Assembly: GCF_000403645.1 (NCBI RefSeq)
Contig: NC_021313.1
Span: 1,178,001 to 1,242,000 of the forward strand
DNA from: Salinarchaeum sp. Harcht-Bsk1
GTDB taxonomy: Archaea; Halobacteriota; Halobacteria; Halobacteriales; Salinarchaeaceae
DNA length: 64,000 bases
Direction: 5' to 3'
Below the pieces are notes generated by a model, which was given only the letters and a program-made list of their open reading frames with translations, did no database searches and was not told the origin of the DNA. Below, in pieces: positions 1 through 64,000 of this stretch (position 1 is the first letter of the stretch; every line of letters starts with the position of its first letter). Made by a program: the position numbers and the translations under genes.

Positions 1-91
1 CGTCCTCGTCCTGACGGGGATCGGCGGCTTCGTGTCCTTCCTGATCGGCGCCGCCGGCTTCGGTGCCGTCATCCACGGCTACCTGGGGTAG
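1..91 (+). CDS. C-terminal end of a membrane protein (partial)
   Basis: The window opens inside a plus-strand reading frame that runs from base 2 to a TAG stop at 89-91. The 29 residues visible are almost wholly hydrophobic or glycine/alanine (they read VLVLTGIGGFVSFLIGAAG and end in HGYLG), which is typical of a last transmembrane helix. Nothing in this fragment identifies a family, and the start lies outside the window. It points towards the minus-strand aIF6 gene, so the two genes converge on the repeat-containing spacer at 92-273. Confidence 0.6.
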   Translation, partial: VLVLTGIGGFVSFLIGAAGFGAVIHGYLG

Positions 92-180
92 GGCGACGAC
101 GCTCGTCGCAGTACGGATCGGTGATCCGACGAGGTGGAGAACCGCCGACGGTCGGAGGATCGCCTCAGGTAGCATCAGCC

Positions 181-279
181 GATGGAGTTCGGCCGGTTCG
201 GTGGTGACAGCCGATGGAGTCCAGCGGGTGTAGCGGCGTCTACTCGATGGAATCCAGCGGGGTCTGGCGGCGTCTACTC
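181..279. repeat. Three degenerate 32-34-bp tandem units abutting the aIF6 stop codon
   Basis: Units at 181-212, 213-245 and 246-279 each begin GATGGA and the last two share TCCAGCGGG and the 13-base tail GGCGTCTACTC plus GATG. A fourth, gene-resident unit starts at 280 (GATGTAGCCCAGCGC) and encodes the last residues of aIF6. The repeats are therefore outward copies of the 3' end of the aIF6 gene. The first unit is the most diverged, consistent with older duplications lying farther from the gene. No protein is predicted across them. Confidence 0.7.
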
Positions 280-939
280 GATGTAGCCCAGCGCGTCCTC
301 GATGCGGCCGAGTTCGGGACCCGTGGTGTCTTCGCCGACGACGTAGCCGTCCTCGCTGGCGATGAGCCCGGAACCGACGAGCGGGGCGCCGTAGTTGATC
401 GTCCCGATGTCGGCGTGGACGTCGAGGTGCTCGGCGAGGTGGTCGAGCTGTTCGTCGGTCGCCTTCGGGTGACAGAGCACCCCGCGGTCGTTGGCGACGG
501 CCGCCGTCCCGACGGTACGGACGCTCGCGACGTCGCCGCGGTCGACGGGGACGCCGAGTGTCTCCTCGATCACCTCGACGGCCTCGTCACCGAGTTCGCG
601 GTGGACGTAGGCGCCCGTGTCGTTCGCGAGGACGACGTTGCCAGCGGCGTTGATCCGACCCGGTAGCTCGGCCACGGGGACGGAGACGGCATCCCGGATG
701 CGGTCAAGTTCCCGGTCGAGCGCGCGGCTGCTCACGAGGATGCCGTTATCGTTCCCGACGGCGAGCGAGCCGACGGTCCCGGAGCCCCCGACGGTCGTCG
801 GGAGGGGCTCGAGGCCGAGTTCGTCGGCGATCGACTGCTGGAGGGACACGTCGACGTCGGGGCGGACCAGCAGGTGGCCGGCGGCCGCCCGAGCGAAGAC
901 GCCGACGTACGACGAGCCGGAGAAGGAGGCCCGGAGCAA
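274..939 (-). CDS. tif6: Translation initiation factor aIF6
   Basis: This 221-residue protein matches aIF6, the archaeal counterpart of eIF6, which binds the 50S subunit and prevents premature joining to 30S. The N-terminus reads [12 protein letters not shown] and repeated GNDNG, ANDTGA, ANDRGVL and ASEDGY segments mark the five-fold pentein propeller. The start is TTG, 12 bases after the L31e stop; it is preferred because the sequence conservation begins exactly there and no ATG exists upstream in frame before the L31e gene. The gene is third in an L39e-L31e-aIF6 operon. In many haloarchaea the same operon goes on with ribosomal protein LX, prefoldin alpha and ftsY; here it ends, and a tandem repeat made from the gene's own 3' end follows. 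Confidence 0.95.
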
Positions 940-951
940 GTGTGGCTCCCG

Positions 952-1230
952 TTACTCCGCGTGTTCGGCTTCCACGACGCCTTCGCCCTCTTCCTGGAAT
1001 CGGGCGGCGCGAACGCGGAGCTTTCGTGGCGGGCTCGCGTTCCCGGCGTTCCAGACGGCCTCGTTGATCGAGGGGTCCAGGCGAACGGCGTCCTCCTCGA
1101 CGGAGAAGTGCTTCGCGAGGTGGCCCCGGATCAGCTTCATCGCCTTGTCGGAGCGCTGGTGGCTCGGCGCCGCGGCGGCGTCCCGCAGCGGAACCGTCAC
1201 GACGCGCTCCTCGAAGTCACTCGCGCTCAT
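952..1230 (-). CDS. rpl31e: 50S ribosomal protein L31e
   Basis: The 92-residue acidic protein has the L31e pattern: a short N-terminal segment containing [11 protein letters not shown], a middle helix ([18 protein letters not shown]), the conserved [13 protein letters not shown] stretch around residues 52-64, and a basic [10 protein letters not shown] segment. It is a peripheral large-subunit protein near the exit tunnel. The ATG overlaps the stop of L39e by four bases (ATGA at 1227-1230), indicating translational coupling inside the L39e-L31e-aIF6 operon. Length is normal for haloarchaea, with an acidic C-terminal tail ([11 protein letters not shown]). Confidence 0.95.
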
Positions 1231-1379
1231 TCGTCAGTGGAGGAGCGCCGCCAGTTACGACGCTTGGGGTTGCGGGTGACCTCGCGATCCGTCTTCAGCA
1301 TGACCCACGCCGGGATGCGGGAGTTCTGTCGCTCCAGCTTCCCGAGGCGCTTCTTCTGGGCCTTCGACTTCTTGCTCAT
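1227..1379 (-). CDS. rpl39e: 50S ribosomal protein L39e
   Basis: This 50-residue basic protein begins [19 protein letters not shown] and contains [20 protein letters not shown], the hallmark of L39e, a small protein lining the ribosomal exit tunnel. The ATG at 1379 is chosen over a longer in-frame ORF because L39e is always about 50 residues and because a TATA-like element lies about 28 bases upstream. It is the first gene of the L39e-L31e-aIF6 operon and overlaps L31e by four bases. Its strong positive charge is unlike the acidic neighbours, as expected for this family. Confidence 0.95.
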
Positions 1380-1404
1380 GGTGACGTGTTCGTTCCGCGC
1401 CGAC

Positions 1405-1413
1405 TCATAAAAC
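1405..1413 (-). promoter_or_regulatory. TATA-like promoter element of the L39e-L31e-aIF6 operon
   Basis: On the minus strand the sequence reads GTTTTATG, an archaeal TATA box, about 27-33 bases upstream of the L39e ATG at 1379. This spacing predicts transcription starting within a few bases of the start codon, i.e. a leaderless or nearly leaderless mRNA. Confidence 0.5.
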
Positions 1414-1655
1414 GTTGTTCTTCCGCGTCGACCGACCGGCCGGCCAGTGCCGTCGGTCACGAGCAGGGCTACTTCGACCGACAGGAGCCGGCCACCGCCG
1501 GCGGTGCCGCCACGACTCGATCACGGACGGGACACAACTGTCAGAACTGTTGCAGTATCGAGGAGAAAACGGACGAAACGGGGGCAGTGACGGGCGTACG
1601 GTACGACCGTCCTACCACACGTCCCCGAGAGCCACAGCGGCCGACTCCGAGGATC

Positions 1656-1823
1656 TCACCGCATGTCTTCGAGGTCCGGCGCCTCCTCTGCGTCGATGGA
1701 TACCCAGGCCTCCTCTGTTGCGATGTCCGCTATGACGTAGGATTCGCGGTCGTCGGCGTCGTCCAGCGACCCGATCACCTCTCGGTCGGGGCCGTCGTCA
1801 GCGTGGCCTGGTGCGACTGCCAT
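1656..1823 (-). CDS. Small conserved haloarchaeal protein (DUF7556-like)
   Basis: A 55-residue acidic protein starting MAVAPGHADDGPDREV, with a central SYVIADIATEEAWVSI segment. The pattern of a short acidic head, then VIADI, then EAWVS resembles the small uncharacterised haloarchaeal DUF7556 group; this recognition is from memory and is not certain. The ATG at 1823 is preferred over the longer ORF start at 1883 because a TATA-like TTTAT (minus strand, 1849-1853) lies 26-30 bases upstream. No catalytic residues, membrane segments or zinc ligands are visible. It stands alone, about 280 bases from L39e. Confidence 0.65.
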   Translation of the reverse strand: MAVAPGHADDGPDREVIGSLDDADDRESYVIADIATEEAWVSIDAEEAPDLEDMR

Positions 1824-1832
1824 GTGAGTACC

Positions 1833-1853
1833 TACCGAACGGTAACTGATAAA
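1833..1853 (-). promoter_or_regulatory. TATA element with adjoining perfect inverted repeat
   Basis: The minus strand carries GTTTATC (TATA-like) at about 1848-1854, and between it and the ATG at 1823 lies the perfect palindrome TACCGAACGGTA (1833-1844, five-base arms around AA). It sits where a repressor would block transcription start. The regulator is unknown. Confidence 0.4.
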
Positions 1854-2356
1854 CGCTCCGGATCGGAGTGGCCCCTCGATCATTGGAGTACGATCGTCCT
1901 ATATTCGACAATATAGCTAAACATTCCGTCACTTGCACCGATTACACCTATATATTGACCACTTTTCCCGGCGGAGTAAGACATGAACAATCGTTAGGTC
2001 CAGCAGTTCTAATCCGCTGGAAGTACCGTCAAAAATAGTCAGCCCGGCCCAGCAATCGAAAGTGCTCGAGGGATCCTACCGCCGAAATCGGCAGTGATTG
2101 ATCGTGATCGTTGCGTTCTCCAAGAGCCACGGTGCACCGAGAGTCCCACGAGGAGGACGGGTGCCGACGGCACTGGCCAGTCGACCACAGCTGGTGGGCA
2201 GCGAGCATCCGGAACGTAAACACGTACCGACAGCCGAACCGAGACCGCGAACCGTGAGCGGGTATCGAGGGCCGTACCGAGCGGTCCCAGAAACGGAACG
2301 ACGCGAACCACCGGCCGCGAGGGCGGACGCACCAGATGGCCCCGCAAAGCACGGGG

Positions 2357-2361
2357 TTTAT
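2357..2361 (+). promoter_or_regulatory. TATA-like element of the CBS-glyS operon
   Basis: TTTAT lies 26-30 bases before the ATG at 2387, the standard distance for a leaderless haloarchaeal transcript. It supports the choice of that ATG over the earlier in-frame ATG at 2336. Confidence 0.4.
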
Positions 2362-2386
2362 GCCGGGATTGGACCTACGGCGGGGC

Positions 2387-3244
2387 ATGAACGTCTCGGA
2401 CGCAATGACGCCGCGCTCGGCACTGGTGACCGTCGAGCTGCCGGGCAGTCGCGACGACGCGCTGGAACACCTCCGCGAAGGTGCCTTCTCCTCCGTGCCA
2501 GTCGTAAAGGTCGAAGACGGCCACGAGCGGTACCGCGGGCTCGTCTCGCGGGAGACGCTGATCGAACAGCCCGACGAGGACCAGCTCGCCCTCCTGATGG
2601 AGGAAGTCCCGACGATCACCGCCAACGCCGACCTCCGCGCCGCCGCGGCGCTGATGGTCAGCGAGCAGGCCCGACGGATCCCCGTCGTCGACGGCGAACT
2701 CGAGGGCATCGTCACGATCACCGACGTCGTCGACGCCATCGCGAAGGGGAACGTTCCCGGGGACGCGAACGCCGGCGACATCGCCACGCGCTCCGTGATC
2801 ACGGCCTACCAGGGCACTCCGCTCGCCGTCGCTGAGCGTCAGCTCTTCCACGCCGACATGCCCTACGCCGTCGTCCTCGACGACGAGGGCGGCATGGCGG
2901 GCGTGTTCACCGAGCAGGACGTCATCGAGGTCGCCGAGGTCGTCGAGGGCGAGACGAAGACGGGCAACTCCTTCGCCGACCAGGACGACGACTGGATGTG
3001 GGAGGGCATCAAGGGCGTCGGCAGTCGGTCCGTCACGACGCGGGACGTCGAACTCCCCGAGGGCACAGTCGCCGACTTCATGACCGGGGACGTCGTCACG
3101 ATCTCCCAGTCCAAGACCGCCCAGGACGCAGCACAGGCGATGATCACCCACGACGTCGAACAGATTCCGCTCGTCAGCGGCGGTGATCTCGCGGGCATCG
3201 TGCGCGACGTCGACCTGCTGGCGGCGATCGCCGAGGAGGAGTAG
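2387..3244 (+). CDS. Four-CBS-domain protein
   Basis: A 285-residue protein built of two Bateman modules. CBS repeats start near residues 1 (MNVSDAMTPRSALVTVEL), 68 (TITANADLRAAAALMVSEQ), 130 (IATRSVITAYQGTPLAVAE) and 222 (VADFMTGDVVTISQSKTAQ), each ending in a GIV- or GLV-type strand. Such proteins bind adenine nucleotides or S-adenosyl compounds and sense energy or metabolite state; no enzyme domain is attached. The gene ends at TAG and the glycyl-tRNA synthetase ATG follows with no spacer, so the two are co-transcribed, a pairing I know from other haloarchaea. Its ligand cannot be read from the sequence. Confidence 0.9.
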   Translation: MNVSDAMTPRSALVTVELPGSRDDALEHLREGAFSSVPVVKVEDGHERYRGLVSRETLIEQPDEDQLALLMEEVPTITANADLRAAAALMVSEQARRIPVVDGELEGIVTITDVVDAIAKGNVPGDANAGDIATRSVITAYQGTPLAVAERQLFHADMPYAVVLDDEGGMAGVFTEQDVIEVAEVVEGETKTGNSFADQDDDWMWEGIKGVGSRSVTTRDVELPEGTVADFMTGDVVTISQSKTAQDAAQAMITHDVEQIPLVSGGDLAGIVRDVDLLAAIAEEE

Positions 3245-5062
3245 ATGGTCGCGCCTGCCAACGCACCGGCAGATCTCGCCGAGGAGGTCGTCGAGCTAGC
3301 CAAGCGCCGGGGCTACTTCTTCCAGAGTTCGGAGGCCTACGGCGGCGTCGCCGGCTTCTACACCTACGGCCCGCAGGGCGCGGGGCTCAAGCAGAACGTC
3401 GAGGACGCCTGGCGCGAGCGGTACGCGATTGCGGAGGGTCACCAGGAGGTCGACGCGCCGACGATCATGCCCGAGCCGGTCTTCGAGGCCTCCGGCCACC
3501 TCGACACCTTCGACGACATGCTCGTCTCGTGTGCGGAGTGCGCCGAGAGCCACCGCGCCGATCACCTGATCGAGGACGCCCCCGGCTCGACGGTCGAGGA
3601 CGCCGAGGCGCTCCCGATCCCCGAGGTTGAGGAACTGCTCCGGGAGTACGAGATCACCTGCCCGAACTGCGGCGAACCCCTCGCCGGCGAGCCGGTCGAG
3701 GACTTCAACCTCATGTTCGGCACGAACATCGGCCCCGGCGACGCGTCGCCGGGCTACCTCCGCCCGGAGACCGCCCAGGGCATCTTCGTCGAGTTCCCGC
3801 GGCTCAAGCAGTACGCACGCGGCCAGCTTCCCTTCGGCGTCACGCAGATCGGCCGCGCCTACCGCAACGAGATCAGCCCCCGGAAGTCCATCGTCAGGAC
3901 GCGGGAGTTCACCCAGGCCGAACTCGAGCACTTCATCGACCCCGAACTGGACGAGCCCGACGTCGAGGCCGTCGCAGACGTCGAGGTCACGCTCTACTCC
4001 GCGGACGCCCAGCAGGCCGAGGACGGCGAACCGATCGAGACGACGATCGGTTCCGCCGTCGAGGACGAGGTCGTCGAGAGCGACTGGATCGCGTACTACC
4101 TCGGCGTCACGAAACGGTGGTACGACCGCGTCGGCGTCGACATGGACCGCTTCCGGTTCCGCCAGCACCTCCCGGGCGAACTCGCCCACTACTCCAGCGA
4201 CTGCTGGGACGCGGAGGGCTACGCCGCCGGCGACTGGATCGAGATGGCGGGCTTCTCCTATCGCTCCGACTACGACCTCCGCAAGCACGCCGAGTACGCG
4301 GACGACGACTTCACCGTCTTCAAGCAGTACGACGAGCCGCGGACGACGAAGCGTGCCACCGTCGATCCGGACATGAGCGAACTCGGTCCCACCTTCGGCG
4401 GGGCGGCCGCCGATATCGCCGAGGCGCTCGAAGCCATCGCGGCGACCGACCCGGACCGCTTCGACGCCGCTGCCGCAGCGCCCGCTGGCACCGTCGAAGT
4501 GACCGTGGGCGAGGGCGACGACGCGGACACCTACGACGTCCCCTTCGAACACACGGGCTACGCCGTCGAGGAGGTCACCGAAGCCGGCGAGCACCTCCGA
4601 CCCCACGTCGTCGAGCCGTCCTTCGGCGTCGACCGGCTCGTCTACACGCTCATCGAGCACGCCTACCGCGAGGACGAGGTCGACGGCGAGGAGCGGGCCT
4701 ACCTCACGCTCGACCCCGAGGTCGCACCGACGACCGTCGGCGTCTTCCCGCTGATGGACAGGGACGGCATGGGCGAGCGCGCTCGCGACCTCGCCGACGA
4801 CCTTCGCGAGATCGGCCTCTCCGTGGAGTACGACGACTCCGGCGCCATCGGTCGGCGCTACCGCCGCCAGGACGAGGTCGGGACGCCGTTCTGCGTCACC
4901 GTCGATCACGACACGCTCGAGGACGGCACCGTGACGATCCGGGAACGCGACTCGACTGCCCAGGTGCGCGTCCCCGCCGACGACCTCCCCCGTATCTGTC
5001 GGGACCTGCGGGACGGCGTCCGGGAGTTCTCGGCGCTCGCCGAGGGCCAGCCGGCGGAGTGA
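3245..5062 (+). CDS. glyS: Glycine--tRNA ligase
   Basis: The 605-residue class II synthetase charges tRNA-Gly with glycine in the cytoplasm. It starts with the typical ELAKRRGYFFQSSEAYGG block, has the YTYGPQGAGLK segment, motif 2 (GYLRPETAQGIFVEF near residue 170, then RNEISPR) and a C-terminal anticodon-binding domain from about residue 490 (VGVFPLMDRDG, then GRRYRRQDEVGTPFCVTVD). Cysteine pairs CAEC (about residue 97) and CPNC (about residue 138) suggest a zinc site in the insertion. It is the alpha2 type used by archaea and eukaryotes. It follows the CBS gene without a gap and precedes the dolichol-kinase-like gene by three bases. Confidence 0.97.
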   Translation: MVAPANAPADLAEEVVELAKRRGYFFQSSEAYGGVAGFYTYGPQGAGLKQNVEDAWRERYAIAEGHQEVDAPTIMPEPVFEASGHLDTFDDMLVSCAECAESHRADHLIEDAPGSTVEDAEALPIPEVEELLREYEITCPNCGEPLAGEPVEDFNLMFGTNIGPGDASPGYLRPETAQGIFVEFPRLKQYARGQLPFGVTQIGRAYRNEISPRKSIVRTREFTQAELEHFIDPELDEPDVEAVADVEVTLYSADAQQAEDGEPIETTIGSAVEDEVVESDWIAYYLGVTKRWYDRVGVDMDRFRFRQHLPGELAHYSSDCWDAEGYAAGDWIEMAGFSYRSDYDLRKHAEYADDDFTVFKQYDEPRTTKRATVDPDMSELGPTFGGAAADIAEALEAIAATDPDRFDAAAAAPAGTVEVTVGEGDDADTYDVPFEHTGYAVEEVTEAGEHLRPHVVEPSFGVDRLVYTLIEHAYREDEVDGEERAYLTLDPEVAPTTVGVFPLMDRDGMGERARDLADDLREIGLSVEYDDSGAIGRRYRRQDEVGTPFCVTVDHDTLEDGTVTIRERDSTAQVRVPADDLPRICRDLRDGVREFSALAEGQPAE

Positions 5063-5065
5063 TCG

Positions 5066-5722
5066 ATGCCCGACCAGCGCACGGAGGGACAGGTCGGCGA
5101 GGACGGCCGGATCGGTAGCGGACTGGCCGCCGTTCGCGAGCGCCTGGAGGGCGAACTCGGCCGCCGGCTCGTCCACGTCAGCGGCGCGGGGATCCCACTG
5201 TTGTACGTGCTCGGCTTGCCCTACGCCTGGCTGCAGATCCTGCTCGTCGGCGGCGTGGCCATCGTCGGCGGCCTCGAGCTGCTCCGCCTGCGTGCCGGCC
5301 TCGCGGACTGGTGGATCTTCGAGCACCTGACCAGGGAGTACGAGTCCGAGACGATCGCGGGCTACGCCCTCTACGTGGTCGGGATGGCCGTCGTCGCCGT
5401 TGCGTTCGATCCCCAGATCGCGATCCCCTCGATGTTCATGCTCGCTGTCGCCGACCCCGTCGGCGGCGTGCTCGGCGGTGCCGATCCGACGCCCGTGAAA
5501 CCGGCCCGCGCCTTCGTCGGCGCCTTCGTCGTCTGTCTGCTCGTCGGCCTGCCCTTCCTCCCGCCGCTGGTCGCCGCTGCGGGCGGCGTCGCCGCGAGCG
5601 TCGCCGACGGCGTCTTCGCGGAGTTTCGCGGCTACGTGATCGACGACAACCTCACGATTCCGATCGGCGCGGCCGCCGCTATCGCGCTGATGCTCGCGTA
5701 CGGCCCGGGCTGGATCGGGTGA
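5066..5722 (+). CDS. Dolichol kinase / CTP-transferase-like membrane protein
   Basis: A 218-residue protein with a charged N-terminus (about 35 residues, ending ELGRRLVHVSGAG) followed by roughly six hydrophobic segments. The RRLVH motif near residue 33 and the later VADPVGGVLGG segment match the dolichol kinase / phosphatidate cytidylyltransferase superfamily, whose members use CTP to phosphorylate or activate polyprenols or phosphatidic acid at the membrane. In haloarchaea a role in dolichol recycling for protein N-glycosylation is plausible, but this is inference. The ATG lies three bases after the glyS stop, so it probably belongs to the same operon. Confidence 0.8.
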   Translation: MPDQRTEGQVGEDGRIGSGLAAVRERLEGELGRRLVHVSGAGIPLLYVLGLPYAWLQILLVGGVAIVGGLELLRLRAGLADWWIFEHLTREYESETIAGYALYVVGMAVVAVAFDPQIAIPSMFMLAVADPVGGVLGGADPTPVKPARAFVGAFVVCLLVGLPFLPPLVAAAGGVAASVADGVFAEFRGYVIDDNLTIPIGAAAAIALMLAYGPGWIG

Positions 5723-5861
5723 GTCGCTGCAGCGTTCGCCCAGCAGCGCGCCCACCGTCCGAGTGCGAAGCGACCCGCCGGTCACGGCGGTAGCTTGATT
5801 GGTCCGACGGGAGAACGATGTTCCATCGCTGGCAGCCGCGAGTGCTCTGCCGGTTGTACAC

Positions 5862-7067
5862 ATGGCAGTCACCTTCTGGGCCCTCGTCGGGCTCGCGACG
5901 ATCGCGGGGCTCTCGATGGCCTGGGCGCTCGGGGCGAACAGCAACTCGCCGCCGTTCGCGCCGGCGATCGGCGCCAACGCGGTCTCGACGATGCGAGCGG
6001 CGTTCCTCATCGGCATCCTCGCCGCTCTCGGCGCCCTGACCCAGGGCGGGAGCATCTCCGAGACGGTCGGCTCCGGACTGATCCTGGGCGTAGACATCAC
6101 GCCCCTGGCGGCCACGGCCGGGCTCCTGACTGCGGCGGCGTTCATGGGCTTCGGCGTCTACTCGGGCTACCCGGTCCCGGCGGCGTTCGCGACGACCGGC
6201 GCGATGATCGGGGTCGGGCTCTCGCTGGGCGGCGATCCCGCGACCGACACCTACCGGGAGATCGTCACCTTCTGGCTACTGGTGCCGCCGATGTCCGGCG
6301 GACTGGCGTTCGGGACGGCGACGATGCTCCGCAGAGACGAGGTGCCCGAAACCGTCGGCGTCCCGCTACTGGCAGCGGTGGTCGGCGGGATCGTGAGCCG
6401 GATTCGACTCGGCGTGATTCCGTCCGCGCCGGGCGAGAGCCAAGGGTCGCTCGCGGGGTTCGCCGCGCGTGCCGTCGGTGGGCCAGTCGTGGGTGACGTC
6501 GACGTCGTCGGGCTCCTCGCGACGGTCGTGCTCGCAGCAGTGGCCTTCGCGTTCGTCCGCAAGCGGATCCAGGACTCGGTCGAGGGCGGGATCCGCACGT
6601 TCCTCGTCCTGCTCGGCAGCCTCGTCGCCTTCTCCAGTGGCGGCAGCCAGGTCGGGCTCGCGACGGGGCCGCTCGAGTACCTCTACGGCGTCGAACTCGG
6701 CCTCCCGGCGATCGTCCTGCTCGGCCTCGGCGCGCTCGGCATCCTCGCCGGCGCGTGGATGGGCGCACCGCGCCTCCTGCAGGCCACCTCCCGCGAGTAC
6801 GCACAACTGGGCGTCCGTCGATCGATCGCTGCGCTCGTGCCGGGGTTCATTATCGCCCAGCTCGCCATCGCGCTGGGCATCCCGATCTCGTTCAACAACA
6901 TCGTGATCTCCGGCGTGATCGGCGGCGGTCTCGCCGCGGGGAGCGCGGGCGTGTCCCGGCGCAAGATCGGCGTGACGATCGCGTTCTGGCTGATCACGCT
7001 CGCGGGCTCGATCGGAGTCGGCTTCGGGCTCTACAAGCTGTTGACGACGGTGCTCGGCGTGGAGTAA
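5862..7067 (+). CDS. Inorganic phosphate transporter, PiT family
   Basis: A 401-residue integral membrane protein with about ten hydrophobic helices. The N-terminal half has GANSNSPPFAPAIGANA near residue 22, the counterpart of the GANDVANA signature, and the C-terminal half a related GIPISFNNIVISG block near residue 338, giving the inverted-repeat architecture of PiT carriers. They take up phosphate with a cation. The ATG at 5862 is preferred over 5799 because the hydrophobic core begins directly (MAVTFWALVGLATIAG). It stands alone; the high-affinity pst operon is 17 kb away, so the cell has both low- and high-affinity systems here. Confidence 0.87.
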   Translation: MAVTFWALVGLATIAGLSMAWALGANSNSPPFAPAIGANAVSTMRAAFLIGILAALGALTQGGSISETVGSGLILGVDITPLAATAGLLTAAAFMGFGVYSGYPVPAAFATTGAMIGVGLSLGGDPATDTYREIVTFWLLVPPMSGGLAFGTATMLRRDEVPETVGVPLLAAVVGGIVSRIRLGVIPSAPGESQGSLAGFAARAVGGPVVGDVDVVGLLATVVLAAVAFAFVRKRIQDSVEGGIRTFLVLLGSLVAFSSGGSQVGLATGPLEYLYGVELGLPAIVLLGLGALGILAGAWMGAPRLLQATSREYAQLGVRRSIAALVPGFIIAQLAIALGIPISFNNIVISGVIGGGLAAGSAGVSRRKIGVTIAFWLITLAGSIGVGFGLYKLLTTVLGVE

Positions 7068-7105
7068 TCGGAGCGATCGGGGCTGGCTTCGAACGGTCCG
7101 GCGCC

Positions 7106-7525
7106 CTAGCGCACGATCGTCACCGGTACCTCCGCGGCGTCAGCGACCTCCGTCGCGACCGTCCCGAGGATCCGCTCGACGATCTCGTGACGCGGCCCGC
7201 CGTGACCGCCCATGACGACGTGGTCGACGTCGTGCTCGGAGAGATAGTCGAGGACGGCGTCGACTGGCGTGTCGGCGACGACGACCGGTTCGACGGTCGG
7301 CGCGGTCGCGTCGGCTTCCGCGGCGAGTCGTTCGGCGCGCTCGCGGGCCTCTCGCTCGCGCTCGTCGTCCGGGTCGAGGATCGATCCCTCGCTCATCCCC
7401 GCGTCGACCGGCGTGATCACGTTCAGGACCGTGATCGTGCAGTCGTACTCCACGAGGGCGTGCTCCAGGGCGGCCTCGGCCCGCGGCGAGCCGTCGAGGA
7501 CGACCAGGACGTGGGAGGGTGGCAC
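7106..7525 (-). CDS. Universal stress protein (UspA family)
   Basis: A 139-residue cytoplasmic protein with the USP fold: an N-terminal strand reading HVLVVLDGSPRAEAAL, a central VDAVLDYLSEHDVDHVVMGGHG block and a C-terminal GTVATEVADAAEVPVTIVR. The GHGG-x9-G pattern of the ATP-binding USP subgroup is approximated (GGHGGPRHEIVERILG). The start is GTG at 7525 because conservation begins there and no ATG precedes it. The much longer open frame that extends through the opposite strand of hef is a shadow. It is transcribed divergently from hef. Role: nucleotide-binding stress protein; partner unknown. Confidence 0.85.
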   Translation of the reverse strand: MPPSHVLVVLDGSPRAEAALEHALVEYDCTITVLNVITPVDAGMSEGSILDPDDEREREARERAERLAAEADATAPTVEPVVVADTPVDAVLDYLSEHDVDHVVMGGHGGPRHEIVERILGTVATEVADAAEVPVTIVR

Positions 7526-7657
7526 AGCCCCGCTTCGCGGCGGACGCCCTTGTAGGTGGTCCCGGTCCGACCGGCGGCCGCAGCGAGGGCCACGGAGACC
7601 GACCACTTTCACCGAGGTACGGGAACCCTTTTGCGCGCCGACGGCGAATCCACGCCG

Positions 7658-10351
7658 ATGACAGACGGCGAGTCGGTGGCGACGATCGAGCACCCGATGC
7701 TCGTCGACGGGATGCTCGAGCGGCGGCGCTACCAGCTCCAGCTCGCGGGCCGCGCGATGGACGGGCACACGCTGGTCTGCCTGCCGACGGGCCTGGGCAA
7801 GACCGCAGTCTCGCTGGTCGTGACGGCCCGGCGGCTCCATGAGGTCGGCGGGAAGGCGCTCCTCCTCGCGCCGACGAAGCCGCTCGTCGAGCAACACGCC
7901 GAGTTCTACCGGGAGGCCCTGGAGATTCCCGACGAGGAGATCGTCGTGTTCACCGGCAAGGTTCGGCCCGACGATCGCGCGGAACTCTGGGAGGACGCGC
8001 GGGTCGTGATCGCCACGCCGCAGGTCGTCGAGAACGACCTGATCGGCAACCGGATCGACCTCGCGGACGTCACCCACCTCACCTTCGACGAGTGCCACCG
8101 CGGCACCGGCGACTACGCCTACGTTTACATCGCCGAACGGTACCACGAAGACGCCGAGCAGCCGCTGGTCACGGGGATGAGCGCCTCGCCCGGCGGCGAC
8201 GAGGAGGAGATCCTGACGGTCTGCGCCAATCTCGGGCTCCGACAGGTCGAGGTGATGACCGAGGACGACGCCGACGTCGATCGGTTCACGCACGACACCG
8301 ACGTCGAGTGGGACACCGTCGAACTGCCCGAGGAGCTGATCGAGATCAGGGATGCGCTCGCGGACGTGATCGAGGAACGCCTCGAGCGGCTGCGCGAACT
8401 CGGCGTGACGAAGAAGCGCAGCGCGGACCTCTCCCAGCGCGACCTGAACGAACTGCGGGGGAAGCTCCAGAACCTCATCGACCAGGACAAGTCGGAGGGC
8501 TACGAGGGGATGTCGATCCACGCGGAGATCATGAAGCTCCGGCGCGCGCTGGAGGTCGTCGAGACGCAGTCCATCGAGGCCGTCGAGCGCTACTTCGAGC
8601 GCCAGCGCCAGCAGGCCAGGTCGTCGGGGGCTTCGAAGGCGAGCCAGCGGTTCGTCTCCGATCCCACCATACGCGAGGCGATCCGACGCGTCGAGGACTT
8701 CGACGAGCGGCATCCCAAGTTCCGGGAGGCACACCTCCGTCTGGCCGAGACGCTCGGCATCGAGGACGGCGAGCGCGCGATCGTCTTTACCGAATCCAGG
8801 GACACTGCGGAGGTACTCACCGAGTTCCTGGGCGAGCACTTCGACACGCGGCGGTTCGTCGGTCAGGGGGACAAGGATGGCTCCGACGGGATGACCCAAA
8901 AGGAGCAACAGGAGACCCTCGACGCGTTCCGCGCGGGAGAGTTCGAGGTGCTCGTTTCGACGTCCGTCGCCGAGGAAGGCCTCGACGTCCCCGAAGTCGA
9001 CCTCGTCCTCTTCTACGAGCCCGTGCCCACGGCGATCCGCTCGATCCAGCGCAAGGGCCGAACGGGCCGACAGGCGAAGGGAAAGGTCGTGGTGTTGATG
9101 GCCGAGGACACCCGCGACGAGGCCTTCTTCTGGATCGCGAAGCGTCGCGAGGAGGAGATGGCAGACGAGCTGGCCGAGCTCAAGGCGATGACCGACGAAC
9201 TCGACGCCCGGCTCGAACAGGCCGGGCTCGACGCGTTCGCGACCGGCGACGCGCCGGAGGCGGTACCAGCGGGTGGCGCTGGAGCGACCCCCGAAATCGC
9301 CGAGTCGAGGACCGGTGACGGGAGCGACGATGGAAGTGAGGAGGGAAGTGACGAAACCCCCGTTTCGACTGGACCGTCTTCGACGGAGGGTCTGACGGAC
9401 GAAACCGCCGAGAAACCGGCTGCAGACGGCGTCAGACGCGCGTCTGACGGAGCCGGAAGCGACGGGAAATCGCAAGCAAGCGATGGGGGAGAGGCCGAGG
9501 GCCAGGCGGACCTCGGCTCGTTCGACGCGAGCGACGACGCGGAGGACGGTTCCGTGCCAGACGATACCACACCACATGCTACAGCCGAAACAGAGGGGTT
9601 CGAAGCAGTGGCCGGTAGCGAGGCTGCAGTCGACGAAACCGAGGGAGACGAGGACGAGCGCGAGGGCACCGTCGCGGCCCCCGATCCCGAAGCCGACGCG
9701 ATCGAGGTCGTCATCGACCAGCGCGAGTTGGAGTCCTCGATCGCGAGAGATCTCTCCCGCAAGGACGAGATCGAGACGCGCCTCGAGACGCTGGCCGTCG
9801 GCGACTACGTCTGCTCCGATCGCGTCGCGGTCGAGCGCAAGACCGTGGAGGACTTCCTCGATACCTTGCTGGGCGGCGATCGCTCGCTCTTCGAGCAGGC
9901 CGGCGACCTGACGCGGCACTACGAACGCTCCGTCGTAATCTTAGAGGGCGAGGGCGTCTACGAGCGCCGGGACGTCCACCCGAACGCGATCCGCGGTGCG
10001 CTCACCTCACTCGCCGTGGACTACGGACTCTCGATCATGCACAGCGACGACCCCGACGAGACGGTGGAGCTGCTCGCGACGATCGCCGGTCGCGAGCAGG
10101 CCGATCGGGATCGCGAGGTGTCCGTCCACGGCGAGAAGCAATCGAAGACGCTCGGCGAACAGCAGGAGTACGTCGTCGCCTCGATCGCCGAGATCGGCCC
10201 CGTGACGGCGCGGGCCCTGCTCGCACACTTCGGGAGCGTCCGCGACGTGATGACCGCCGACGAAGAGGAACTGCTGGAAGTCGACGGCGTCGGGCAGGTG
10301 ACGGTGGAGCGGATTCTCGAGGTCGTGACGAGCGAGTACACGGGGCAGTAG
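7658..10351 (+). CDS. hef: Hef helicase-nuclease (XPF/FANCM family)
   Basis: The 897-residue protein fuses a superfamily 2 helicase to an XPF-type nuclease and processes stalled replication forks and branched DNA. Visible are Walker A PTGLGKT (residues 43-49), the DECH box (144-147), motif VI QRKGRTGRQ (about 465), the ERCC4 nuclease motif ERKTVEDF (about 725) and tandem helix-hairpin-helix motifs near the C-terminus (IGPVTARALLAHFG and EVDGVGQVTVERI). Between helicase and nuclease lies a Ser/Asp/Glu-rich low-complexity linker (about residues 528-677). The ATG at 7658 is chosen over 7556 because the earlier 34 residues are unlike the family. In Haloferax, Hef acts as an alternative to Holliday-junction resolvase Hjc. 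Confidence 0.95.
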   Translation: MTDGESVATIEHPMLVDGMLERRRYQLQLAGRAMDGHTLVCLPTGLGKTAVSLVVTARRLHEVGGKALLLAPTKPLVEQHAEFYREALEIPDEEIVVFTGKVRPDDRAELWEDARVVIATPQVVENDLIGNRIDLADVTHLTFDECHRGTGDYAYVYIAERYHEDAEQPLVTGMSASPGGDEEEILTVCANLGLRQVEVMTEDDADVDRFTHDTDVEWDTVELPEELIEIRDALADVIEERLERLRELGVTKKRSADLSQRDLNELRGKLQNLIDQDKSEGYEGMSIHAEIMKLRRALEVVETQSIEAVERYFERQRQQARSSGASKASQRFVSDPTIREAIRRVEDFDERHPKFREAHLRLAETLGIEDGERAIVFTESRDTAEVLTEFLGEHFDTRRFVGQGDKDGSDGMTQKEQQETLDAFRAGEFEVLVSTSVAEEGLDVPEVDLVLFYEPVPTAIRSIQRKGRTGRQAKGKVVVLMAEDTRDEAFFWIAKRREEEMADELAELKAMTDELDARLEQAGLDAFATGDAPEAVPAGGAGATPEIAESRTGDGSDDGSEEGSDETPVSTGPSSTEGLTDETAEKPAADGVRRASDGAGSDGKSQASDGGEAEGQADLGSFDASDDAEDGSVPDDTTPHATAETEGFEAVAGSEAAVDETEGDEDEREGTVAAPDPEADAIEVVIDQRELESSIARDLSRKDEIETRLETLAVGDYVCSDRVAVERKTVEDFLDTLLGGDRSLFEQAGDLTRHYERSVVILEGEGVYERRDVHPNAIRGALTSLAVDYGLSIMHSDDPDETVELLATIAGREQADRDREVSVHGEKQSKTLGEQQEYVVASIAEIGPVTARALLAHFGSVRDVMTADEEELLEVDGVGQVTVERILEVVTSEYTGQ

Positions 10352-10412
10352 GCAGAGACAACCGACTGGTTGAACCCCGATTCTCTTGCAGGTGCCAACC
10401 CAAGCAGTACCT

Positions 10413-11021
10413 ATGATCCGCCGGTGGACGCGACGGCGACTGCTCGCGAGCGGAACCGCGGCGATCGGCGGGTTCGCGGGCTGTCTGGGCGACGATTCGG
10501 ACGCCGGAGACGGTGACGGGTCGGGCGGCGAAAACGGAGACGGATCGGACGGCGACGACCGCTCGACCACGGCAGACGGCGGTGAATCGGACGAATCGAA
10601 TTCCGACGACGACGTGGAAGATTCGGGCACGGACGGCGGGAGCGACGACCTCGACCTCCGCGAGGCGAACGTCACGGCGGTCGCCGTCGAGACCGAGGGC
10701 GACGGCGCTTACCGCTTCGACGTTACCCTCCTCCACGACGACGATGGCGAAGACGGCTACGCGAACTGGTGGCAGGTCGAGACGCCCGACGGCGAGCGAC
10801 TCGGTCGTCGCGAACTGCTCCACGCCCACGGCACCGAGGAGTTCACCCGTTCGGAGACGGTCACAGTGCCGGCAGAGGAGTCCTGCGTCGTCGTCCGCGG
10901 CCACGATCAGACGCACGGCTACGGTGGACAGGCGATGCTGGTGACGATCGAGAGCGGTGCGACAGACCCGCGGCGACAAGGAAGCGAGCCGAGCGGATTC
11001 GGGGACGCGAAGTGCCCCTGA
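10413..11021 (+). CDS. Tat-exported lipoprotein of unknown function
   Basis: A 202-residue protein with a twin-arginine signal (TRRRLLASGTAAIGGFAGC): the motif RR is at residues 6-8, then a short hydrophobic stretch and a lipobox cysteine near residue 24. An acidic Gly/Ser/Asp linker of about 60 residues follows, typical of haloarchaeal surface lipoproteins, and then a folded domain (ANVTAVAVETEG to MLVTIESG) containing paired HDDD, HAHGT and GHDQTHGYGG segments. The family is not recognised. It is 61 bases after hef on the same strand, but a function in DNA repair is not implied. Confidence 0.75.
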   Translation: MIRRWTRRRLLASGTAAIGGFAGCLGDDSDAGDGDGSGGENGDGSDGDDRSTTADGGESDESNSDDDVEDSGTDGGSDDLDLREANVTAVAVETEGDGAYRFDVTLLHDDDGEDGYANWWQVETPDGERLGRRELLHAHGTEEFTRSETVTVPAEESCVVVRGHDQTHGYGGQAMLVTIESGATDPRRQGSEPSGFGDAKCP

Positions 11022-11054
11022 GTCCACAGCTGTCGGGGACGGACACGGCGGCGG

Positions 11055-11723
11055 TCAGTTCTCCGGGCTGATCTCCGCGAGCGCCTCGGCGGCCTCACTG
11101 GCGGCTTCGAGGTGGTCCTTCGCCGCCCGGGGATCGGCGTCGGTCGCCGCGCGGGCGTGGTGGGTGATCGCGTTCAACAGCGACTGCTGGGCGTCGGCGA
11201 GGCTCGCGTCGGCGGCGGGCTGTGGGGCGGGGTCGGTCGGCTGTGCTGGCGGCTCGTCCGAGCCAGATGATTCGCCACTCGGCTGGCTCGACGCCGTCCC
11301 CGCATCGTCGGATTGGACCGAGGCAGCAGCGCGCTCGGCGATCGAGGTGCCGCCGGTCGGTTCGGGCTCGGCGTCCGCACCGCTGGAGATGACGTCTGCG
11401 AGCTGTTCGTCGGGGGACGGCTCCGCAGTGGCGTCGTCCTCGGTGCCCGCTGCGTCTGCGGGGGCCTCGTCCGCTGCCGGTTCGTGGGTCGCAGCGGACT
11501 CCTCGGTTTCCACGTTGCAGTTCGGGCAGAACTCCTGACCGTCGACGCGGAAGATCGGTGAGCCACACTCGCCGCAGTGGGCGTTCGTCATCGTCGCGCC
11601 CTTGAGCAAGAGGTCGCTCATCTGCTCGGCGGCCGCGCGATCTTCCTTCTCGCGCTCGTACTTCTCGCGGAGGCGTTCCCGCTCGGCCTCTTTGTCGAAT
11701 CCGGAGTCGTCGGCGTCGCTCAT
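11055..11723 (-). CDS. Zinc-ribbon protein, Sjogren's syndrome/scleroderma autoantigen 1 family
   Basis: A 222-residue acidic protein. The N-terminal 60 residues hold a charged helix (EAERERLREKYEREKEDRAAA), then SDLLLKGATMTNAHCGEC and CPNCN, a four-cysteine zinc ribbon typical of the autoantigen p27-like family (helix, LLLKGA..T, C-x2-C, C-x2-C). A long Ala/Glu/Asp/Pro linker follows and the C-terminus is a helical bundle (QQSLLNAITHHARAA, DHLEAASEAAEALAEI). Its role in archaea is unknown; the zinc ribbon suggests binding to a nucleic acid or protein partner. It is convergent with the lipoprotein gene and divergent from the nucleoside hydrolase. Confidence 0.82.
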   Translation of the reverse strand: MSDADDSGFDKEAERERLREKYEREKEDRAAAEQMSDLLLKGATMTNAHCGECGSPIFRVDGQEFCPNCNVETEESAATHEPAADEAPADAAGTEDDATAEPSPDEQLADVISSGADAEPEPTGGTSIAERAAASVQSDDAGTASSQPSGESSGSDEPPAQPTDPAPQPAADASLADAQQSLLNAITHHARAATDADPRAAKDHLEAASEAAEALAEISPEN

Positions 11724-11822
11724 GGGCGAGCGGAGGAGCCGCGGGGCGAAAAGTCCGGCGGGAGCGCGAGCGGTTCCGGGGGAGCAACGTTGAACCGGCG
11801 TCCTACACGAGGTGCAGCCACA

Positions 11823-12803
11823 GTGACGACCGACGATCGATTGCGACGCGACGACGCTGACGGGCGGGCGCCCACTGGAACGGTCGAGGAGCCGATCCCG
11901 GTCGTGCTCGCGACGGACATCGGCAGCGACGTGGACGACACCTGGGCGCTCGCACAGCTCCTCCGGACCCCGGAGTTGGACCTCCAGCTCGTGCTCACCG
12001 AGACCGGCGAAGCGCGCTACCGTGGCGAGGTCGCCGCGAAGCTTCTCGAGCGCGCCGACCGGACCGACGTGCCGATCGGCCTCGGCGTCGAAGACGGCGC
12101 GATGGCGGCGGACGACCGGCATCAGGGCCCGTGGGTCGACGACTACGACCTCGAGTCCTACCCGGGCACGGTCCACGAGGACGGCGTGGGCGCGTTCGTC
12201 GACCTGGTCGCGGCTACGGAGTCGCCCGTGACGGTGATCTCGATCGCGCCGACGCCGAGCGTCGCGGCAGCGCTCGACCGCGACCCGGAACTCGCCGAGT
12301 CCTGCCGGTTCGTCGGAATGCACGGCAGCTTCTACATCGGCTACGACGGTACCCCCGAGCGCGACGCCGAGACGAACGTCCGGGTCGATCCAGCCGCGTT
12401 CCGCCGGGTCCTCGCCGCGGACTGGCGGGACGTCCTCCTGACGCCGCTGGACACCTGCGGGCTGCTCACCCTGGACGGAGAGCGGTACAACGCGATCTGG
12501 TCGGCGACCGACGATCCGCTGCTCCGGAGCGTGATCGAGAACGTCTGCATCTTCGCGCCGCGCGTCCCGTGGATGCCCTACGAGGACTTTACGCGACGCT
12601 CCTCGACGCTGTTCGACTCGGTCGCCGTGGACCTCGCTCGGACCGAGTCGTTCGTCGAGGTCGAGCGCGCACGCTTCGACGTCACCGACGACGGGCTCAC
12701 GGTGCCCGGCGAGGGCGGCGAGTTCGAGGCACGGGTGGCCCTGGAGTGGGCGGACCTCGACGGCTTCGAGGCGTACCTAACCGAGACGCTGCTCGGCCGA
12801 TAG
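11823..12803 (+). CDS. Inosine/uridine-preferring nucleoside hydrolase family protein
   Basis: This 326-residue protein has the metal-binding ATDIGSDVDDTWALA motif near residues 30-43, the DxDxGxDD-like calcium-chelating signature of nucleoside hydrolases, and a later VISIAPTPSVAAAL strand-helix matching the TNVA region. Such enzymes cleave the N-glycosidic bond of ribonucleosides in salvage. The start is GTG at 11823, with no better ATG; the longer upstream frame covers the opposite gene. It differs from classical members by lacking the standard NDDD spacing, so the substrate cannot be assigned. It lies 138 bases before malate dehydrogenase. Confidence 0.82.
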   Translation: MTTDDRLRRDDADGRAPTGTVEEPIPVVLATDIGSDVDDTWALAQLLRTPELDLQLVLTETGEARYRGEVAAKLLERADRTDVPIGLGVEDGAMAADDRHQGPWVDDYDLESYPGTVHEDGVGAFVDLVAATESPVTVISIAPTPSVAAALDRDPELAESCRFVGMHGSFYIGYDGTPERDAETNVRVDPAAFRRVLAADWRDVLLTPLDTCGLLTLDGERYNAIWSATDDPLLRSVIENVCIFAPRVPWMPYEDFTRRSSTLFDSVAVDLARTESFVEVERARFDVTDDGLTVPGEGGEFEARVALEWADLDGFEAYLTETLLGR

Positions 12804-12941
12804 GCGGTGGGGAACGACCGGGCGCGGGTGGATCGGCCCGCGAACAATTCGACGATCGTCGATCCCGAAAATCGGCGTACGACGGCCCACAGACCCCACT
12901 CCGACACCGTTAACTGCGAACGTGGGGGAGTTCCACGTGGT

Positions 12942-13856
12942 ATGACGAAAGTTAGCGTGGTCGGCGCGGCCGGGACGGTCGGCGCCGCCGCAGGCTACAA
13001 CCTCGCGCTCCGGGACGTGGTGGACGAACTCGTCTTCGTGGACATCCCCGACCAGGAAGACACGACGATCGGCCAGGCGGCCGACACCAACCACGGCATC
13101 GCCTACGACTCGAACACGCGCGTGCGGCAGGGCGACTACGCCGACACCGCTGGCTCCGACGTCGTCGTCATCACGGCCGGCATCCCGCGACAGCCCGGCC
13201 AGACCCGCATCGACCTCGCGGGCGATAACGCGCCGATCATGGACGACATCGGCTCGTCGCTCGCCGAGCACAACGACGACTTCGTCACGGTGACGACCTC
13301 GAACCCCGTCGACCTGCTCAACCGCCACCTCTACGAGACGGGCGAGCGCGCTCGGGAGAAAGTGATCGGCTTCGGCGGCCGCCTCGACTCCGCACGATTC
13401 CGCTACGTCCTCTCCGAGCGCTTCGAGACGCCCGTCAAGAACGTCGAGGCCACGATCCTCGGCGAGCACGGCGACGCGCAGGTCCCCGTGTTCTCGAAGC
13501 TCCGCGTCGACGGCACGGACCCCGAGTACGACGCCGACGAGAAGGAGGCGATCCTGGGCGAACTCCAGGAGTCCGCGATGGACGTCATCGAGCGCAAGGG
13601 CGCGACGCAGTGGGGCCCGGCGACCGGCGTCGCTCACACCGTCGAGGCCATCCTCGAGGACACCGGCGAGGTCCTGCCCTGCTCCGTCGTCCTCGACGGC
13701 GAGTTCGGGTACGAGGACACCGCCTTCGGCGTTCCCGTCAAGCTCGGTTCCAACGGCGTCGAGGAGGTCGTCGAGTGGGAACTCGACGAGTACGAGGAAG
13801 AGCTGATGGACGACGCTGCCGAGAAACTCTCCGAGCAGTACGACGAAATCGCGTAG
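12942..13856 (+). CDS. mdh: Malate dehydrogenase
   Basis: A 304-residue NAD-dependent enzyme of the LDH-like MDH group, converting malate and oxaloacetate in the citric acid cycle. It shows the Rossmann motif [12 protein letters not shown] (residues 8-19), an acidic D34 that favours NAD, the substrate loop RQPGQTR (83-89), the arginine in LDSARFR (about 152) and the catalytic His176 in GEHGDAQVP. The ATG at 12942 gives the standard haloarchaeal length; the longer frame from 12807 is rejected. Haloarcula marismortui MDH is the well-studied model of halophilic adaptation for this family. Confidence 0.97.
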
Positions 13857-14192
13857 CGCGGACTCGGTGTCGCTGAGCGGACTCGCTCGTGGCTTCGTGG
13901 GGGATCGATTACTCTGCGCGTCGGCCCGACGCCTCGCCCTCTTCGTACTCCGGCGGGACCCGCTCGCCGACGAACGACGCCCACTCCGAGACGTGGGTGC
14001 GGTTTCGGGTCATCTCAACGAAGAAATGCAACGCCATTCCGCATAATGGTTTTGCAGAGAGATTGATAGGTATTCGATCCGGAACGGTGCGAACGGCCGT
14101 GGAGGCCCCCGTTCTCCATCCGGGACTCGCCGTGCCCTCCGTCGCCTCACTTCGCTCGATCGCACGCCGCGAAATAGCGTGCGAAAATCGCG
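13857..14192. other. 336-base intergenic region
   Basis: The region lies between the convergent ends of mdh and the DHH phosphoesterase gene. It holds one candidate minus-strand small ORF (13909-14013) with a TATA-like sequence upstream, an AT-rich patch at 14030-14075 (CATAATGG, TTGATAGG) and otherwise nothing recognisable. A plus-strand frame across 13889-14257 is not supported. Confidence 0.5.
13909..14013 (-). CDS. Candidate small acidic protein (34 residues)
   Basis: An ATG at 14013 opens a 34-codon frame reading MTRNRTHVSEWASFVGERV and continuing with PPEYEEGEASGRRAE to a TAA stop. Third positions are almost all G or C and the product is charged, as in real haloarchaeal genes, and an AT-rich TATTATGC-like stretch lies about 30 bases upstream. 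It is too short to be certain. I do not recognise a family. It could be a genuine microprotein or chance, since the surrounding DNA is GC-rich. Confidence 0.35.
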   Translation of the reverse strand: MTRNRTHVSEWASFVGERVPPEYEEGEASGRRAE

Positions 14193-15293
14193 CTACTCCT
14201 CGGGGGAGTCGGGATCGTGGTCGACCTCCGCCGCGACCGTCCGGAACGCGTCGATAATCGCCTGCTTGCAGACGGCTCCTTGCGTCGTCCAGTGGTGCGC
14301 GTAGTCCAGCATGTCTTCGTAGACGTCGGGTTTGCAGCCCGCCGCCTTCGGGTGGCCGCCGCCGTTGACCTTCCCCGCAACTTCGTGGGCACGCTCGAAG
14401 TCGTCGGTGCCACGAATCGAGGCCGGGCCGGAGGGCTTGACGATGACGGAGGCGTCGGCGCCCTCCTCGCGCATCCCTTCGGCGACCTCGTTCTGGGAGC
14501 AGCGGCCGTAGGTGATCCCGACGGTCCAGGGGCCGATCTCCCGGAACTCCGCGCGACGGAGCGCGCGCTCGATGCGGTCGGTCTTCTCGACGCGACGCTC
14601 CTCGAGCATCGCCATCGTCTCCTCGGGGAGGTCGGGACCGTGCTCGCGAACGACCTCGACGTAGGTCTCCTCGTCCTCGACCCAGTAGGAGTAATCGGAG
14701 ATGTCGTCGCTACGGGGATCGTCCTTGATCCAGAGGTCGTGATCCCGCGTCACTGCGGCGAGTTCGTGGAGGTGCGCGGGGAACTCGTAATCGAGGGAAC
14801 GCAGCGCGACGTCCGCGGTGCACTCCTCCTCCGAGTCGCCGACGACGAGGTCCACGCCGGTCTCGCGGACGGCGTCGGCGACCGATTCGTCCCACTGGTG
14901 GTGGTCGAACCACCGGACCTCGCTCGCGGTCTCGACGAGCGCGGCGAGTTCCTCCTCGACGTACTCGAAGCGGTCGGGGGAGAGGTCACAGACGAACGCG
15001 CGGAGGTCGTCCTCGCCGTACTCGGCGACGTACTCCATGCCGTCCTCGAGGTCGTGGGGACCGGTCGGGATCAACGCCGCCTCGCCGTAGACCTCCCGGA
15101 GCAACGCGACGCAGGCGAGTCCGTCGGCGTCGGGGTCGGCGACGACGGCGACGGAGACGCCGGCGAGCGCCTCGGCCGCCTCCTGGGCCTCGAGTTCCTC
15201 CTCGAAGGAGTCGGGTACGAAGAAGCCCTCGCCGGGGAGCAGGGAGCGGCGCTCCGGCGAGAGATCGCGATCGTCGATGAGATCGTCGTCCAT
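14193..15293 (-). CDS. DHH-family phosphoesterase
   Basis: A 366-residue protein with the DHH superfamily motifs: DPDADGLACV (residues 53-62), CDLSPD (about 102), DHHQW (130-134) and the C-terminal DHHA1 glycine motif GGGHPKAAG (about 328). These proteins are metal-dependent phosphoesterases, either RecJ-like exonucleases or enzymes cleaving oligonucleotides, cyclic dinucleotides or polyphosphate. The 366-residue length without an OB fold fits the small archaeal DHH group better than RecJ. The ATG at 15293 (MDDDLIDDRDLSPE) is chosen over 15335 because the earlier residues are basic and unlike the family. The substrate cannot be determined by reading. Confidence 0.87.
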   Translation of the reverse strand: MDDDLIDDRDLSPERRSLLPGEGFFVPDSFEEELEAQEAAEALAGVSVAVVADPDADGLACVALLREVYGEAALIPTGPHDLEDGMEYVAEYGEDDLRAFVCDLSPDRFEYVEEELAALVETASEVRWFDHHQWDESVADAVRETGVDLVVGDSEEECTADVALRSLDYEFPAHLHELAAVTRDHDLWIKDDPRSDDISDYSYWVEDEETYVEVVREHGPDLPEETMAMLEERRVEKTDRIERALRRAEFREIGPWTVGITYGRCSQNEVAEGMREEGADASVIVKPSGPASIRGTDDFERAHEVAGKVNGGGHPKAAGCKPDVYEDMLDYAHHWTTQGAVCKQAIIDAFRTVAAEVDHDPDSPEE

Positions 15294-15362
15294 ACGGGCT
15301 CGAGCGGAGCGAAGGCCAAGAGTCCGCCGATCCACCCCATCCGCGACGAACCGCGAAGAGAG

Positions 15363-18300
15363 CTACGCCGGTGCGATCGCCGTCGGCTCCTCCTCGAACA
15401 TCACCTGGAGCAGTGCCGCGAGCGCGTGGCGCAGGTGCCGGTTCACCGTCGGCTGTGAGACGTCGAGCAGTTCCGCGACGTCCTCGCCGGTGGACTCCCG
15501 GGGCCACTCGAAGAAGCCAGCGAAGAAGGCCGTCCTGAGGACCTCGAGCTGCCGCTCGGTCAGTTCGTCGAACAGGCCGGCGACCAGCTCCTGCCGGGTC
15601 TGGACGTCCCGACGGACGTTCCGGCGCCCGATCAACTGGACGGAGCTGTACCGTTCGCGGAGCATGTCGAGGAACTCGCGGACCTCGGTCGTCGTCGGAA
15701 CGTCCACGACGACGGAGAGATCGCCACCGCTGGCGACCATCGATCTGGGCACGCCGCCGCGACCGACGAGGCTCGCGGCGAGCACCGTCCCCGCGACCGT
15801 CGCCTCGAACAGCGTCGGCTCCTCGGCCTCGCCGATCCGACGGAACTCGACGACCGAGTGGAGGTCCTCGAGCGCGTCCCGAACGGTCTCCGCCGCCACA
15901 CCCGACGTCTCGAAGAACAGTCGCGATTCGTGCTCCCCGTGGGTCGCCAGCCCGACGTACTCCACGCGGGCGCCGGACGCCGCCGCGAGCTGGCCCAGGA
16001 AGTCCGCCTCCTCCTCGAGGCGCAGCCGGAGTTCGACGAACTCGTCGGCGTAGAGGGCGCGACGGGCCTCGACGGCGTTGATGGCGTTGGCGATCGTGCC
16101 GCCGAGGTCCTGCAACACGGAGCGTTCGAGGTCGCCGAACGCGCCCGGCTCGGTACCGTAGACCGCGAGGACGCCGTAGCTGTACTCGTCGAGCTCCAGG
16201 GGAACCGCGATCGCCGAGGAGAACTGCCAGACGAGCGCGTGCTTGCGCCAGTGCTCGGTGGTGACGCCTTCGACGATCGACTCGACGACGGTGGGGTCGC
16301 CGGACACCGCGGTCTGGACCGCCGGATCCGGTGTCTCCGATGACGTCGAGAGCGAAATCGCGTCGAGGTACTCGTGACCGATGCCGGCCCAGGTCCGCGG
16401 AACGAGTTCGGCTCCCTGCTCGTCGAGTGCGCCGATCCAGGCGAAGGCGGCGTCGTCGCTCTCGACGAGTCGCTCGCACACTGCCGACTCCACCTCGTCG
16501 CGGCTGCTCGCGCCGACCAGCGAGCGATCGACGCGCCGGATGATCTCGGTGATCTGTATCTGTCGGCGGAGCCGCCGGTTCTGTGTCTCGAGCTGGGACT
16601 GCTGGCTCCGGAGCGCGACCTCGTTGTCGAGCCGCTGGAGCGCGGTCTCCATCGTCGCGACGAGCGTCTCGGCGAGCCGGCGGTCGTCGGCGTCGGGCGC
16701 GTCTCTGCCCGAGGCGAGGAGCAAGACGCCGTACTCTCCGATCGGTACGAGCATCCCGGCGTGGTCGGAGGCTTCGAGAATCGGCGAGTTGTCCTGCGCC
16801 GGGTCGTCGATCTCGATCGCCTCGCCGCTGACGTAGCTCTCCCACACCAGCGAGTCGTCCTCGGCGTCGAAGCCGACCCCCTCGTCGCGACAGACCGTCT
16901 CGAAGGCCTCCGACACCGCGGCGGGTTCGAGCCGGCCCGTGGACTCCTCGAAGAGATAGACGGCGACGCAAGGCATGTCGAGGACGCCGACGGCCGCGTC
17001 GCGGACCCGCGCGGCCACTGCCGGACGCGAGTCGACTTCGAGGAGCCCGCGGGAGAGTTCGTGGAGCGATTCGAGAGTTAGCTCCTGTTCTTTTTGCTCC
17101 GTGATGTCCTGCACGGAGCCGCGGACGGCGACGATCTCGCCGTCGGACGTGACCGGCTCGCCGATCGCCCGGACCCACCGACGGCCGCGACCGTCGGTCG
17201 CGAGCCGCACCTCCATGTCGTAGCTCTCGCCGTTCTCGATCGCGTCCGCCATCACGCGGTCGATGCCCCGGCGCTCGTCGGAGTGGTAGAACTCGCGAAC
17301 GGTCTCGACGTCGACGTGGTCCGCGGGCGTCGCGCCGTGAATCCGGTAGAACTCGTCGGTCGCCTCGAAGACGTACGGTTTGGATCGAACGTCGAGTTCC
17401 CACCCGCCGACGTGGGCGATCCGCTGTGCCAGGTCGAGCAGGTACTTCGTCCGTTTGAGTTCGTACTGGCGCTCGGCGCGCTCGCTGACGTCCCGTCCGA
17501 TGCCCACGAGCACCTCGTTTCCGTCGGGATCCTCGAGCACCGACCCCAGGAAGTCGTAGCGGACCTTCTCGCCGTCCTTCGTCAGGACGCGCGCCTCCAT
17601 CCGGGCGGAGCCAGTTTCGTACGCCTCGTCGAGCGCGGATGCGAGGGCGTCCCGATCCTCCGGGGCGATGAAGTCGAGTGGCTCCATCCCTTCGATCTCC
17701 TCCTCGGAGAAGCCCGTGGCCTCGCCGAGCGACTGATTCCAGCGCTCGAACGCCGAGTCCGGACCGACGACGTAGAAGACGTCCTCGATCGTGTCGAGGA
17801 CGTCGTCGATGAACGAGGTGTACTCCACGAGGCGATCGGACTTGCGGCGTCGTTCGAGTTCGTAGCCGACCCACTGCGTCGCGAGGTCGACGAACGTGTA
17901 CTGTTCGGCGGTGAACCCCGACGGCGCAGGATCGTCGTCGACGAAGGCCAGCGTGCCGGCGAGTTCGCCCTCGACGTACACCCGCCCGCCGATGTACGCG
18001 GCCGAGCCCCAGCGCTGGTACGCCGGGTGCTCCCCCCAGCCCTCGGCCGGGGCGTCGGCGATCGCGAACACCTCGCCAGTGGTGATCGTCTCGTTGCAGT
18101 ACGTCTCCGTCAACGAGGTGACCGTCCCCGGAGACATCGTGTCGAGACCGCTCGTTTGCACGAACTCGAACCGGTCGTCCTCGGGGTCGATGGACGAGAG
18201 GTACCCGCCGGAAAGGTCGAGGCGTTCGCGGCCGAGGTCCAGCAGCGTCTGGATCTTCTCCTCGAGAGACGCGTCGCGGTCGGCGCCGATCTGGTAGAGT

Positions 18301-19148
18301 CGCTCGAGCGCCCGGTTCGTCTTCGTGAGGCGGTCGCGGGCTTCCCGGAGTTCCTCCTCTCGCTCCCGGCGTTCGGTGATGTCCCGGGCCGACACGACGA
18401 GTGACTCGACGTTCCCCGACGCGTCCGACACCGGGCGGATCACGCCCTCGGACGTGTAGGCGGCCGTCTCTGTCTCGTCGTGGTCGGCGACGTACTCGAC
18501 GTACTCGTCGTGCGTGGCCGCACGCTCGATTCCAGAGCGGATCTCGGCTTGCAGCGCTTCGTCACCCTCCCACCAGGGCGTCTCCCAGAACGGTTCGCCG
18601 AGGACGGACTCCCGGTCGGCGTCGATCATCCCCATGGCCCGGTCGTTGATCTCCCGGAGCGTCCCGTCGGGATCGAGGATCACCGCGAGCAGGTTCGGGT
18701 CGTTGAACACCGCCTCGAAGTGCCGCGCGTACCGGTGGAGTTCGTCCTCGCGGTCCGCTGGATCGGGCTCGTCGGCGTCGGTCGGATCCGCCTTGCGCGT
18801 CGCGATCGCCGCGGTCATCTCTTCGAGCGCGCTCGCAAGCCGTCCCAGTTCGTCGTCGCGCTCCAGTTCGAACGCCACGTCGTAGTCCCCCGCCGCAACC
18901 CGTTCGACGCCCTCGATGAGCCGCTCGACGTCGCTCGTTGCCGCCATCCCACCGAGTGAGACCACACTGACGAGGACGTGCCAGTCCGTGCTGCCCAGTG
19001 CGGAGGGTGGCACACTCCCCCGGGGCGATGCTGCGATGGCGAAAGACAGGACCACGGCGATCCCCACCGCGAGCGAGACGAATCGGAGTCGTCGTTCTCG
19101 AGTCCTGGTGGCGTGACGCTGTGCCGGCGGCGCGGACGACCCAGTCAT
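15363..19148 (-). CDS. Membrane-anchored HAMP-PAS-GAF sensor with Bat-type HTH
   Basis: This 1,261-residue protein joins sensing and DNA-binding in one chain. A hydrophobic segment (about 22-41), a short loop and a second weaker one (about 56-70) precede a HAMP-like coil (VERVAAGDYDVAFE, ending DDELGRLASALEEM, about 80-120). Then follow PAS (about 145-265), GAF (290-440, CNETITTGEVF), PAS (445-565), PAS (570-700, MEVRLATDGRGRRWVRA), GAF (715-865), GAF (890-1040), the bacterioopsin-activator domain (1045-1190) and an HTH_10 domain (about 1195-1250, LTERQLEVLRTAFFAGFFEW, then VSQPTVNRHLRHAL). Bat-like proteins activate transcription; a membrane-bound form would sense at the envelope. An internal ATG at 18947 would give a soluble form without the membrane segments. 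Target genes are not evident; no opsin is nearby. Confidence 0.88.
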   Translation of the reverse strand: MTGSSAPPAQRHATRTRERRLRFVSLAVGIAVVLSFAIAASPRGSVPPSALGSTDWHVLVSVVSLGGMAATSDVERLIEGVERVAAGDYDVAFELERDDELGRLASALEEMTAAIATRKADPTDADEPDPADREDELHRYARHFEAVFNDPNLLAVILDPDGTLREINDRAMGMIDADRESVLGEPFWETPWWEGDEALQAEIRSGIERAATHDEYVEYVADHDETETAAYTSEGVIRPVSDASGNVESLVVSARDITERREREEELREARDRLTKTNRALERLYQIGADRDASLEEKIQTLLDLGRERLDLSGGYLSSIDPEDDRFEFVQTSGLDTMSPGTVTSLTETYCNETITTGEVFAIADAPAEGWGEHPAYQRWGSAAYIGGRVYVEGELAGTLAFVDDDPAPSGFTAEQYTFVDLATQWVGYELERRRKSDRLVEYTSFIDDVLDTIEDVFYVVGPDSAFERWNQSLGEATGFSEEEIEGMEPLDFIAPEDRDALASALDEAYETGSARMEARVLTKDGEKVRYDFLGSVLEDPDGNEVLVGIGRDVSERAERQYELKRTKYLLDLAQRIAHVGGWELDVRSKPYVFEATDEFYRIHGATPADHVDVETVREFYHSDERRGIDRVMADAIENGESYDMEVRLATDGRGRRWVRAIGEPVTSDGEIVAVRGSVQDITEQKEQELTLESLHELSRGLLEVDSRPAVAARVRDAAVGVLDMPCVAVYLFEESTGRLEPAAVSEAFETVCRDEGVGFDAEDDSLVWESYVSGEAIEIDDPAQDNSPILEASDHAGMLVPIGEYGVLLLASGRDAPDADDRRLAETLVATMETALQRLDNEVALRSQQSQLETQNRRLRRQIQITEIIRRVDRSLVGASSRDEVESAVCERLVESDDAAFAWIGALDEQGAELVPRTWAGIGHEYLDAISLSTSSETPDPAVQTAVSGDPTVVESIVEGVTTEHWRKHALVWQFSSAIAVPLELDEYSYGVLAVYGTEPGAFGDLERSVLQDLGGTIANAINAVEARRALYADEFVELRLRLEEEADFLGQLAAASGARVEYVGLATHGEHESRLFFETSGVAAETVRDALEDLHSVVEFRRIGEAEEPTLFEATVAGTVLAASLVGRGGVPRSMVASGGDLSVVVDVPTTTEVREFLDMLRERYSSVQLIGRRNVRRDVQTRQELVAGLFDELTERQLEVLRTAFFAGFFEWPRESTGEDVAELLDVSQPTVNRHLRHALAALLQVMFEEEPTAIAPA

Positions 19149-19535
19149 GTCACCCGAACAGGGCCCACGGCACCATTACGAGTGGGCTTCGTTCGGGCGT
19201 ATCCGAGAGGAGTAACCATCGTTTTCCGGGCCACCTGCAGACGGCTGCCGGCGAGGTACGTACCAGCTGGGTACGGCTGACGTCGCGATCTGCGGGCAGG
19301 ACCACGGTCAGCAGCCACTGGTCGTGACCGTCGGATCACCGCCGCGGCCGGATCCGAGGTCCCGGGAGGAGCCCCTCGAGTGAAATCGACCGACTGCGTC
19401 GAGGCGATTCGGTTTCACCCCACGCGGTGCTCGAGTCAGACCCGTCGCGTGAATACACATATCCCCCGGTCAAACGCGGGTTAATACACGTACGGAACAA
19501 ACCGATACCGATCGTACCGCTAAAGAAGACTGACA
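19149..19535. other. 387-base divergent promoter region
   Basis: This spacer separates the minus-strand Bat-like gene from the plus-strand HalOD1 gene. It contains no supported gene. A TATA-like GGTTAATACAC at about 19479-19489 would place a plus-strand transcription start near 19507, giving HalOD1 a short leader. Frames on the minus strand at 19336-19835 are shadows of the HalOD1 gene or GC-rich noise. Confidence 0.5.
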
Positions 19536-19838
19536 ATGGGTATTGCACCAAACGATCACGACGTCCAGACGGTTCAGACCGACGACCTTCGTTCGCTCTC
19601 TGTCGCCGCCGACGACCTCTCTCCGAGTCTCCGCATCGTCGCCGCCATCGCGGATACCATCGGGACCGACCCCGCGACGATGGCACCGCTGTTCCGTACC
19701 GTCGACACCGAGGCGCTGGATCGGCTCCTCGCTTCCGATACCGTCCTCGAAGTCGTCTTCGAGTACCAGGGCCACGCGATCGAGGTCGGCAGTGACGGGC
19801 ACGTCACCATCGACGGCGAGGATGTCGAGGTGCACTGA
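19536..19838 (+). CDS. HalOD1 output-domain protein
   Basis: A 100-residue single-domain protein. The core LSPSLRIVAAIADTIGTD, followed by PATMAPLFRTVDTEALDRLL and a C-terminal beta section (LEVVFEYQGHAIEVGSDG), matches the HalOD1 domain, a haloarchaeal domain often fused to response regulators or present alone and thought to be a signalling output module. It begins with ATG after a short leader. It is separated by only four bases from the next gene, so the two are probably co-transcribed and possibly functionally linked. It stands divergent to the Bat-like sensor. Confidence 0.85.
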   Translation: MGIAPNDHDVQTVQTDDLRSLSVAADDLSPSLRIVAAIADTIGTDPATMAPLFRTVDTEALDRLLASDTVLEVVFEYQGHAIEVGSDGHVTIDGEDVEVH

Positions 19839-19842
19839 AACG

Positions 19843-19998
19843 GTGCCAGAGTCGTACAGCCCGACGGATCGCGACGCACAGATCAGAGAACGCTACGACG
19901 AGTACGAGGTCGGCGAGTCGGTCGTCGGCGTCATCTCCGACCCGGAGAACGAACACGCCTGGATCTGGTCGGACGAACTCCAAGAGATCGAGACCTGA
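19843..19998 (+). CDS. Small conserved haloarchaeal protein (DUF7331-like)
   Basis: A 51-residue acidic protein starting at GTG 19843, four bases after the HalOD1 stop. Its sequence (IRERYDEYEVGESVVGVISD, then PENEHAWIWSD) matches my memory of the tiny haloarchaeal DUF7331 group: an ERYDxYxVG motif and VISDPxNxxAWI. No function is known. The GTG is chosen because conservation begins right after it and the spacing suits translational coupling; longer in-frame extension upstream overlaps HalOD1. Degenerate copies of its 3' end follow the stop codon. Confidence 0.7.
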   Translation: MPESYSPTDRDAQIRERYDEYEVGESVVGVISDPENEHAWIWSDELQEIET

Positions 19999-20084
19999 TT
20001 GGCCCTGCTTCAGTAGACGGACACCCGATCGAGACCTGCTCCAACAGATCGAACGCTAACGAGACGTGCTTCTGCAGATCGAGC
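19986..20084. repeat. Degenerate repeats of the 3' end of the upstream gene
   Basis: The gene ends GATCGAGACCTGA at 19986-19998. The element GATCGAGACCTG recurs at 20027-20038, and 20-base segments at 20031-20050 and 20061-20080 (GAGAC-S-TGCTYC..CAGATC) repeat imperfectly, followed by GATCGAGCCCTGA at 20077-20089. Unit lengths vary (20-41 bases). The copies lie outside any gene, between this gene and pspA. Confidence 0.5.
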
Positions 20085-20137
20085 CCTGAGCAGGCCGGGG
20101 TGCCGGCCGCCGCGACGCATCCTCCTGACGCCCAGGA

Positions 20138-20857
20138 TTAGGCGCCGCCGTCGACGGGTTCGCCCTCGACAGACGACTTGATCTCGGCGAGTTCCTCGTC
20201 GATCTCGTCAGTTTCCGTGAGTTCGGACAGTTCGCGCTCCAGCGACGACTCCTCGCGCAACTGATCTTCGAGGACGCCCTCCTCCTCGAGTTCGTCGAGC
20301 GCGGCGGATCTGGCCTCCATCTCCCTGGTCTGGTCCTCCGCTCGCTCGATCGCCCGGTTGACGTCGGCGAGTTCGTCGCCGGCGCCGGTGACCGCCTCGG
20401 ACACGCGAGTGCTGGCCTCCGCGGCCTGGTGGCGAGCCTTCAGCGTCTCCTTGCGCGTGCGGAACTGATCGACGCGCTCCTGGAGCGCCTCCTTCTTCTC
20501 GACGAGGTCGTCCTGGGTCATCCCCAGTTCCTCGATCCGGTCGTCCAACTGGTCGATCTGGGCGGACTTCGTCCGCTTCTTCTCGAGAGCACGCCGCGCG
20601 AGGTCGTCGCGGTCCTGCTCGACCGCGCGTCGCGCCTGGTCCTCGTGCTTCTCGACGTTCTCCTCGAGCCGCCGACGCTGGGTTTCGAGGCGCTTCTTCT
20701 GGGTCGTCAGGTCTGCGATGCCGCGCTTGACTGACTGGAGTTCGTCCTGCAGTTGCTCGTAGGAGTAATCCAGCGTCTGCGCGGGGTCCTCCGCGCGACC
20801 GATCGCCGCGTTGACTTTCGAGCGAACGACGTACGACGCGCGTGATAGGATGCCCAT
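20138..20857 (-). CDS. pspA: PspA/IM30 family protein
   Basis: A 239-residue protein that is almost entirely alpha-helical coiled coil. The N-terminus MGILSRASYVVRSKVNAAI, followed by EDPAQTLDYSYEQLQDEL, is the PspA/Vipp1 signature, with amphipathic helix 0 and long hairpin helices rich in Gln, Arg and Glu (about residues 25-185) and an acidic tail. PspA relatives are ESCRT-III-like proteins that assemble on membranes and protect them under stress. The ATG at 20857 is chosen over the GTG at 20866 because it gives the conserved MGI start. It is a single gene, convergent with the DUF7331-like gene. Confidence 0.9.
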   Translation of the reverse strand: MGILSRASYVVRSKVNAAIGRAEDPAQTLDYSYEQLQDELQSVKRGIADLTTQKKRLETQRRRLEENVEKHEDQARRAVEQDRDDLARRALEKKRTKSAQIDQLDDRIEELGMTQDDLVEKKEALQERVDQFRTRKETLKARHQAAEASTRVSEAVTGAGDELADVNRAIERAEDQTREMEARSAALDELEEEGVLEDQLREESSLERELSELTETDEIDEELAEIKSSVEGEPVDGGA

Positions 20858-20953
20858 ACGTGACACAGTGGCACCCTGGAGACAAAAACCTGACCGACGG
20901 CTGCCGACAGTGAAACGGTGCCCGCTGCCGCGGGCGGTGAAAGCGGCCGAGGC

Positions 20954-21664
20954 TCAGGGATCCAGGGTCGAGGATCGCGAGCGGTCCTCCGCGGGCGACT
21001 CGGCAGCCGCGACGATCCGTTCGACGGTCTCTGCAACGTCGTCGATCGGCTCGCCGTCGGGGAGCGGATCCGCGTCGATCTCCGCGGCCAGTTCCCTGGC
21101 GTACTCGATGAGGCCCGGCGGTACCGTCTGGGCAGCGAGGTCCGCGCCCGCGGCGATCGCGAGGACGACGACGTCCGCCTCCAGCGACGGCTCGTCGTCG
21201 ACGTCGAGTGGCGAATCACCGGCGTCGAGGTCCGACGCATCGCCCTCGTGGGGCTGGCCGTCGGCGTCCCGCGAGTGCGTGCGACCGAACCGCCGGATGA
21301 TCTCGACGACCCGGTCGCGCACGCCGGTGTGGGCGAGCTGGTTCAGGCCGCTTGCGACCAGCACCTCCGCCGCAACGACGTCGACGTCGGGGTCGCCCTC
21401 GCCAGCGGGCGGCCACGGCTCGGTTTCGACGAGTCGGCGCGTGAGCCGCAGGCCCTCGTAGATCAACTGAACCCCGGCTGCGCGCTGAGCGGCGGCCTCC
21501 GAGGCGACCGCGCCGTCGATCGCACTGGCCGTTCGGACCGTCAGAATACCCGGCGTGAGCGGCCGGCCCTCGAGCGTCCGCTCCAGCCTGGCCCGGAACG
21601 GGTCGGGGTCGATCTCGCGTAGCGACTCCCGTAGCGCCTCGCGGACGCGCGGGGCCTCCTCCAT
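20954..21664 (-). CDS. Conserved haloarchaeal protein (DUF7114-like)
   Basis: A 236-residue, mostly helical acidic protein starting MEEAPRVREALRESL. Segments such as GVQLIYEGLRLTRRLV (about 60-75), DVVAAEVLVASGLNQLAHTG (about 95-114) and RDRVVEIIRRFGR recall the fold of all-alpha polyprenyl synthetases, but the two Asp-rich DDxxD motifs of true prenyltransferases are absent, so catalytic activity is doubtful. I associate it from memory with the haloarchaeal family DUF7114. A Ser/Asp loop around residues 130-150 interrupts the helices. The ATG at 21664 is preferred because the earlier residues are unlike a protein start. It is monocistronic. Confidence 0.7.
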   Translation of the reverse strand: MEEAPRVREALRESLREIDPDPFRARLERTLEGRPLTPGILTVRTASAIDGAVASEAAAQRAAGVQLIYEGLRLTRRLVETEPWPPAGEGDPDVDVVAAEVLVASGLNQLAHTGVRDRVVEIIRRFGRTHSRDADGQPHEGDASDLDAGDSPLDVDDEPSLEADVVVLAIAAGADLAAQTVPPGLIEYARELAAEIDADPLPDGEPIDDVAETVERIVAAAESPAEDRSRSSTLDP

Positions 21665-21926
21665 GACCGTGGAGTTGGGGGTAAGCGGGCAAAGACCTTT
21701 GGAAACGCCGCAGGGAAGGGACGGCGATCGAGGAGTGACGGAGCGACGGCGACAGCAAACGGCCCGGAAGCCCCTCCTAGCCCCCCGGACGTGGTTGGTC
21801 GAACTCCGGCGGTTCGGTGGAGTGTGCAATCGCACGATACCCGGAGGAACGCGAAAGCTCGCACTGGGCGATAGCCAATGCCGTCGCACGGACTGGCGTG
21901 AAAGAGAGAATCGCGCGAACCCGAAC

Positions 21927-23135
21927 TCAGAGCGCGTCGAGCGTCGCAGTCCGGCCGGCCTCGGCGTCGACCTCCGCGCCGAGGCGCTCCAGCGTCTCGC
22001 CCAGCGCGTTCACGACGTAGATCACGTTCTCCGGGCGAGCGGAGTAGCCCATGCAGCCGATGCGGAAGATGTCGCCCTCCAGATCGCCGAGCCCGCTGGC
22101 GATCTCGATGTCGTAGTCCTCGAGGAGCGTCGAGATGACCGCACCGTCGTCGACGCCGTCGGGCACGCGAACCGCGTTGAGGCTCGGGAGCCAGTACTCG
22201 TCGGCGGGGTTGAGTCCGAGGCCCATCGCCTCCATCCCGGCCTTGAGGGCGCCTGCCATCTCGAGGTGGCGCTCCCAGCGCGACTCGATGCCCTCCTCGG
22301 CGACGAGTCGGAGGGCCTCTCTGAGCGCGTAGACGTTCGTGATCGGGGCGGTGTGGTGGTAAGCGCGCTCGTCGCCCCAGTAGTCGTCGAGGAGGGAGAG
22401 ATCGAGGTACCACGAGCGGGCGGGTTCCTCGCGGGCGCGGACTTTCTCCATCGCGCGATCGTTGAGCGTGAGCGGACTGGCACCCGGCGGGCAGGAGAGG
22501 CACTTTTGCGGGCCGGCGTAGGCCACGTCGATGCCCCACTCGTCGACCCGCAATTCGACGCCACCGATCGAGGTGACGCTGTCCGCGATCACGAGCGCCC
22601 CGTGGTCGTGGGCCGCCTCGGTCAGCGCGGGGACGTCGATCTGTTTCGCACCGGTCGAGGTCTCGGCGTGGACGAAGCCGAAGACGTCCGGTTCGTGTGT
22701 CGCCAGAGCGTCTTCGACGTCGGCCGGATCCAGCGGCTCGCCCCACGGTGCGTCGACCTCGACGACGTCGCCGCCGGCGCGGCGGGCCATCTCGGCCATC
22801 CGGCCGCCGAAGTAGCCGTTCGTCGGGACGAGCATCGTGTCGCCCGGCGCGACGACGTTGCCGATCGCGGCCTCCATCGCCGCCGAACCGGTGCCCGAGA
22901 CCGGGATCGACCACTCGTTGTCGGTGCGGAACGTGTAGCGCAGGAGCTCCTGGACTTCGTCCATGATCTCGACGAAGGAGGGATCCAGGTGGCCCACCAG
23001 CGGCGTGCTCATCGCACGGAGGACTCTCGGGTGCACGTCGCTCGGTCCTGGCCCCATCAGCGTGCGATCCGGCGGCGTCAGTTCGCCGACGGCCGGTGGC
23101 TCGCTCGACTCGCGAAGCACGGGATCGTCCGTCAT
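21927..23135 (-). CDS. Class V aminotransferase (alanine--glyoxylate / serine--pyruvate type)
   Basis: A 402-residue PLP enzyme of the AGXT group, transferring amino groups between alanine or serine and glyoxylate or a related oxo-acid. It has MGPGPSDVHPRV near residue 27, the cofactor segment SGTGSAAMEAA (80-90), D185-S186 in VIADSVTSIGG contacting the PLP ring, and the Schiff-base Lys211 in AGPQKCLSCPPG. The ATG at 23135 (MTDDPVLRES) is used; the longer start adds residues unlike the family. The gene stands between the DUF7114-like and SRPBCC genes on the same strand, and its pathway (glycine/serine or photorespiratory-type glyoxylate) cannot be fixed from context. Confidence 0.93.
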   Translation of the reverse strand: MTDDPVLRESSEPPAVGELTPPDRTLMGPGPSDVHPRVLRAMSTPLVGHLDPSFVEIMDEVQELLRYTFRTDNEWSIPVSGTGSAAMEAAIGNVVAPGDTMLVPTNGYFGGRMAEMARRAGGDVVEVDAPWGEPLDPADVEDALATHEPDVFGFVHAETSTGAKQIDVPALTEAAHDHGALVIADSVTSIGGVELRVDEWGIDVAYAGPQKCLSCPPGASPLTLNDRAMEKVRAREEPARSWYLDLSLLDDYWGDERAYHHTAPITNVYALREALRLVAEEGIESRWERHLEMAGALKAGMEAMGLGLNPADEYWLPSLNAVRVPDGVDDGAVISTLLEDYDIEIASGLGDLEGDIFRIGCMGYSARPENVIYVVNALGETLERLGAEVDAEAGRTATLDAL

Positions 23136-23225
23136 GGGCGGGTGCTCGACCGCCAACGCCCTAAAAGAGGGGGTCGCGGCGAGGCGGACGCGGTAACTGC
23201 GTGCGTGCCGACGGCGAGCGACCGT

Positions 23226-23639
23226 TCAGGCGGTCTCGATCGAATCCAAGAGGTTCGACAGCTCCTCGTCGATGTTGCGCTCGAAGTACCGCTCGACGCC
23301 GGGCAGCTTCCCGTCGACGGCGAACGACGATCGCACCCTGGTGCCGCCGTCGTCGAGTTCGGTCAACTCGTGTTCGCCCTCGACGCCGAACGCCTTCGAG
23401 TCGCCGGTGAAGCGGACGAACGTCGGCTCCTCGCGGACCTCGTCGCGGGTGCGCACCGCGATGGTCCGGTTGATCACCGGGATCGGGAGCGACACCTGCC
23501 AGACGAACTCCTGGCCCTCGACGCGAAAGGAGTCGACGACGCTGATCGCTCGCCCCCGGCGAGCCGGGTCGGCGAGCACGTCCCAGACGGCGTCGATTCC
23601 GGCGTCCACCTCGACGACCCGCTCGACCTCTACGACCAT
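23226..23639 (-). CDS. SRPBCC (START-like) family protein
   Basis: A 137-residue protein with the helix-grip fold pattern: MVVEVERVVEVDAGIDAVWD at the N-terminus, VLADPARRG, alternating beta strands (FVWQVSLPIPVINRTIAV, GTRVRSSFAVDG) and a long C-terminal helix (RYFERNIDEELSNLLDSI). Such proteins bind hydrophobic ligands or act as cyclases or coenzyme-Q-like carriers; the family gives no specific function. The ATG at 23639 follows an upstream in-frame ATG by nine codons and is chosen because the first strand starts there. A possible operon partner is the aminotransferase 90 bases downstream. Confidence 0.85.
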   Translation of the reverse strand: MVVEVERVVEVDAGIDAVWDVLADPARRGRAISVVDSFRVEGQEFVWQVSLPIPVINRTIAVRTRDEVREEPTFVRFTGDSKAFGVEGEHELTELDDGGTRVRSSFAVDGKLPGVERYFERNIDEELSNLLDSIETA

Positions 23640-23760
23640 CGTTGTTCGACCTTCGGCGGCGTGCACGTAAAGACCCCCGACAGCGGACGCGATCGACCTC
23701 CTGGGCTCCGGGCGGTCGTCGCCGGGAAAGACCGAAGCACGCGGCGATCACAGCGGGCGT

Positions 23761-24477
23761 ATGATCAGGACTGGAACCCGGACCGTGGCGGACGGTGCGA
23801 CGATCCGTACCGTCACCTTCGACCGGCCGGAACGCCGGAACGCGCTGACGCCGAAGGGGCTGGACCAGCTCGAAGCCGCAGTCACCGACGCGACCGAACC
23901 GGTCGTCCTCCTTCGCGGCGACGGCGACGCCTTCTGCGCCGGCGCGGACCTCGATGTCGTCGACGCGCTGCCGGATCGCGACGCGGCGAAGGCCTTCGCC
24001 GAGCACGGCCAGCGCGTCGCGACCGCGATTGCCGCGGCCGATCCGCTGGTCGTGGCGGGTATCGACGGAGCGGCCAGGGGCGGTGGGCTCGAACTCGCAC
24101 TCGCCTGCGATCTCCGGATCGCGACGCCGACAGCCACCCTGGGAGAGCCGGGCGTCGAACTCGGCCTGTTCGGCGCGTGGGGCGGCACGATCCGGCTCCG
24201 GGAGGTCTGCGGACTCGGCGACGCGATGGACCTCGCGTGCTCCGGGCGGGTGCTCGACGCCGAGGACGCCCTGCGGATCGGACTGGTCTCTCGGATCGTC
24301 GACGGAGAACAGGGAATCGTCGAGGTCGCCGAGGAACTCGCGAGCGTCGATCCCGACGCGCTCCGGACGGTCAAGCGGCGACTCCGCGACGACGCGGATC
24401 GAGCGACGCAAGAAGCGAGCGAAGCAGCGGCGTTCGCGGACCTGGTCGTGGCACGGACCGACGGCGGCGGGCGGTGA
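23761..24477 (+). CDS. Enoyl-CoA hydratase/isomerase family protein
   Basis: A 238-residue crotonase-fold protein. The RPERRNALTPKGLDQLEAAV segment (about 23-41), the oxyanion-hole GDGDAFCAGADLD (about 53-66) and GAARGGGLELALACDLRIAT (about 102-121) identify it, and GEPGVELGLFGAWGG (about 128-142) holds the active-site glutamate region. Members hydrate enoyl-CoA in fatty-acid oxidation, but related enzymes perform isomerisation or other CoA reactions. The length is short compared with the usual about 255 residues. It runs divergently from SRPBCC and convergently towards the AbrB-PhoU gene. No other fatty-acid genes are near. Confidence 0.9.
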   Translation: MIRTGTRTVADGATIRTVTFDRPERRNALTPKGLDQLEAAVTDATEPVVLLRGDGDAFCAGADLDVVDALPDRDAAKAFAEHGQRVATAIAAADPLVVAGIDGAARGGGLELALACDLRIATPTATLGEPGVELGLFGAWGGTIRLREVCGLGDAMDLACSGRVLDAEDALRIGLVSRIVDGEQGIVEVAEELASVDPDALRTVKRRLRDDADRATQEASEAAAFADLVVARTDGGGR

Positions 24478-24496
24478 CGGCGGATCGACGCCGACC

Positions 24497-25681
24497 TCAG
24501 TCGTCGGCGTCCGGCGCAACGTCGGGGCCGTCGACGCTGACGCCGTCCTCCGTCGACTCGCCGTCGATCACGCCGGGGACCCCGGCAGCACCGACCGAGC
24601 CGTCGGCCGGATCGGGCGGCGCAGCAGCGTCGAGGTCACCGCGCCGGAGCGCACCGCGGAGGGCGAGTTGGGCGACGGTCGCGCCGTGGTCGGCGGTGCG
24701 GCGGCAGTGCTCGAGCGCCCGACCCTGCCAGACGTCCGGCTCGGCGGCGAAAAGCGCTCGTTCGGTCTCGTCGAGGGCATCCTCGAGGGCCGCGTGTCGT
24801 GCCAGCGCCGAGCGGGCGTCGTCGGTGCCGTCCTCGGCGACGAGCGCGTCGGTCGCCCGTTCGAGCACCGTCCGGGCGCGCTCGCCGAGTCGCTCGAACG
24901 CCTCGGCCAGATCGTCGTCCGCGAGCGGCGCGGTGTGGTCGGCGTCCGTACCGGACTGGTGCCGGGCGTCGTCGACGTCCTGTCCCTGGCCGTGCGTCTC
25001 GACGAGGTTGCCGAGCCGGCGGGCGTCGGCGGCCACGGCCTGCAGTTCGCGGGCGGTCGCCCGGAGCACCGCGAGTTCGGGCCGGGAGGAATCGAGCGCG
25101 TCGAGCGTGCCGATCTCCGAGCAGCCACGCTGGAAGTGGCGGTCCACGAGCGCGAACAGTCGATCTGCCTCGGCGCCGCGGTCGATCGCGTCCGGATCCG
25201 CCTCGCCGACGAGCGCGCCGACGGCATCGCGGTGGGTCGAGGACGCGACGAAGGCGAGCTGGCGCACCGACTGCTGGATCGAGACCTCCGACCCGTCCAG
25301 CAGTACGCGGATCGCGAGCAGGTCCTCGCGCTCCTGGACGACGGTCGTCCCGGGGAGGTCGTCGGTGACGCGGCCGACCGCGCGGCGCTGCTCGCGGGTC
25401 AGGCTCTCGGTCGCCTCGAATCGGATCGCGTCGACCCCCGCGGCGTAGGCCGATCGGAGCAGTCGCTCCAGTCGTTGGGGTGACTCGTGGGCGACGGTGA
25501 CGGTACGTTCGGTCTCGCGGTCGTCGTCGCCGGGCTGGACGACGAGCACGTCGTCCGGGTGGGCGAACAGCGTGACCAGCGAGCCGGCGTCGAGGCCGCG
25601 GGCTCGGGCCCAGTCCTTGGGGAGCGAGACGCTGAAGGTAGAGCCGCCGACTTTCTGGATCTTGCGCGTTTCACGAGCCAT
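24497..25681 (-). CDS. AbrB-PhoU fusion protein (phosphate signalling regulator)
   Basis: A 394-residue protein with an N-terminal AbrB/SpoVT-type swapped-hairpin domain (KIQKVGGSTFSVSLPKDWAR, residues 7-26, then GSLVTLFAHPDDVLVVQP) and two PhoU-like helical regions from about residue 120 (ESLTREQRRAVGR, SIQQSVRQLAFVASS, LALRGALRR). The AbrB part binds DNA and the PhoU part interacts with the transport or signalling system, so it may act as a phosphate-responsive regulator. It is the last gene of the pst operon, two bases after phoU. It is about 165 residues longer than a plain PhoU. Confidence 0.87.
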   Translation of the reverse strand: MARETRKIQKVGGSTFSVSLPKDWARARGLDAGSLVTLFAHPDDVLVVQPGDDDRETERTVTVAHESPQRLERLLRSAYAAGVDAIRFEATESLTREQRRAVGRVTDDLPGTTVVQEREDLLAIRVLLDGSEVSIQQSVRQLAFVASSTHRDAVGALVGEADPDAIDRGAEADRLFALVDRHFQRGCSEIGTLDALDSSRPELAVLRATARELQAVAADARRLGNLVETHGQGQDVDDARHQSGTDADHTAPLADDDLAEAFERLGERARTVLERATDALVAEDGTDDARSALARHAALEDALDETERALFAAEPDVWQGRALEHCRRTADHGATVAQLALRGALRRGDLDAAAPPDPADGSVGAAGVPGVIDGESTEDGVSVDGPDVAPDADD

Positions 25682-25683
25682 GA

Positions 25684-26433
25684 TTAGACGACGAGGGTCG
25701 GGTCGTGTTCGACCATGTAGAGCGTTCGAGCGGCGACGTTCACGGCGTGGTCGCCGACGCGCTCGAGGTCGCGGATCGTCAGCAGGACCCGCGACACGTC
25801 GTCGAGGGCCTGCTCGACGTCCCACTCCGTCGGTGGGTCGGTATCGGTCGCGGCGGTGCCAGCCGAGAGGAGCTGCCGGACGACGTCCTCGCCCGCGTGC
25901 TGGCAGAGCACGTCGAGTTCGTCGTCGCGCGCCGCGATTTCGGGGCAGACCTCGGCGTTCTCTGTCTCGAAGGCGTCCAGAGCGTCCTGAAGCATGGCCT
26001 CGGCATCGCGGCCGATCTCGGTGACGCTCTCGGGCGGCACGTCGACGGCGGACGATGCGGTGCCGGCGGCGCCGTCCGCGGCGACGGTCCCGTCGCCCGC
26101 TGCCAGCGCGTACTGGCCGAGGTTCGTCGCGAGGTCGCCGACCCGCTCGAGATCGGTGAGGATCTTGAACGCGGCCGCGACGAACCGGAGGTCGCTGGCG
26201 ACGGGCTGCTGGAGGGCGAACAGGTCGACGCAGCGTGCCTCCAGGTCGAGGTAGCGCTCGTTGACGGCGTCGTCGCCGTCGATCACGTCGCTCGCTAGCT
26301 CGGCGTCGGCCGTCTCCAAGGCCGTCAGGGCGTCGTCGAGCTGCGCGAGCACGTGCTCGCCCATCCCGACCACGTCGGCCTGGAGCGCCTCGAGTTCGGC
26401 CTGGAATGACTCTCGGGGCACGGGCGTGCTCAC
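25684..26433 (-). CDS. phoU: Phosphate transport regulator PhoU
   Basis: A 249-residue all-helical protein with two PhoU repeats. The first contains [19 protein letters not shown] (about 66-84) and [20 protein letters not shown] (about 86-105), the second [20 protein letters not shown] near residues 214-233; the ERVGDxA metal-binding signature occurs in both. PhoU represses phosphate uptake when phosphate is sufficient. An Ala/Gly/Ser-rich insertion (about 112-135) separates the repeats. The start is GTG at 26433, overlapping the pstB stop by four bases. The operon ends with the AbrB-PhoU gene two bases later. Confidence 0.92.
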
Positions 26434-27338
26434 CCGAACTTCCCGGTGATGTAGTCCTCGACGCGCTGGCTCTGGGGATCCTCGAACACCTGGTCGGTCT
26501 CGCCGTACTCGACGAGTTCGCCACCCGTGAGGAAGACGGCGGTCTGGTCGGAGATCCGCGCGGCCTGCTGCATGTTGTGGGTGACGACGACGACGGTGTA
26601 GTCCTCGGCGAGCTCCTCGATGAGGTCCTCGATCTTCGCGGTCGCAATCGGGTCGAGCGCGCTCGCGGGCTCGTCCATGAGGATGACCTCCGGGTCGACG
26701 GCGAGACAGCGCGCGATGCAGAGTCGCTGCTGTTGCCCACCGGAGAGGCCGAGGGCGTTGTCGTCGAGGCGGTCCTCGACCTCGTCCCAGAGTGCGGCCT
26801 GACGCAGGCACCGCTCGACGAGGTCGTCGCGCTCTTCGGTGTCGTCGCGGCCGAGCAGCTTCGGCAGCAGCCCGGTCGAGATGTCGCCGTGCTTGCGCGG
26901 TCCATAGGAGATGTTGTCCCGGATCGACTTCGGGAACGGGTTCGGCGCCTGGAACACCATGCCGACGCGCCGGCGAAGCTCCACGAGGTCGACGTTGTCC
27001 TGGTAGATCTCCTGGCCGTCGAGTTCGACGGAGCCGTCGATCTCGGCCGCCTTGATGCGGTCGTTCATGCGGTTGAGGCACCGCAGGTAGGTGGACTTGC
27101 CACAGCCGGAGGGGCCGATCAGCGCCGTGACGCTCTGCTCGGGGATCTCCATGGAGACCCCCTGGAGCGCCCGTTCGTCGCCGTAGTAGACGTCGAGGTC
27201 CTCGACGGCGAACTTCGGCTCCCCGGCGAACTCGTAGTTGCGCCACTCCTCCTGAACGCGCTCGTGGGTCTCGCCGGCGGTGGTCGCGCTGTGCGTCTCG
27301 TCGTCGGTCCGCGTGAGGTCTGCTTCACTCATTGTCAT
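26430..27338 (-). CDS. pstB: Phosphate ABC transporter ATP-binding protein PstB
   Basis: A 302-residue ATPase powering phosphate import. It has Walker [10 protein letters not shown] (75-83), the Q-loop [15 protein letters not shown] (about 130-145), signature [15 protein letters not shown] (about 210), Walker [14 protein letters not shown] and the [16 protein letters not shown] switch. The PNPFP motif and CLNRMND helix are specific to PstB. A 40-residue acidic N-terminal extension precedes the core. The ATG at 27338 shares one base with the pstA stop; an alternative ATG two codons later (27332) is equally possible. It overlaps phoU by four bases. Confidence 0.96.
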
Positions 27339-28960
27339 CACCTGTCGCTCAGCTTCCGCTCGAAGTACATTCGGCCCCCGACGCCGATGCCGTAGAACAG
27401 CAAGACGACGCCCAGGAGCACGAGGGCGGTTCCCCAGCCGAACTCGGTCGTGGTGTAGATCTCCTTGTTCCAGACGCCCGCCGTGATCGAGGTGTAGAGC
27501 TGGTAGGGCAACGCCGTGCCAGCTTGCGTCAGCGCCTCGTTCGTGATGAACGGTGGCTGCAGGCTGAACTCGAAGGATTTCATCACTGCCGGATTGTCCG
27601 ACGGGAACGGCGGTCCACCGAACACGAGGAGGAGCGGCGCGGTCTCGCCCGCGATCCGGCCGACGCCGAGGATGACGCCGGTGATGACGCCCGGCATCGC
27701 CGCCGGGAGCACGACGCTCCGGATCGTCTGCCAGCGGGTCACGCCGAGCGCCGCGCTCGCGTCCCGGTACTCGTCGGGTACCGAGAGGATGGCCTCGCGG
27801 CTCGTGATCATGACCAGCGGGAGGAGCATGAACCCGAGGACGATCTGGCCGACGATCAGCGAGCGACCGCCGCCGCTGAGCCGGGGCATCAGGAAGGCCA
27901 GGCCGAAGAGTCCGAACACGATGCTCGGGGTGCTCCAGAGGCCGTTGGTGACGACCTCGACCACCTGCGTGATCCGGCCGCGCTCGACGTACTCGGTGAG
28001 GAAGATCGCGGAGCCGATCCCCAGCGGCACGGCGACGACCACCGCGCCGATCACGAGCCAGATCGTCCCGAGCACCGCCGGCCAGACCCCGGGGATCTCC
28101 ACGAACAGCCCACCGGGGACGTTCGTGACGAACGGGAGTTTGACGTGGAGCCACGGGATCGTGACCCCGAGGAACGGGATCGTGAACTCCCCGTCGAGCC
28201 CGCCGATCTCCGCGCCCGTGAGGAAGACCTCGTGGCCGTTGTCGACGATGAACCAGATGATCAGGCCCAGCGTCCCGAGCATCCCGGCGACGCTCGTCCC
28301 GATGAGGTAGTAGGCGCCGCGCTGGCGACCGCGGGCGCCGAAGCCCTCCTGTGCCTTCGCGACGCTCCAGGCGCTGACCACCGACACGGCGATGAACAGG
28401 AGGGGAAGCACCTCGCTGCCGGGGAAGATGGCGTCCGTCCAGTTGGGCTCCCAGACCCAGGGTGGCGAGAGCGGACCGACGAGGATCGCGAGACCGAGCG
28501 GTGCGATCAGCGCGGCGAGCGGTACCGTCGAGCCGACGTCCTCGCTGGGCAACACGACGGCGACGAAGGCGGCGATCCCGCCCAGGATGGCCACCCCGAC
28601 CCAGCCGATCGTGCCGAGACCGAGCTGGACCGACCCGATTCCCCCGAGCGTGCCGGTCCAGAGGAATCCGACCAGGAAGCCCGTCAGGAGGCCCGAGGAG
28701 GGCGAGGGATTCGACGGGAAGTAGCCGTAGTAGCTTCCGAGGCCGAGCAGGCCGAGCCCGGCTCCCTGCACGACCAGCGACAGTGCGAGGACGTCGACCA
28801 GCGGGACGCCCAGGAGGTCGATGCCGTCACCGACCTGTCCGAAGAGGACGAGCCAGCTCGCGAGGAAGGTGAGCAGGGCTGCGGTGAGGAGGCCGACGGC
28901 GATCCCGTTGCGGAGACCGCCGTCGCCGGTGACGAGGTCGTGACGATCGATCGTGCTCAC
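27338..28960 (-). CDS. pstA: Phosphate ABC transporter permease PstA with long membrane extension
   Basis: A 540-residue membrane permease. The C-terminal half from about residue 290 ([71 protein letters not shown]) is the canonical PstA domain with the EAA loop contacting PstB. The N-terminal 240 residues add about seven hydrophobic segments (for example [40 protein letters not shown]) absent from ordinary 280-300-residue PstA. The function of that part is unknown. The GTG start at 28960 overlaps the pstC stop by four bases; its stop shares one base with the pstB ATG. Confidence 0.93.
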
Positions 28961-30144
28961 GACTGACCACCCAGCTTGCGGTGCATCCGCCACTCGACGT
29001 ACTGCGCCGTGATGCTCAACAGCATGACTGAGACGAACAGGACGACACCGGCCGCGAACAGCGCGCTCTCGTGCATGCCACCGATCGCGTTCGGCGCCTC
29101 GCTCGCGATCACCGTCGTCAGGGTCTCTCCGTACCGGCTGAAGACGTCGAAGAAGGGATCGGGGACGCCCTTCGTGTGTGAGAGCATGACCGTCGCCGCC
29201 ATGGTCTCGCCCATCGCGCGGCCGACGCCGAGGAGGACCGCAGCGGAGACGCCCGAGAAGGCAGCGGGGATCGTGACGCTCTTCGTGGTCTGCCACTCGG
29301 TCGACCCCATCGCCAGCGAGCCGCTCTTCATCGACTCCGGAACCGAGGCGAGGGCGTCTTCGGCGACGCTGACGACGGTCGGCAGCGCCATCAGACCGAT
29401 CATGACGCCGGCCGCGAAGTACGAGGCGATCGTCGGCGTCTGGAACTCGGTGTAGAAGTACTGGTTGACGATCGTGAGTCCGACGAACCCGTACGTGATC
29501 GATGGGATGCCAGCGAGCAGTTCGATGCCCGGCTTGACGACCTCGCGGACGCGCCGGGGCGCCATCTCGCTGATGAACACCGCGCCGGCGATACCGAGCG
29601 GGGCGGCGATCATCGTCGCGATGACGGTCGTCAGCGCCGTCCCGACCATCAGCGGGGTCAGCGAGTAGGTGCCGTCGGGGCTCGGCGCCTCCCAGAACGG
29701 CGGCTCGAGCCGCCAGAGAAGCTCTGTCCCCATGTGCTCGAAGGCGTCCCGGGAGTGGAGGACCAGGAACGAGATGATGAGCAGGAGGATGGCCACGGTC
29801 ACGACGCTCGCGAGCATCGTGAGCGCCTTCGCCGTCCTGCCCCTGTGGCGGATCCAGCCGACAGCGGTCGCGCCGGCGAACAGGGTGAGCGGCGTCGCGG
29901 CCTGGCCCGGGCTCCGCCAGAAGAAGTAGGCGGCAGCCGCGAACGAGACGACCCCGAGAAGGAGAATCGCCTGTGCGTCCGCAGGCGTCCGGTCGAGGAA
30001 GTCCCGGATTCGGTCCGGCAGCTTGCGGAACCACGTCACGATGGCCGCGATCTTCGCGTCGATCCAGTCGCGTACTGCCTGCATCCGCCGCTGAATCGTC
30101 CCACTCATGTCGGTATCGTCGGGGTCGTCGGGAGTATTGTCCAT
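28957..30144 (-). CDS. pstC: Phosphate ABC transporter permease PstC
   Basis: A 395-residue permease forming the pore with PstA. The conserved region starts near residue 165 (SLTPLMVGTALTTVIATMIA, ISEMAPRRVREVVKPGIELLAGIPSI split over the loop, GYGF-like TYGFVGLT) and the EAA loop is at VPESMKSGSLAMGSTEWQT. A basic cytoplasmic N-terminus with amphipathic helices (residues 15-50) and two additional hydrophobic segments (about 58-75 and 84-98) precede the normal first helix. The ATG at 30144 is listed; an ATG at residue 13 is the alternative. It lies 33 bases after pstS and overlaps pstA by four. Confidence 0.95.
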   Translation of the reverse strand: MDNTPDDPDDTDMSGTIQRRMQAVRDWIDAKIAAIVTWFRKLPDRIRDFLDRTPADAQAILLLGVVSFAAAAYFFWRSPGQAATPLTLFAGATAVGWIRHRGRTAKALTMLASVVTVAILLLIISFLVLHSRDAFEHMGTELLWRLEPPFWEAPSPDGTYSLTPLMVGTALTTVIATMIAAPLGIAGAVFISEMAPRRVREVVKPGIELLAGIPSITYGFVGLTIVNQYFYTEFQTPTIASYFAAGVMIGLMALPTVVSVAEDALASVPESMKSGSLAMGSTEWQTTKSVTIPAAFSGVSAAVLLGVGRAMGETMAATVMLSHTKGVPDPFFDVFSRYGETLTTVIASEAPNAIGGMHESALFAAGVVLFVSVMLLSITAQYVEWRMHRKLGGQS

Positions 30145-30177
30145 GCGTGTACTCGAAAAGAAACTGCAGACGGGGAG

Positions 30178-31359
30178 TTACTCGTAGTTCGAGGCAGCGA
30201 CCATCTCGCGCTGGGTCTCCAGGCGGTCCTGGGGGAGCTTGAAGTAGTTGTTACCCGCAACGAAGATCTCCTGCCCGAAGTCGGAGAGGAGGAAGTTGAT
30301 GAAGCAGGCCTCCTTCCGGGAGGTGTCCTCCCAGGTGTAGGCGTGGAGGTCTCGCGAGAGCGGGTAGTCCTGCGCACCGAGGTTCGTGCCGTACTCGTAG
30401 AGGGTGCCGTCGATCTCGAGGCCGATCGGAGGCGTGCCGCCGTCGGGCTCGACGAAGGCCAGGGCGATGTAGGCGATCGCGTTGTCGGCCTGCGTGACTG
30501 CCTGCTGGAGCTGCTGGTTCTGCCCGAAGCGCTGGTCGGGGCTGATCGAGGCCTCGGGGTCGCCGTAGACGTTGGCGCGGAAGGCGGTGTCAGTCCCGGA
30601 GCCAGCGGAGCGACCGAGCGCGAGGATGTCGCGGTCCGGACCGCCGACCTCGCTCCAGTTGGTGATTTCCTGGCGGTAGATGCCGCGGAGCTCCTCGATC
30701 GTGATCTGCTCGACGCCCGCGTCCGCGATCTCGCGGGAGACGACGATCGGCTGGCCGTCGACGCCGACGACGTGGTCGACGAAGTTGTTCAGCGTCTCCT
30801 CGCTGGGGTCCGTCCCGGCGAGTTCGGCCTCCGCGGGGGCGGAGGAGTCGCCGATGTCGATGCGCTCCTCCATGACGCCCTCGACGCCCGTCCCGGAGTG
30901 GGACAGGGCGATGGACGCGCGGAACGGCGGGTTCGAGCGCTCCTCGGTGGCCTCGTACCCGTAGTCCTGTGCGAAGAAGTCGGCGAGGCGCATCTGGGTG
31001 TCGTACTCCTCCTGCGCCCACGAGTTCGGCCAGTAGTCCTCGTCGCCGGCCTCGGGATTGGAGTTCCAGTAGCTACCGCCGGTGTTCGTGATCGGGTAGA
31101 CCGTCGAGGACCCGTCGGCGGTCAGGACGCTGGTGTCCATGCTGCCGGACTCGTTGCCGTCGGTGTTCTCGTTGTCCGAGCCCGAGTCGGAACCGGAATC
31201 GGAGCCGGAGTCCGAACCCGAGTCCGAGCCACCGTCGTCGGAGTCGTCACCGTCGCCGCTCGAACAGCCCGCCAGCGCTGCCGCACCCGCAGCGCCAGTG
31301 GTCAGGATGATCTTCCGCCGTGATACGAGGTCGGAGTTGGCCGCTGACTCGCGTGCCAT
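30178..31359 (-). CDS. pstS: Phosphate ABC transporter substrate-binding lipoprotein PstS
   Basis: A 393-residue exported binding protein. A Tat-type signal (SRRKIILTTGAAGAAALAGC) ends in a lipobox cysteine, then an acidic linker contains five SGSD repeats (12-base units at about 31175-31230). The mature domain has SVLTADGSSTVYPIT, SHSGTGVEG and the AGSGTDTAFRANVYG segment whose Ser/Gly/Thr residues bind phosphate. The ATG at 31359 (MARESAANSD) is chosen over 31371 because of the promoter spacing. It is the first gene of the pst operon; 33 bases separate it from pstC. Confidence 0.95.
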   Translation of the reverse strand: MARESAANSDLVSRRKIILTTGAAGAAALAGCSSGDGDDSDDGGSDSGSDSGSDSGSDSGSDNENTDGNESGSMDTSVLTADGSSTVYPITNTGGSYWNSNPEAGDEDYWPNSWAQEEYDTQMRLADFFAQDYGYEATEERSNPPFRASIALSHSGTGVEGVMEERIDIGDSSAPAEAELAGTDPSEETLNNFVDHVVGVDGQPIVVSREIADAGVEQITIEELRGIYRQEITNWSEVGGPDRDILALGRSAGSGTDTAFRANVYGDPEASISPDQRFGQNQQLQQAVTQADNAIAYIALAFVEPDGGTPPIGLEIDGTLYEYGTNLGAQDYPLSRDLHAYTWEDTSRKEACFINFLLSDFGQEIFVAGNNYFKLPQDRLETQREMVAASNYE

Positions 31360-31390
31360 CACGTGGATCAAACCCAGTTAATAGTAAGAC

Positions 31391-31400
31391 ACTTTATAAT
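31391..31400 (-). promoter_or_regulatory. TATA element of the pst operon
   Basis: The minus strand reads ATTATAAAGT about 32-41 bases upstream of the pstS ATG, so transcription should start roughly ten bases before the start codon. A TTAATA sequence (plus strand 31378-31383) overlaps the expected start region; part of the phosphate-box motif reported for haloarchaea is TTAATA, but only one half-site is seen. Confidence 0.5.
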
Positions 31401-31572
31401 AGTTGTCCGGGTGCCTACGCCCCGCTCCACCCCGCTATGCCCCGAATTCGAGTGGCCCAGAGAGCTATATATCACTCTATTCAACTACGAGCGACGCCCG
31501 ATTTCGGCGGCGAGCGCGATCGCTGGGGCGATCCGTGCTGGAGCTTTTGGTCGACCGGAGCGTTGGTTCGGT

Positions 31573-32487
31573 ATGGACGTCGACTGCGAGGGCTGTGCCG
31601 GCTGTTGCGTCGACTGGCACGCGCTCGCGCCCGGCATCGAGGACCCCGAACGCGAGGGAGAGCGCCAACCACTCGACGCGTCCACGAACTTCGTACCGCT
31701 GGAACGCGACGAGGTGCGGGCCATGCTCGCCGCGGGTCACGGCGACGCGCTTCGCCCCCGGCTCTGGACGATCGACGGGGCCGAGACGACCGCCGGCGAC
31801 GCCGATTCGGCGAGCGCCGAGGCGGCCGATCGACCGGACGCCCCGGTCGAGGTCGACGGGTACCCGCTCGCCGGCATTCGGGGCCGACCGGTGTTCTACG
31901 TAGGGCTCCGCAAACCACCGAAGCCCGTCGCGCCGGCCGGGCGCGACGAGGCGGTGTGGCTGCCGACCTGCACGTTTCTCGATCCCGAGACGCTCCAGTG
32001 CCGCATTCACGACTCGGAGCTCTATCCAAACGCCTGTGCCGCGTACCCCGGCTTCAACCTCCTGCTCGACCAGCCGACCGAGTGCGAGCGCGTAGAGGAA
32101 TCCGGCGGCGGGAAGCGCCTGCTCGACGATGAGCCGCCGGCTGACCCACCCGGCGTCGGGCTGGGGCCGCAGGCGCTCGGCGCGAAGCTGTTCGCGCACC
32201 CGGAACCGGAGTCGCTGACGGGCCGCATCGAGCGGCTGGCCAACGGGAACGGAACGCGAGCGGATCGGCGCGCGTTCGTCACCGTCGCCGCATCGTCGAG
32301 TCCCGGGACACTCGCCGTGAGCGAGGACTGGCGCGAGCGCGCACGCGAGGAATTCGACGCCGGCGACTCGTGGGTCAGCGGATCGATCGACGAGTGGACG
32401 GAACTGGAGGGCGGCGACGCGGCTCCGACGCTGGGCGAGCAGGTCGAGGTCGAGCGGGGCGCCCCAGACACGCCCGGTTGGGAGTGA
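31573..32487 (+). CDS. YkgJ-type cysteine-cluster protein
   Basis: A 304-residue cytoplasmic protein that starts MDVDCEGCAGCCVDWHA: cysteines in CxxCxxCC form near residues 5-12 with CTFL and CRIHDSELYPNACAAYPGF (about 137-165) complete the zinc- or iron-sulfur-binding CxxCxxCC family (YkgJ/Fli-B-like). The function is unproved in archaea. The C-terminal 100 residues lack cysteines and are low-complexity in parts. The ATG at 31573 starts directly at the motif. The gene is divergent from pstS, with a 213-base promoter region containing CTATATATC at about 31468. Confidence 0.82.
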   Translation: MDVDCEGCAGCCVDWHALAPGIEDPEREGERQPLDASTNFVPLERDEVRAMLAAGHGDALRPRLWTIDGAETTAGDADSASAEAADRPDAPVEVDGYPLAGIRGRPVFYVGLRKPPKPVAPAGRDEAVWLPTCTFLDPETLQCRIHDSELYPNACAAYPGFNLLLDQPTECERVEESGGGKRLLDDEPPADPPGVGLGPQALGAKLFAHPEPESLTGRIERLANGNGTRADRRAFVTVAASSSPGTLAVSEDWRERAREEFDAGDSWVSGSIDEWTELEGGDAAPTLGEQVEVERGAPDTPGWE

Positions 32488-32540
32488 AGACGGGTCGAAC
32501 AACCGACCCGGGCGATAGCGCCCGCCACCTGTGGCCGAGG

Positions 32541-32942
32541 CTACTCCAGCGCGACGACGGCGTCGACGGTCACCGCGGCACCGCCGAGGAGTTCGGAAAC
32601 GCCTACGGTGGTGCGTGCCGGGTACGTGTCGTCGAAGTACGCCTCGTAGGCGTCGTTGACCTCCTCGTAGGCGTCCAAGTCGGTGAGGTAGAGCGTGAGC
32701 TGGAGGACGTCGCTCGGATCCCGCCCGTGGCGGTCCAGCTGTGCGTCGAGATTCTGGAGGCAGCGTTCCAGCTGCTTCGCCGGCGGGTCGTCGACGACGC
32801 CGTCGCCGTCCTCGGGGAGCTGCCCCTCGACGAAGCAGAGATCAGATTCGCCGGTCGTCTTGCCGAACGCGCCGACGAACGCCGTTCCGTCGCGTTGCTG
32901 CCTGTCTGGTGCACTGGCACGGTCCGGACTGGGCTGCTGCAT
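32541..32942 (-). CDS. RidA family protein
   Basis: A 133-residue protein of the RidA/YjgF/UK114 family, small trimers that deaminate reactive enamine/imine intermediates. FVEGQLPEDGDGVV (about 37-50), KQLERCLQNLDAQLDRHGRD, VLQLTLYLTDLDAYEEVNDAYEAYF (split) and the end RTTVGVSELLGGAAVTVDAV carry the family pattern; the Arg in PARTTV is the substrate-binding arginine. The ATG at 32942 is preferred to the GTG at 32957 because a CTAAATT TATA-like element lies about 26 bases upstream. An N-terminal tail of about 25 residues is longer than in bacterial RidA. It is a single gene opposite the arsenic operon. Confidence 0.87.
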   Translation of the reverse strand: MQQPSPDRASAPDRQQRDGTAFVGAFGKTTGESDLCFVEGQLPEDGDGVVDDPPAKQLERCLQNLDAQLDRHGRDPSDVLQLTLYLTDLDAYEEVNDAYEAYFDDTYPARTTVGVSELLGGAAVTVDAVVALE

Positions 32943-33083
32943 CGGTTCGGCTTCCACAGCCGAATTTAGAAATTGATCAAGTAAGTATGCATCGTTACCA
33001 GTACATCACGTCTCGATATATCTCGGTACCAATACAGTACTCCTTGCCATCAATACGCGCCTCAGCATTGCACCATATCGGAA

Positions 33084-33093
33084 CAATTAATTG
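33084..33093 (+). promoter_or_regulatory. Palindrome overlapping the arsR promoter (candidate operator)
   Basis: The perfect palindrome CAATTAATTG lies 24-33 bases before the arsR ATG at 33117 and overlaps the TTAATT TATA-like element. A repressor bound here would exclude TBP. Because ArsR proteins bind palindromic sites next to their own promoters, this is a candidate autoregulatory operator. Confidence 0.4.
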
Positions 33094-33116
33094 ATATTCT
33101 ATTCAACTGACTCGCG

Positions 33117-33605
33117 ATGGCAACTGCGAGCGATCGACTTCGCCGCTATCTCGACGACGAACTCGGGGAGTGTCGGGACGAAGACGTCGAGCGCCGCCTC
33201 GACGAACTCGGGACGCTCGAAGCGGCACTCGGCACGGCGCGAGTGGACGCCGAACTCGACGTCCTCTCGGCCCTCGCCAACGAGACGCGCTACACGCTCG
33301 TCCGCGTCCTCGTCGCTGCCGAGGAGGAGCTCTGCGTCTGTGAGCTGAACGCGGTCGTCGACGTCAGCGAGAGCGGGTTGAGTCACGCGCTGTCCGCGCT
33401 GGTCGACGCGGGCCTCCTCGAGGGGCGAAAGGACGGCCGGTGGAAGAAGTACAGTGCGACCAACAGAGCGGTCGCACTCGTCACCGTGATCGAGGGGAGC
33501 GTCGGCGCCGTCGAGGAGCGGGGAGACGACGGGGAAGCGCGAGCTGACGGTGAAAGCGAGCAACAGAACGGTGAAAGCGATCGAACAGGCGGTGACGCTC
33601 GATGA
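33117..33605 (+). CDS. arsR: ArsR-family metalloregulator
   Basis: A 162-residue winged-helix repressor. The HTH core spans about residues 46-115: SALANETRYTLVRVLVAAE, the metal-sensing ELCVCEL (Cys73 and Cys75), SESGLSHALSALVDAGLLEG and a wing (RKDGRWKKYSA). Two cysteines in the helix alpha3 position are the classic arsenite/antimonite site. Arsenite binding releases it from the promoter, switching on the operon. It is longer than bacterial ArsR owing to an N-terminal helical region (1-40) and an acidic C-terminal tail. Its stop overlaps the acr3 ATG by four bases. Confidence 0.92.
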   Translation: MATASDRLRRYLDDELGECRDEDVERRLDELGTLEAALGTARVDAELDVLSALANETRYTLVRVLVAAEEELCVCELNAVVDVSESGLSHALSALVDAGLLEGRKDGRWKKYSATNRAVALVTVIEGSVGAVEERGDDGEARADGESEQQNGESDRTGGDAR

Positions 33606-34765
33606 GCACGACCGAGGCCCACGAGCACGGCCCGAACTGCGACTGCGAGTCCTGTGGCGACCCGCGGTCGATGGACTTCCTCGACAAGTACCTCACCCTG
33701 TGGATCTTCGGTGCGATGGCGCTCGGCGTCGGGCTCGGCCACGTGGCACCGTCGGTGACGGAGCCGATCCAGAATCTGCACCTCGTCGAGATCGGCCTGA
33801 TCGCGATGATGTATCCGCCACTGGCGAAGGCGGACTACTCACAGCTCCGGGCAGTGTTCAGCAACTGGCGCGTGCTCGGTCTGAGCCTCGTCCAGAACTG
33901 GCTCATCGGGCCGACGCTGATGTTCGGCCTCGCCGTTTTCTTCTTCAGCGGCCTCGTTCCCGGGTTGCCCGCGCGTCCGGAGTACTTCCTCGGGCTCGTG
34001 TTCATCGGGATGGCCCGCTGTATCGCGATGGTACTCGTCTGGAACGAACTCGCCGAGGGATCGACGGAGTACGTCACGGGGCTAGTGGCCTTCAACAGCC
34101 TCTTCCAGATCCTCACCTACGGCGTCTACGTTTGGTTCTTCGCGCTCGTCCTCCCCGATCAGCTCGGCATGACCGCGCTCGCAGACGGGATCACGACGTT
34201 CGACGTCACGCCGGGGCAGGTGTTCGAGGCCATCGTGATCTTCCTCGGCATTCCCTTCGCCGGCGGCTTCCTGACGCGCTACGTCGGGACGCGCACGAAG
34301 GGCGAGACGTGGTACGACGAGGCGTTCGTCCCGAGAATCGACCCGCTGACGCTCGTCGCACTCCTCTTTACCGTCGTCGTCATGTTCGCGACCCAGGGAG
34401 ACGCCATCGTCGCCTCGCCGGGCGACGTCCTGTTGATCGCGGTCCCGCTGACGATCTACTTCGTCGTCATGTTCCTCGTGAGTTTCAGGATGGGCCGGTC
34501 GATCGGCGCGGACTACTCGACGACGACCGCGATCGGCTTCACCGCGGCCTCGAACAACTTCGAACTCGCGATCGCCGTCGCCGTCGCGGTCTTCGGCGTC
34601 GGCTCCGGCGTCGCGTTCGCGACCGTCGTCGGCCCGCTCATCGAGGTCCCGGTACTGCTGGCGCTGGTCCACGTCGCACTGTACTTCCAGCGGCGCTACG
34701 ACTGGGGCGGGTTCGACGCCGGACGTCTCGACGGAGCGACTGCCGAATCGGCAGCCGACGACTGA
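33602..34765 (+). CDS. acr3: Arsenite efflux pump, ACR3 family
   Basis: A 387-residue membrane protein with about ten transmembrane helices, exporting arsenite. FIGMARCIAMVLVWNELA (Cys140, helix 4) is the conserved Acr3 cysteine segment, and the C-terminal ASNNFELAIAVAV has the conserved Glu of helix 9. Preceding the first helix is a cysteine-rich tail (Cys13, Cys15, Cys18: CDCESC) not typical of bacterial Acr3, possibly accepting As(III). It overlaps arsR by four bases and is followed by arsC after 22 bases, making an arsR-acr3-arsC operon. Confidence 0.93.
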   Translation: MSTTEAHEHGPNCDCESCGDPRSMDFLDKYLTLWIFGAMALGVGLGHVAPSVTEPIQNLHLVEIGLIAMMYPPLAKADYSQLRAVFSNWRVLGLSLVQNWLIGPTLMFGLAVFFFSGLVPGLPARPEYFLGLVFIGMARCIAMVLVWNELAEGSTEYVTGLVAFNSLFQILTYGVYVWFFALVLPDQLGMTALADGITTFDVTPGQVFEAIVIFLGIPFAGGFLTRYVGTRTKGETWYDEAFVPRIDPLTLVALLFTVVVMFATQGDAIVASPGDVLLIAVPLTIYFVVMFLVSFRMGRSIGADYSTTTAIGFTAASNNFELAIAVAVAVFGVGSGVAFATVVGPLIEVPVLLALVHVALYFQRRYDWGGFDAGRLDGATAESAADD

Positions 34766-34787
34766 GGACGACCACAGATACTGAACC

Positions 34788-35252
34788 ATGACACCCGACA
34801 CCGACGCGGACGATCCGATTCGCATCGCCTTCGTGTGCGTCCAGAACGCCGGACGCTCCCAGATGTCGACCGCGTTCGCCGAACACGAACGTGAGCGCCG
34901 CGGCCTCGAGGACGCCGTCGAGATCCTGACCGGGGGCACGCACCCGGCCGATCGGGTCCACGACGAGGTCGTCGACGCGATGGCCGACGCCGGGTTCGAC
35001 GTCGCCGATCGGACGCCCCGAGAGATCACGAGCGAGGAGTTGCGCTCCTGTGACCACGTCGCGACGATGGGCTGCTCGACGCTCGACGTCGGCAAGGTCG
35101 ACGATACCGTGAACGTTCGGGACTGGGCGCTCGAGGATCCCGACGGCAAGGATCCCGAGCGCGTTCGTGAGATTCGCGACGAGGTCGAGGAACGAGTCTC
35201 CGAGATGTTCGACGAGATCAGCCGTGACTCCGGGCCGAATCGCGAGAACTGA
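34788..35252 (+). CDS. arsC: Arsenate reductase, low-molecular-weight phosphatase type
   Basis: A 154-residue cytoplasmic enzyme of the LMW protein-tyrosine-phosphatase-like ArsC class, which reduces arsenate to arsenite for export by Acr3. The P-loop CVQNAGRSQ starts at Cys17 with Arg23 (CX5R). Cys88 and Cys96 (SCDHVATMGC) are the two further redox cysteines and D117-P118 in LEDPDG the general acid. This pattern fits thioredoxin-linked arsenate reductase rather than a protein phosphatase. It is the third gene of the ars operon, 22 bases after acr3. Confidence 0.92.
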   Translation: MTPDTDADDPIRIAFVCVQNAGRSQMSTAFAEHERERRGLEDAVEILTGGTHPADRVHDEVVDAMADAGFDVADRTPREITSEELRSCDHVATMGCSTLDVGKVDDTVNVRDWALEDPDGKDPERVREIRDEVEERVSEMFDEISRDSGPNREN

Positions 35253-35334
35253 CGGCTGGACATGGGCGGCGATCGATCCACAGTTCGGCGGGGAGCGAAC
35301 GCGCCGACGGATGCGGCCACCGACGATCCCGGAG

Positions 35335-35661
35335 TCAGTCTTCAACGAGCGCCTCGGCGACGTCCGCCGGACCGAGCAGCTCCGGATCCACGGCGAGGTC
35401 GGTCTGGGCGCTGACGAACTCCGGCAGCGCCGCGCGGTCGTACACGACGGCGCGGACGTCCGGGTTCAGATCCGTCGCGATCGGGATCGTCGTCGCCTCC
35501 TCGACGTCGGTGACGACGAGCAGGTCGGCGTCGAGGATGCCGGCCTCCTCGAGGTCGGGCCGGGTCGCGACGTCGCCGACGCGGGTGACGGTTACGCCGA
35601 CGTCTTCGAGTGCGTCACCGAGGCCGTCCGCGTCCGGGCCAACGAGTACAGCGGTGGTCAT
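35335..35661 (-). CDS. Small Rossmann-like conserved haloarchaeal protein
   Basis: A 108-residue protein starting MTTAVLVGPDADGLGDALED, with ADLLVVTDVEEATTIPIATD, VRAVVYDRAALPEFVS and AVDPELLGPADVAEAL. It looks like a single Rossmann/TrkA-N-type alpha/beta unit. Homologues in haloarchaea are sometimes annotated as CTP synthetase, which the length rules out (true CTP synthases exceed 500 residues); I recall it as the group DUF7126. A nucleotide-linked regulatory role is inference only. It follows gcvH on the same strand by 82 bases. Confidence 0.72.
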   Translation of the reverse strand: MTTAVLVGPDADGLGDALEDVGVTVTRVGDVATRPDLEEAGILDADLLVVTDVEEATTIPIATDLNPDVRAVVYDRAALPEFVSAQTDLAVDPELLGPADVAEALVED

Positions 35662-35743
35662 ATCGAGCAGTCACACAGCGCCGAGCAATGTGTCTTGTTA
35701 CACGAGACTGGTGCAGTCCGTCGAAGCGGACCGCCGACGTCAG

Positions 35744-36127
35744 TCACTCGACCTGCTCGCGGTACGTGTCGGCGTCGAGCAGTTCCGCCAGTTCGCTTTC
35801 CTCGGACGGTTCGACGGCGAGCATCCAGCCCTCCTCGTAGGGGTCGTCGTTGACGAGTTCCGGACGGTCGAACAGCGTCTCGTTCACCTCGACGACCTCG
35901 CCACTGACGGGCGCGTAGAGGTCCGAGACGGCCTTGATCGATTCGACGACGCCGAAGGCCTCGCCGGCCGTAATCGACTCCCCTTCGTCGGGGAACTCGA
36001 CGAACACGACGTCGCCGAGTTCGTCCTGTGCGAAGTCGCTGATGCCGATCCGGACGACGCCGTCGTCCTGGGCTGCCCATTCGTGCGAGTCGAGATAGCG
36101 CCTGTCGTCGGGTACGTCGAAGCTCAT
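35744..36127 (-). CDS. gcvH: Glycine cleavage system H protein
   Basis: A 127-residue lipoyl carrier protein. The lipoylation site is Lys65 in [15 protein letters not shown], the hallmark of GcvH. The N-terminus reads [12 protein letters not shown] and the C-terminal EEGWMLAV is also conserved. It shuttles the aminomethyl group from GcvP to GcvT in glycine decarboxylation. The ATG at 36127 is conserved. It is 119 bases downstream of gcvT on the same strand; gcvP is not in this window. Confidence 0.97.
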
Positions 36128-36246
36128 GCGTTGGAAATCCTCGCTTGGTGGTGTCTCGTGGCTGGTGGATAGTAAATCCGCGTGTACGGAGTCGGTCGCG
36201 GCGGGACCGTGTCGTCGGCGTCGTGCCGGCGGCACCGGGTCGACGG

Positions 36247-37335
36247 CTACTCCAGGAACGGCAGTTCCCGGACGGTCGCCACTTTGGGATCGTCCCGGAC
36301 GACGATCCGGAGGTCGGTCCCCGGCTCGGTGTAGTCGATCGGAACGTAGCCGAGGCCGATCGCCTCGTCGAGCGTCGGGCTCATGGTGCCGCTGGTCACC
36401 TCGCCGATCGTCTCGCCGTCGGCCGACTCGATCGAGTAGCCGTGGCGGGGGACGCCCCGCTCCTCGAGTTCGAAGCCGACGATCCGCTCGGCAACCCCTT
36501 CCTCGGCCTGCTCGGCGAGGGCGTCGAGGCCGACGAAGTCGCTGTCGAACTCGACGACGAAGCCGAGGTCGGCCTCGTAGGGCGTCCGGGGGTTGTCTTC
36601 GGCGTCGAAGTCCTGCCCGGAGAGGAGGAGTCCTGCCTCGAGTCGGAGCGTGTCGCGCGCGCCGAGGCCACAGCGCTGGCAGTCGAGTTCGTTCCAGACC
36701 GTGTCGACGACGCCCGCCGGACAGATCAGTTCCACGCCGTCCTCGCCGGTGTAGCCCGTCCGGGCGACCCAGCACTCGACGCCCGCCACGTCCGCCCAGC
36801 GGGCCTCGAACCGACCGAGGTCGGAGACGTCCTCGCCGATCTCGGCCATCGCTGCCATCGCCTCGGGCCCCTGGATCGCGAGCATCGCGTCCTCGCCGGT
36901 CCTGTCGTCGACCTCCGCTGCGAGGCCCCACCGGTCGCGATGGGACCGCCAGCGCTCGGCCATCTGCTCGTCGTGGCCGGCGTTCGGCACGAACCGGTAG
37001 GCCGGCTGTGCCTGCCGGTCGGGGAGCCGGTAGACAACGGTGTCGTCGAGCATGACGCCGCGTTCGTCCGTGATCGCGGCGTACTGGGCGTCGCCGACGG
37101 AGAGCGCCTCGACGTCGTTCGTCGTCAGTCGGTCCATCAGCTCCGTGGCGCCTGGCCCCGAGACGACGACCTGGCCCATGTGGGAGACGTCGAAGCGTCC
37201 GACCGACTCCCGGACGGCCTCGTGTTCCGTGCGAATCCCGTCGAACTCGACGGGCATCGACCAGCCGCCGAAGTCGGTGAAGTCGGCGTCGGCTGCGCGG
37301 TGCTCGTCGTGTAACGGCGGGGTCCGCTCGGCCAT
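36247..37335 (-). CDS. gcvT: Glycine cleavage system aminomethyltransferase T
   Basis: A 362-residue folate-dependent enzyme, transferring the methylene group of glycine from GcvH to tetrahydrofolate and releasing ammonia. It shows [28 protein letters not shown], then [13 protein letters not shown]-like [14 protein letters not shown] (about 195) and the C-terminal [20 protein letters not shown]. These are the standard GcvT blocks. The ATG at 37335 ([12 protein letters not shown]) is used because the longer frame from 37446 runs through a tandem repeat. The neighbour gcvH is 119 bases downstream. Confidence 0.96.
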
Positions 37336-37428
37336 ACAGGAACGTCCACCGCCGCGGGGTAATGTCTTTTCATCGGGTGGCCGACGTGCCGGTACGGCGG
37401 ACAGTCGTGGGGAAGACGGCGCCCTGGG

Positions 37429-37481
37429 GTCGAGCAGCATCGACACGCTGACGTCGAGCCGAACAGCATCGACACGTTGAT
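37429..37481. repeat. Two direct-repeat units upstream of the NYN gene
   Basis: Units at 37429-37452 and 37453-37481 both begin GTCGAGC and share the 17-base core CAGCATCGACACGYTGA (37435-37451 and 37464-37480); the second has five extra bases. They lie between the divergent starts of gcvT and the NYN gene, outside known coding sequence. Confidence 0.55.
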
Positions 37482-37506
37482 TCGCCGGCCGCGCAGACGG
37501 CGAGGC

Positions 37507-38040
37507 ATGCGCTGGCTTCGCGAGCTACTCGGGGCCACCTCGAACGAGTCACGGGGCGACGGCTCGCACGACGAGGACGCGACAGCGGCCGAGGCGACGG
37601 GCCTCGAAACCGGAGCCAAGACCGCGCCTCGCGTCGGCCTGTTCGTCGACGGGCCGAACGTACTCCGAGAGGACTTCTCCGTCGACCTCGACGACGCTCG
37701 CGACGCCGCGAGCGAGGAGGGATCACTCGCGATCTCGCGCTGTTACCTCGACGAGAACGCGCCGGCGAGACTCATCCAGGCCGCTGAAGCGCGAGGTTTC
37801 GAGGTCGTCGTGACCAGCGGTGACGTCGACGTTCGCCTCGCCGTCGACGCGACCGCCGCCATCGGGGACGGTGCGATCGACGTGCTCGCGCTCGCCTCGC
37901 GGGACACCGACTTCAAACCCGTCCTGGAGGCCGCCAGGCGCGCGGGGATCCGGACCGTCGCCCTCCCGCCGGGGCAGTACGGGAACTCCGACGCCCTGGC
38001 CAACGCCGCCGACGTAGCGGTGGTGCTCGAGGAGCGATAG
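37507..38040 (+). CDS. NYN-domain nuclease-like protein
   Basis: A 177-residue protein. After a basic/acidic N-terminal tail (1-40), RVGLFVDGPNVLRE holds the first catalytic Asp of the NYN (PIN-like) fold; DVDVRLAVDATAA and DVLALASRDTDFKPVLEAAR provide the others, and ADVAVVLEE closes the fold. Such proteins are metal-dependent RNases. It matches the archaeal family TIGR00288-type proteins. The ATG at 37507 is chosen because the longer ORF start (37477) lies inside a repeat unit. Confidence 0.87.
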   Translation: MRWLRELLGATSNESRGDGSHDEDATAAEATGLETGAKTAPRVGLFVDGPNVLREDFSVDLDDARDAASEEGSLAISRCYLDENAPARLIQAAEARGFEVVVTSGDVDVRLAVDATAAIGDGAIDVLALASRDTDFKPVLEAARRAGIRTVALPPGQYGNSDALANAADVAVVLEER

Positions 38041-38122
38041 TTCGCCCTCGGCCGAAGCGATTCCCCCGGACCGCATCGGCCGAACCCCGGCGCTTTTCGT
38101 CCGACCGGCACAACCCACGACC

Positions 38123-38980
38123 ATGCCCGAGTACGACGGAGCGATTCTCGACGACCACCTCCACCTCTCGCCCGAGCGAGGCCGCGGCGTCGACGCCGTC
38201 GAGACCTTCGCCGAGGCCGGCGGCACCCACATGCTCGTCGTCAACCTGCCCTCCTGGCACTACGGCGTCGAAATCGAGGCGCCCGAGGACTTCCGGGTTG
38301 GCTTCGAGTCCACGATCGGCGTCGTCGAAGACGCGAGCGAGGTCCTCTCCGGCCGCGCTTGGCCCGTCCTCGGCGTCCATCCGGGGCTGCTCTCGCGCCT
38401 CGTCGACGACCGCGACTTCGAACCCGAGGAAGCCCGCGACCTGCTGCAGGCCGGCATCGACGTCGCAGCCGACTACGTCGCCGACGGCCCCGCGCTGGCG
38501 CTCAAGTCCGGCCGACCACACTACGACGTCCCCGACCCGGTCTGGGCGGCCTCGAACGCGGTCATGCGCCACGCCTTCGAGACCGCCGCCGAACTGGGCT
38601 GTGCCGTGCAGCTCCACGCCGAGGCGGGCGAGGACTTCTCCCAGGTCGCGGAGTGGGCCGAGGACGCCGGCCTCCCGCGCGGACGAGTGGTCAAACACTA
38701 CGCCGAGGGGCGGCTCGAGGGACCAGTGCCGAGCGTCATCTGCCAGAAGGATCGCCTCGAAACCGCTGCCGAGCGCGCCGAGACCGAGGACGAGCCGTTC
38801 CTCATGGAGACGGACTTCCTCGACGACCCCGACCGGCCCGGCGCGGTGATGGGCCCGAAGACCGTCCCGCGTCGCGTCGAGTGGCTCCTGGAGCAGGGGC
38901 ACGCCGACGCGATCCGGACGGCGCACGTCGACACGCCCGCTGCAGTCTACGGGATCGACACCGAAGCGACGCTGGAGTAG
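38123..38980 (+). CDS. TatD-like metal-dependent hydrolase
   Basis: A 285-residue TIM-barrel protein of the amidohydrolase superfamily. ILDDHLHLSPERG (residues 8-20) supplies the HxH metal ligands, PVLGVHPG (about 81) a third, HAEAG (about 172) and KHYAEG (about 193) further ones and DFLDDPDRPG the catalytic-acid region, followed by TAHVDTPAAVYGID. TatD enzymes are metal-dependent DNases, but this archaeal branch is functionally unproved. It is preceded by 82 non-coding bases and followed 119 bases later by rps8e. Confidence 0.85.
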   Translation: MPEYDGAILDDHLHLSPERGRGVDAVETFAEAGGTHMLVVNLPSWHYGVEIEAPEDFRVGFESTIGVVEDASEVLSGRAWPVLGVHPGLLSRLVDDRDFEPEEARDLLQAGIDVAADYVADGPALALKSGRPHYDVPDPVWAASNAVMRHAFETAAELGCAVQLHAEAGEDFSQVAEWAEDAGLPRGRVVKHYAEGRLEGPVPSVICQKDRLETAAERAETEDEPFLMETDFLDDPDRPGAVMGPKTVPRRVEWLLEQGHADAIRTAHVDTPAAVYGIDTEATLE

Positions 38981-39099
38981 CGATCTGCTGCAGCGCACGC
39001 GGCAGGCGGTGAAGTCCTGTTCCTGGAGCCGTTCGGGCCGAAATCCGTCACGTCGCCCTTTCGAGAGGTTCAAGTGTGCGCTCGCCCCAGCAACTCGGT

Positions 39100-39471
39100 A
39101 TGGTCGAACACGGACGCTCTACCCGCAGCCGGACCGGCGGCCGACGCCGTCCCAAGCGCAAGCGGCGCAAGCACGAGATCGGAAACGAGCCGACCGAGAC
39201 CGAGGTCGGCGAGCAGAAACTGAAGGCCGTCGACGCCCGCGGCAACTCCGAGAAGGTCCGCGCGCTCGCGACCGACGTCGCGAGCGTCGCCGACGGCGAC
39301 GAGACAGTCGCTGCCACGATCGAGGACGTCGTCGAGAACGACGCCAACCCGAACTACGTGCGCCGGAACATCGTCACGAAGGGTGCGCTGATCGAGACCG
39401 ACGCCGGCACCGCCCGCGTCGTCTCCCGACCCGGCCAGGACGGGCAGGTCAACGCCGTCCTCGTCGAGTAA
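39100..39471 (+). CDS. rps8e: 30S ribosomal protein S8e
   Basis: A 123-residue ribosomal protein with the S8e pattern. It begins MVEHGRSTRSRTGGRRRPKR, then HEIGNEPTETEVGEQKLKAV, and further DVVENDANPNYVRRNIVTKG, followed by GALIETDAGTARVVSRPGQDG, the conserved core. The ATG at 39100 gives the canonical start; a GTG or upstream ATG at 39076 is rejected. It is a single gene between the TatD-like hydrolase and Lrp. Confidence 0.95.
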   Translation: MVEHGRSTRSRTGGRRRPKRKRRKHEIGNEPTETEVGEQKLKAVDARGNSEKVRALATDVASVADGDETVAATIEDVVENDANPNYVRRNIVTKGALIETDAGTARVVSRPGQDGQVNAVLVE

Positions 39472-39669
39472 CGCCGCCAGCAAGCCGGTCGGTTGCAATT
39501 CTCTCGCAGTACGTCGCGATCGTGAGCCTCGGAGCTACGCGTGAGATCGACGACCAGACCCAGAGGTGCCTGGATCGCCGGTCGAGCCGTGCCGGTACCT
39601 AACTGATCATACGAGATGGAACTCGTCCGGGACGATCCAACGGTACGGCGCAGCGAGCGAGAGTGAGCG

Positions 39670-40125
39670 TTACTCGGTCTCCAGTTCGAACTGCTCGTTC
39701 TCCGATGCCGCGTTGAGCACGACGGAGGTGTTGGACTCCTTGATGTCTGGATCCGTGAGCAGCGTCTTGATCTGGGCGTTCATGTCGTCGGTGTCGGCGA
39801 ACTTGCCGATCGCGATGATGTCGTAGTTACCCGTGACCTCGTAGACGGAGACCATCTGCTTCTCGGCGTCGAGGCGGTCGGTGATCTCGGGGAGTGCGTC
39901 TCCCTCGACCTTGAGCTGGAGGATCGCGGTGACGTCGAAGCCCATCTTCGAGTAGTCGATGATCGGCGTGTAGCCGCGCACGACACCGTCCTCCTCGAGG
40001 TCGCCGAGGTGGTTGGAGACCGTCGTGACCGACACGTCGAGTTCCTCCGCGAGACTCCGGAGACTCGCACGCCCGTCGCCGAGAAGTTCATTCACCAACT
40101 TGGCATCGAGATTTTCGTAGGTCAT
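39670..40125 (-). CDS. lrp: Lrp/AsnC-family regulator
   Basis: A 151-residue regulator with an N-terminal HTH ([19 protein letters not shown]-type region, then [19 protein letters not shown], about 12-52) and a C-terminal RAM domain ([20 protein letters not shown], then [18 protein letters not shown]). It stands divergent to glnA, an arrangement known in Halobacterium where Lrp affects glutamine synthetase expression. It thus probably controls the adjacent glnA pair in response to amino acids. The ATG at 40125 is used because the longer frame start (40146) lacks conservation; a TAAAGCTATTG TATA-like element is upstream. Confidence 0.92.
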
Positions 40126-40249
40126 CAACCGGAACGACGAAAGCAACGTACAATAGCTTTACGAACATCCAGTTTAGTGGTCGTCAGGGAAGATATCGCG
40201 TATCAGCAGCCCTTTGGTACCGTGGGTCGTCGATCCGGGTGACTCATCG

Positions 40250-41602
40250 ATGACAACCGACACGCTCACTGCCGAGGAGGAAGCCGTCCTCGAGGAGATC
40301 GAGGAGGAGGGCATCGACTTCCTTCGCCTGCAGTTCACCGACATCCTCGGAACGGTCAAGAACGTCTCCATCCCCGCCAGCCAGGCCGAGAAGGCCTTCG
40401 AAGAGGGCATCTACTTCGACGGCTCCTCCATCGAGGGGTTCGTCCGCATCCAGGAATCGGACATGCGCCTCGATCCCGACCCCTCGACCTTCGCCATCCT
40501 CCCATGGCGAGAGTCCGAAGACGGCGCCGCCGGTCGCCTGATCTGTGACATCGTCGATACCTCCACCGGCGAGCCGTTCGTCGGCGACCCGCGGACGGTC
40601 CTCAAGAGCGCGCTCGACGACGCCGCCGAACTCGGCTACAGTCTGAACGTCGGTCCCGAACCCGAGTTCTTCGTCTTCGAGCAGGACGAGGACGGTCGCG
40701 CGACCACCACGACCCACGACGCCGGCGGCTACTTCGACCTCGCACCCAAGGACCTCGCCTCGGACCTCCGCCGCGAGATGATCTACAACCTCGAGGAGAT
40801 GGACTTCGACGTCGAAGCCTCCCATCACGAGGTTGCGGAGGGACAACACGAGATCGCCTTCAAGTACGACGACGGCCTCTCGACCGCGGACAACATCGCC
40901 ACGTTCCGCGCGGTCGTCCGCGCCACGGCCCAGAAACACGGCGTCCACGCGACGTTCATGCCCAAGCCGATCGCGCACATCAACGGCTCCGGCATGCACT
41001 CGCACCTCTCCCTGTTCGAGGACGGCGAGAACGCCTTCCACGACGCCGACGACGAGTTCAACCTCTCCGAGACCGCGAAGCAGTTCGTCGCCGGTATTCT
41101 CGAGCACGCTCCCGCCATCACGGCGATCTGCAACCCGACGGTCAACTCCTACAAGCGCCTCGTCCCCGGCTACGAGGCACCGGTGTACGTCGCCTGGTCC
41201 GACGTCAACCGTTCGGCGCTCATCCGGAAGCCGGCCGCCCGGACGCCGGCCGCCAGCCGCATCGAACTGCGCTCGCCCGACCCGTCGTGTAACCCCTACC
41301 TCGCCCTCGCCGTCATGCTCCAGGCCGGCCTCGACGGCATCGAGCGCGACCTCGAAGCGCCCGACCCCGTCCGGGAGAACATCTACGAGTTCGACGAGGC
41401 CAAGCGCGAGGACTACGGCATCGAGACCCTGCCCGCCAACCTCGGCCAGGCCGTCGACGCTCTCGAAGCCGACGACGTGATCACCGACGCCCTCGGCCCG
41501 CACGTCTCCGAGAAGTTCGTGCAGGCCAAGCGCGCGGAGTACGCCGAGTACGTCGCCGAGGTCACCGAGTGGGAGACCGACCGGTACCTCGAGACGTTCT
41601 AA
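40250..41602 (+). CDS. glnA: Glutamine synthetase, first tandem copy
   Basis: A 450-residue type I glutamine synthetase, forming glutamine from glutamate, ammonia and [15 protein letters not shown] (latch), GPEPEFFVF (metal-binding Glu), [45 protein letters not shown] and [13 protein letters not shown] are all present and intact. A TATA-like element is uncertain. The ATG at 40250 is used. The adenylylation-loop tyrosine region of bacterial GS-I-beta is not evident. The neighbour lrp is divergent. A second copy follows 473 bases later with long blocks of nucleotide identity. Confidence 0.97.
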
Positions 41603-41603
41603 C

Positions 41604-41756
41604 AAGGACCTTTTTTCGACCGGGGTTTCCTCACTCGCTCCCTGCGGTCGCTCGTTGCGGGAACCCCGGTCCAAGAAATCTCCGCCAAAAAAGGCCGCAG
41701 GCTCGGCAAGCCTCGCCTGCGGAGAACCGCTCGCTCCCTGCGGTCGCTCGCGGACG
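41604..41756. repeat. Composite palindromic element behind the first glnA
   Basis: The order is AAGGACCTTTTTT, then a hairpin with CCGGGGTTTCC and GGGAACCCCGG arms enclosing CTCGCTCCCTGCGGTCGCTCG, then AAATCTCCGCCAAAAAA, then a second GC-rich hairpin (GCCGCAGGC/GCCTGCGG) and CCGCTCGCTCCCTGCGGTCGCTCGCGG. The same arrangement, with different stem sequences but conserved A-rich linker, follows the second glnA. It may work as a transcription terminator or RNA stabiliser. Confidence 0.6.
41609..41616 (+). terminator. Oligo-T stretch after the first glnA
   Basis: CCTTTTTT seven bases after the glnA stop is the oligo-U type of terminator used by archaea. It is the first part of a longer composite element repeated behind the second copy. 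Confidence 0.5.
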
Positions 41757-42075
41757 ACTCAAACGACGGGACAGCAGACAGGCACCGCAGTGGGGCCGAG
41801 CAGATCCCATCGTAGTATCTCGCGTATCGAGCAGCCATTCGGCAATAGTCGAACGACCACGAGAGTCCCGACGAGCGGCCGACCGACCGGCGCTCAGCAC
41901 CCACCGAATGGACGAACGGCCGCAATATCCCCGCCAGTTCGAGAGGCGTCGAAGAACTGAGCGCGCGTCGCCAGCCGTACGTGACGTTCGTCCACTGTTT
42001 CGTCGCAGTTCGGAAGAATTGCACACTCAGTCAGTAGCTTAATACCCTGACTCTATTGGTCACTCGTAGATCGCT

Positions 42076-43428
42076 ATGACAACCGGAAATCTCACCCCCG
42101 AAGAAGAAGCGGTTCTCGAGGAGATCGAGGAGGAGGGCATCGACTTCCTTCGCCTGCAGTTCACCGACATCCTCGGAACGGTCAAGAACGTCTCAATTCC
42201 CGCCAGCCAGGCCGAGAAGGCCTTCGAGGAGGGCATCTACTTCGACGGCTCCTCCATCGAGGGGTTCGTCCGCATCCAGGAATCGGACATGCGCCTCGAG
42301 CCCGACCCGGCGACGTTCGCCGTTCTGCCGTGGCGGGACAGCGAGACCGGTGCCGCGGGCCGCCTGATCTGCGACGTCATCAACACCACGACCGGCGAGC
42401 CGTTCGTCGGCGACCCGCGGACGGTCCTCAAGAGCGTCCTCGCAGAGGCCAAGGAGATGGGCTACTCGCTCAACGCGGGTCCCGAGCCCGAGTTCTTCGC
42501 CTTCGAGGAGGACGAGGACGGCCGCGCGACGACGATCACGCACGACGCCGGTGGGTACTTCGACCTCGCCCCCAAGGACCTCGCCTCGGATCTCCGCCGC
42601 GAGATCATCTACAACCTCGAGTCCATGGACTTCGAGGTCGAGGCCTCCCACCACGAGGTCGCCGAGGGCCAGCACGAGATCGACTTCAAGTACGACGACG
42701 GCCTGACCACCGCAGACAACATCGCGACCTTCCGCTCGGTCGTCCGCGCGACCGCCGCGCAGAACGACGTCCACGCGACGTTCATGCCCAAGCCGATCGC
42801 CCACATCAACGGCTCGGGGATGCACACGCACCTCTCCCTGTTCGAGGACGGCGAGAACGCCTTCCACGACGCCGACGACGAGTTCGACCTCTCCGACGAG
42901 GCCTACAGCTTCCTCGCGGGAATCCTCGAACACGCACCGGCGATCACCGCGATCTGCAACCCCACGGTCAACTCCTACAAGCGCCTCGTCCCCGGCTACG
43001 AGGCGCCGATCTACGTCGCCTGGTCCGACGTCAACCGCTCGGCGCTGGTGCGCAAGCCCGCGGCGCGCGTCCCGGCAGCGAGCCGCATCGAACTGCGCTC
43101 GCCCGACCCGTCGTGTAACCCCTACCTCGCCCTCGCCGTCATGCTCCAGGCCGGCCTCGACGGCATCGAGCGCGACCTCGAAGCGCCCGACCCCGTCCGG
43201 GAGAACATCTACGAGTTCGACGAGGCCAAGCGCGAGGAGTACGGCATCGAGACCCTGCCCGCCAACCTCGGCCAGGCCGTCGAGGCTCTCGAGGAGGACG
43301 AGGTCGTCCAGAGCGCCCTCGGCCCGCACGTCTCCGAGAAGTTCATCGAGGCGAAGACGGCGGAGTACAACGAGTACATCGCCGAGGTCTCCGAGTGGGA
43401 GACCGACCGCTACCTCGAGAAATTCTAA
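42076..43428 (+). CDS. glnA: Glutamine synthetase, second tandem copy
   Basis: A 450-residue glutamine synthetase of the same length and domain order as the first copy; most residues are identical. Active-site motifs ([50 protein letters not shown]) are intact, so both should be active. Differences cluster in the N-terminal eight residues, positions around 110-150 and 300-330 and the last 30. It has its own promoter. A paralogue pair may serve different nitrogen conditions, or simply raise dosage. Confidence 0.96.
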
Positions 43429-43602
43429 AAGGACCTTTTTCCGCTCGGGTTTCCTCGTCCGATCTTCGATCGGCCTGCGGGAACCGCTCGCGCAAAAAAT
43501 CTCCGCCAAAAAAAGACCGCGGCTCGCTCGCTTCGCTCACTCGCCGCGGGTCGGATCGCTTGCCGGCTGGAGCCGCTCGCTCCCTACGGTCGCTCGCGGA
43601 CG
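43429..43602. repeat. Composite palindromic element behind the second glnA
   Basis: AAAGGACCTTTTT is followed by a hairpin with GGTTTCC/GGGAACC arms enclosing CCGATCTTCGATCGG, then AAAAAATCTCCGCCAAAAAA, then a GCGGCTCGCTCGCTTCGCTC palindrome (CCGCGGCTC...GCCGCGG) and CCGCTCGCTCCCTACGGTCGCTCGCGG. Compared with the first copy, the A-rich linker and outer blocks are conserved but loop sequences differ. Confidence 0.6.
43434..43440 (+). terminator. Oligo-T stretch after the second glnA
   Basis: CCTTTTT follows the stop codon by five bases, as behind the first glnA, and begins the corresponding composite palindromic element. Confidence 0.45.
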
Positions 43603-43657
43603 TTTTTGCACACTAGTTGGGACTGCTAGCAGGCAAACAGAATCGCGCAGCGCCGCA

Positions 43658-44989
43658 TCAACTACGCCACTCCCCGATCCGATCGCGCAGCCGACCCGGC
43701 AGCCCCAGCAAACTGAGTCCCGCACCGACGAGCACCATCAGCACGTACAGTCCCAGCGTCGACAGCCAGACGACGAACATAGCGAGGATAGCCCAGCCGC
43801 TGGAGAGGTAGTAGAACGCACCGATCGTCATCGCGGTGCCGTAGAGGAGCACGAGGTAGGGGCCCCAGCCGCGAGCGTGGCCGCGGCGGACGCGTCGGCG
43901 TACGTAGCGTTTGAGGTCGCCCTCGACCTCGTCGCGGTCGACGGTGCGGCCCTCGACGTCGTCGCGGAAGTCGTCGAGTTCGGCGCGGAGTTCGGCGACC
44001 TCCTCGCGCAGGCGAGCCTCCTCGGGCGTCCGCTCGCCGGGGTCGAACTCGGCGGCCTCCGGGCCCACCGCCTCCTGGGTGGCATCGTCCTCGCCGTCGG
44101 CGCCGCCCGACTCGGGGCTGGCCTCCTCGTCTGCCGGCGTGTCGTCCTTGGAAGCTGGCATCGTCCGCGTTAATCCTGGGCCAGGACTGCTACCCTGTTG
44201 TAGCTGCCGGTCCGATCCGAGCGTGACGTTCACCACGGCGCCCACGACGACGATCAACGCGCCGAAGTAGAGGAAGGTGACGAGCAAGAAGACGCCTCCG
44301 AGGACGCCGTAGACCGTGACGCCGGTGGCGACGTCGACGTAGACCGAGAAGCCGGCTGCCAGGAGCATCCAGCCGAGCGCCGCGGTGACGGCGCCGGGCG
44401 CGGCCTCGCCGACGTCGATTGGACGGTCCGGGAAGACGTAGTACATCGGGAGGAAGAGCACGGTCAGCGTGAGCACGCCGAGCAACACCGCCACCAGCGG
44501 GGCGAAGGGGCCGAGCGGGAGCAGGCCGACGCCGAACACGATGCCGGTCATGGCGATGAGGCCCACGAAGATCGCGACCGTGACGGTCAACCCGTCCCGG
44601 ACGGTGCTCAGGAACGTCGCCTCCTCCGCCGAGCCGTAGATCTCCGAGAAGGCGATGTCGAGTCCGCGGAAGACCCTGAGAGCGCTCCAGGAGACGGCGA
44701 CGGTACCGAAGGCGGTCGCTCCGATGCGCCCCTGCTGGTTCAGGAGGGCGTTGAAGAGGAGCTCCTGCGTCTGGTCGGTCAGGACGGTGTCCGTTCGGTC
44801 GAGGGCCTCCTGGACGAGTGCCTCGCCACCGATCGCCGTCGAGAGCACGACTACGAGCGCGAGTAGCGGCACGATGGACACGAACGCGTAGTAGGCAATG
44901 GCTGCAGCCAGAAACGTCAACTGTGCGTTCCTCGCCGTCTCGAACACAGCAGCTGCTGTGGCCCAGCCGCGACGCGCGACGTCGTTCAC
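43658..44989 (-). CDS. YihY/BrkB family membrane protein with coiled-coil extension
   Basis: A 443-residue membrane protein. Residues 1-270 carry the YihY/BrkB domain: AAAIAYYAFVSIVPLLALVVV (helix 1), DQTQELLFNALL, ATAFGTVAVSWSALRVFRGLD, six hydrophobic segments in all. Then come an acidic linker (about 275-325), a coiled-coil region (RLREEVAELRAELDDF) and two more transmembrane helices (about 385-430) ending GRLRDRIGEWRS. The family has unknown transport or envelope function (formerly annotated as ribonuclease BN). The C-terminal extension is unusual. It runs convergently to the second glnA. Confidence 0.85.
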   Translation of the reverse strand: MNDVARRGWATAAAVFETARNAQLTFLAAAIAYYAFVSIVPLLALVVVLSTAIGGEALVQEALDRTDTVLTDQTQELLFNALLNQQGRIGATAFGTVAVSWSALRVFRGLDIAFSEIYGSAEEATFLSTVRDGLTVTVAIFVGLIAMTGIVFGVGLLPLGPFAPLVAVLLGVLTLTVLFLPMYYVFPDRPIDVGEAAPGAVTAALGWMLLAAGFSVYVDVATGVTVYGVLGGVFLLVTFLYFGALIVVVGAVVNVTLGSDRQLQQGSSPGPGLTRTMPASKDDTPADEEASPESGGADGEDDATQEAVGPEAAEFDPGERTPEEARLREEVAELRAELDDFRDDVEGRTVDRDEVEGDLKRYVRRRVRRGHARGWGPYLVLLYGTAMTIGAFYYLSSGWAILAMFVVWLSTLGLYVLMVLVGAGLSLLGLPGRLRDRIGEWRS

Positions 44990-45092
44990 GCAGAATCGTT
45001 CGTGCTACCGGACTGTAAGAAAGAGGGAACAAACGCGACTGGCAATCTACAGTTCCACGGGGCGCTCGCCTCCAGGGCCCGTCGGTGGCTCG

Positions 45093-45211
45093 CGAGACGT
45101 CGATCGCCGCGAGACGTTGATCGCGGCGAGACGTCGACCGTGGAGATACCTCGGTCGAGGCAAGACGATGATCGTGGCGAGACGTTGGTCGTGGCTAGAC
45201 CTCGGTCGCGT
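45093..45211. repeat. Seven degenerate 17-bp tandem repeats at the trm1 stop codon
   Basis: Units at 45093, 45110, 45127, 45144, 45161, 45178 and 45195 follow a pattern CGAGACGTYGATCGYGG; the last, CTAGACCTCGGTCGCGT, is the 3' end of trm1 (stop CTA on the plus strand at 45195). A weaker eighth copy may occupy 45076-45092. The units are free of any longer known coding sequence, and are most alike near the gene. Confidence 0.75.
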
Positions 45212-46301
45212 CGCGGATCTGTTCCACTGTCGCGTCGGTCTTGAAGGCAGTGCCCGCGTAGTGAGCCCTCGTCGCGTCGAATCCGGCGTCGCGCAACCGG
45301 TCCAGGAACTCGTCCATTCCGCTTGCCGGCCGTCCCCACGCCTTGCAGAGGCGGTGCTGATCGTAGTGGGTCGGCTGGTCGAGCTCCCCCTCGATCTCTT
45401 CGAGGAGGTCGCGGGCTCGATCCGCCGTGCCCATGTTGGGGGTGATGGCCGCACGGGTCGCCGCGACGAACTCGGGATCTCGGAGCGACCCGAGCCAGAT
45501 TGGCCCCGCGACGAGGACGCGCTCGCTACCACAGGCCGGGCAGGTCTCTGGGACGGTCGCGTGGAAACCCCGCTCCGCGACGCGGTGGAGACAGTCCTCG
45601 CAGTGCGCGACGTGGCCGAGTTCGTCGACGCAGTCGTCGGCGGTTCCCGCACCGCCCTCGAGTTCGAGGTAACAGCGGACGTAGTGGCGCGTGGCGTGGG
45701 CGAGGATCGGTCTCGCTGCGCGGTCGTACCGCGCTGCCGTCCGGACGAGCGCCGAGACGAGCACCCGTAGCCCCATCTCGCGGTGGTACTCGGTGTTCTG
45801 TGGAACCGTGCTGTACCGACGGATGCCGGCCCGGAAGTGCGCGCCACACAGCGGCGCGGTGTCGGTCGCGGTCACGCAGACGAGGTCGCGGGCGTTCGAG
45901 AGGGCGGCGTCGGCGAACGGAATGGGCGAGCCGTAGGGATCGACGTCGACCACGTCGTGGACGGACTCGTGGAGGGCGACGTTGGCGTCCCGCTGGCGAA
46001 CGTCCGCGTCGAGGCCGTTCCGTTCGAAATTGCGTTCACAGAGGTCGATGGCGTCCGGATCCAGATCGCAGGCGGTGACGTCCCAGCCGTCGGCGGCCGC
46101 GCGGACGCCGCGGATCCCACTCGCCGCCATCGCGTCGCAGTAGGTCGACGCGCGGGACTCGCGCTCGCGGTAGGCACGGAGCACCGCGATCGTGCAGTCG
46201 CGGTTGAGTTCCTGATTCGGATTGTAGAAGACGTCGTCGCCCACTTCCTCCTCGGAGGTGCTCGGCACCTCGATCCGAACGCCGCCTTCGATGACCTCCA
46301 T
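45195..46301 (-). CDS. trm1: tRNA (guanine(26)-N2)-dimethyltransferase
   Basis: A 368-residue S-adenosylmethionine enzyme that dimethylates G26 of t[37 protein letters not shown] (SAM motif I), [17 protein letters not shown] (motif IV, DPYG) and [13 protein letters not shown] fit the family, and CEDCLHR plus CPACGS form a zinc site (about 240-270). The ATG at 46301 ([14 protein letters not shown]) is the conserved start; 58 upstream residues of the longer frame are unlike the family. A 17-bp tandem repeat begins at its stop codon. Confidence 0.95.
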
Positions 46302-46410
46302 GCTCGCGGAAAATCGGGCGGCACCGAAAAGCGTTGCCGGTCGGGGCAGCAGAGTCGACGGAGACGTCCGACGCGGAAGCGTTTTGGCCGACGGGCACTC
46401 GGTTCGAGCC

Positions 46411-46626
46411 GTGTCGTACCCACTCGTCGCGGGCACGGTCGCCCTGATCGTCGCGTTCGTCTGGGGATCGATCACCTACGTCTATCGCGACGCGCCGCGC
46501 CGCGGGATGGACGGTGATCAGTGGGCTGGCGTGCTCGCGCTCACGCTCGGACTCGGCGTCTTTCTCTACCTCTACAGGCGGCCCGCCCTCGACGACGTCG
46601 AGGAGCCGGCGGTAGACGCCAGCTAG
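46411..46626 (+). CDS. Small two-helix membrane protein
   Basis: A 71-residue protein starting with [24 protein letters not shown] forms the first helix, then a charged loop ([15 protein letters not shown]) and [20 protein letters not shown] the second, and an acidic tail. Similar tiny membrane proteins are common in haloarchaea, but I do not recognise the family. The start is inferred from the divergent position relative to trm1. It is followed 50 bases later by a GATase gene on the same strand. Confidence 0.6.
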
Positions 46627-46676
46627 ACTCGTCTCGAACGAAACGCCCATTCCCGGCGATCGCCTTGCTCACGCCG

Positions 46677-47396
46677 ATGACGCGACCGCGCCTCGTCGTC
46701 CTGGACGCCTCCCACGGGAACGAGGACACCCGCCGAAACTTCCGGCGCGAACTCGACGCCGATCTCGTGGAGTACGACGTCACGGCCGGCGACGTCCCCG
46801 CGTCGGGAGCCGAGTTCCCCGACGTCGACGGCGTCGTCGTCACCGGCTCCCGCGCGTCGGTCTACTGGGACGAGCCCTGGATCCCGGACGTCAAGGACTG
46901 GGCTGCGGAGGCCGCCGATCGCGGGCTGGCGATCCTCGGGGTCTGCTGGGGCCACCAGCTGCTCGCGGACGTCCTCGGTGGCGAAGTCGCCGCCATGGAC
47001 GCCTACGAACTCGGGTACGTCACGATCGTACGGACGACGGACGACTCCCGCCTCCTCGACGGCATCGACGAGTCGTTCACGGCCTTCGCGACCCACTCCG
47101 ACGAGGTCGTCTCCCTTCCGCATGGCGCCGAATTACTCGCCGAGAACGACCGATCGATCCACGCATTCCGCTCGGGCGACGTCTTCGGCGTCCAGTTCCA
47201 CCCCGAGTACGATCGCGGCACGGCACGCCGGGTCACGGAGGGCAAACGCGACGGGGAGGCCAGCGACGAACGCGTCGATCAGGCCCTCGCATCCATCGAC
47301 TCCGATGCATACGCAGCCGCTTGCGAGACGAAACGGCTCTTCGAGAACTTCCTCGCGATCGTCGACGACCGTCGCGTTTCGACCCCGACTGCCTGA
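46677..47396 (+). CDS. Class I glutamine amidotransferase (GATase1-like)
   Basis: A 239-residue protein. VVTGSRASVYWDEPWI (about 55-70), the nucleophile Cys90 in ILGVCWGHQLLADVLGG, and His175-Glu177 in GVQFHPEYDR form a complete catalytic triad, so it should hydrolyse glutamine or a related gamma-glutamyl compound. No synthetase domain is attached, and it resembles stand-alone GMP-synthase-like amidotransferases. The ATG at 46677 is chosen because the fold starts there; the upstream in-frame region covers the small membrane gene. Confidence 0.87.
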   Translation: MTRPRLVVLDASHGNEDTRRNFRRELDADLVEYDVTAGDVPASGAEFPDVDGVVVTGSRASVYWDEPWIPDVKDWAAEAADRGLAILGVCWGHQLLADVLGGEVAAMDAYELGYVTIVRTTDDSRLLDGIDESFTAFATHSDEVVSLPHGAELLAENDRSIHAFRSGDVFGVQFHPEYDRGTARRVTEGKRDGEASDERVDQALASIDSDAYAAACETKRLFENFLAIVDDRRVSTPTA

Positions 47397-47504
47397 GGAC
47401 CACGTGAGAGAATACCTGGCCGCGCTCGCAATCAGCGGCGTGGGCCGCCCGCACCAATCGTTCCCTGCCCGCAGCCATATCCCTGCGCGGCACCTGTATC
47501 GACC

Positions 47505-48038
47505 GTGCAGCGCCTCGAAGTGGCGACGGACGTGTACGTCGAACCCGAACGCGTCTACGACCTGCTCGTCTCCTTCACCGAGTACGCACAGTACTCCGAG
47601 TACCTCGACGAGGTCACCCGCCACGGCGACGGAAGCCCCGGAACCGAGTACGAACTCTCCTTCAGTTGGTGGCGTCTCGCTCACACGACCCGCTCGCGAG
47701 TGACCGACGTCGACCCCCCAAACGTGATCAACTGGCGCCTCGTGTCCCGGATCGCGGCCCAGGGACGCTGGGAAATCGAAGAAGCGGCCGAACCGATCCA
47801 CGGCACTGCCTCCACCGGGGATCCAGTGACGCGCGTCCGGTTCGTCGTGGAGTACGACCCCGAGAGTGCGGACGGCGACGTGCTCGGCCTCCCCGCGTTG
47901 CTGTCGTTCGATGGCCTCGTCGACCGCGTGACCCCGCTCATCGAAGACGAAGCCACCCGCGTGGTCGAACGGGTCGTGGCGGACCTCGAAGGCGAACCTC
48001 GCGACGTGGAGCTCGAGGTTCGCCACTCGACGGACTGA
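47505..48038 (+). CDS. SRPBCC (polyketide-cyclase-like) protein
   Basis: A 177-residue helix-grip protein. The N-terminus (MQRLEVATDVYVEPERVYDL), ELSFSWWRLAHTTRSRVTDV and the C-terminal amphipathic helix LIEDEATRVVERVVADLE fit the START/SRPBCC pattern of a ligand-binding cavity. The start is GTG at 47505. There is no specific function. It stands between the GATase and the halocyanin genes, convergent with the latter. Confidence 0.8.
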   Translation: MQRLEVATDVYVEPERVYDLLVSFTEYAQYSEYLDEVTRHGDGSPGTEYELSFSWWRLAHTTRSRVTDVDPPNVINWRLVSRIAAQGRWEIEEAAEPIHGTASTGDPVTRVRFVVEYDPESADGDVLGLPALLSFDGLVDRVTPLIEDEATRVVERVVADLEGEPRDVELEVRHSTD

Positions 48039-48066
48039 CCCGAACGCAACACTCCGGAAGTGACGG

Positions 48067-48609
48067 CTACTCCTCGTCGCTTCCGCCGTACTTGATGAAG
48101 TAAAAGACGAGTGCGACGACGGAAGCCATCGTACCCATGGCGCCGAGGGAGAGATTGAGCGCCGACGAGGACACCTTGGGCGGGCCGGAGCTACCCCCGC
48201 CACCTCCACCGCCGCCTGCCGCGACCTCGATCGTTCCCTCCATGCCGGCGCTGAGGTGCGGTTCGCAGTAGTACTCGTAGGTCCCCTCGACCTCGAACGT
48301 GTGCTGGTACTCGAAGCCGGTGTTCTCGACCGTGGTGTGACCTTCCCAGTTCGCGCCGTCGGGCTGACTGTCGACGACGATGTTGTGGCCGTCGGTCCCC
48401 CAGGACCAGGTCACGGTCGTGCCCGGTTCGACCGTGACGGAGTCCGGCGAGAAGGCGAGCGGCGCGTCGCCCGTTCCGGCCATGATCTCCTGTGACTGTG
48501 CAGCTGCCGAGCCGGTGGCAGCGGCGCCACCGAGGGCGGCAGCCGTTCCCCCGGCACCGGCGCGCAACAGGCTGCGGCGGTCGAGCGTCGCGGCGTCCTG
48601 CTCACTCAT
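48067..48609 (-). CDS. Halocyanin-like blue copper protein with C-terminal anchor
   Basis: A 180-residue exported protein. A Tat-type signal (RRSLLRAGAGGTAAAL, about 11-26) ends at AAAQS without lipobox cysteine. The cupredoxin domain (about 45-130) has the copper ligands His75 (GHNIV), Cys115 and His118 and Met123 in YYCEPHLSAGM. An eight-glycine linker (132-139) follows and a C-terminal transmembrane helix (about 152-172). Halocyanins carry electrons at the cell surface; here the anchor is a helix, not lipid. Its redox partner is not in this window. Confidence 0.9.
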   Translation of the reverse strand: MSEQDAATLDRRSLLRAGAGGTAAALGGAAATGSAAAQSQEIMAGTGDAPLAFSPDSVTVEPGTTVTWSWGTDGHNIVVDSQPDGANWEGHTTVENTGFEYQHTFEVEGTYEYYCEPHLSAGMEGTIEVAAGGGGGGGGSSGPPKVSSSALNLSLGAMGTMASVVALVFYFIKYGGSDEE

Positions 48610-48723
48610 AACCGCCGCTTACCACCACCCGCTACTGAATATGTTGGTTTCGACGCGGGTGCCGTAGCTGGTCGAGGTTGCGTCCGAAAGAATGGAAGTC
48701 CCGCTGACAGCGGATTCGTCCGC

Positions 48724-51036
48724 TTAGTTCTGACGGCGGAGCGCCAGCAGCGCAGCGCCGATCAGGGCGAAGAGAGCAACGACCAGCCCGAAGCCGGGCT
48801 GCCCGCCGCCGTCGCCGTCGGAGTCACCGTCGCCGTCGCCACCAGTGTCGTCGCCACCGGTGTCGCCGCCGGTGTCGTCGCCACCAGTGTCGTCGCCGCC
48901 GGTGTCGTCACCGCCGGTGTCGTCGCCACCGCTCTCGGCGACAGTGAGCGTACCGGACGCACTGTCGTGCTGGGTGGAGACGGACCACTCGACGTCACCA
49001 GCGGAGCTGGTGTCGAACTCGTAGACCATCGGCGAGGTGGACGAGCCAGCGCTCAGGTTCGCGGTGCCGGAGTCGACCTCCTCACCGTTGACCGTGACCG
49101 TGTACTCCACCGTACCGTCAGCGTCGCCGTCGTTGGTGAACGAGTACCCGAGCTGGGCCTGCGCGCCCTGCTCGACTTCGGACGGCGCGTTTGCGGACAC
49201 GCTGAAGGAAGCCGTCGCGTTGGTCGGGCCGTCACCGGACTCCGTGATCACGGAGCCGACGGTCTTGGAAAGACCGGTGCCAAGACTCACCCGCGTGTCG
49301 AACTGCGTGCCAGCCTCGAACTGCGAGAGGTTGACTGCCGAGGAGAACGTCCCGTCGTCGGCGATCTCACCGGAGGTCGTGACGAACTGGAACGGGAAGT
49401 TCATCCGGACGTTGACTGCCGTACCGGGTGCCACGTTGGACTCTGCAGTGACCTCCGCGCTGTCCGAGTTGGGCAGCTGGAGGGTACCGTCCGAGAAGTC
49501 ACCCGTGATCTCGAGACTGCGCTCCTCGACGCTGAGGGACGCAGTGGACGAGATAGTGGAGTCGACGTACGGGTTGGACTCGTGGATCGAGAATGCGGCG
49601 TCCCAGCTGGAACCAGCCGAGATGCTGCCAACCTGAGCCGTGTCGATCGCGACCAAGAACTGACCCTCGCCGGGCTGCTTGATCAGCGTCGAGTTACCAG
49701 AGATGTCCTGAATGTTGACCGTAGCGCCGTCGCTGTACGGTCCGGTGTTGGTCTCGGTCAGCGTCAGGTTGAGACCACCGGTCGTGTTGAAGTTCGCCAG
49801 GTCGTCGGCCATGTAGCCGTAGACGCCGTTCGTCTCGACCTGCAGCACGAGGAGGTCGTCGTTCGCGATCGTGTTGTCCTGCGTGGACGCGCCGACCAGT
49901 TCGGACGCGTTCAGCGTACCGTAGTTCGTGCTCGAGGGAGCGGTCCAGACCGTGACCGGACCGTTCGAGCGCTCGTTGACGCGGACGGACGAGACGTCGC
50001 GGAATTCGCCGCTACCCATCGGGTCGTCGACGAAGGACTCGAAGGTGTAGGTGCTGCTGCGGTTCAGCAGGTTGTCTGCCATGATGGCAGCGCCTTCGGC
50101 GTTCACGACGTTGACGGTGGCGTCACCGTTAGTCTCAGTGAGGCCGAGCGTGCTGCCGTTCTGGCTCGCGTTGTGGGTGTTCCACGTGAGCGAGAGCGTG
50201 TTGTCGTCGTCGTAGTTCGTATTGTTCAGGAGGACGGTGGCCGTGTAGTAGCCCTCGTCGTCAGAGATGTTCAGCCAGACCTCGTCCGGCTGACCCATCG
50301 TCTCGAGGTCGAAGGACGTCGTGTCACCGACAACCGTCGAGTAGCTCTGAGAGTCGAACGTGGCGTCCTCGTCGGTGCCTTCCTCGACCGTAATGGTCGC
50401 CGTTGCGCTCGCGTCAGAGTCGTGAGCCTCGAACGTGAAGTTGTACGTGCCAGCAGCAAGGCCAGCAGTTGTGGCGTTGACAGTCGTCGACGTGCCAAGG
50501 CCACCCTTCACTTCAGTGATGTTCTGGTCACCGAACACCGTCGAGACGTCAGCGCCATCGGAGCTGGCGACGACGGTGAAGTTCTCTGCTCGGTTGGTGT
50601 CCAGAGTTACAGTGGTGTTCTGACCCGAGTTGATCGAACTGTCACCGAACGAGGCAGAGAGCGTCTGCGTCGTGAGGGTGAAGTTCGTCACGGTGGAACC
50701 GCTGGAGTCCTCAACAGTGTACTCGCCCGTCGCGGGGAGAGTCGAGGAGTCCAGGGTGTGGTTCCCGCTGGCATCGGTGTCGAAGTCACCGAGGTCGGAA
50801 CCATCCGGACCGGTTACGGTGTAAGTATCGTCAGTTGTGAAATTGAATCTGATCGTTTGGCCATCCCAGACGCGGGGGTTCTGGTTCTCCTGAACCTCCA
50901 CGTCGTAGCTCGATCCGGCGTGCGACGCCGCAACGCCCCCGGTGAGCGCTGCAGATGCCGCAACGACGGAAAGGACCATAATCGCTGCCAGGAACACTGC
51001 GCGTCCCTTTTGGCGATATGATGTATCGTTTGTCAT
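48724..51036 (-). CDS. S-layer-type surface glycoprotein with PGF anchor
   Basis: A 770-residue exported protein. The N-terminus (RAVFLAAIMVLSVVAASAAL) matches the haloarchaeal S-layer signal peptide. The ectodomain is beta-rich, nearly cysteine-free, very acidic, and has about twenty N-x-S/T sequons (for example NFT, NHT, NAT). A (GGDDT)n linker, whose 15-base coding repeats lie at 48838-48930, precedes the C-terminal PGF motif (QPGFGLVVALFALIGAALL, then RRQN), the archaeosortase-processed anchor. It may be the S-layer protein or another major surface glycoprotein; the length is shorter than csg of Haloferax (827 residues). The codon use is more AT-rich than that of the neighbours, as is common for highly expressed surface genes. 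A 5' leader with a hairpin is upstream. Confidence 0.85.
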   Translation of the reverse strand: MTNDTSYRQKGRAVFLAAIMVLSVVAASAALTGGVAASHAGSSYDVEVQENQNPRVWDGQTIRFNFTTDDTYTVTGPDGSDLGDFDTDASGNHTLDSSTLPATGEYTVEDSSGSTVTNFTLTTQTLSASFGDSSINSGQNTTVTLDTNRAENFTVVASSDGADVSTVFGDQNITEVKGGLGTSTTVNATTAGLAAGTYNFTFEAHDSDASATATITVEEGTDEDATFDSQSYSTVVGDTTSFDLETMGQPDEVWLNISDDEGYYTATVLLNNTNYDDDNTLSLTWNTHNASQNGSTLGLTETNGDATVNVVNAEGAAIMADNLLNRSSTYTFESFVDDPMGSGEFRDVSSVRVNERSNGPVTVWTAPSSTNYGTLNASELVGASTQDNTIANDDLLVLQVETNGVYGYMADDLANFNTTGGLNLTLTETNTGPYSDGATVNIQDISGNSTLIKQPGEGQFLVAIDTAQVGSISAGSSWDAAFSIHESNPYVDSTISSTASLSVEERSLEITGDFSDGTLQLPNSDSAEVTAESNVAPGTAVNVRMNFPFQFVTTSGEIADDGTFSSAVNLSQFEAGTQFDTRVSLGTGLSKTVGSVITESGDGPTNATASFSVSANAPSEVEQGAQAQLGYSFTNDGDADGTVEYTVTVNGEEVDSGTANLSAGSSTSPMVYEFDTSSAGDVEWSVSTQHDSASGTLTVAESGGDDTGGDDTGGDDTGGDDTGGDTGGDDTGGDGDGDSDGDGGGQPGFGLVVALFALIGAALLALRRQN
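48838..48930 (-). repeat. 15-bp coding repeats for (GGDDT)n linker
   Basis: The minus strand repeats GGCGGCGACGACACC-like units, encoding GGDDT. One unit lacks a codon (GGDT). The linker is predicted to be extended and to carry O-glycans on Thr. The number of units may vary between strains. Confidence 0.7.
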
Positions 51037-51095
51037 AGTTGTGTTGTGTGTTCGGCACCACCAGCTTTCATCCGAGACGGAGGTACTCGCTGATG

Positions 51096-51146
51096 CTACC
51101 CTTTGGTAGGGGTACAGAGAAGATGTATATGGGGTTACGTTAAATA
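51096..51146 (-). promoter_or_regulatory. Promoter and 5' leader hairpin of the surface glycoprotein gene
   Basis: The minus strand has TATTTAA at 51140-51146, so transcription probably begins near 51115-51120, leaving a leader of about 80-85 bases before the ATG at 51036. The leader contains a hairpin, CTACC-AAAG-GGTAG, at 51096-51109. Long leaders are unusual in haloarchaea but occur on S-layer genes. Confidence 0.5.
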
Positions 51147-51291
51147 CTTTGTGTGATTGCGACAGTGCGTTTCGACGAAATTGATCGGAAAATTCTCCAT
51201 TCCATCTTGCGATTAGGAACCGATTAAAGACGGGTTCGGCAGTGGATATATCCCGACAGTATCTCGACGAAGCGCGGTCTCGAGTCGGCGT

Positions 51292-52302
51292 TCACTCGGG
51301 GCGGTGCAACGACCCGTCGCGCTCTACGAGCAGGCCCTTCTCGATCGCCCCGTCGAGTGCTGCACTGCACTCCCCGTGGTCGAGTTCGTACGCGCTCGTG
51401 GCAAGCGCCTCGAAGTCGGCGCGGTCGACGGGGAACTCGCGATTCTGGAGGAGTCGGACTACACGGTTGTAGGTGCGCGGCGAGACGTCGGCGAGCGGAT
51501 CCTCGGCCGCGGACTCGTTCGTGCTTGCGGACTCGGTTGCAGTCTCCGTCTGCCCCGTGGCAATCGTGGTGCCAGTTCGCTCGTCAGTCGTCGGTGGTTC
51601 GTCGCCCGGGGAACTGTCACTCGGCGACTCGTCAGCGTTCGTCGAATCGCGGGGCCCGGCTCCGCCGGTTTTGCCGGTATCCGCACCGTCGGCTTCAGGC
51701 TTTCCGGCGTCCGCCGGTGGTGCGGACTCGCGTGCACTGGCGGAAACGACGGGCTCCGGTGCCGAGTCGTCGGTGCCGTCTTCCTCGGCCGAGGCGTCGG
51801 TAAAGGGCTGGTCAGCCGCTTGCTCGTCGTCGGCATCCACAGGGAGGTCGTCGTCGAGCAGCGCACCCTCGTCGTCCGCGAAGATCGGTTCGCGATCGCC
51901 TGTCACTGGATCTGGATCGGACTCGTCAGCGGTCCCGTCGTCTCCAGCAGTCTGGTCGGCCGACTGAGTGTCGGTCGCAGTAAGATCCTCGCTCGCTGGC
52001 GTCAACGCTTCGGCGGCCCGATCCCGGCCCGCTTCGTCATTCGCACCGGGGTCGTCGACCGGATTCGTTCCCGGGGTATCGTCGGTATCGGTCGCGTCGC
52101 CAGCAGACTCCTCAGGAGCGTCCGCCGGGAGGTCGCCGTGCTGTGGTAACTCCTCGAGTAGTGCGGAAAGCTTGCCCTGACACTGCGCACAGAGCGTGAG
52201 CGAAACCTGCTCGTCGGTCGGCGCGTCGTCGGGAATCGCGTACTCCGCGAGCGAGGCACCGACGGCCTCGCCACAGAAGTAACACGAGGTGAGTGAGGGC
52301 AT
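51292..52302 (-). CDS. Zinc-finger protein with acidic linker and C-terminal winged helix-like domain
   Basis: A 336-residue protein. The N-terminus has LTSCYFCGEAVG and LTLCAQCQGKL (about 4-45), a C-x2-C pair form of zinc ribbon. A 200-residue Asp/Glu/Ser/Thr/Pro-rich linker is followed by a folded C-terminus: DVSPRTYNRVVRLLQNREFP, DRADFEALATSAY, CSAALDGAIEKGLLVERDG, a wHTH-like pattern. Similar architecture occurs in haloarchaeal proteins of unknown function (I recall DUF7093). It may bind nucleic acid. The ATG at 52302 is used as the zinc motif starts there; the longer frame upstream is a shadow. Confidence 0.75.
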   Translation of the reverse strand: MPSLTSCYFCGEAVGASLAEYAIPDDAPTDEQVSLTLCAQCQGKLSALLEELPQHGDLPADAPEESAGDATDTDDTPGTNPVDDPGANDEAGRDRAAEALTPASEDLTATDTQSADQTAGDDGTADESDPDPVTGDREPIFADDEGALLDDDLPVDADDEQAADQPFTDASAEEDGTDDSAPEPVVSASARESAPPADAGKPEADGADTGKTGGAGPRDSTNADESPSDSSPGDEPPTTDERTGTTIATGQTETATESASTNESAAEDPLADVSPRTYNRVVRLLQNREFPVDRADFEALATSAYELDHGECSAALDGAIEKGLLVERDGSLHRPE

Positions 52303-52444
52303 TGTGCTGGTGTGTGATCCGGGCTCACGTAAACGTTCGCCCGACGGGTGTGGGAAATGAAATCGGTCGCTGGCCCCCGGATCGGTCCGGTGAGCGCGAA
52401 TCCCGGGCACAACCGTTTTGCGCTCGGTCGTCGTTGGCTGCGCC

Positions 52445-52795
52445 GTGCGCGTGGTACACGAGCCGGCGGATGGAAGCCCGCGGCCGCTGGCGACGGACGT
52501 CGACACGGCCGACTGGCTGCTCCCGAAAGCGATCGGGCTGATGGGCCGATCCTCGATCCCCGAGGACTACGCGATGATCTTCGACTTCGGCACGCCGACG
52601 ACCCGGAGCGTCCACATGCTGTTCGTCCGGACGCCGATAGACGTGGTCTGGACGGAGAACGATCGGGTCGAGCGGGTGGAGACGCTCGCGCCCTGGACGG
52701 GGCACGCGCGTGCGCGAAGTGACCGATTTATCGAACTCGCACCAGGGGCAGCGAGCGACGTCGAACCCGGTGATCGGGTCGTGGTCGAGGAGTGA
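52445..52795 (+). CDS. DUF192 family protein
   Basis: A 116-residue protein starting with GTG (VRVVHEPADGSPRPLATDV). GLMGRSSIPEDYAMIFDFG, VHMLFVRTPIDVVW and FIELAPGAASDVEPGDRVVV match DUF192, a small beta-rich family (GLMxR, MxFxF, MxxxxxPLDVxW, ELPxGxxxxxGxxxGD). In many members a signal peptide precedes the domain; here there is none. The function is unknown. It is divergent from the zinc-finger gene and 119 bases upstream of the cimA leader ORF. Confidence 0.82.
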   Translation: MRVVHEPADGSPRPLATDVDTADWLLPKAIGLMGRSSIPEDYAMIFDFGTPTTRSVHMLFVRTPIDVVWTENDRVERVETLAPWTGHARARSDRFIELAPGAASDVEPGDRVVVEE

Positions 52796-52884
52796 GGCGG
52801 CTGCCCGAGTTGCTACGTTGCGGGGAGGCCGGTCTGCGGACGCCGAACACGTCCGTCGGTGTGCGGAACTGCGCTTTCGTGAAC

Positions 52885-52889
52885 TTTAT
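52885..52889 (+). promoter_or_regulatory. TATA-like element of the leader-ORF/cimA transcript
   Basis: TTTAT lies 26-30 bases before the ATG at 52915. The spacing is right for a leaderless mRNA whose first codon is the small ORF, not cimA, which begins about 80 bases later. Confidence 0.5.
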
Positions 52890-52914
52890 CCGCGTGTGCT
52901 ACCTCGGCGTGTCT

Positions 52915-52986
52915 ATGACGTACGAGGATAGAGGAAGTCGCCGCGAGGCGGCTGGACGCGAAATTCGCCGGCACTCAGCCAACTGA
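52915..52986 (+). CDS. Candidate leader ORF upstream of cimA (23 residues)
   Basis: ATG at 52915 opens a 23-codon ORF beginning MTYEDRGSRREAAGREIRRH and ending with SAN, stop TGA 52984-52986. It ends seven bases before the GTG of the following synthase and is in another frame. It contains six Arg codons and no Leu or Ile codon cluster beyond one ATT, so classical attenuation by leucine is not obvious. A hairpin GCCGC-GAG-GCGGC lies inside (about 52941-52953). It may couple translation of the synthase gene. The product could itself be without function. Confidence 0.45.
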   Translation: MTYEDRGSRREAAGREIRRHSAN

Positions 52987-52993
52987 TTCTCCC

Positions 52994-54517
52994 GTGGGAT
53001 TCTCCGATACGCCGATCGACGACCAGACCGAGGTATCGCTGCTGGACACGACGCTGCGCGACGGCGAGCAGGCGCCGGGCGTCTCCCTGACCCCCGAGGA
53101 AAAGGCCGAGATCGCGCAGGCGCTCGACCGGGCCCAGGTCGACGTCATCGAGGCCGGATCGGCCTGCACCGGCGAGGGCGAGCGACGGACGATCCGCAGA
53201 GTCGCGGACCTCGACCTCGACGCCACGGTCACGAGCTTCTCTCGGGGGATCAAGCGCGACGTCGAACTGGCGCTCGACTGCGGCGTCGACGGGATCAACC
53301 TGGTCGTCCCCGCCAGCGACCGCCACGTCGAGACGAAGGTCGACTCGACGCGGGAGGACGTCATCGCGTCGACGGAGGAACTCGTCGAGTTCGCCGTCGA
53401 CCAGGGGCTCTGGGTCGAGGTCATCGGCGAGGACGGCTCGCGAGCGGACCTGGAATTCCTCGAGGAGCTGATGGCCACCGCACTCGACGCCGGCGCCGAT
53501 CGGGTCTGCTACGCGGACACGGTCGGCCACGCCGGCCCCGAGCGGGCCTACGAGGTAGTGTCCGCGCTGTCCGACCTGGGCCCCACGAGTGCGCACACGC
53601 ACGACGACCTGGGACTGGGCGTCACGAACGCCCTCGCCGCGATCGACGCCGGTGCCGACATGGTACACGCCACGGTCAACGGCGTCGGCGAGCGGGCAGG
53701 CAATGCTGCTCTCGAGGAGATCGTCATCGCGCTCGAGCACGTCTACGGCATCGAGACCGTCGAAACCGAACAGCTCTACGAACTCGGCCAGACCGTCGCG
53801 AACGCGACCGGCATCGAACTGCCGCCGAACAAGGCCGTTCTCGGCGAGAACGCCTTCACCCACGAGTCCGGCATCCACACCGACGGCACGCTCAAGGACG
53901 ACGCGATGTACGAGCCCTACGCGCCCGAGACCGTGGGTCGCGAGCGCCGGATCGTCGCCGGCAAACACACCGGCCGCGCTGGAGCGAAGGCGGCACTGGA
54001 AGAGCACGGGATCGACGTCGACGGCGAGGAACTGGACAAGATCGTCGAGCGCGTCAAGGCGATCGGTGATCGTGGGAAGCGCGTCACCGACGCCGACCTC
54101 ATGACGATCGCCGAGGAGGTCACCGACGGCGAGCGCGAGCGCCTCGTCGAACTGGTGGACATGACTGCAGCAAGCGGCGGCGGAACGCCCACCGCGAGCG
54201 TCCGGCTCCTCGTCGACGGCGAGGAGCACCAGGCCGCGGCGACCGGGTCGGGGCCCGTCGACGCCGCGATCTCCGCGGTTCGAGCGGTCCTGGGTGAGAA
54301 GACCGCGAGCCTCGATTCCTACGAGGTCGACGCGATCACCGGCGGCCACGACGCCGTCGTGACCGTCGAGGTCGAGATGTCCCGTGGTGATCGGTCCGTG
54401 TCCGTTCGATCGTCGGACGCCGACATCACGACCGCGAGCGTCGAGGCGATGGTCGAGGCGCTCGATCGACTCCTCGCGAGCGACGAGGACACCGAGGCGC
54501 TGCTCGCGGACGACTGA
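52994..54517 (+). CDS. cimA: (R)-citramalate / 2-isopropylmalate synthase
   Basis: A 507-residue acetyl-CoA-dependent acyltransferase of the LeuA/CimA family, condensing acetyl-CoA with pyruvate (isoleucine route) or with 2-oxoisovalerate (leucine). LLDTTLRDGEQAPGVSL (Arg22-Asp23), His201 and His203 in SAHTHDDLGLGV, GVGERAGNAALEE and the GKHTGR motif are present, followed by a C-terminal LeuA-type regulatory domain (about 385-500, with feedback binding of Ile or Leu). By reading I cannot decide between citramalate and isopropylmalate; I use cimA as in many haloarchaeal annotations. The start is GTG at 52994, seven bases after the leader ORF. Confidence 0.88.
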   Translation: MGFSDTPIDDQTEVSLLDTTLRDGEQAPGVSLTPEEKAEIAQALDRAQVDVIEAGSACTGEGERRTIRRVADLDLDATVTSFSRGIKRDVELALDCGVDGINLVVPASDRHVETKVDSTREDVIASTEELVEFAVDQGLWVEVIGEDGSRADLEFLEELMATALDAGADRVCYADTVGHAGPERAYEVVSALSDLGPTSAHTHDDLGLGVTNALAAIDAGADMVHATVNGVGERAGNAALEEIVIALEHVYGIETVETEQLYELGQTVANATGIELPPNKAVLGENAFTHESGIHTDGTLKDDAMYEPYAPETVGRERRIVAGKHTGRAGAKAALEEHGIDVDGEELDKIVERVKAIGDRGKRVTDADLMTIAEEVTDGERERLVELVDMTAASGGGTPTASVRLLVDGEEHQAAATGSGPVDAAISAVRAVLGEKTASLDSYEVDAITGGHDAVVTVEVEMSRGDRSVSVRSSDADITTASVEAMVEALDRLLASDEDTEALLADD

Positions 54518-54583
54518 TTCCGCGGGGACGGCCTGCGCGGCGTCGGTCGGCGTTGGGTCGGCCCGTTTTTCGCCGATCCACCC

Positions 54584-54775
54584 TCAGGGATGGTAGCGTT
54601 CGAGGATATCCCAGGGATCGAACAGGTACAGGACCGCGAGCCACAGCGCCAGCGCCACCGCAAAGAGCCCGACGGCGGTCCGGAGCAGGGATTCCCCCGG
54701 ATCAGCCGCAGCGAACGCGAGCACGGCCACGAACAGCCAGATTACACCGACGACGGTTCGGCGTCGATCCTCCAT
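54584..54775 (-). CDS. Small two-helix membrane protein
   Basis: A 63-residue protein: MEDRRRTVVGVIWLFVAVLA is the first helix and AVGLFAVALALWLAVLYLFD the second, ending DPWDILERYHP. Short loop of DPGESLLRT between helices. I do not recognise the family. The ATG at 54775 starts just before the first helix. It follows, on the same strand, a zinc-ribbon membrane protein by 86 bases and is convergent with cimA. Confidence 0.65.
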   Translation of the reverse strand: MEDRRRTVVGVIWLFVAVLAFAAADPGESLLRTAVGLFAVALALWLAVLYLFDPWDILERYHP

Positions 54776-54861
54776 GCCGGTCGGTCGGGCGGCGAGCGAC
54801 AAACCGCTGGTGATCGACTGGTGTCGACCGGAACCCGACTCCGAGCGGGCGCCATCGGGGA

Positions 54862-55107
54862 TCAGGGTTCGAGTCGCGTGCCGTCCCTCGGGCAGTACTC
54901 GAAGGAGTCGTCCGTCGTCCGGAAGCCACACTGCGGACACTCCGAGACCGGCGGTTCGGGTCCCGATCCAGCGGACCGGCGGAAGAGGAAGGGGACGAAC
55001 GGCACGAACAGGAAGAAGACGAACGAGTCGAAGTAGTACCAGAGGGCAGCGCTGAGCAGGAGACTGACGACGACGCCGACCGCCGCGGTCGCGAGCCTGG
55101 AACCCAT
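54862..55107 (-). CDS. Small membrane protein with C-terminal zinc ribbon
   Basis: An 81-residue protein. Two close hydrophobic segments (LATAAVGVVVSLLLSAALWY and FFLFVPFVPFLF, about residues 4-45) are followed by CPQCGFRTTDDSFEYCPRDG, a C-x2-C-x11-C zinc ribbon (three cysteines plus a possible Asp/His) on the cytoplasmic side. The function is unknown. The ATG at 55107 is preferred over the longer frame at 55167 as those 20 residues precede no promoter and are proline-rich. The hairpins trailing the tRNA lie just upstream. Confidence 0.7.
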   Translation of the reverse strand: MGSRLATAAVGVVVSLLLSAALWYYFDSFVFFLFVPFVPFLFRRSAGSGPEPPVSECPQCGFRTTDDSFEYCPRDGTRLEP

Positions 55108-55170
55108 CGATCGGTGGTAGGGTTCGGGTGGTGAAAAGGGCGGTTCCCGAAGACGCCTCTCAGACACGTG

Positions 55171-55344
55171 CCGCTCGCTACGCTCGCGGTCAGAACGTCG
55201 GAGAAGCGCCGAGGGGGAGATTTGAACAACGGCCGGACGTGCTCGCTTCGCTGCGCGCGTCCGGTCTCGTTCAAATCACCGACGGCGTTCCTGCTGACGC
55301 AGACTCCTCGCTACGCTCGTCGTCAGATACCAGCAGGAACGCCG
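55171..55344. repeat. Three successive hairpins in the tRNA-Ser 3' trailer
   Basis: Hairpin 1 is CCGCTCGCTACGCTCGCGG (55171-55189). Hairpin 2 has outer arms GATTTGAAC (55219-55227) and GTTCAAATC (55269-55277) and inner arms CCGGACG and CGTCCGG (55233-55239, 55258-55264). Hairpin 3 has perfect 14-base arms CGGCGTTCCTGCTG (55283-55296) and CAGCAGGAACGCCG (55331-55344), the latter reaching into the tRNA 3' end. All loops contain CTCGCT-[A/T]-CGCT-like sequence. Confidence 0.7.
55208..55227 (-). repeat. Copy of the tRNA-Ser 3' end
   Basis: GCCGAGGGGGAGATTTGAAC (plus strand) is identical to the first 20 bases of the tRNA gene on the plus strand at 55341-55360, i.e. the T-arm half and acceptor 3' strand of tRNA-Ser. 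The direct repeat is 133 bases apart. It is not a full tRNA. Confidence 0.8.
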
Positions 55345-55424
55345 AGGGGGAGATTTGAACTCCCGAGTCCTTGCGGACAGTTGCTCTCGAGGCAACCGCC
55401 TTGGCCGGGCTAGGCTACCTCGGC
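55341..55424 (-). tRNA. tRNA-Ser(CGA)
   Basis: On the minus strand the gene runs from 55424 to 55341 (84 bases). Acceptor strands GCCGAGG and CCTCGGC pair perfectly. The D-arm lies at about residues 10-26, the anticodon stem GTTGC/GCAAC encloses the loop CTCGAGA with anticodon CGA (serine, UCG codons), the long variable arm TGTCC-GCAA-GGACT is type II as in tRNA-Ser, and the T-arm GGGAG-TTCAAAT-CTCCC is normal. CCA is not encoded. There is no intron. The 3' end is followed by several hairpins and a copied fragment. Confidence 0.95.
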
Positions 55425-55519
55425 TCGATTCGGGATACCTCGCTCGTGGGTGTAATCGTTTCGATTCAAACGCCCGAACGCGGAGAAAGAATCAACTCCC
55501 CCCAGCCCCCGATGCGGGT

Positions 55520-56479
55520 ATGGACGTTTCTGCTGCCAGCGATCGGAGCAGTGCGGTCGTGGACGAGGTGCTCGAGGCGGTCATCGCCGATCGAGAGTTC
55601 GTGGAGACAGTGCTGACCGGCGTCCTCGCACGGGGGCACGTCCTGCTCGAAGACGTGCCCGGAACGGGGAAGACGCTCACCGCGAACTCCCTCGCGACGG
55701 CGCTCGGGCTGGAGTTCTCCCGGATCCAGTTCACGCCGGACCTCCTGCCCGCCGACGTCACCGGGACCCACGTGTTCAACGAAGCGGATCGTAGCTTCGA
55801 GTTTACCGAGGGTCCGATCTTCGCGAACGTCGTCCTCGCCGACGAGATCAACCGGGCGCCGCCGAAGACCCAGGCCGCCCTCCTCGAGGCGATGGAGGAA
55901 GAACAGGTCACCGTCGACGGCGACACCCACCAGCTACCCGATCCCTTCTTCGTCATCGCGACGCAGAACCCCGTCGAGCAGGAGGGAACCTTCGAGTTGC
56001 CGGAGGCCCAGGTCGACCGATTCCTCGTGAAGACGACGCTCGGCTACCCCGAGGAGGCCGGCGAACTCGAACTCCTCCGTCGCCGCGCGGGTCGGAGCGA
56101 CCGCGCGCCGACCGTCGGCTCGGTGCTGGACGCCGACGCCGTCCGGGAGCTCCGTGAGGTCCCCGAGGGCGTCCACGTCGAACCGGACGTCCTCGAGTAC
56201 ATCGCCGCGGTCGGACGGGCAACCAGGATTCGCCCGCAGGTCCAGACCGGCGTCTCCCCGCGTGGAACCCAGCGCCTCTTCGAGGCTGCCCGGGCCCACG
56301 CGGTGATCGACGGGCGGGACTTCGTCACGCCGGACGACGTCCGCCGCGTCGCACTTCCCGTCCTCTCCCATCGGCTGGTCCTCACGCCCGAAGCTGCCGT
56401 CGAGGGCGTGGACACCGACGAGATCGTCGAGGACGTGCTCGACAGCGTCCCCGTGCCCACCGTCGAACCGACGGTCTGA
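55520..56479 (+). CDS. MoxR-family AAA ATPase
   Basis: A 319-residue AAA+ chaperone-like ATPase. Walker A EDVPGTGKT (44-52), Walker B VVLADEINRAPPKTQ (D108-E109), sensor 1 FFVIATQNPVEQEGTF and sensor 2 GVSPRGTQRLFEAAR are the MoxR pattern. Such ATPases usually act with a von Willebrand A-domain or DUF58 protein to mature metal enzymes or envelope complexes; no such gene follows here within the window. The ATG at 55520 is taken because the long upstream frame crosses the tRNA gene. Confidence 0.92.
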   Translation: MDVSAASDRSSAVVDEVLEAVIADREFVETVLTGVLARGHVLLEDVPGTGKTLTANSLATALGLEFSRIQFTPDLLPADVTGTHVFNEADRSFEFTEGPIFANVVLADEINRAPPKTQAALLEAMEEEQVTVDGDTHQLPDPFFVIATQNPVEQEGTFELPEAQVDRFLVKTTLGYPEEAGELELLRRRAGRSDRAPTVGSVLDADAVRELREVPEGVHVEPDVLEYIAAVGRATRIRPQVQTGVSPRGTQRLFEAARAHAVIDGRDFVTPDDVRRVALPVLSHRLVLTPEAAVEGVDTDEIVEDVLDSVPVPTVEPTV

Positions 56480-56644
56480 TAGGGGGTCGAGAGACCCGGG
56501 CCGACCCGCCAGCTGCGAACGCCGAACGCGTTCTCGTTCGCATCCGACGGCAGTTCCGGTGAGATGCGTTCGCACAGGTGTCGAGCCACTGCGACCGCTA
56601 CACCGACAGCTACCGAACAGTAGCGAGCGAAGAGAAGGGTCGAC

Positions 56645-57769
56645 TCAGTCGTCGGCCTCGGAGTAGAGGCCGCTGGTTTCGTCCGAGTCGTCGGTGATCT
56701 GCGGACTCGACCAGTACTCGTGTGAGTCGTCCTCTCGGAAACACTTCGTCTCGTGGAGCTCCTCGGTGGAGTACTCCGGCGGCGTCTGCTCCATGCAGAC
56801 CTGCCGCGCTTCCGGACAGCGCGTGTGGAACCGACAGCCCGGCGGCGGGTTCTGCGGGTCCGGGATGTCGATCTTGCGCACCGGCGGTTTCTCGCTGCCC
56901 TGGCTGCCGGGCGCGAGGTCCGGCGTCGCCCAGCGCAACACCTTGGTGTAGGGATGCTGGGGGTTGTTGATGATCTTCTCGGCGGGACCGATCTCGACGA
57001 GCTCGCCGAGGTACATCACGCCGATGCGGCCGCCGCTGTGGGCCGCGAAGTAGCGCGCGTTCGACAGGTCGTGCGAGACGAACACGAACGACGTGTCGAA
57101 CTTGTCCTGCAGATCCAGCATGAGGTCCATCATCTCGACCCGAAGCGACACGTCGAGTGCGCTGACGGCCTCGTCGGCCAGGATCAGGTCCGGGTCCATC
57201 AGCAGGGCGCGAACCAGCGCGACGCGCTGCTTCTCGCCGCCCGAGAGCTGGTGGGGATACCGACCGGCGTAGTCGTCCGGCGGCGTCATCCCGACCTCCT
57301 CGAGCATGGCGAGCACCTGCCCGCGGCGGTCGCCCGCGCTCATCTGGCTCTGCCAGCGCTTGAGCGGAGCTTCGAGAATCTTCATGACCCGGCGGTTCGG
57401 GTTCAGCGACGAACCGGGGTCCTGGTGGATAATCTGCAGGGAACGCCGGATGTCCTTGTAGGGAATCTCGACGTCGCCCTTGCCGTCCTTGGCGTCCCAG
57501 ATGTCCTGGCCGCGGTACTTGACGCTGCCACCCGTCGGGCGTTGTAGCCCGATGCAGGTCTTGCCGAGCGTCGTCTTCCCACAGCCGGACTCGCCGACCA
57601 GTGCGACGACGTCCTCCTCGAAGATATCGAGACTGACACCGTCGACTGCGCGAACGACGTCCGGATCGCTGAAGTCGAAGATACCCTGACTCTCCTCGAA
57701 GTGGACTTCGACGTCTTCCAGCGAGATGAGAGCCTCGTCACCGGTCTGTCGGGTGTTCTCTACGCTCAT
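56645..57769 (-). CDS. Peptide/oligosaccharide ABC transporter ATP-binding protein (OppF-type)
   Basis: A 374-residue ATPase of the Opp/Dpp class. Walker A GESGCGKTT (about 60), Q-loop IIHQDPGSSLNPN, signature LSGGEKQRVALVRALL, Walker B DLILADEAVSALDVS and the FVSHDLSNARYFA switch are intact. The C-terminal oligopeptide domain has a cysteine cluster (GCRFHTRCPEARQVC and a late Cys in ETKCF), which in related proteins holds an iron-sulfur cluster. It is the fifth gene of the operon; its ATG overlaps the OppD-type stop by four bases. Confidence 0.93.
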   Translation of the reverse strand: MSVENTRQTGDEALISLEDVEVHFEESQGIFDFSDPDVVRAVDGVSLDIFEEDVVALVGESGCGKTTLGKTCIGLQRPTGGSVKYRGQDIWDAKDGKGDVEIPYKDIRRSLQIIHQDPGSSLNPNRRVMKILEAPLKRWQSQMSAGDRRGQVLAMLEEVGMTPPDDYAGRYPHQLSGGEKQRVALVRALLMDPDLILADEAVSALDVSLRVEMMDLMLDLQDKFDTSFVFVSHDLSNARYFAAHSGGRIGVMYLGELVEIGPAEKIINNPQHPYTKVLRWATPDLAPGSQGSEKPPVRKIDIPDPQNPPPGCRFHTRCPEARQVCMEQTPPEYSTEELHETKCFREDDSHEYWSSPQITDDSDETSGLYSEADD

Positions 57770-58848
57770 TGTGCTTCCTCCTCAGGGGTCGCTTGCTGTT
57801 GGTCGATGTTGAACGGAATCGCCTCCGACGCGTCCTCCCAGTGGAAGCACTCCACTCTGTGGGTGTCGCTGACCTCGTGGAAGTCCGGAGCCTCCGCCGT
57901 GCACTGCTCGTCGGCGAGCGGGCACCGCGGGTGGTAGGAACAGCCCTCCGGCACGTTCACCGGGTCCGGCGCGGAACCGTCGATCGAACGCATCTCTGAG
58001 AGCGGCGCGTCGAGGTTCGGCGTTGAGTTCAGCAGTGCCCGCGTGTACGGGTGGGCCGCGTTTCGAAGGATCTCCTCCGTCGATCCCTTCTCGACGAGTT
58101 CGAAGGCGTACATCACCGACATCCGATCCGCCAGCTCGGCGACGAGCGGCAGGTCGTGGGTGATGAACACCATCGTCAGGTCGTACTTGTCCTTGAGTCC
58201 CTGCAGCAGGGAGAGGATCGAACGCTGCATCAGCAGGTCGAGCGCGGCCGTCGGCTCGTCCATGACGAGCACGTCGGGCTCGAGCACGACCGACAGTGCG
58301 ATGAGCGCCCGCTGTCGCATCCCGCCACTCAGCTCGTGGGGGTACGACTTGAGTACGCGTTCGGGGTCGAGGTAGAGGTCGGCCAGGAGCTGTCTGGCCC
58401 GGTCCATCCCCTCCTCTCGGTCGTAGTCGTGGGCCTCGAGCGTCTCGACGAAGTGGCCCTTGATCGACATCGTCGGGTTGAACGAACTCATCGCTCCCTG
58501 GAAGACCATCGAGATGTCCTCCCAGCGAAGCTTTCGGAGCTCCTCGTCGCTCAGCCCCAGGACGTTCACCGGATCCCTGTCGTCGGGATAGTAGGTGATC
58601 TGGCCCGAGAGCACGCCGGGATCGACGACCGCATCGAGCATCGCGGAGGCGAGCATGGACTTTCCGGAGCCACTCTCGCCGACGATGCCGAGGATCTCCC
58701 CGCGCTGGATGTCCAGGTCGACGTTGTCGAGCACGCGGGAGACCCCGCGACTCATCTCGAAGACGACCTCGGTGTTCCGGAGCTCGAGGATCGGATCCGA
58801 CGTGTTGTGCATTGTCGTGTCCTCGGTGGATGTGTTGTGCGTGCTCAT
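57766..58848 (-). CDS. Peptide/oligosaccharide ABC transporter ATP-binding protein (OppD-type)
   Basis: A 360-residue ATPase with Walker A GESGSGKSML (about 57), MVFQGAMSSFNPTM, signature LSGGMRQRALIALSV, VLVMDEPTAALDLLM and VFITHDLPLVAELAD. The C-terminal peptide-transporter domain (PYTRALLNSTPNLD, then GCSYHPRCPLADEQC) is conserved. Together with the OppF-type protein it powers the permease pair. The ATG at 58848 is one base downstream of the permease stop; an alternative ATG at residue 13 exists. Stop overlaps the next gene by four bases. Confidence 0.93.
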   Translation of the reverse strand: MSTHNTSTEDTTMHNTSDPILELRNTEVVFEMSRGVSRVLDNVDLDIQRGEILGIVGESGSGKSMLASAMLDAVVDPGVLSGQITYYPDDRDPVNVLGLSDEELRKLRWEDISMVFQGAMSSFNPTMSIKGHFVETLEAHDYDREEGMDRARQLLADLYLDPERVLKSYPHELSGGMRQRALIALSVVLEPDVLVMDEPTAALDLLMQRSILSLLQGLKDKYDLTMVFITHDLPLVAELADRMSVMYAFELVEKGSTEEILRNAAHPYTRALLNSTPNLDAPLSEMRSIDGSAPDPVNVPEGCSYHPRCPLADEQCTAEAPDFHEVSDTHRVECFHWEDASEAIPFNIDQQQATPEEEAQ

Positions 58849-58849
58849 C

Positions 58850-59977
58850 TTACATCATGGCGGGCTGGATCTCTTCGTCCTCGCCCTCCTCCTCCACGGT
58901 TTCACCTTCGTGTCGCGTGCGAACGCGCGGGTTGAAGAGTCGATCGGTTCCCTGCGAGAGCAGGATCAGACCGAACGACAGGACGACGATCGGTACCATC
59001 GGGACGAGGATCTGGTAGCGGGCTTCCGGAACGGTCAACGCGTTGCCGTTCGCACGGGCCCACTGCATCATCAGCCCCCAGTTCGCGATAGTCTCGAACG
59101 TCAGGAAGCCCAGGAAGAACAGCGCGACGCTGTCGTAGATCACTCGCCGTGCCGCGTAGACGAAGTTGACCATGATGTACGGCATCAGATTCGGCAAGAT
59201 ATCCTTCTGGATGATCCTGGGCGTACTGACGCCCATCGTCCTGGACGCTTCGACGTAGGACTGTTCGCGAACCGAGAGCACCTGTGATTGGATCGTTCGG
59301 GCGAGCCCCGCCCAGACGTTGATCACGATCAGCGTGCCGATCACGTACGGCGACTGCGGGTCGATGACCGCGATCAGGACGATCACCAGCGGAAGGCCGG
59401 GGATCGACATCCCGATGTCGGTCAGGGTCATCAGCACCGTGTTCGTGGTGCCACCCTTGTAGCCCGCGACCGTGCCGACGATCGTCGCCATCGCGATCGA
59501 GAACACGCCGCCTGCGACGATCATCTTGAGCATGCGCGGCGTGCTCCAGATGACCGCGGATAGCAGGTCACGTCCACTGCCGTCGGTGCCGAGTGGCGTG
59601 TCCCAGTACGTGAACGGCTGCCGCGAGTTGGGATAGCCGACCGCACACTCGCCACCCTTGCCCCCACTGCAGCCGTAGGAACTCGTCGGTTCGGCGAGCT
59701 CCCACGGTGAGACGGGGCCGATGAGGGTGTTCAGGATGTCGATCCCGTTCCGGTGCGACATCACCAGCAGCGCGATGACCACGAAACTCCCGAGGATCAC
59801 GATCCCGGTCTTCGTCCGCCAGTCCGACCAGGCGATCTTCGCGGGAGCGACCACGCCCTCGTAGAGGACTTCCTTGAACTGCTGGGCCGGGCCGACGTCG
59901 GTGGCCTCGGCGTCCTCGAACATGGCGTTGCCGCCGTCCGTCATGACCTCGTCTCGTTCAGTAGGCTTCACCTTCAT
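58850..59977 (-). CDS. ABC transporter permease (OppC-type)
   Basis: A 375-residue membrane protein with a long cytoplasmic N-terminus (about 50 residues), a first helix (TGIVILGSFVVIALLVM), a large extracytoplasmic loop (SSYGCSGGKGGECAVGYP) and the typical DppC core: PLGTDGSGRDLLS, VGTVAGYKGG, DIGMSIPGLPLVIVL, EASRTMGVSTPRIIQKDILP (EAA motif). The loop carries a cysteine pair unusual for OppC. The ATG at 59977 overlaps the OppB-type gene by 20 bases; a start at 59944 preceded by GAGG is equally possible. Confidence 0.92.
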   Translation of the reverse strand: MKVKPTERDEVMTDGGNAMFEDAEATDVGPAQQFKEVLYEGVVAPAKIAWSDWRTKTGIVILGSFVVIALLVMSHRNGIDILNTLIGPVSPWELAEPTSSYGCSGGKGGECAVGYPNSRQPFTYWDTPLGTDGSGRDLLSAVIWSTPRMLKMIVAGGVFSIAMATIVGTVAGYKGGTTNTVLMTLTDIGMSIPGLPLVIVLIAVIDPQSPYVIGTLIVINVWAGLARTIQSQVLSVREQSYVEASRTMGVSTPRIIQKDILPNLMPYIMVNFVYAARRVIYDSVALFFLGFLTFETIANWGLMMQWARANGNALTVPEARYQILVPMVPIVVLSFGLILLSQGTDRLFNPRVRTRHEGETVEEEGEDEEIQPAMM

Positions 59978-60980
59978 CACCCGATTTGATCCGCGGATCC
60001 AGCCACCCGTAACTCAGGTCGGCGAAGAACGTCGCGATAACGACGGTGATCGTAATCAGCAGGAACACCGACATCATCAGTGGGATGTCCCTGTTCTCGA
60101 TGCCCCGGAACATCCAGAAGCCGACCCCCTGATACTGGAAGATCTGCTCGAGAATGACCGACGCCCCGAGCATGAACCCGATCGAGATCAGGAGGCTGGT
60201 GTATAGCGGCAGGACGGCGTTCCGACCGACGTACCGCAGTGCGATCCGACGGGACGGGAGTCCACGGAGCTCCGCGACCCGAACGTAGTCTTCACCCAGC
60301 GTCTGAATGCTGTTGCCTCGCATCGACAGCGCGAGGAGTCCGTACGCTGTGAGGATGTAGGACAGTGCAGGCAGTATTGCGTGCTGGAATGCCCCGACGA
60401 CGAACGCGAGCGTGAATCCCGGATCCACGTCGGCCGGCAGCCGGTTCCGTACGGGGAACCAGTCGAGGATGAGGCCGTCTCCGTACCCGACGTAGATGAT
60501 CAGGAGGATCCCTGCAACGTAGTAGGGAACGGAAGTCGTCACGATGCCGAGGACGGTGTTCGAGAGGTCGAAGATCGATCCCTCCTTGTATGCCATGATG
60601 GCACCGAGCATGAGAGAGAATCCGAACAGCCCGAACGTCGCGATGGACATCACGAACAGCGTCCACGGGACGGCGTCGGCCATCACCGAGTTCAGATTCT
60701 CACCGGCTTCGATGGAGTACCCCAGGTTCTGTTCGATGATGAGGTTCTCCATGTACGTCAGGTACGACTCCCACAGCGGTGCGTCCGGATCGTACACCAG
60801 CTGGTTCTCGATGCTCTGTCGAACCTGCTCGGGGTTCGCGTTGGGACGGTTCCTCAGAACCTGGTCGACGTATCGCTGGACCATGTTCCCCGGCATCTGC
60901 TGCACGAGGATGAACGCCAGCGTCACGACTGACCAGAGCGTAAACAGCGCCTGCCCGGTCCGTTTTACGTACCAGTTCAT
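59958..60980 (-). CDS. ABC transporter permease (OppB-type)
   Basis: A 340-residue permease with six helices: MNWYVKRTGQALFTLWSVVT at the N-terminus, AVPWTLFVMSIATFGLFGFS, VTTSVPYYVAGILLIIYVGY, HAILPALSYILTAYGLLALS and the EAA loop DYVRVAELRGLPSRRIALRY, ending in FADLSYGWLDPRI. It forms the channel with the OppC-type protein. The ATG at 60980 is 25 bases after the binding-protein stop. Confidence 0.94.
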   Translation of the reverse strand: MNWYVKRTGQALFTLWSVVTLAFILVQQMPGNMVQRYVDQVLRNRPNANPEQVRQSIENQLVYDPDAPLWESYLTYMENLIIEQNLGYSIEAGENLNSVMADAVPWTLFVMSIATFGLFGFSLMLGAIMAYKEGSIFDLSNTVLGIVTTSVPYYVAGILLIIYVGYGDGLILDWFPVRNRLPADVDPGFTLAFVVGAFQHAILPALSYILTAYGLLALSMRGNSIQTLGEDYVRVAELRGLPSRRIALRYVGRNAVLPLYTSLLISIGFMLGASVILEQIFQYQGVGFWMFRGIENRDIPLMMSVFLLITITVVIATFFADLSYGWLDPRIKSGDEGEAY

Positions 60981-61005
60981 AAAGAATGAAAACGCTCTGC
61001 GGCGG

Positions 61006-62874
61006 TTATTCCGGCTTTGCCTTCAGCAGGCCGGGGGTGTCCTCTTCCGTGGCGTCCTCGAGCTTCTCGTCCAGCTTCGGCAGCCACCAGAGCGGCCAGA
61101 AGGCGTTGAAGTGCTTCGAGGACTCCGGAATCGAGAACTTCCGGGTGTTGATGAAGGACTGCTCGTACTTCTCCATCATGTAGAAGACGGGCACGTCCTT
61201 GTTGACGACGAGTGCGAGCTGCCGGATCAGCTCTTCCTGCTCCGCCTCGTCGGTTGCAGTCGACAGGGCGTCGAGGGTGTCGTCGATGTTGACGGTGCCG
61301 ACCTCGGGGAGCTCGACCTCGTCCTTCGTGTACCCTGCGAAGTGACCCTCGGGGTCACGCAGCACGTTCCGGAGGATGTACCGGAACCCGAAGTACGGCA
61401 GGTTCTGACGGGGCTGCCCACCGGGGGTGTGCTGGTCGACGCCGAGCGGGAACTCCTCGCCCAGCTGGTTGATGTAGCCACCGGGACCGCCCGAACGGGC
61501 GTCACTGGAGGCGTTCCAGCCGGCGTTGTTGAGCTGGTCGATGGCGGACTGCGCCGCGACGGCCCAGTCGGACCAGCCGGACGGGAACGCGATGGTAGCG
61601 TCGATGTCACCGAAGGAGTAGCCTGCCTCGCTCAGCAGGGACTCGGCCTGGTCGAGGTCGAGGTCGTAGACGTTGAAGCCCTCGGGCTCCTTGTCGCCGA
61701 GGTAGGAGTCCACGGACGCCCACGTGAGCCCAGTCGGGGCCGGGTGGTGGCTGACCTTCGTGGTCTCACCGACGTTCTGGATGATCGAACCGCGGTCCAG
61801 CGAGTAGTAGAAGGCCTGCCGGACGTTGCGCTCGCTGAACGGACCGTCACCGTGCCACGGCCAGATCGCCATCCCGAAGTTGCCGGGGATCTGGAACTGG
61901 CTCCAGGTGTCCGGGAAGTTCTCGAGCGTCCCGGGCTTCACGAACATGCTGTGAATCCCGTCGACCTCGTTGGCGATCATGGACTGGTGGGCTGCGTTGT
62001 TGGAGGACCGGTACTCCATCTTGTAGCCATTCCAGTTGTAGTGATCCGCGAGGAAGTGGTCCTCGTAGTCGTCGAGGCCGTCGCGAGGTCGCGTCCGGTT
62101 GTAGTTGGACGTCGCCTCGGTGAGCGCAATCGGTCCGGACGGGTCGGGCGTGTTGACTTCGACTTCGGCCGGCGACTCGTTGTCCTCCTCCCCCGACCAG
62201 ATGGACGGGGCGTAGGCCGCAACCTTGGGCAGGACCGAGTAGGTGACGAAGGACGGGCGGGTACCCTCGGCGTACTCGATGCGGAGCTCCGTGTCGCTCG
62301 CGGCGTTGACGCCACCGTCGACGATGAAGTCCCAGGCAGCGTCGTTGGCATTCTTCTGGATTTCGAGCTGGAGCTTGAGGTCCTCGGCAGTGACGGTCTC
62401 ACCACTGGTGCCCCAGGTGAACTGGTCGGAGACGGTGAGCACGAACTCGTTCCCGTCGTGCTCCCAGTCCGTGACGAGGTGGGGCACCCACTCGTCGAGG
62501 CCGTTCAGGTACTTGACCCACGGCGCGAACAGGCCGAACTGGTCGTGCGGGATGAACCAGCCGACGAGGGGGTTGTACTGGAACTGGTCCGGAGTGAACG
62601 ACCCCGAGAACGTGACGAACCAGCGGTTCGTGTCGGGGTAGGTCGGTCCACTGCTGGAACCGTCGGAGTCGTCACCGCCGGTGTCGTCGCCACCGGTGTC
62701 GGATCCGGAGTCGCCACCGTCGGACGAACCAGAGTCACTGTCACTGTCATCACCGTCTCCGTCGCCACCGATACAGCCGGCGACGGCTGCCGCTCCTGTG
62801 GTGCCAGCGAGCGATACGAATTTCCGTCGGGAGACCACGTCGCTATAGTCCCCACTTGAATGGCTATCTGCCAT
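61006..62874 (-). CDS. ABC transporter substrate-binding lipoprotein (OppA-type)
   Basis: A 622-residue exported binding protein. A Tat-type signal with SRRKFVSLAGTTGAAAVAGC (about 15-34) gives a lipobox cysteine, then a Gly/Asp/Ser linker of about 45 residues including GGDDT units like those in the surface glycoprotein. The mature SBP_bac_5 domain contains FTWGTSGETVTAEDLKLQLE and FSERNVRQAFYYSLDRGSI. Substrates are peptides or short oligosaccharides; which cannot be read. It is the first gene of the operon. Confidence 0.93.
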   Translation of the reverse strand: MADSHSSGDYSDVVSRRKFVSLAGTTGAAAVAGCIGGDGDGDDSDSDSGSSDGGDSGSDTGGDDTGGDDSDGSSSGPTYPDTNRWFVTFSGSFTPDQFQYNPLVGWFIPHDQFGLFAPWVKYLNGLDEWVPHLVTDWEHDGNEFVLTVSDQFTWGTSGETVTAEDLKLQLEIQKNANDAAWDFIVDGGVNAASDTELRIEYAEGTRPSFVTYSVLPKVAAYAPSIWSGEEDNESPAEVEVNTPDPSGPIALTEATSNYNRTRPRDGLDDYEDHFLADHYNWNGYKMEYRSSNNAAHQSMIANEVDGIHSMFVKPGTLENFPDTWSQFQIPGNFGMAIWPWHGDGPFSERNVRQAFYYSLDRGSIIQNVGETTKVSHHPAPTGLTWASVDSYLGDKEPEGFNVYDLDLDQAESLLSEAGYSFGDIDATIAFPSGWSDWAVAAQSAIDQLNNAGWNASSDARSGGPGGYINQLGEEFPLGVDQHTPGGQPRQNLPYFGFRYILRNVLRDPEGHFAGYTKDEVELPEVGTVNIDDTLDALSTATDEAEQEELIRQLALVVNKDVPVFYMMEKYEQSFINTRKFSIPESSKHFNAFWPLWWLPKLDEKLEDATEEDTPGLLKAKPE

Positions 62875-63244
62875 ACGGTCACTCAGTCATGGTTACACAT
62901 ACATAAATGTTTCATATGTCGGGATGCGGTCGCATGCGACCGGGAAAGTGACGGGATACCGCTGCTCGGATCGTCGGCCAGAACGAGGGGCTACCGTCGA
63001 AGCGGCCCGGGAAAAATCGACGGATGGCAGCGGGGTAAATGCGACATTCGAGCGATCGATGGGCGATTCGTCGGGGCGTCGCATCCCCGTTGGATATAAA
63101 ATCGCTCGTGAGCGAGTAAATCTGGCAGCGTTCAAATTTATCGACGCCGTAGCAGTCGATCGTCCGAACGCGAGTCCGTCGACTGTTCGTAAACGATACG
63201 ACGACGACCTCCAATCGGCGAAAAACCACTCGCGAACGATCGCG
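62875..63244. other. 370-base intergenic region
   Basis: No supported gene. It contains the opp-type promoter and an AT-rich patch, GGATATAAAATCGCTCG, at about 63091-63107, followed by the palindrome CGCTCGTGAGCG (63103-63114). That patch would drive plus-strand transcription, but no gene follows on that strand. Frames at 62893-63229 are not convincing. Confidence 0.5.
62902..62907 (-). promoter_or_regulatory. TATA element of the opp-type operon
   Basis: The minus strand reads TTTATG, 28-33 bases before the ATG at 62874 in an AT-rich context (ACATTTATGTATG). It predicts a leaderless or near-leaderless transcript for the whole five-gene operon. Confidence 0.5.
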
Positions 63245-64000
63245 CTAGTCCTGCGCTTCGAGGAAGTCGGCCGTCTCGGCCGCGAGGTCCTGCAGTTCCT
63301 CGGTCAGTTCCGGATCGTCCGATGCTGCAAGCTCCCGGAGGGGATCGGCCGCTTCGGTGGCCCCCGCGTGCCCGAGGGCCTGGATTGCGTGCGCACGAAT
63401 GGAATTGACTTGCGTCTGGGTGACCTCGATCAGATCGTCGACGACCGGATCGACGGCGTCCGGATCGTGCTGGGCGATGTTCGCGATCGTGTCTATCGTC
63501 GCTGCCTGTGCGATCGGCGGGTCGGTGAAGAGGGCCGGTGTAAGGTCCTCGATGCGAGGTGCAACGGCCTCGGGGGCACGTTCACTTACTTCGACGAGGG
63601 AGTTCGCCGCGATCTCCCTGATACCGAAGCTCCTGGCGACGTCGGCGCGGGCCTGCTGGGCGCGTGACTGGAGCCGGTCCTCCGTCTTCGCACGCTCCTC
63701 GTTGTCCATGCGCTCGTAGTCCTCTTCGGTCGGCACGGACGCGTCCTGTGGATCGTTGACCACGTCGATCAGCTGATCGGCCTCGGAGACGAAGTCCTCC
63801 GGGAACTCGGCGAGGAGTGGAGCGAGCGTCCGGCCGGCGCGATACCCCGTCAGCGGCGGAATCTGATCGAGCATCTCGATCAGCCGTGGAATGGCGGGAC
63901 GAACCTCCTCGGGGTACTCGTTGGCGATGCGAGAGAGGACCTGGGCCGCGGAGCTTTCCGCGACCGGGAAGCCGTCGTTCAGCGACTCGATGAACTCGTC
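63245..64000 (-). CDS. HEAT-repeat protein (5' end outside window)
   Basis: The visible 251 residues form alpha-helical repeats of about 35-40 residues. Examples are SSAAQVLSRIANEYPEEVRP, then SFGIREIAANSLVEVSERAP, AQAATIDTIANIAQHDPDAV, IRAHAIQALGHAGATEAADP. These are HEAT-like repeats, used for protein-protein binding. The frame is open to the window edge at 64000, so the start lies beyond. It is on the same strand as the opp-type operon but 370 bases upstream with its own spacing, so co-transcription is uncertain. Confidence 0.8.
   Translation of the reverse strand, partial: DEFIESLNDGFPVAESSAAQVLSRIANEYPEEVRPAIPRLIEMLDQIPPLTGYRAGRTLAPLLAEFPEDFVSEADQLIDVVNDPQDASVPTEEDYERMDNEERAKTEDRLQSRAQQARADVARSFGIREIAANSLVEVSERAPEAVAPRIEDLTPALFTDPPIAQAATIDTIANIAQHDPDAVDPVVDDLIEVTQTQVNSIRAHAIQALGHAGATEAADPLRELAASDDPELTEELQDLAAETADFLEAQD

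Follow-up and report, generated by a model that had tools for sequence, protein, structure and literature searches.

Nested palindromes and a copied 3' end behind a haloarchaeal tRNA-Ser gene: a member of a haloarchaea-wide family of possible tRNA-anchored cassettes

Why should the last bases of a tRNA gene stand a second time beyond that gene, with palindromes nested between and beside the two copies? The question is raised by tRNA-Ser(CGA) of Salinarchaeum sp. Harcht-Bsk1, found in a stretch of 64,000 nucleotides (NC_021313.1, positions 1,178,001 to 1,242,000; hereafter the window) of a 3.26-Mb single-contig genome. Duplications of tRNA ends are classic att marks, according to a review on archaeal integrases (PMC8371274), and a preliminary description of the locus had considered the scar of a lost integrative element, a miniature element or a stepwise formation of palindromes. 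Five explanations, which are not fully exclusive, are weighed below. With about as much confidence as doubt, we regard the locus as belonging to a family of palindromic cassettes, anchored at tRNAs throughout the haloarchaea, that are gained and lost together with a duplicated tRNA tail.

The tRNA-Ser(CGA) gene, the sole tRNA of the window, occupies 55340-55424 on the minus strand, as called by ARAGORN, by Rfam (RF00005) and from the sequence itself. Along this strand, on which all the features of the array lie, the order is T1, H1, T', a core hairpin, T2 and then a second H1-like hairpin. T1 (55340-55360) designates the last 21 nt of the gene. The hairpin H1 (55283-55344), recognized by its inverted repeat and its RNA fold, has an outer stem of 14 perfect base pairs (55331-55344 with 55283-55296) beginning within the tRNA acceptor strand, 5 of the 14 bases of the arm being the last nucleotides of the tRNA itself, and encloses an inner loop (55297-55330). 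T' (55269-55287), identified from inverted repeats and sequence, is an inverted copy of the tRNA T-arm that reads GATTTGAAC on the minus strand and also holds an acceptor-strand complement in degenerate form; its inverted T-arm sequence, GTTCAAATC at 55269-55277, pairs with both direct copies, T1 and T2. The core hairpin GAGACCGGACGCGCGCAGCGAAGCGAGCACGTCCGGCCGTT (55228-55268), delineated by its palindrome, its core family, its loop asymmetry and a consensus fold, carries a 4 x 5 internal loop adjoining the T-arm stem. It is followed by T2 (55207-55227), a perfect direct repeat of the 21 nt of the tRNA-Ser 3' end from G53 to N73. Finally, the hairpin beyond T2 (55158-55206, minus strand) is similar to H1 and probably represents the stub of another unit: a direct-repeat search aligned 55174-55227 with 55307-55360 at 81% over 54 nt, and in the congener stretch matching this hairpin T' and core come next (L012/L044). 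The perfect 20-base copy at a spacing of 133 nt (21 bases when G53 is counted), the perfect 14-base arms, the arms bearing the inverse T-loop sequence and the third hairpin beside T2 had all been seen in the preliminary description, and each was recovered at these positions.

The last 20 nt of the tRNA occur only twice in the window, as T1 and T2, and the best match to the tRNA end in shuffled versions of the 700 nt downstream (n = 300) was 15/20, with a mean of 12. The tRNA and its array fold as RNA with z = -4.4, and the array folds as DNA with z = -3.1. Within the window, Rfam gave no match above the gathering score for the array, its matches being limited to the tRNA and to a leuA-Halobacteria cis-regulatory RNA; the latter (RF03001, 73.5 bits, 52917-52969, plus strand) lies just 5' of a LeuA-type ORF (52994-54517). 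This RNA, together with the named genomes in which the core hairpin of the window recurs, marks the genome as haloarchaeal.

A search of the genome for further tRNA ends with similar hairpins, as advised in the preliminary description, revealed what that description had missed, namely that the arrangement recurs genome-wide. The tRNA loci extracted from this genome, from a congener (G001) and from four outgroup euryarchaea were surveyed for copies of at least 16 of the last 20 nt of each tRNA within 260 nt downstream. Such a direct copy of the own 3' end follows 19 of the 42 tRNAs of this genome, many copies being 20/20, and no upstream copy was found at any of the 42. The congener similarly has 19/42, and the four outgroup genomes have none at 17 tRNAs. 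The pattern GATTTGAAC-N40..70-GTTCAAATC, applied to the whole genome, yielded six palindromes (none with the reversed control), five of which adjoin a tRNA (Ser, Leu, Leu, Ser, Met). The layout is recurrent: T1, an H1 growing out of the T1 acceptor strand, T', a core hairpin and T2, in units of about 80-150 bp whose tail copies the final ~21 nt of the host tRNA, from G53 to N73, and ends mostly at, or within one base of, the tRNA 3' end. Among the T copies, 34 were like those of their own tRNA and none was clearly foreign, by which cassettes bringing their tail from another tRNA were rejected. Units stand behind tRNAs for many amino acids and in many genera, and they also form tandem arrays (T1-unit-T2-unit-T3) with up to five copies, including identical tandem units behind tRNA-Phe and tRNA-Lys.

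The family extends through the order. The palindrome pattern was present in 38 of the 53 genomes from this order and in one of ~240 others of the phylum, the reversed control again giving none, and the lone palindrome outside the order (G222) has no tRNA nearby. In this non-haloarchaeal locus (L311), 3 kb long and free of tRNA genes, a GATTTGAAC/GTTCAAATC palindrome encloses 17 nt that match the complement of a tRNA-Ser 3' end. Over 84,980 species genomes, a core-only pattern devoid of tRNA sequence matched 108 stretches, nearly all from named haloarchaea. Of 110 core matches, 99 are located downstream of a tRNA at a distance of 49-338 nt, all 99 on the tRNA strand; the remaining ones correspond to contig ends or to a repeated hairpin of an alphaproteobacterial MAG that bears no relation to the family. 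An inversion of cores by recombination between T' and T2 was rejected, as none of these 99 cores is inverted. A viral or plasmid origin was rejected as well, with no match in a phage collection (50,697 records) and a single, unannotated one, from Natronorubrum, in a plasmid collection (72,556). At tRNA-Ser(CGA) itself, the array exists in 12 of 29 other genomes, with differing cores, and is absent from 17, and it fits neither a single isolated scar nor a processing signal kept fixed by conservation; the conservation across genera that the preliminary description would have taken as a sign of function is thus only partial.

How units come and go could be followed in the comparison with the congener, which covers one species pair and about ten loci and does not distinguish gain from loss. 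Among orthologous tRNAs, 10 have a unit in both genomes, 8 and 9 in one genome only, and 12 in neither (Fisher p = 0.53). Unit presence at orthologous tRNAs is independent between the congeners, and the strong form of a processing signal fixed at each tRNA was rejected on this ground. Where the flanks align, the register is exact with the T boundaries. For tRNA-Glu(ctc) and tRNA-Leu(taa), the sequence after T2 in our genome equals the sequence directly after T1 in the congener, our genome having the extra unit; conversely, what follows T1 in our genome at tRNA-Cys, Ile, Met and Ser(gga) equals what follows T2 in the congener, which has the extra unit. The junction offset is 0 in these six cases, except for 1 at tRNA-Met, and at all six junctions the additional unit lies next to the tRNA, in both directions. 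The miniature element that the preliminary description envisaged, with a duplicated tRNA end as its mark, agrees with the finding that units are present or absent exactly with one tRNA-end copy. In 32 arrays the distal copies show more decay than the proximal ones, and in 16 they show less (p = 0.03). H1 stays with its tRNA and cores turn over between the congeners: orthology holds for the first 30 nt of the unit (0.50 vs 0.21, p = 0.0002, nine pairs) and is absent from its last 48 nt (0.28 vs 0.25, p = 0.57, nine pairs), and the nearest relative of a core lay at the orthologous tRNA in none of 43 cases.

Genuine integrative elements also use these sites. Several unit-free tRNAs have a tyrosine-integrase gene directly behind them (L083, L228, L245), the protein of L083 belonging to Pfam Phage_integrase. 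At tRNA-Glu(ttc), a 9.3-kb integrative element (G000:C1:2849877-2859372) separates the tRNA (2849877) from a long tRNA copy that ends at 2859372; its right end carries most of the tRNA gene, and the unit array resumes behind it. Classical integration thus uses the same site, is distinguishable and pushes the array outward.

These elements bear directly on the possibility that a unit is the remainder, flanked by attL and attR, of an integrase-borne element that has lost most of its length, as the preliminary description had suggested for our locus. The direct repeat of a tRNA 3' end is there, T1 and T2 being identical over 21 nt, and one complete unit without a detected tRNA nearby (L237 4790-4930, G000:C1:3102800-3102930) stands directly behind a tyrosine-integrase gene. 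However, no integrase element or remnant lies between T1 and T2 of the window, where the 133-nt spacing holds no gene; a unit of ~80-150 bp with uniform length and anatomy is found behind many kinds of tRNA, each time with the end of that tRNA; the genuine tRNA-Glu(ttc) element has a much longer tRNA copy, sits between tRNA and array and shifts an array by 9.3 kb instead of giving rise to one; and phages and plasmids together provided the one match mentioned above. The ordinary att scar was therefore rejected as the main reading, and we judge it very improbable. About as improbable is an origin by tandem duplication and unequal crossing-over at the T copies only, without any insertion. The near-identical tandem units of L037 and L038 would agree with it, and repeat-mediated deletion is described in haloarchaea (PMC3119063); such a process nevertheless cannot make the first unit at an empty tRNA and leaves the non-orthologous cores unaccounted for. 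Somewhat more room, although it too seems unlikely, may be given to fold-back replication, in which a polymerase pausing at tRNA ends would switch template on the same strand and make T' and then T2 in one event, hairpins accumulating between them. This would account at once for inverted and direct copies that both match the host tRNA, as well as for the perfect palindrome arms, and the stepwise palindrome formation evoked in the preliminary description agrees with it and stays a live rival for the origin of T' and T2; shared cores (a 26-nt motif) behind many tRNAs of many genera, and their single fixed orientation, are left unexplained.

A more serious contender, to which we would still give clearly less than even chances, is a functional 3'-trailer RNA, that is, a structured trailer acting in tRNA maturation, in termination or as a small RNA, with T', T1 and T2 offering alternative folds in which the acceptor of T2 takes the place of that of T1. 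The position of T-runs suggests that units may be transcribed as 3' trailers of the tRNA. A terminator-like TTTT lies within 10 nt after the tRNA at 7 of 46 unit-free loci; at unit loci, it lies within 10 nt after T1 in 1/38 and after the last T copy in 8/38, and the first units contain only one TTTT in 4,605 nt. With the T-run behind the last copy, units would lie between the tRNA and its terminator and be read as part of the trailer, and the tRNA strand carries the core in all 99 tRNA-linked matches. Trailers fold with a mean z of -3.8 in 37 loci with a unit, against -1.1 in 43 without one. In 29 of the 37, it is T2 instead of T1 that partners the tRNA 5' acceptor in the minimum-energy fold. 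In the window, the T1 acceptor joins H1 in this fold, which is 5.3 kcal/mol better than the fold with the normal tRNA forced. Furthermore, 93 of 104 core hairpins with a perfect five-base stem have an internal loop with one extra base on the 3' side, despite diverse stem sequences. GU exceeds AC by 9:1 in core stems and 30:13 in H1 stems (together about p = 0.001, binomial), and RNAalifold indicated compensatory changes at 10 of 14 consensus pairs. The whole-arm ratio of 180:211 is misleading because a conserved C.A mismatch of the core dominates its AC side. The GU excess and the compensatory changes favour some selection on the folded sense strand, as RNA or single-stranded DNA, and not on the T'-T2 pairing, whose arms have no GU bias (61:65), an absence that goes against the trailer RNA and is in line with cassettes. 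Other facts fit the trailer RNA poorly: even congeners differ in which tRNAs carry a unit, half of the tRNAs have no unit, and the acceptor copy of T2 often lacks a partner in the unit yet is exact. The pairing of T2 with the 5' acceptor is also a trivial outcome of the identity of T1 and T2. The closest parallel on its side is rttR of Escherichia coli, an annotated small RNA with the same layout.

If the units are cassettes, as we are inclined to believe, each would insert at a tRNA 3' end and duplicate the tail as a target-site duplication, T1 keeping the tRNA intact. Older units would be pushed outward and then decay, and recombination between T copies, for which the repeat-mediated deletion known in haloarchaea (PMC3119063) offers a possible route, would remove units. 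The unit might be transcribed as a 3' trailer, in the fold of which the acceptor part of T2 could replace that of T1. Several facts weigh against the cassettes. A plain insertion leaves the match of T' to the host tRNA unexplained, presence and absence in two species cannot separate gain from loss, and a purely selfish insert need not exhibit the selection on folding that the GU excess and compensatory changes suggest. Moreover, no very recent copy shared between tRNAs was seen in the two congeners, the best core similarity between different tRNAs being 0.76. More speculative, and in our opinion rather doubtful, is a polarised, tRNA-templated cassette system, in which a putative dedicated integrase or transposase would copy the last 21 nt of the tRNA that is hit, arrays would grow next to the tRNA, in formal likeness to CRISPR or integron arrays, and a similar process would have made the tyrTV repeats of E. 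coli.

The E. coli tyrTV/rttR (rtT) operon is the closest known case, and the comparison concerns layout alone, which is the same T1-T'-T2. There, 178-nt tandem repeats behind tRNA-Tyr each end in 19/20 of the tRNA 3' end and contain a 22-nt inverted copy of the T-arm (86%) plus hairpins, and the minimum-energy RNA fold pairs the 5' acceptor with T2; the repeat is annotated as the small RNA RttR. As far as examined, it is restricted to one operon, whereas in haloarchaea tRNA-specific units, shorter at about 100-130 bp against 178, are found at nearly half of the tRNAs and across a whole order. The layout is thus common to two domains, by convergence on one mechanism or otherwise. In the mostly open-access literature searched, no description of the haloarchaeal tRNA-flanking arrays was found, and the family seems undescribed to that extent.

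Other systems share single traits with the units. Like REP sequences, the units are short intergenic palindromes with conserved imperfections; contrary to REPs and REPINs, they are not scattered (99/110 core matches being directly downstream of tRNAs) and their arms include tRNA sequence. CRISPR arrays and casposons insert beside a fixed leader with duplication of the target, the newest unit being nearest to the leader, and some casposons use tRNA 3' ends. The haloarchaeal units may resemble them by tRNA-proximal presence or absence in six base-exact cases, in which gain is not told from loss, and by the decay gradient (p = 0.03), but they are related to each other, unlike the foreign spacers of CRISPR, and their copy of 21 nt differs from the casposon target copy of about 14-15 nt. 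The att sites of tyrosine-integrase elements (SNJ2, SSV and pNOB8 types) likewise comprise repeats of tRNA 3' ends with the right boundary at the last tRNA base, as presented in the integrase review (PMC8371274), whose passages on tRNA att sites hold nothing like these arrays; the haloarchaeal unit differs by having neither gene nor integrase, and by being one small unit type behind many tRNAs. The MITEs, PATEs and small mobile repeats of Haloquadratum (PMC3119063) are also short, non-coding, palindrome-bearing and strain-variable, whereas our units are confined to tRNA 3' ends, in one orientation, with a ~21-nt target-specific tail copy. Of the MITE traits, a target-like duplication is present, and terminal inverted repeats were not evident by eye in the units.

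The 3' ends of tRNA genes are a classic doorway for mobile DNA, and tiny gene-less units, which turn over within a genus, follow nearly half of the tRNA genes surveyed and extend through a whole order, seem here to use the same door. Should this hold true, the tyrT repeats of E. coli, an oddity for decades, would become one case of a general process, the arrays would provide a natural system in which the duplication of target sites at tRNA genes can be studied, and a short duplicated tRNA end in an archaeon would by itself be no evidence of a lost provirus.

Some variations on the unit were also observed. A second hairpin type, 'GACCTTCGC...GCTC[AG]GTCCC' with a 14-nt copy of the acceptor only, occurs inside or after T2 downstream of tRNA-Arg, tRNA-Lys and initiator tRNA-Met (L057, L061, L062, L073, L080, L071); in both tRNA-Lys genes, T2 is split at the identical base by a nearly equal insert of this type. 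The core loop of a tRNA-Ser unit (L016, G058:C1:2418973) contains an extra palindromic insert of ~100 bp, and a decayed unit of tRNA-Arg(tcg) lies ~1.7 kb off, with a 287-codon ORF in between (L236 1600-3430). Finally, the motif GCGACGAACGnACGTGAGGAGC is common to many H1 stems and, as judged by eye, might form a kink-turn-like internal loop in RNA.
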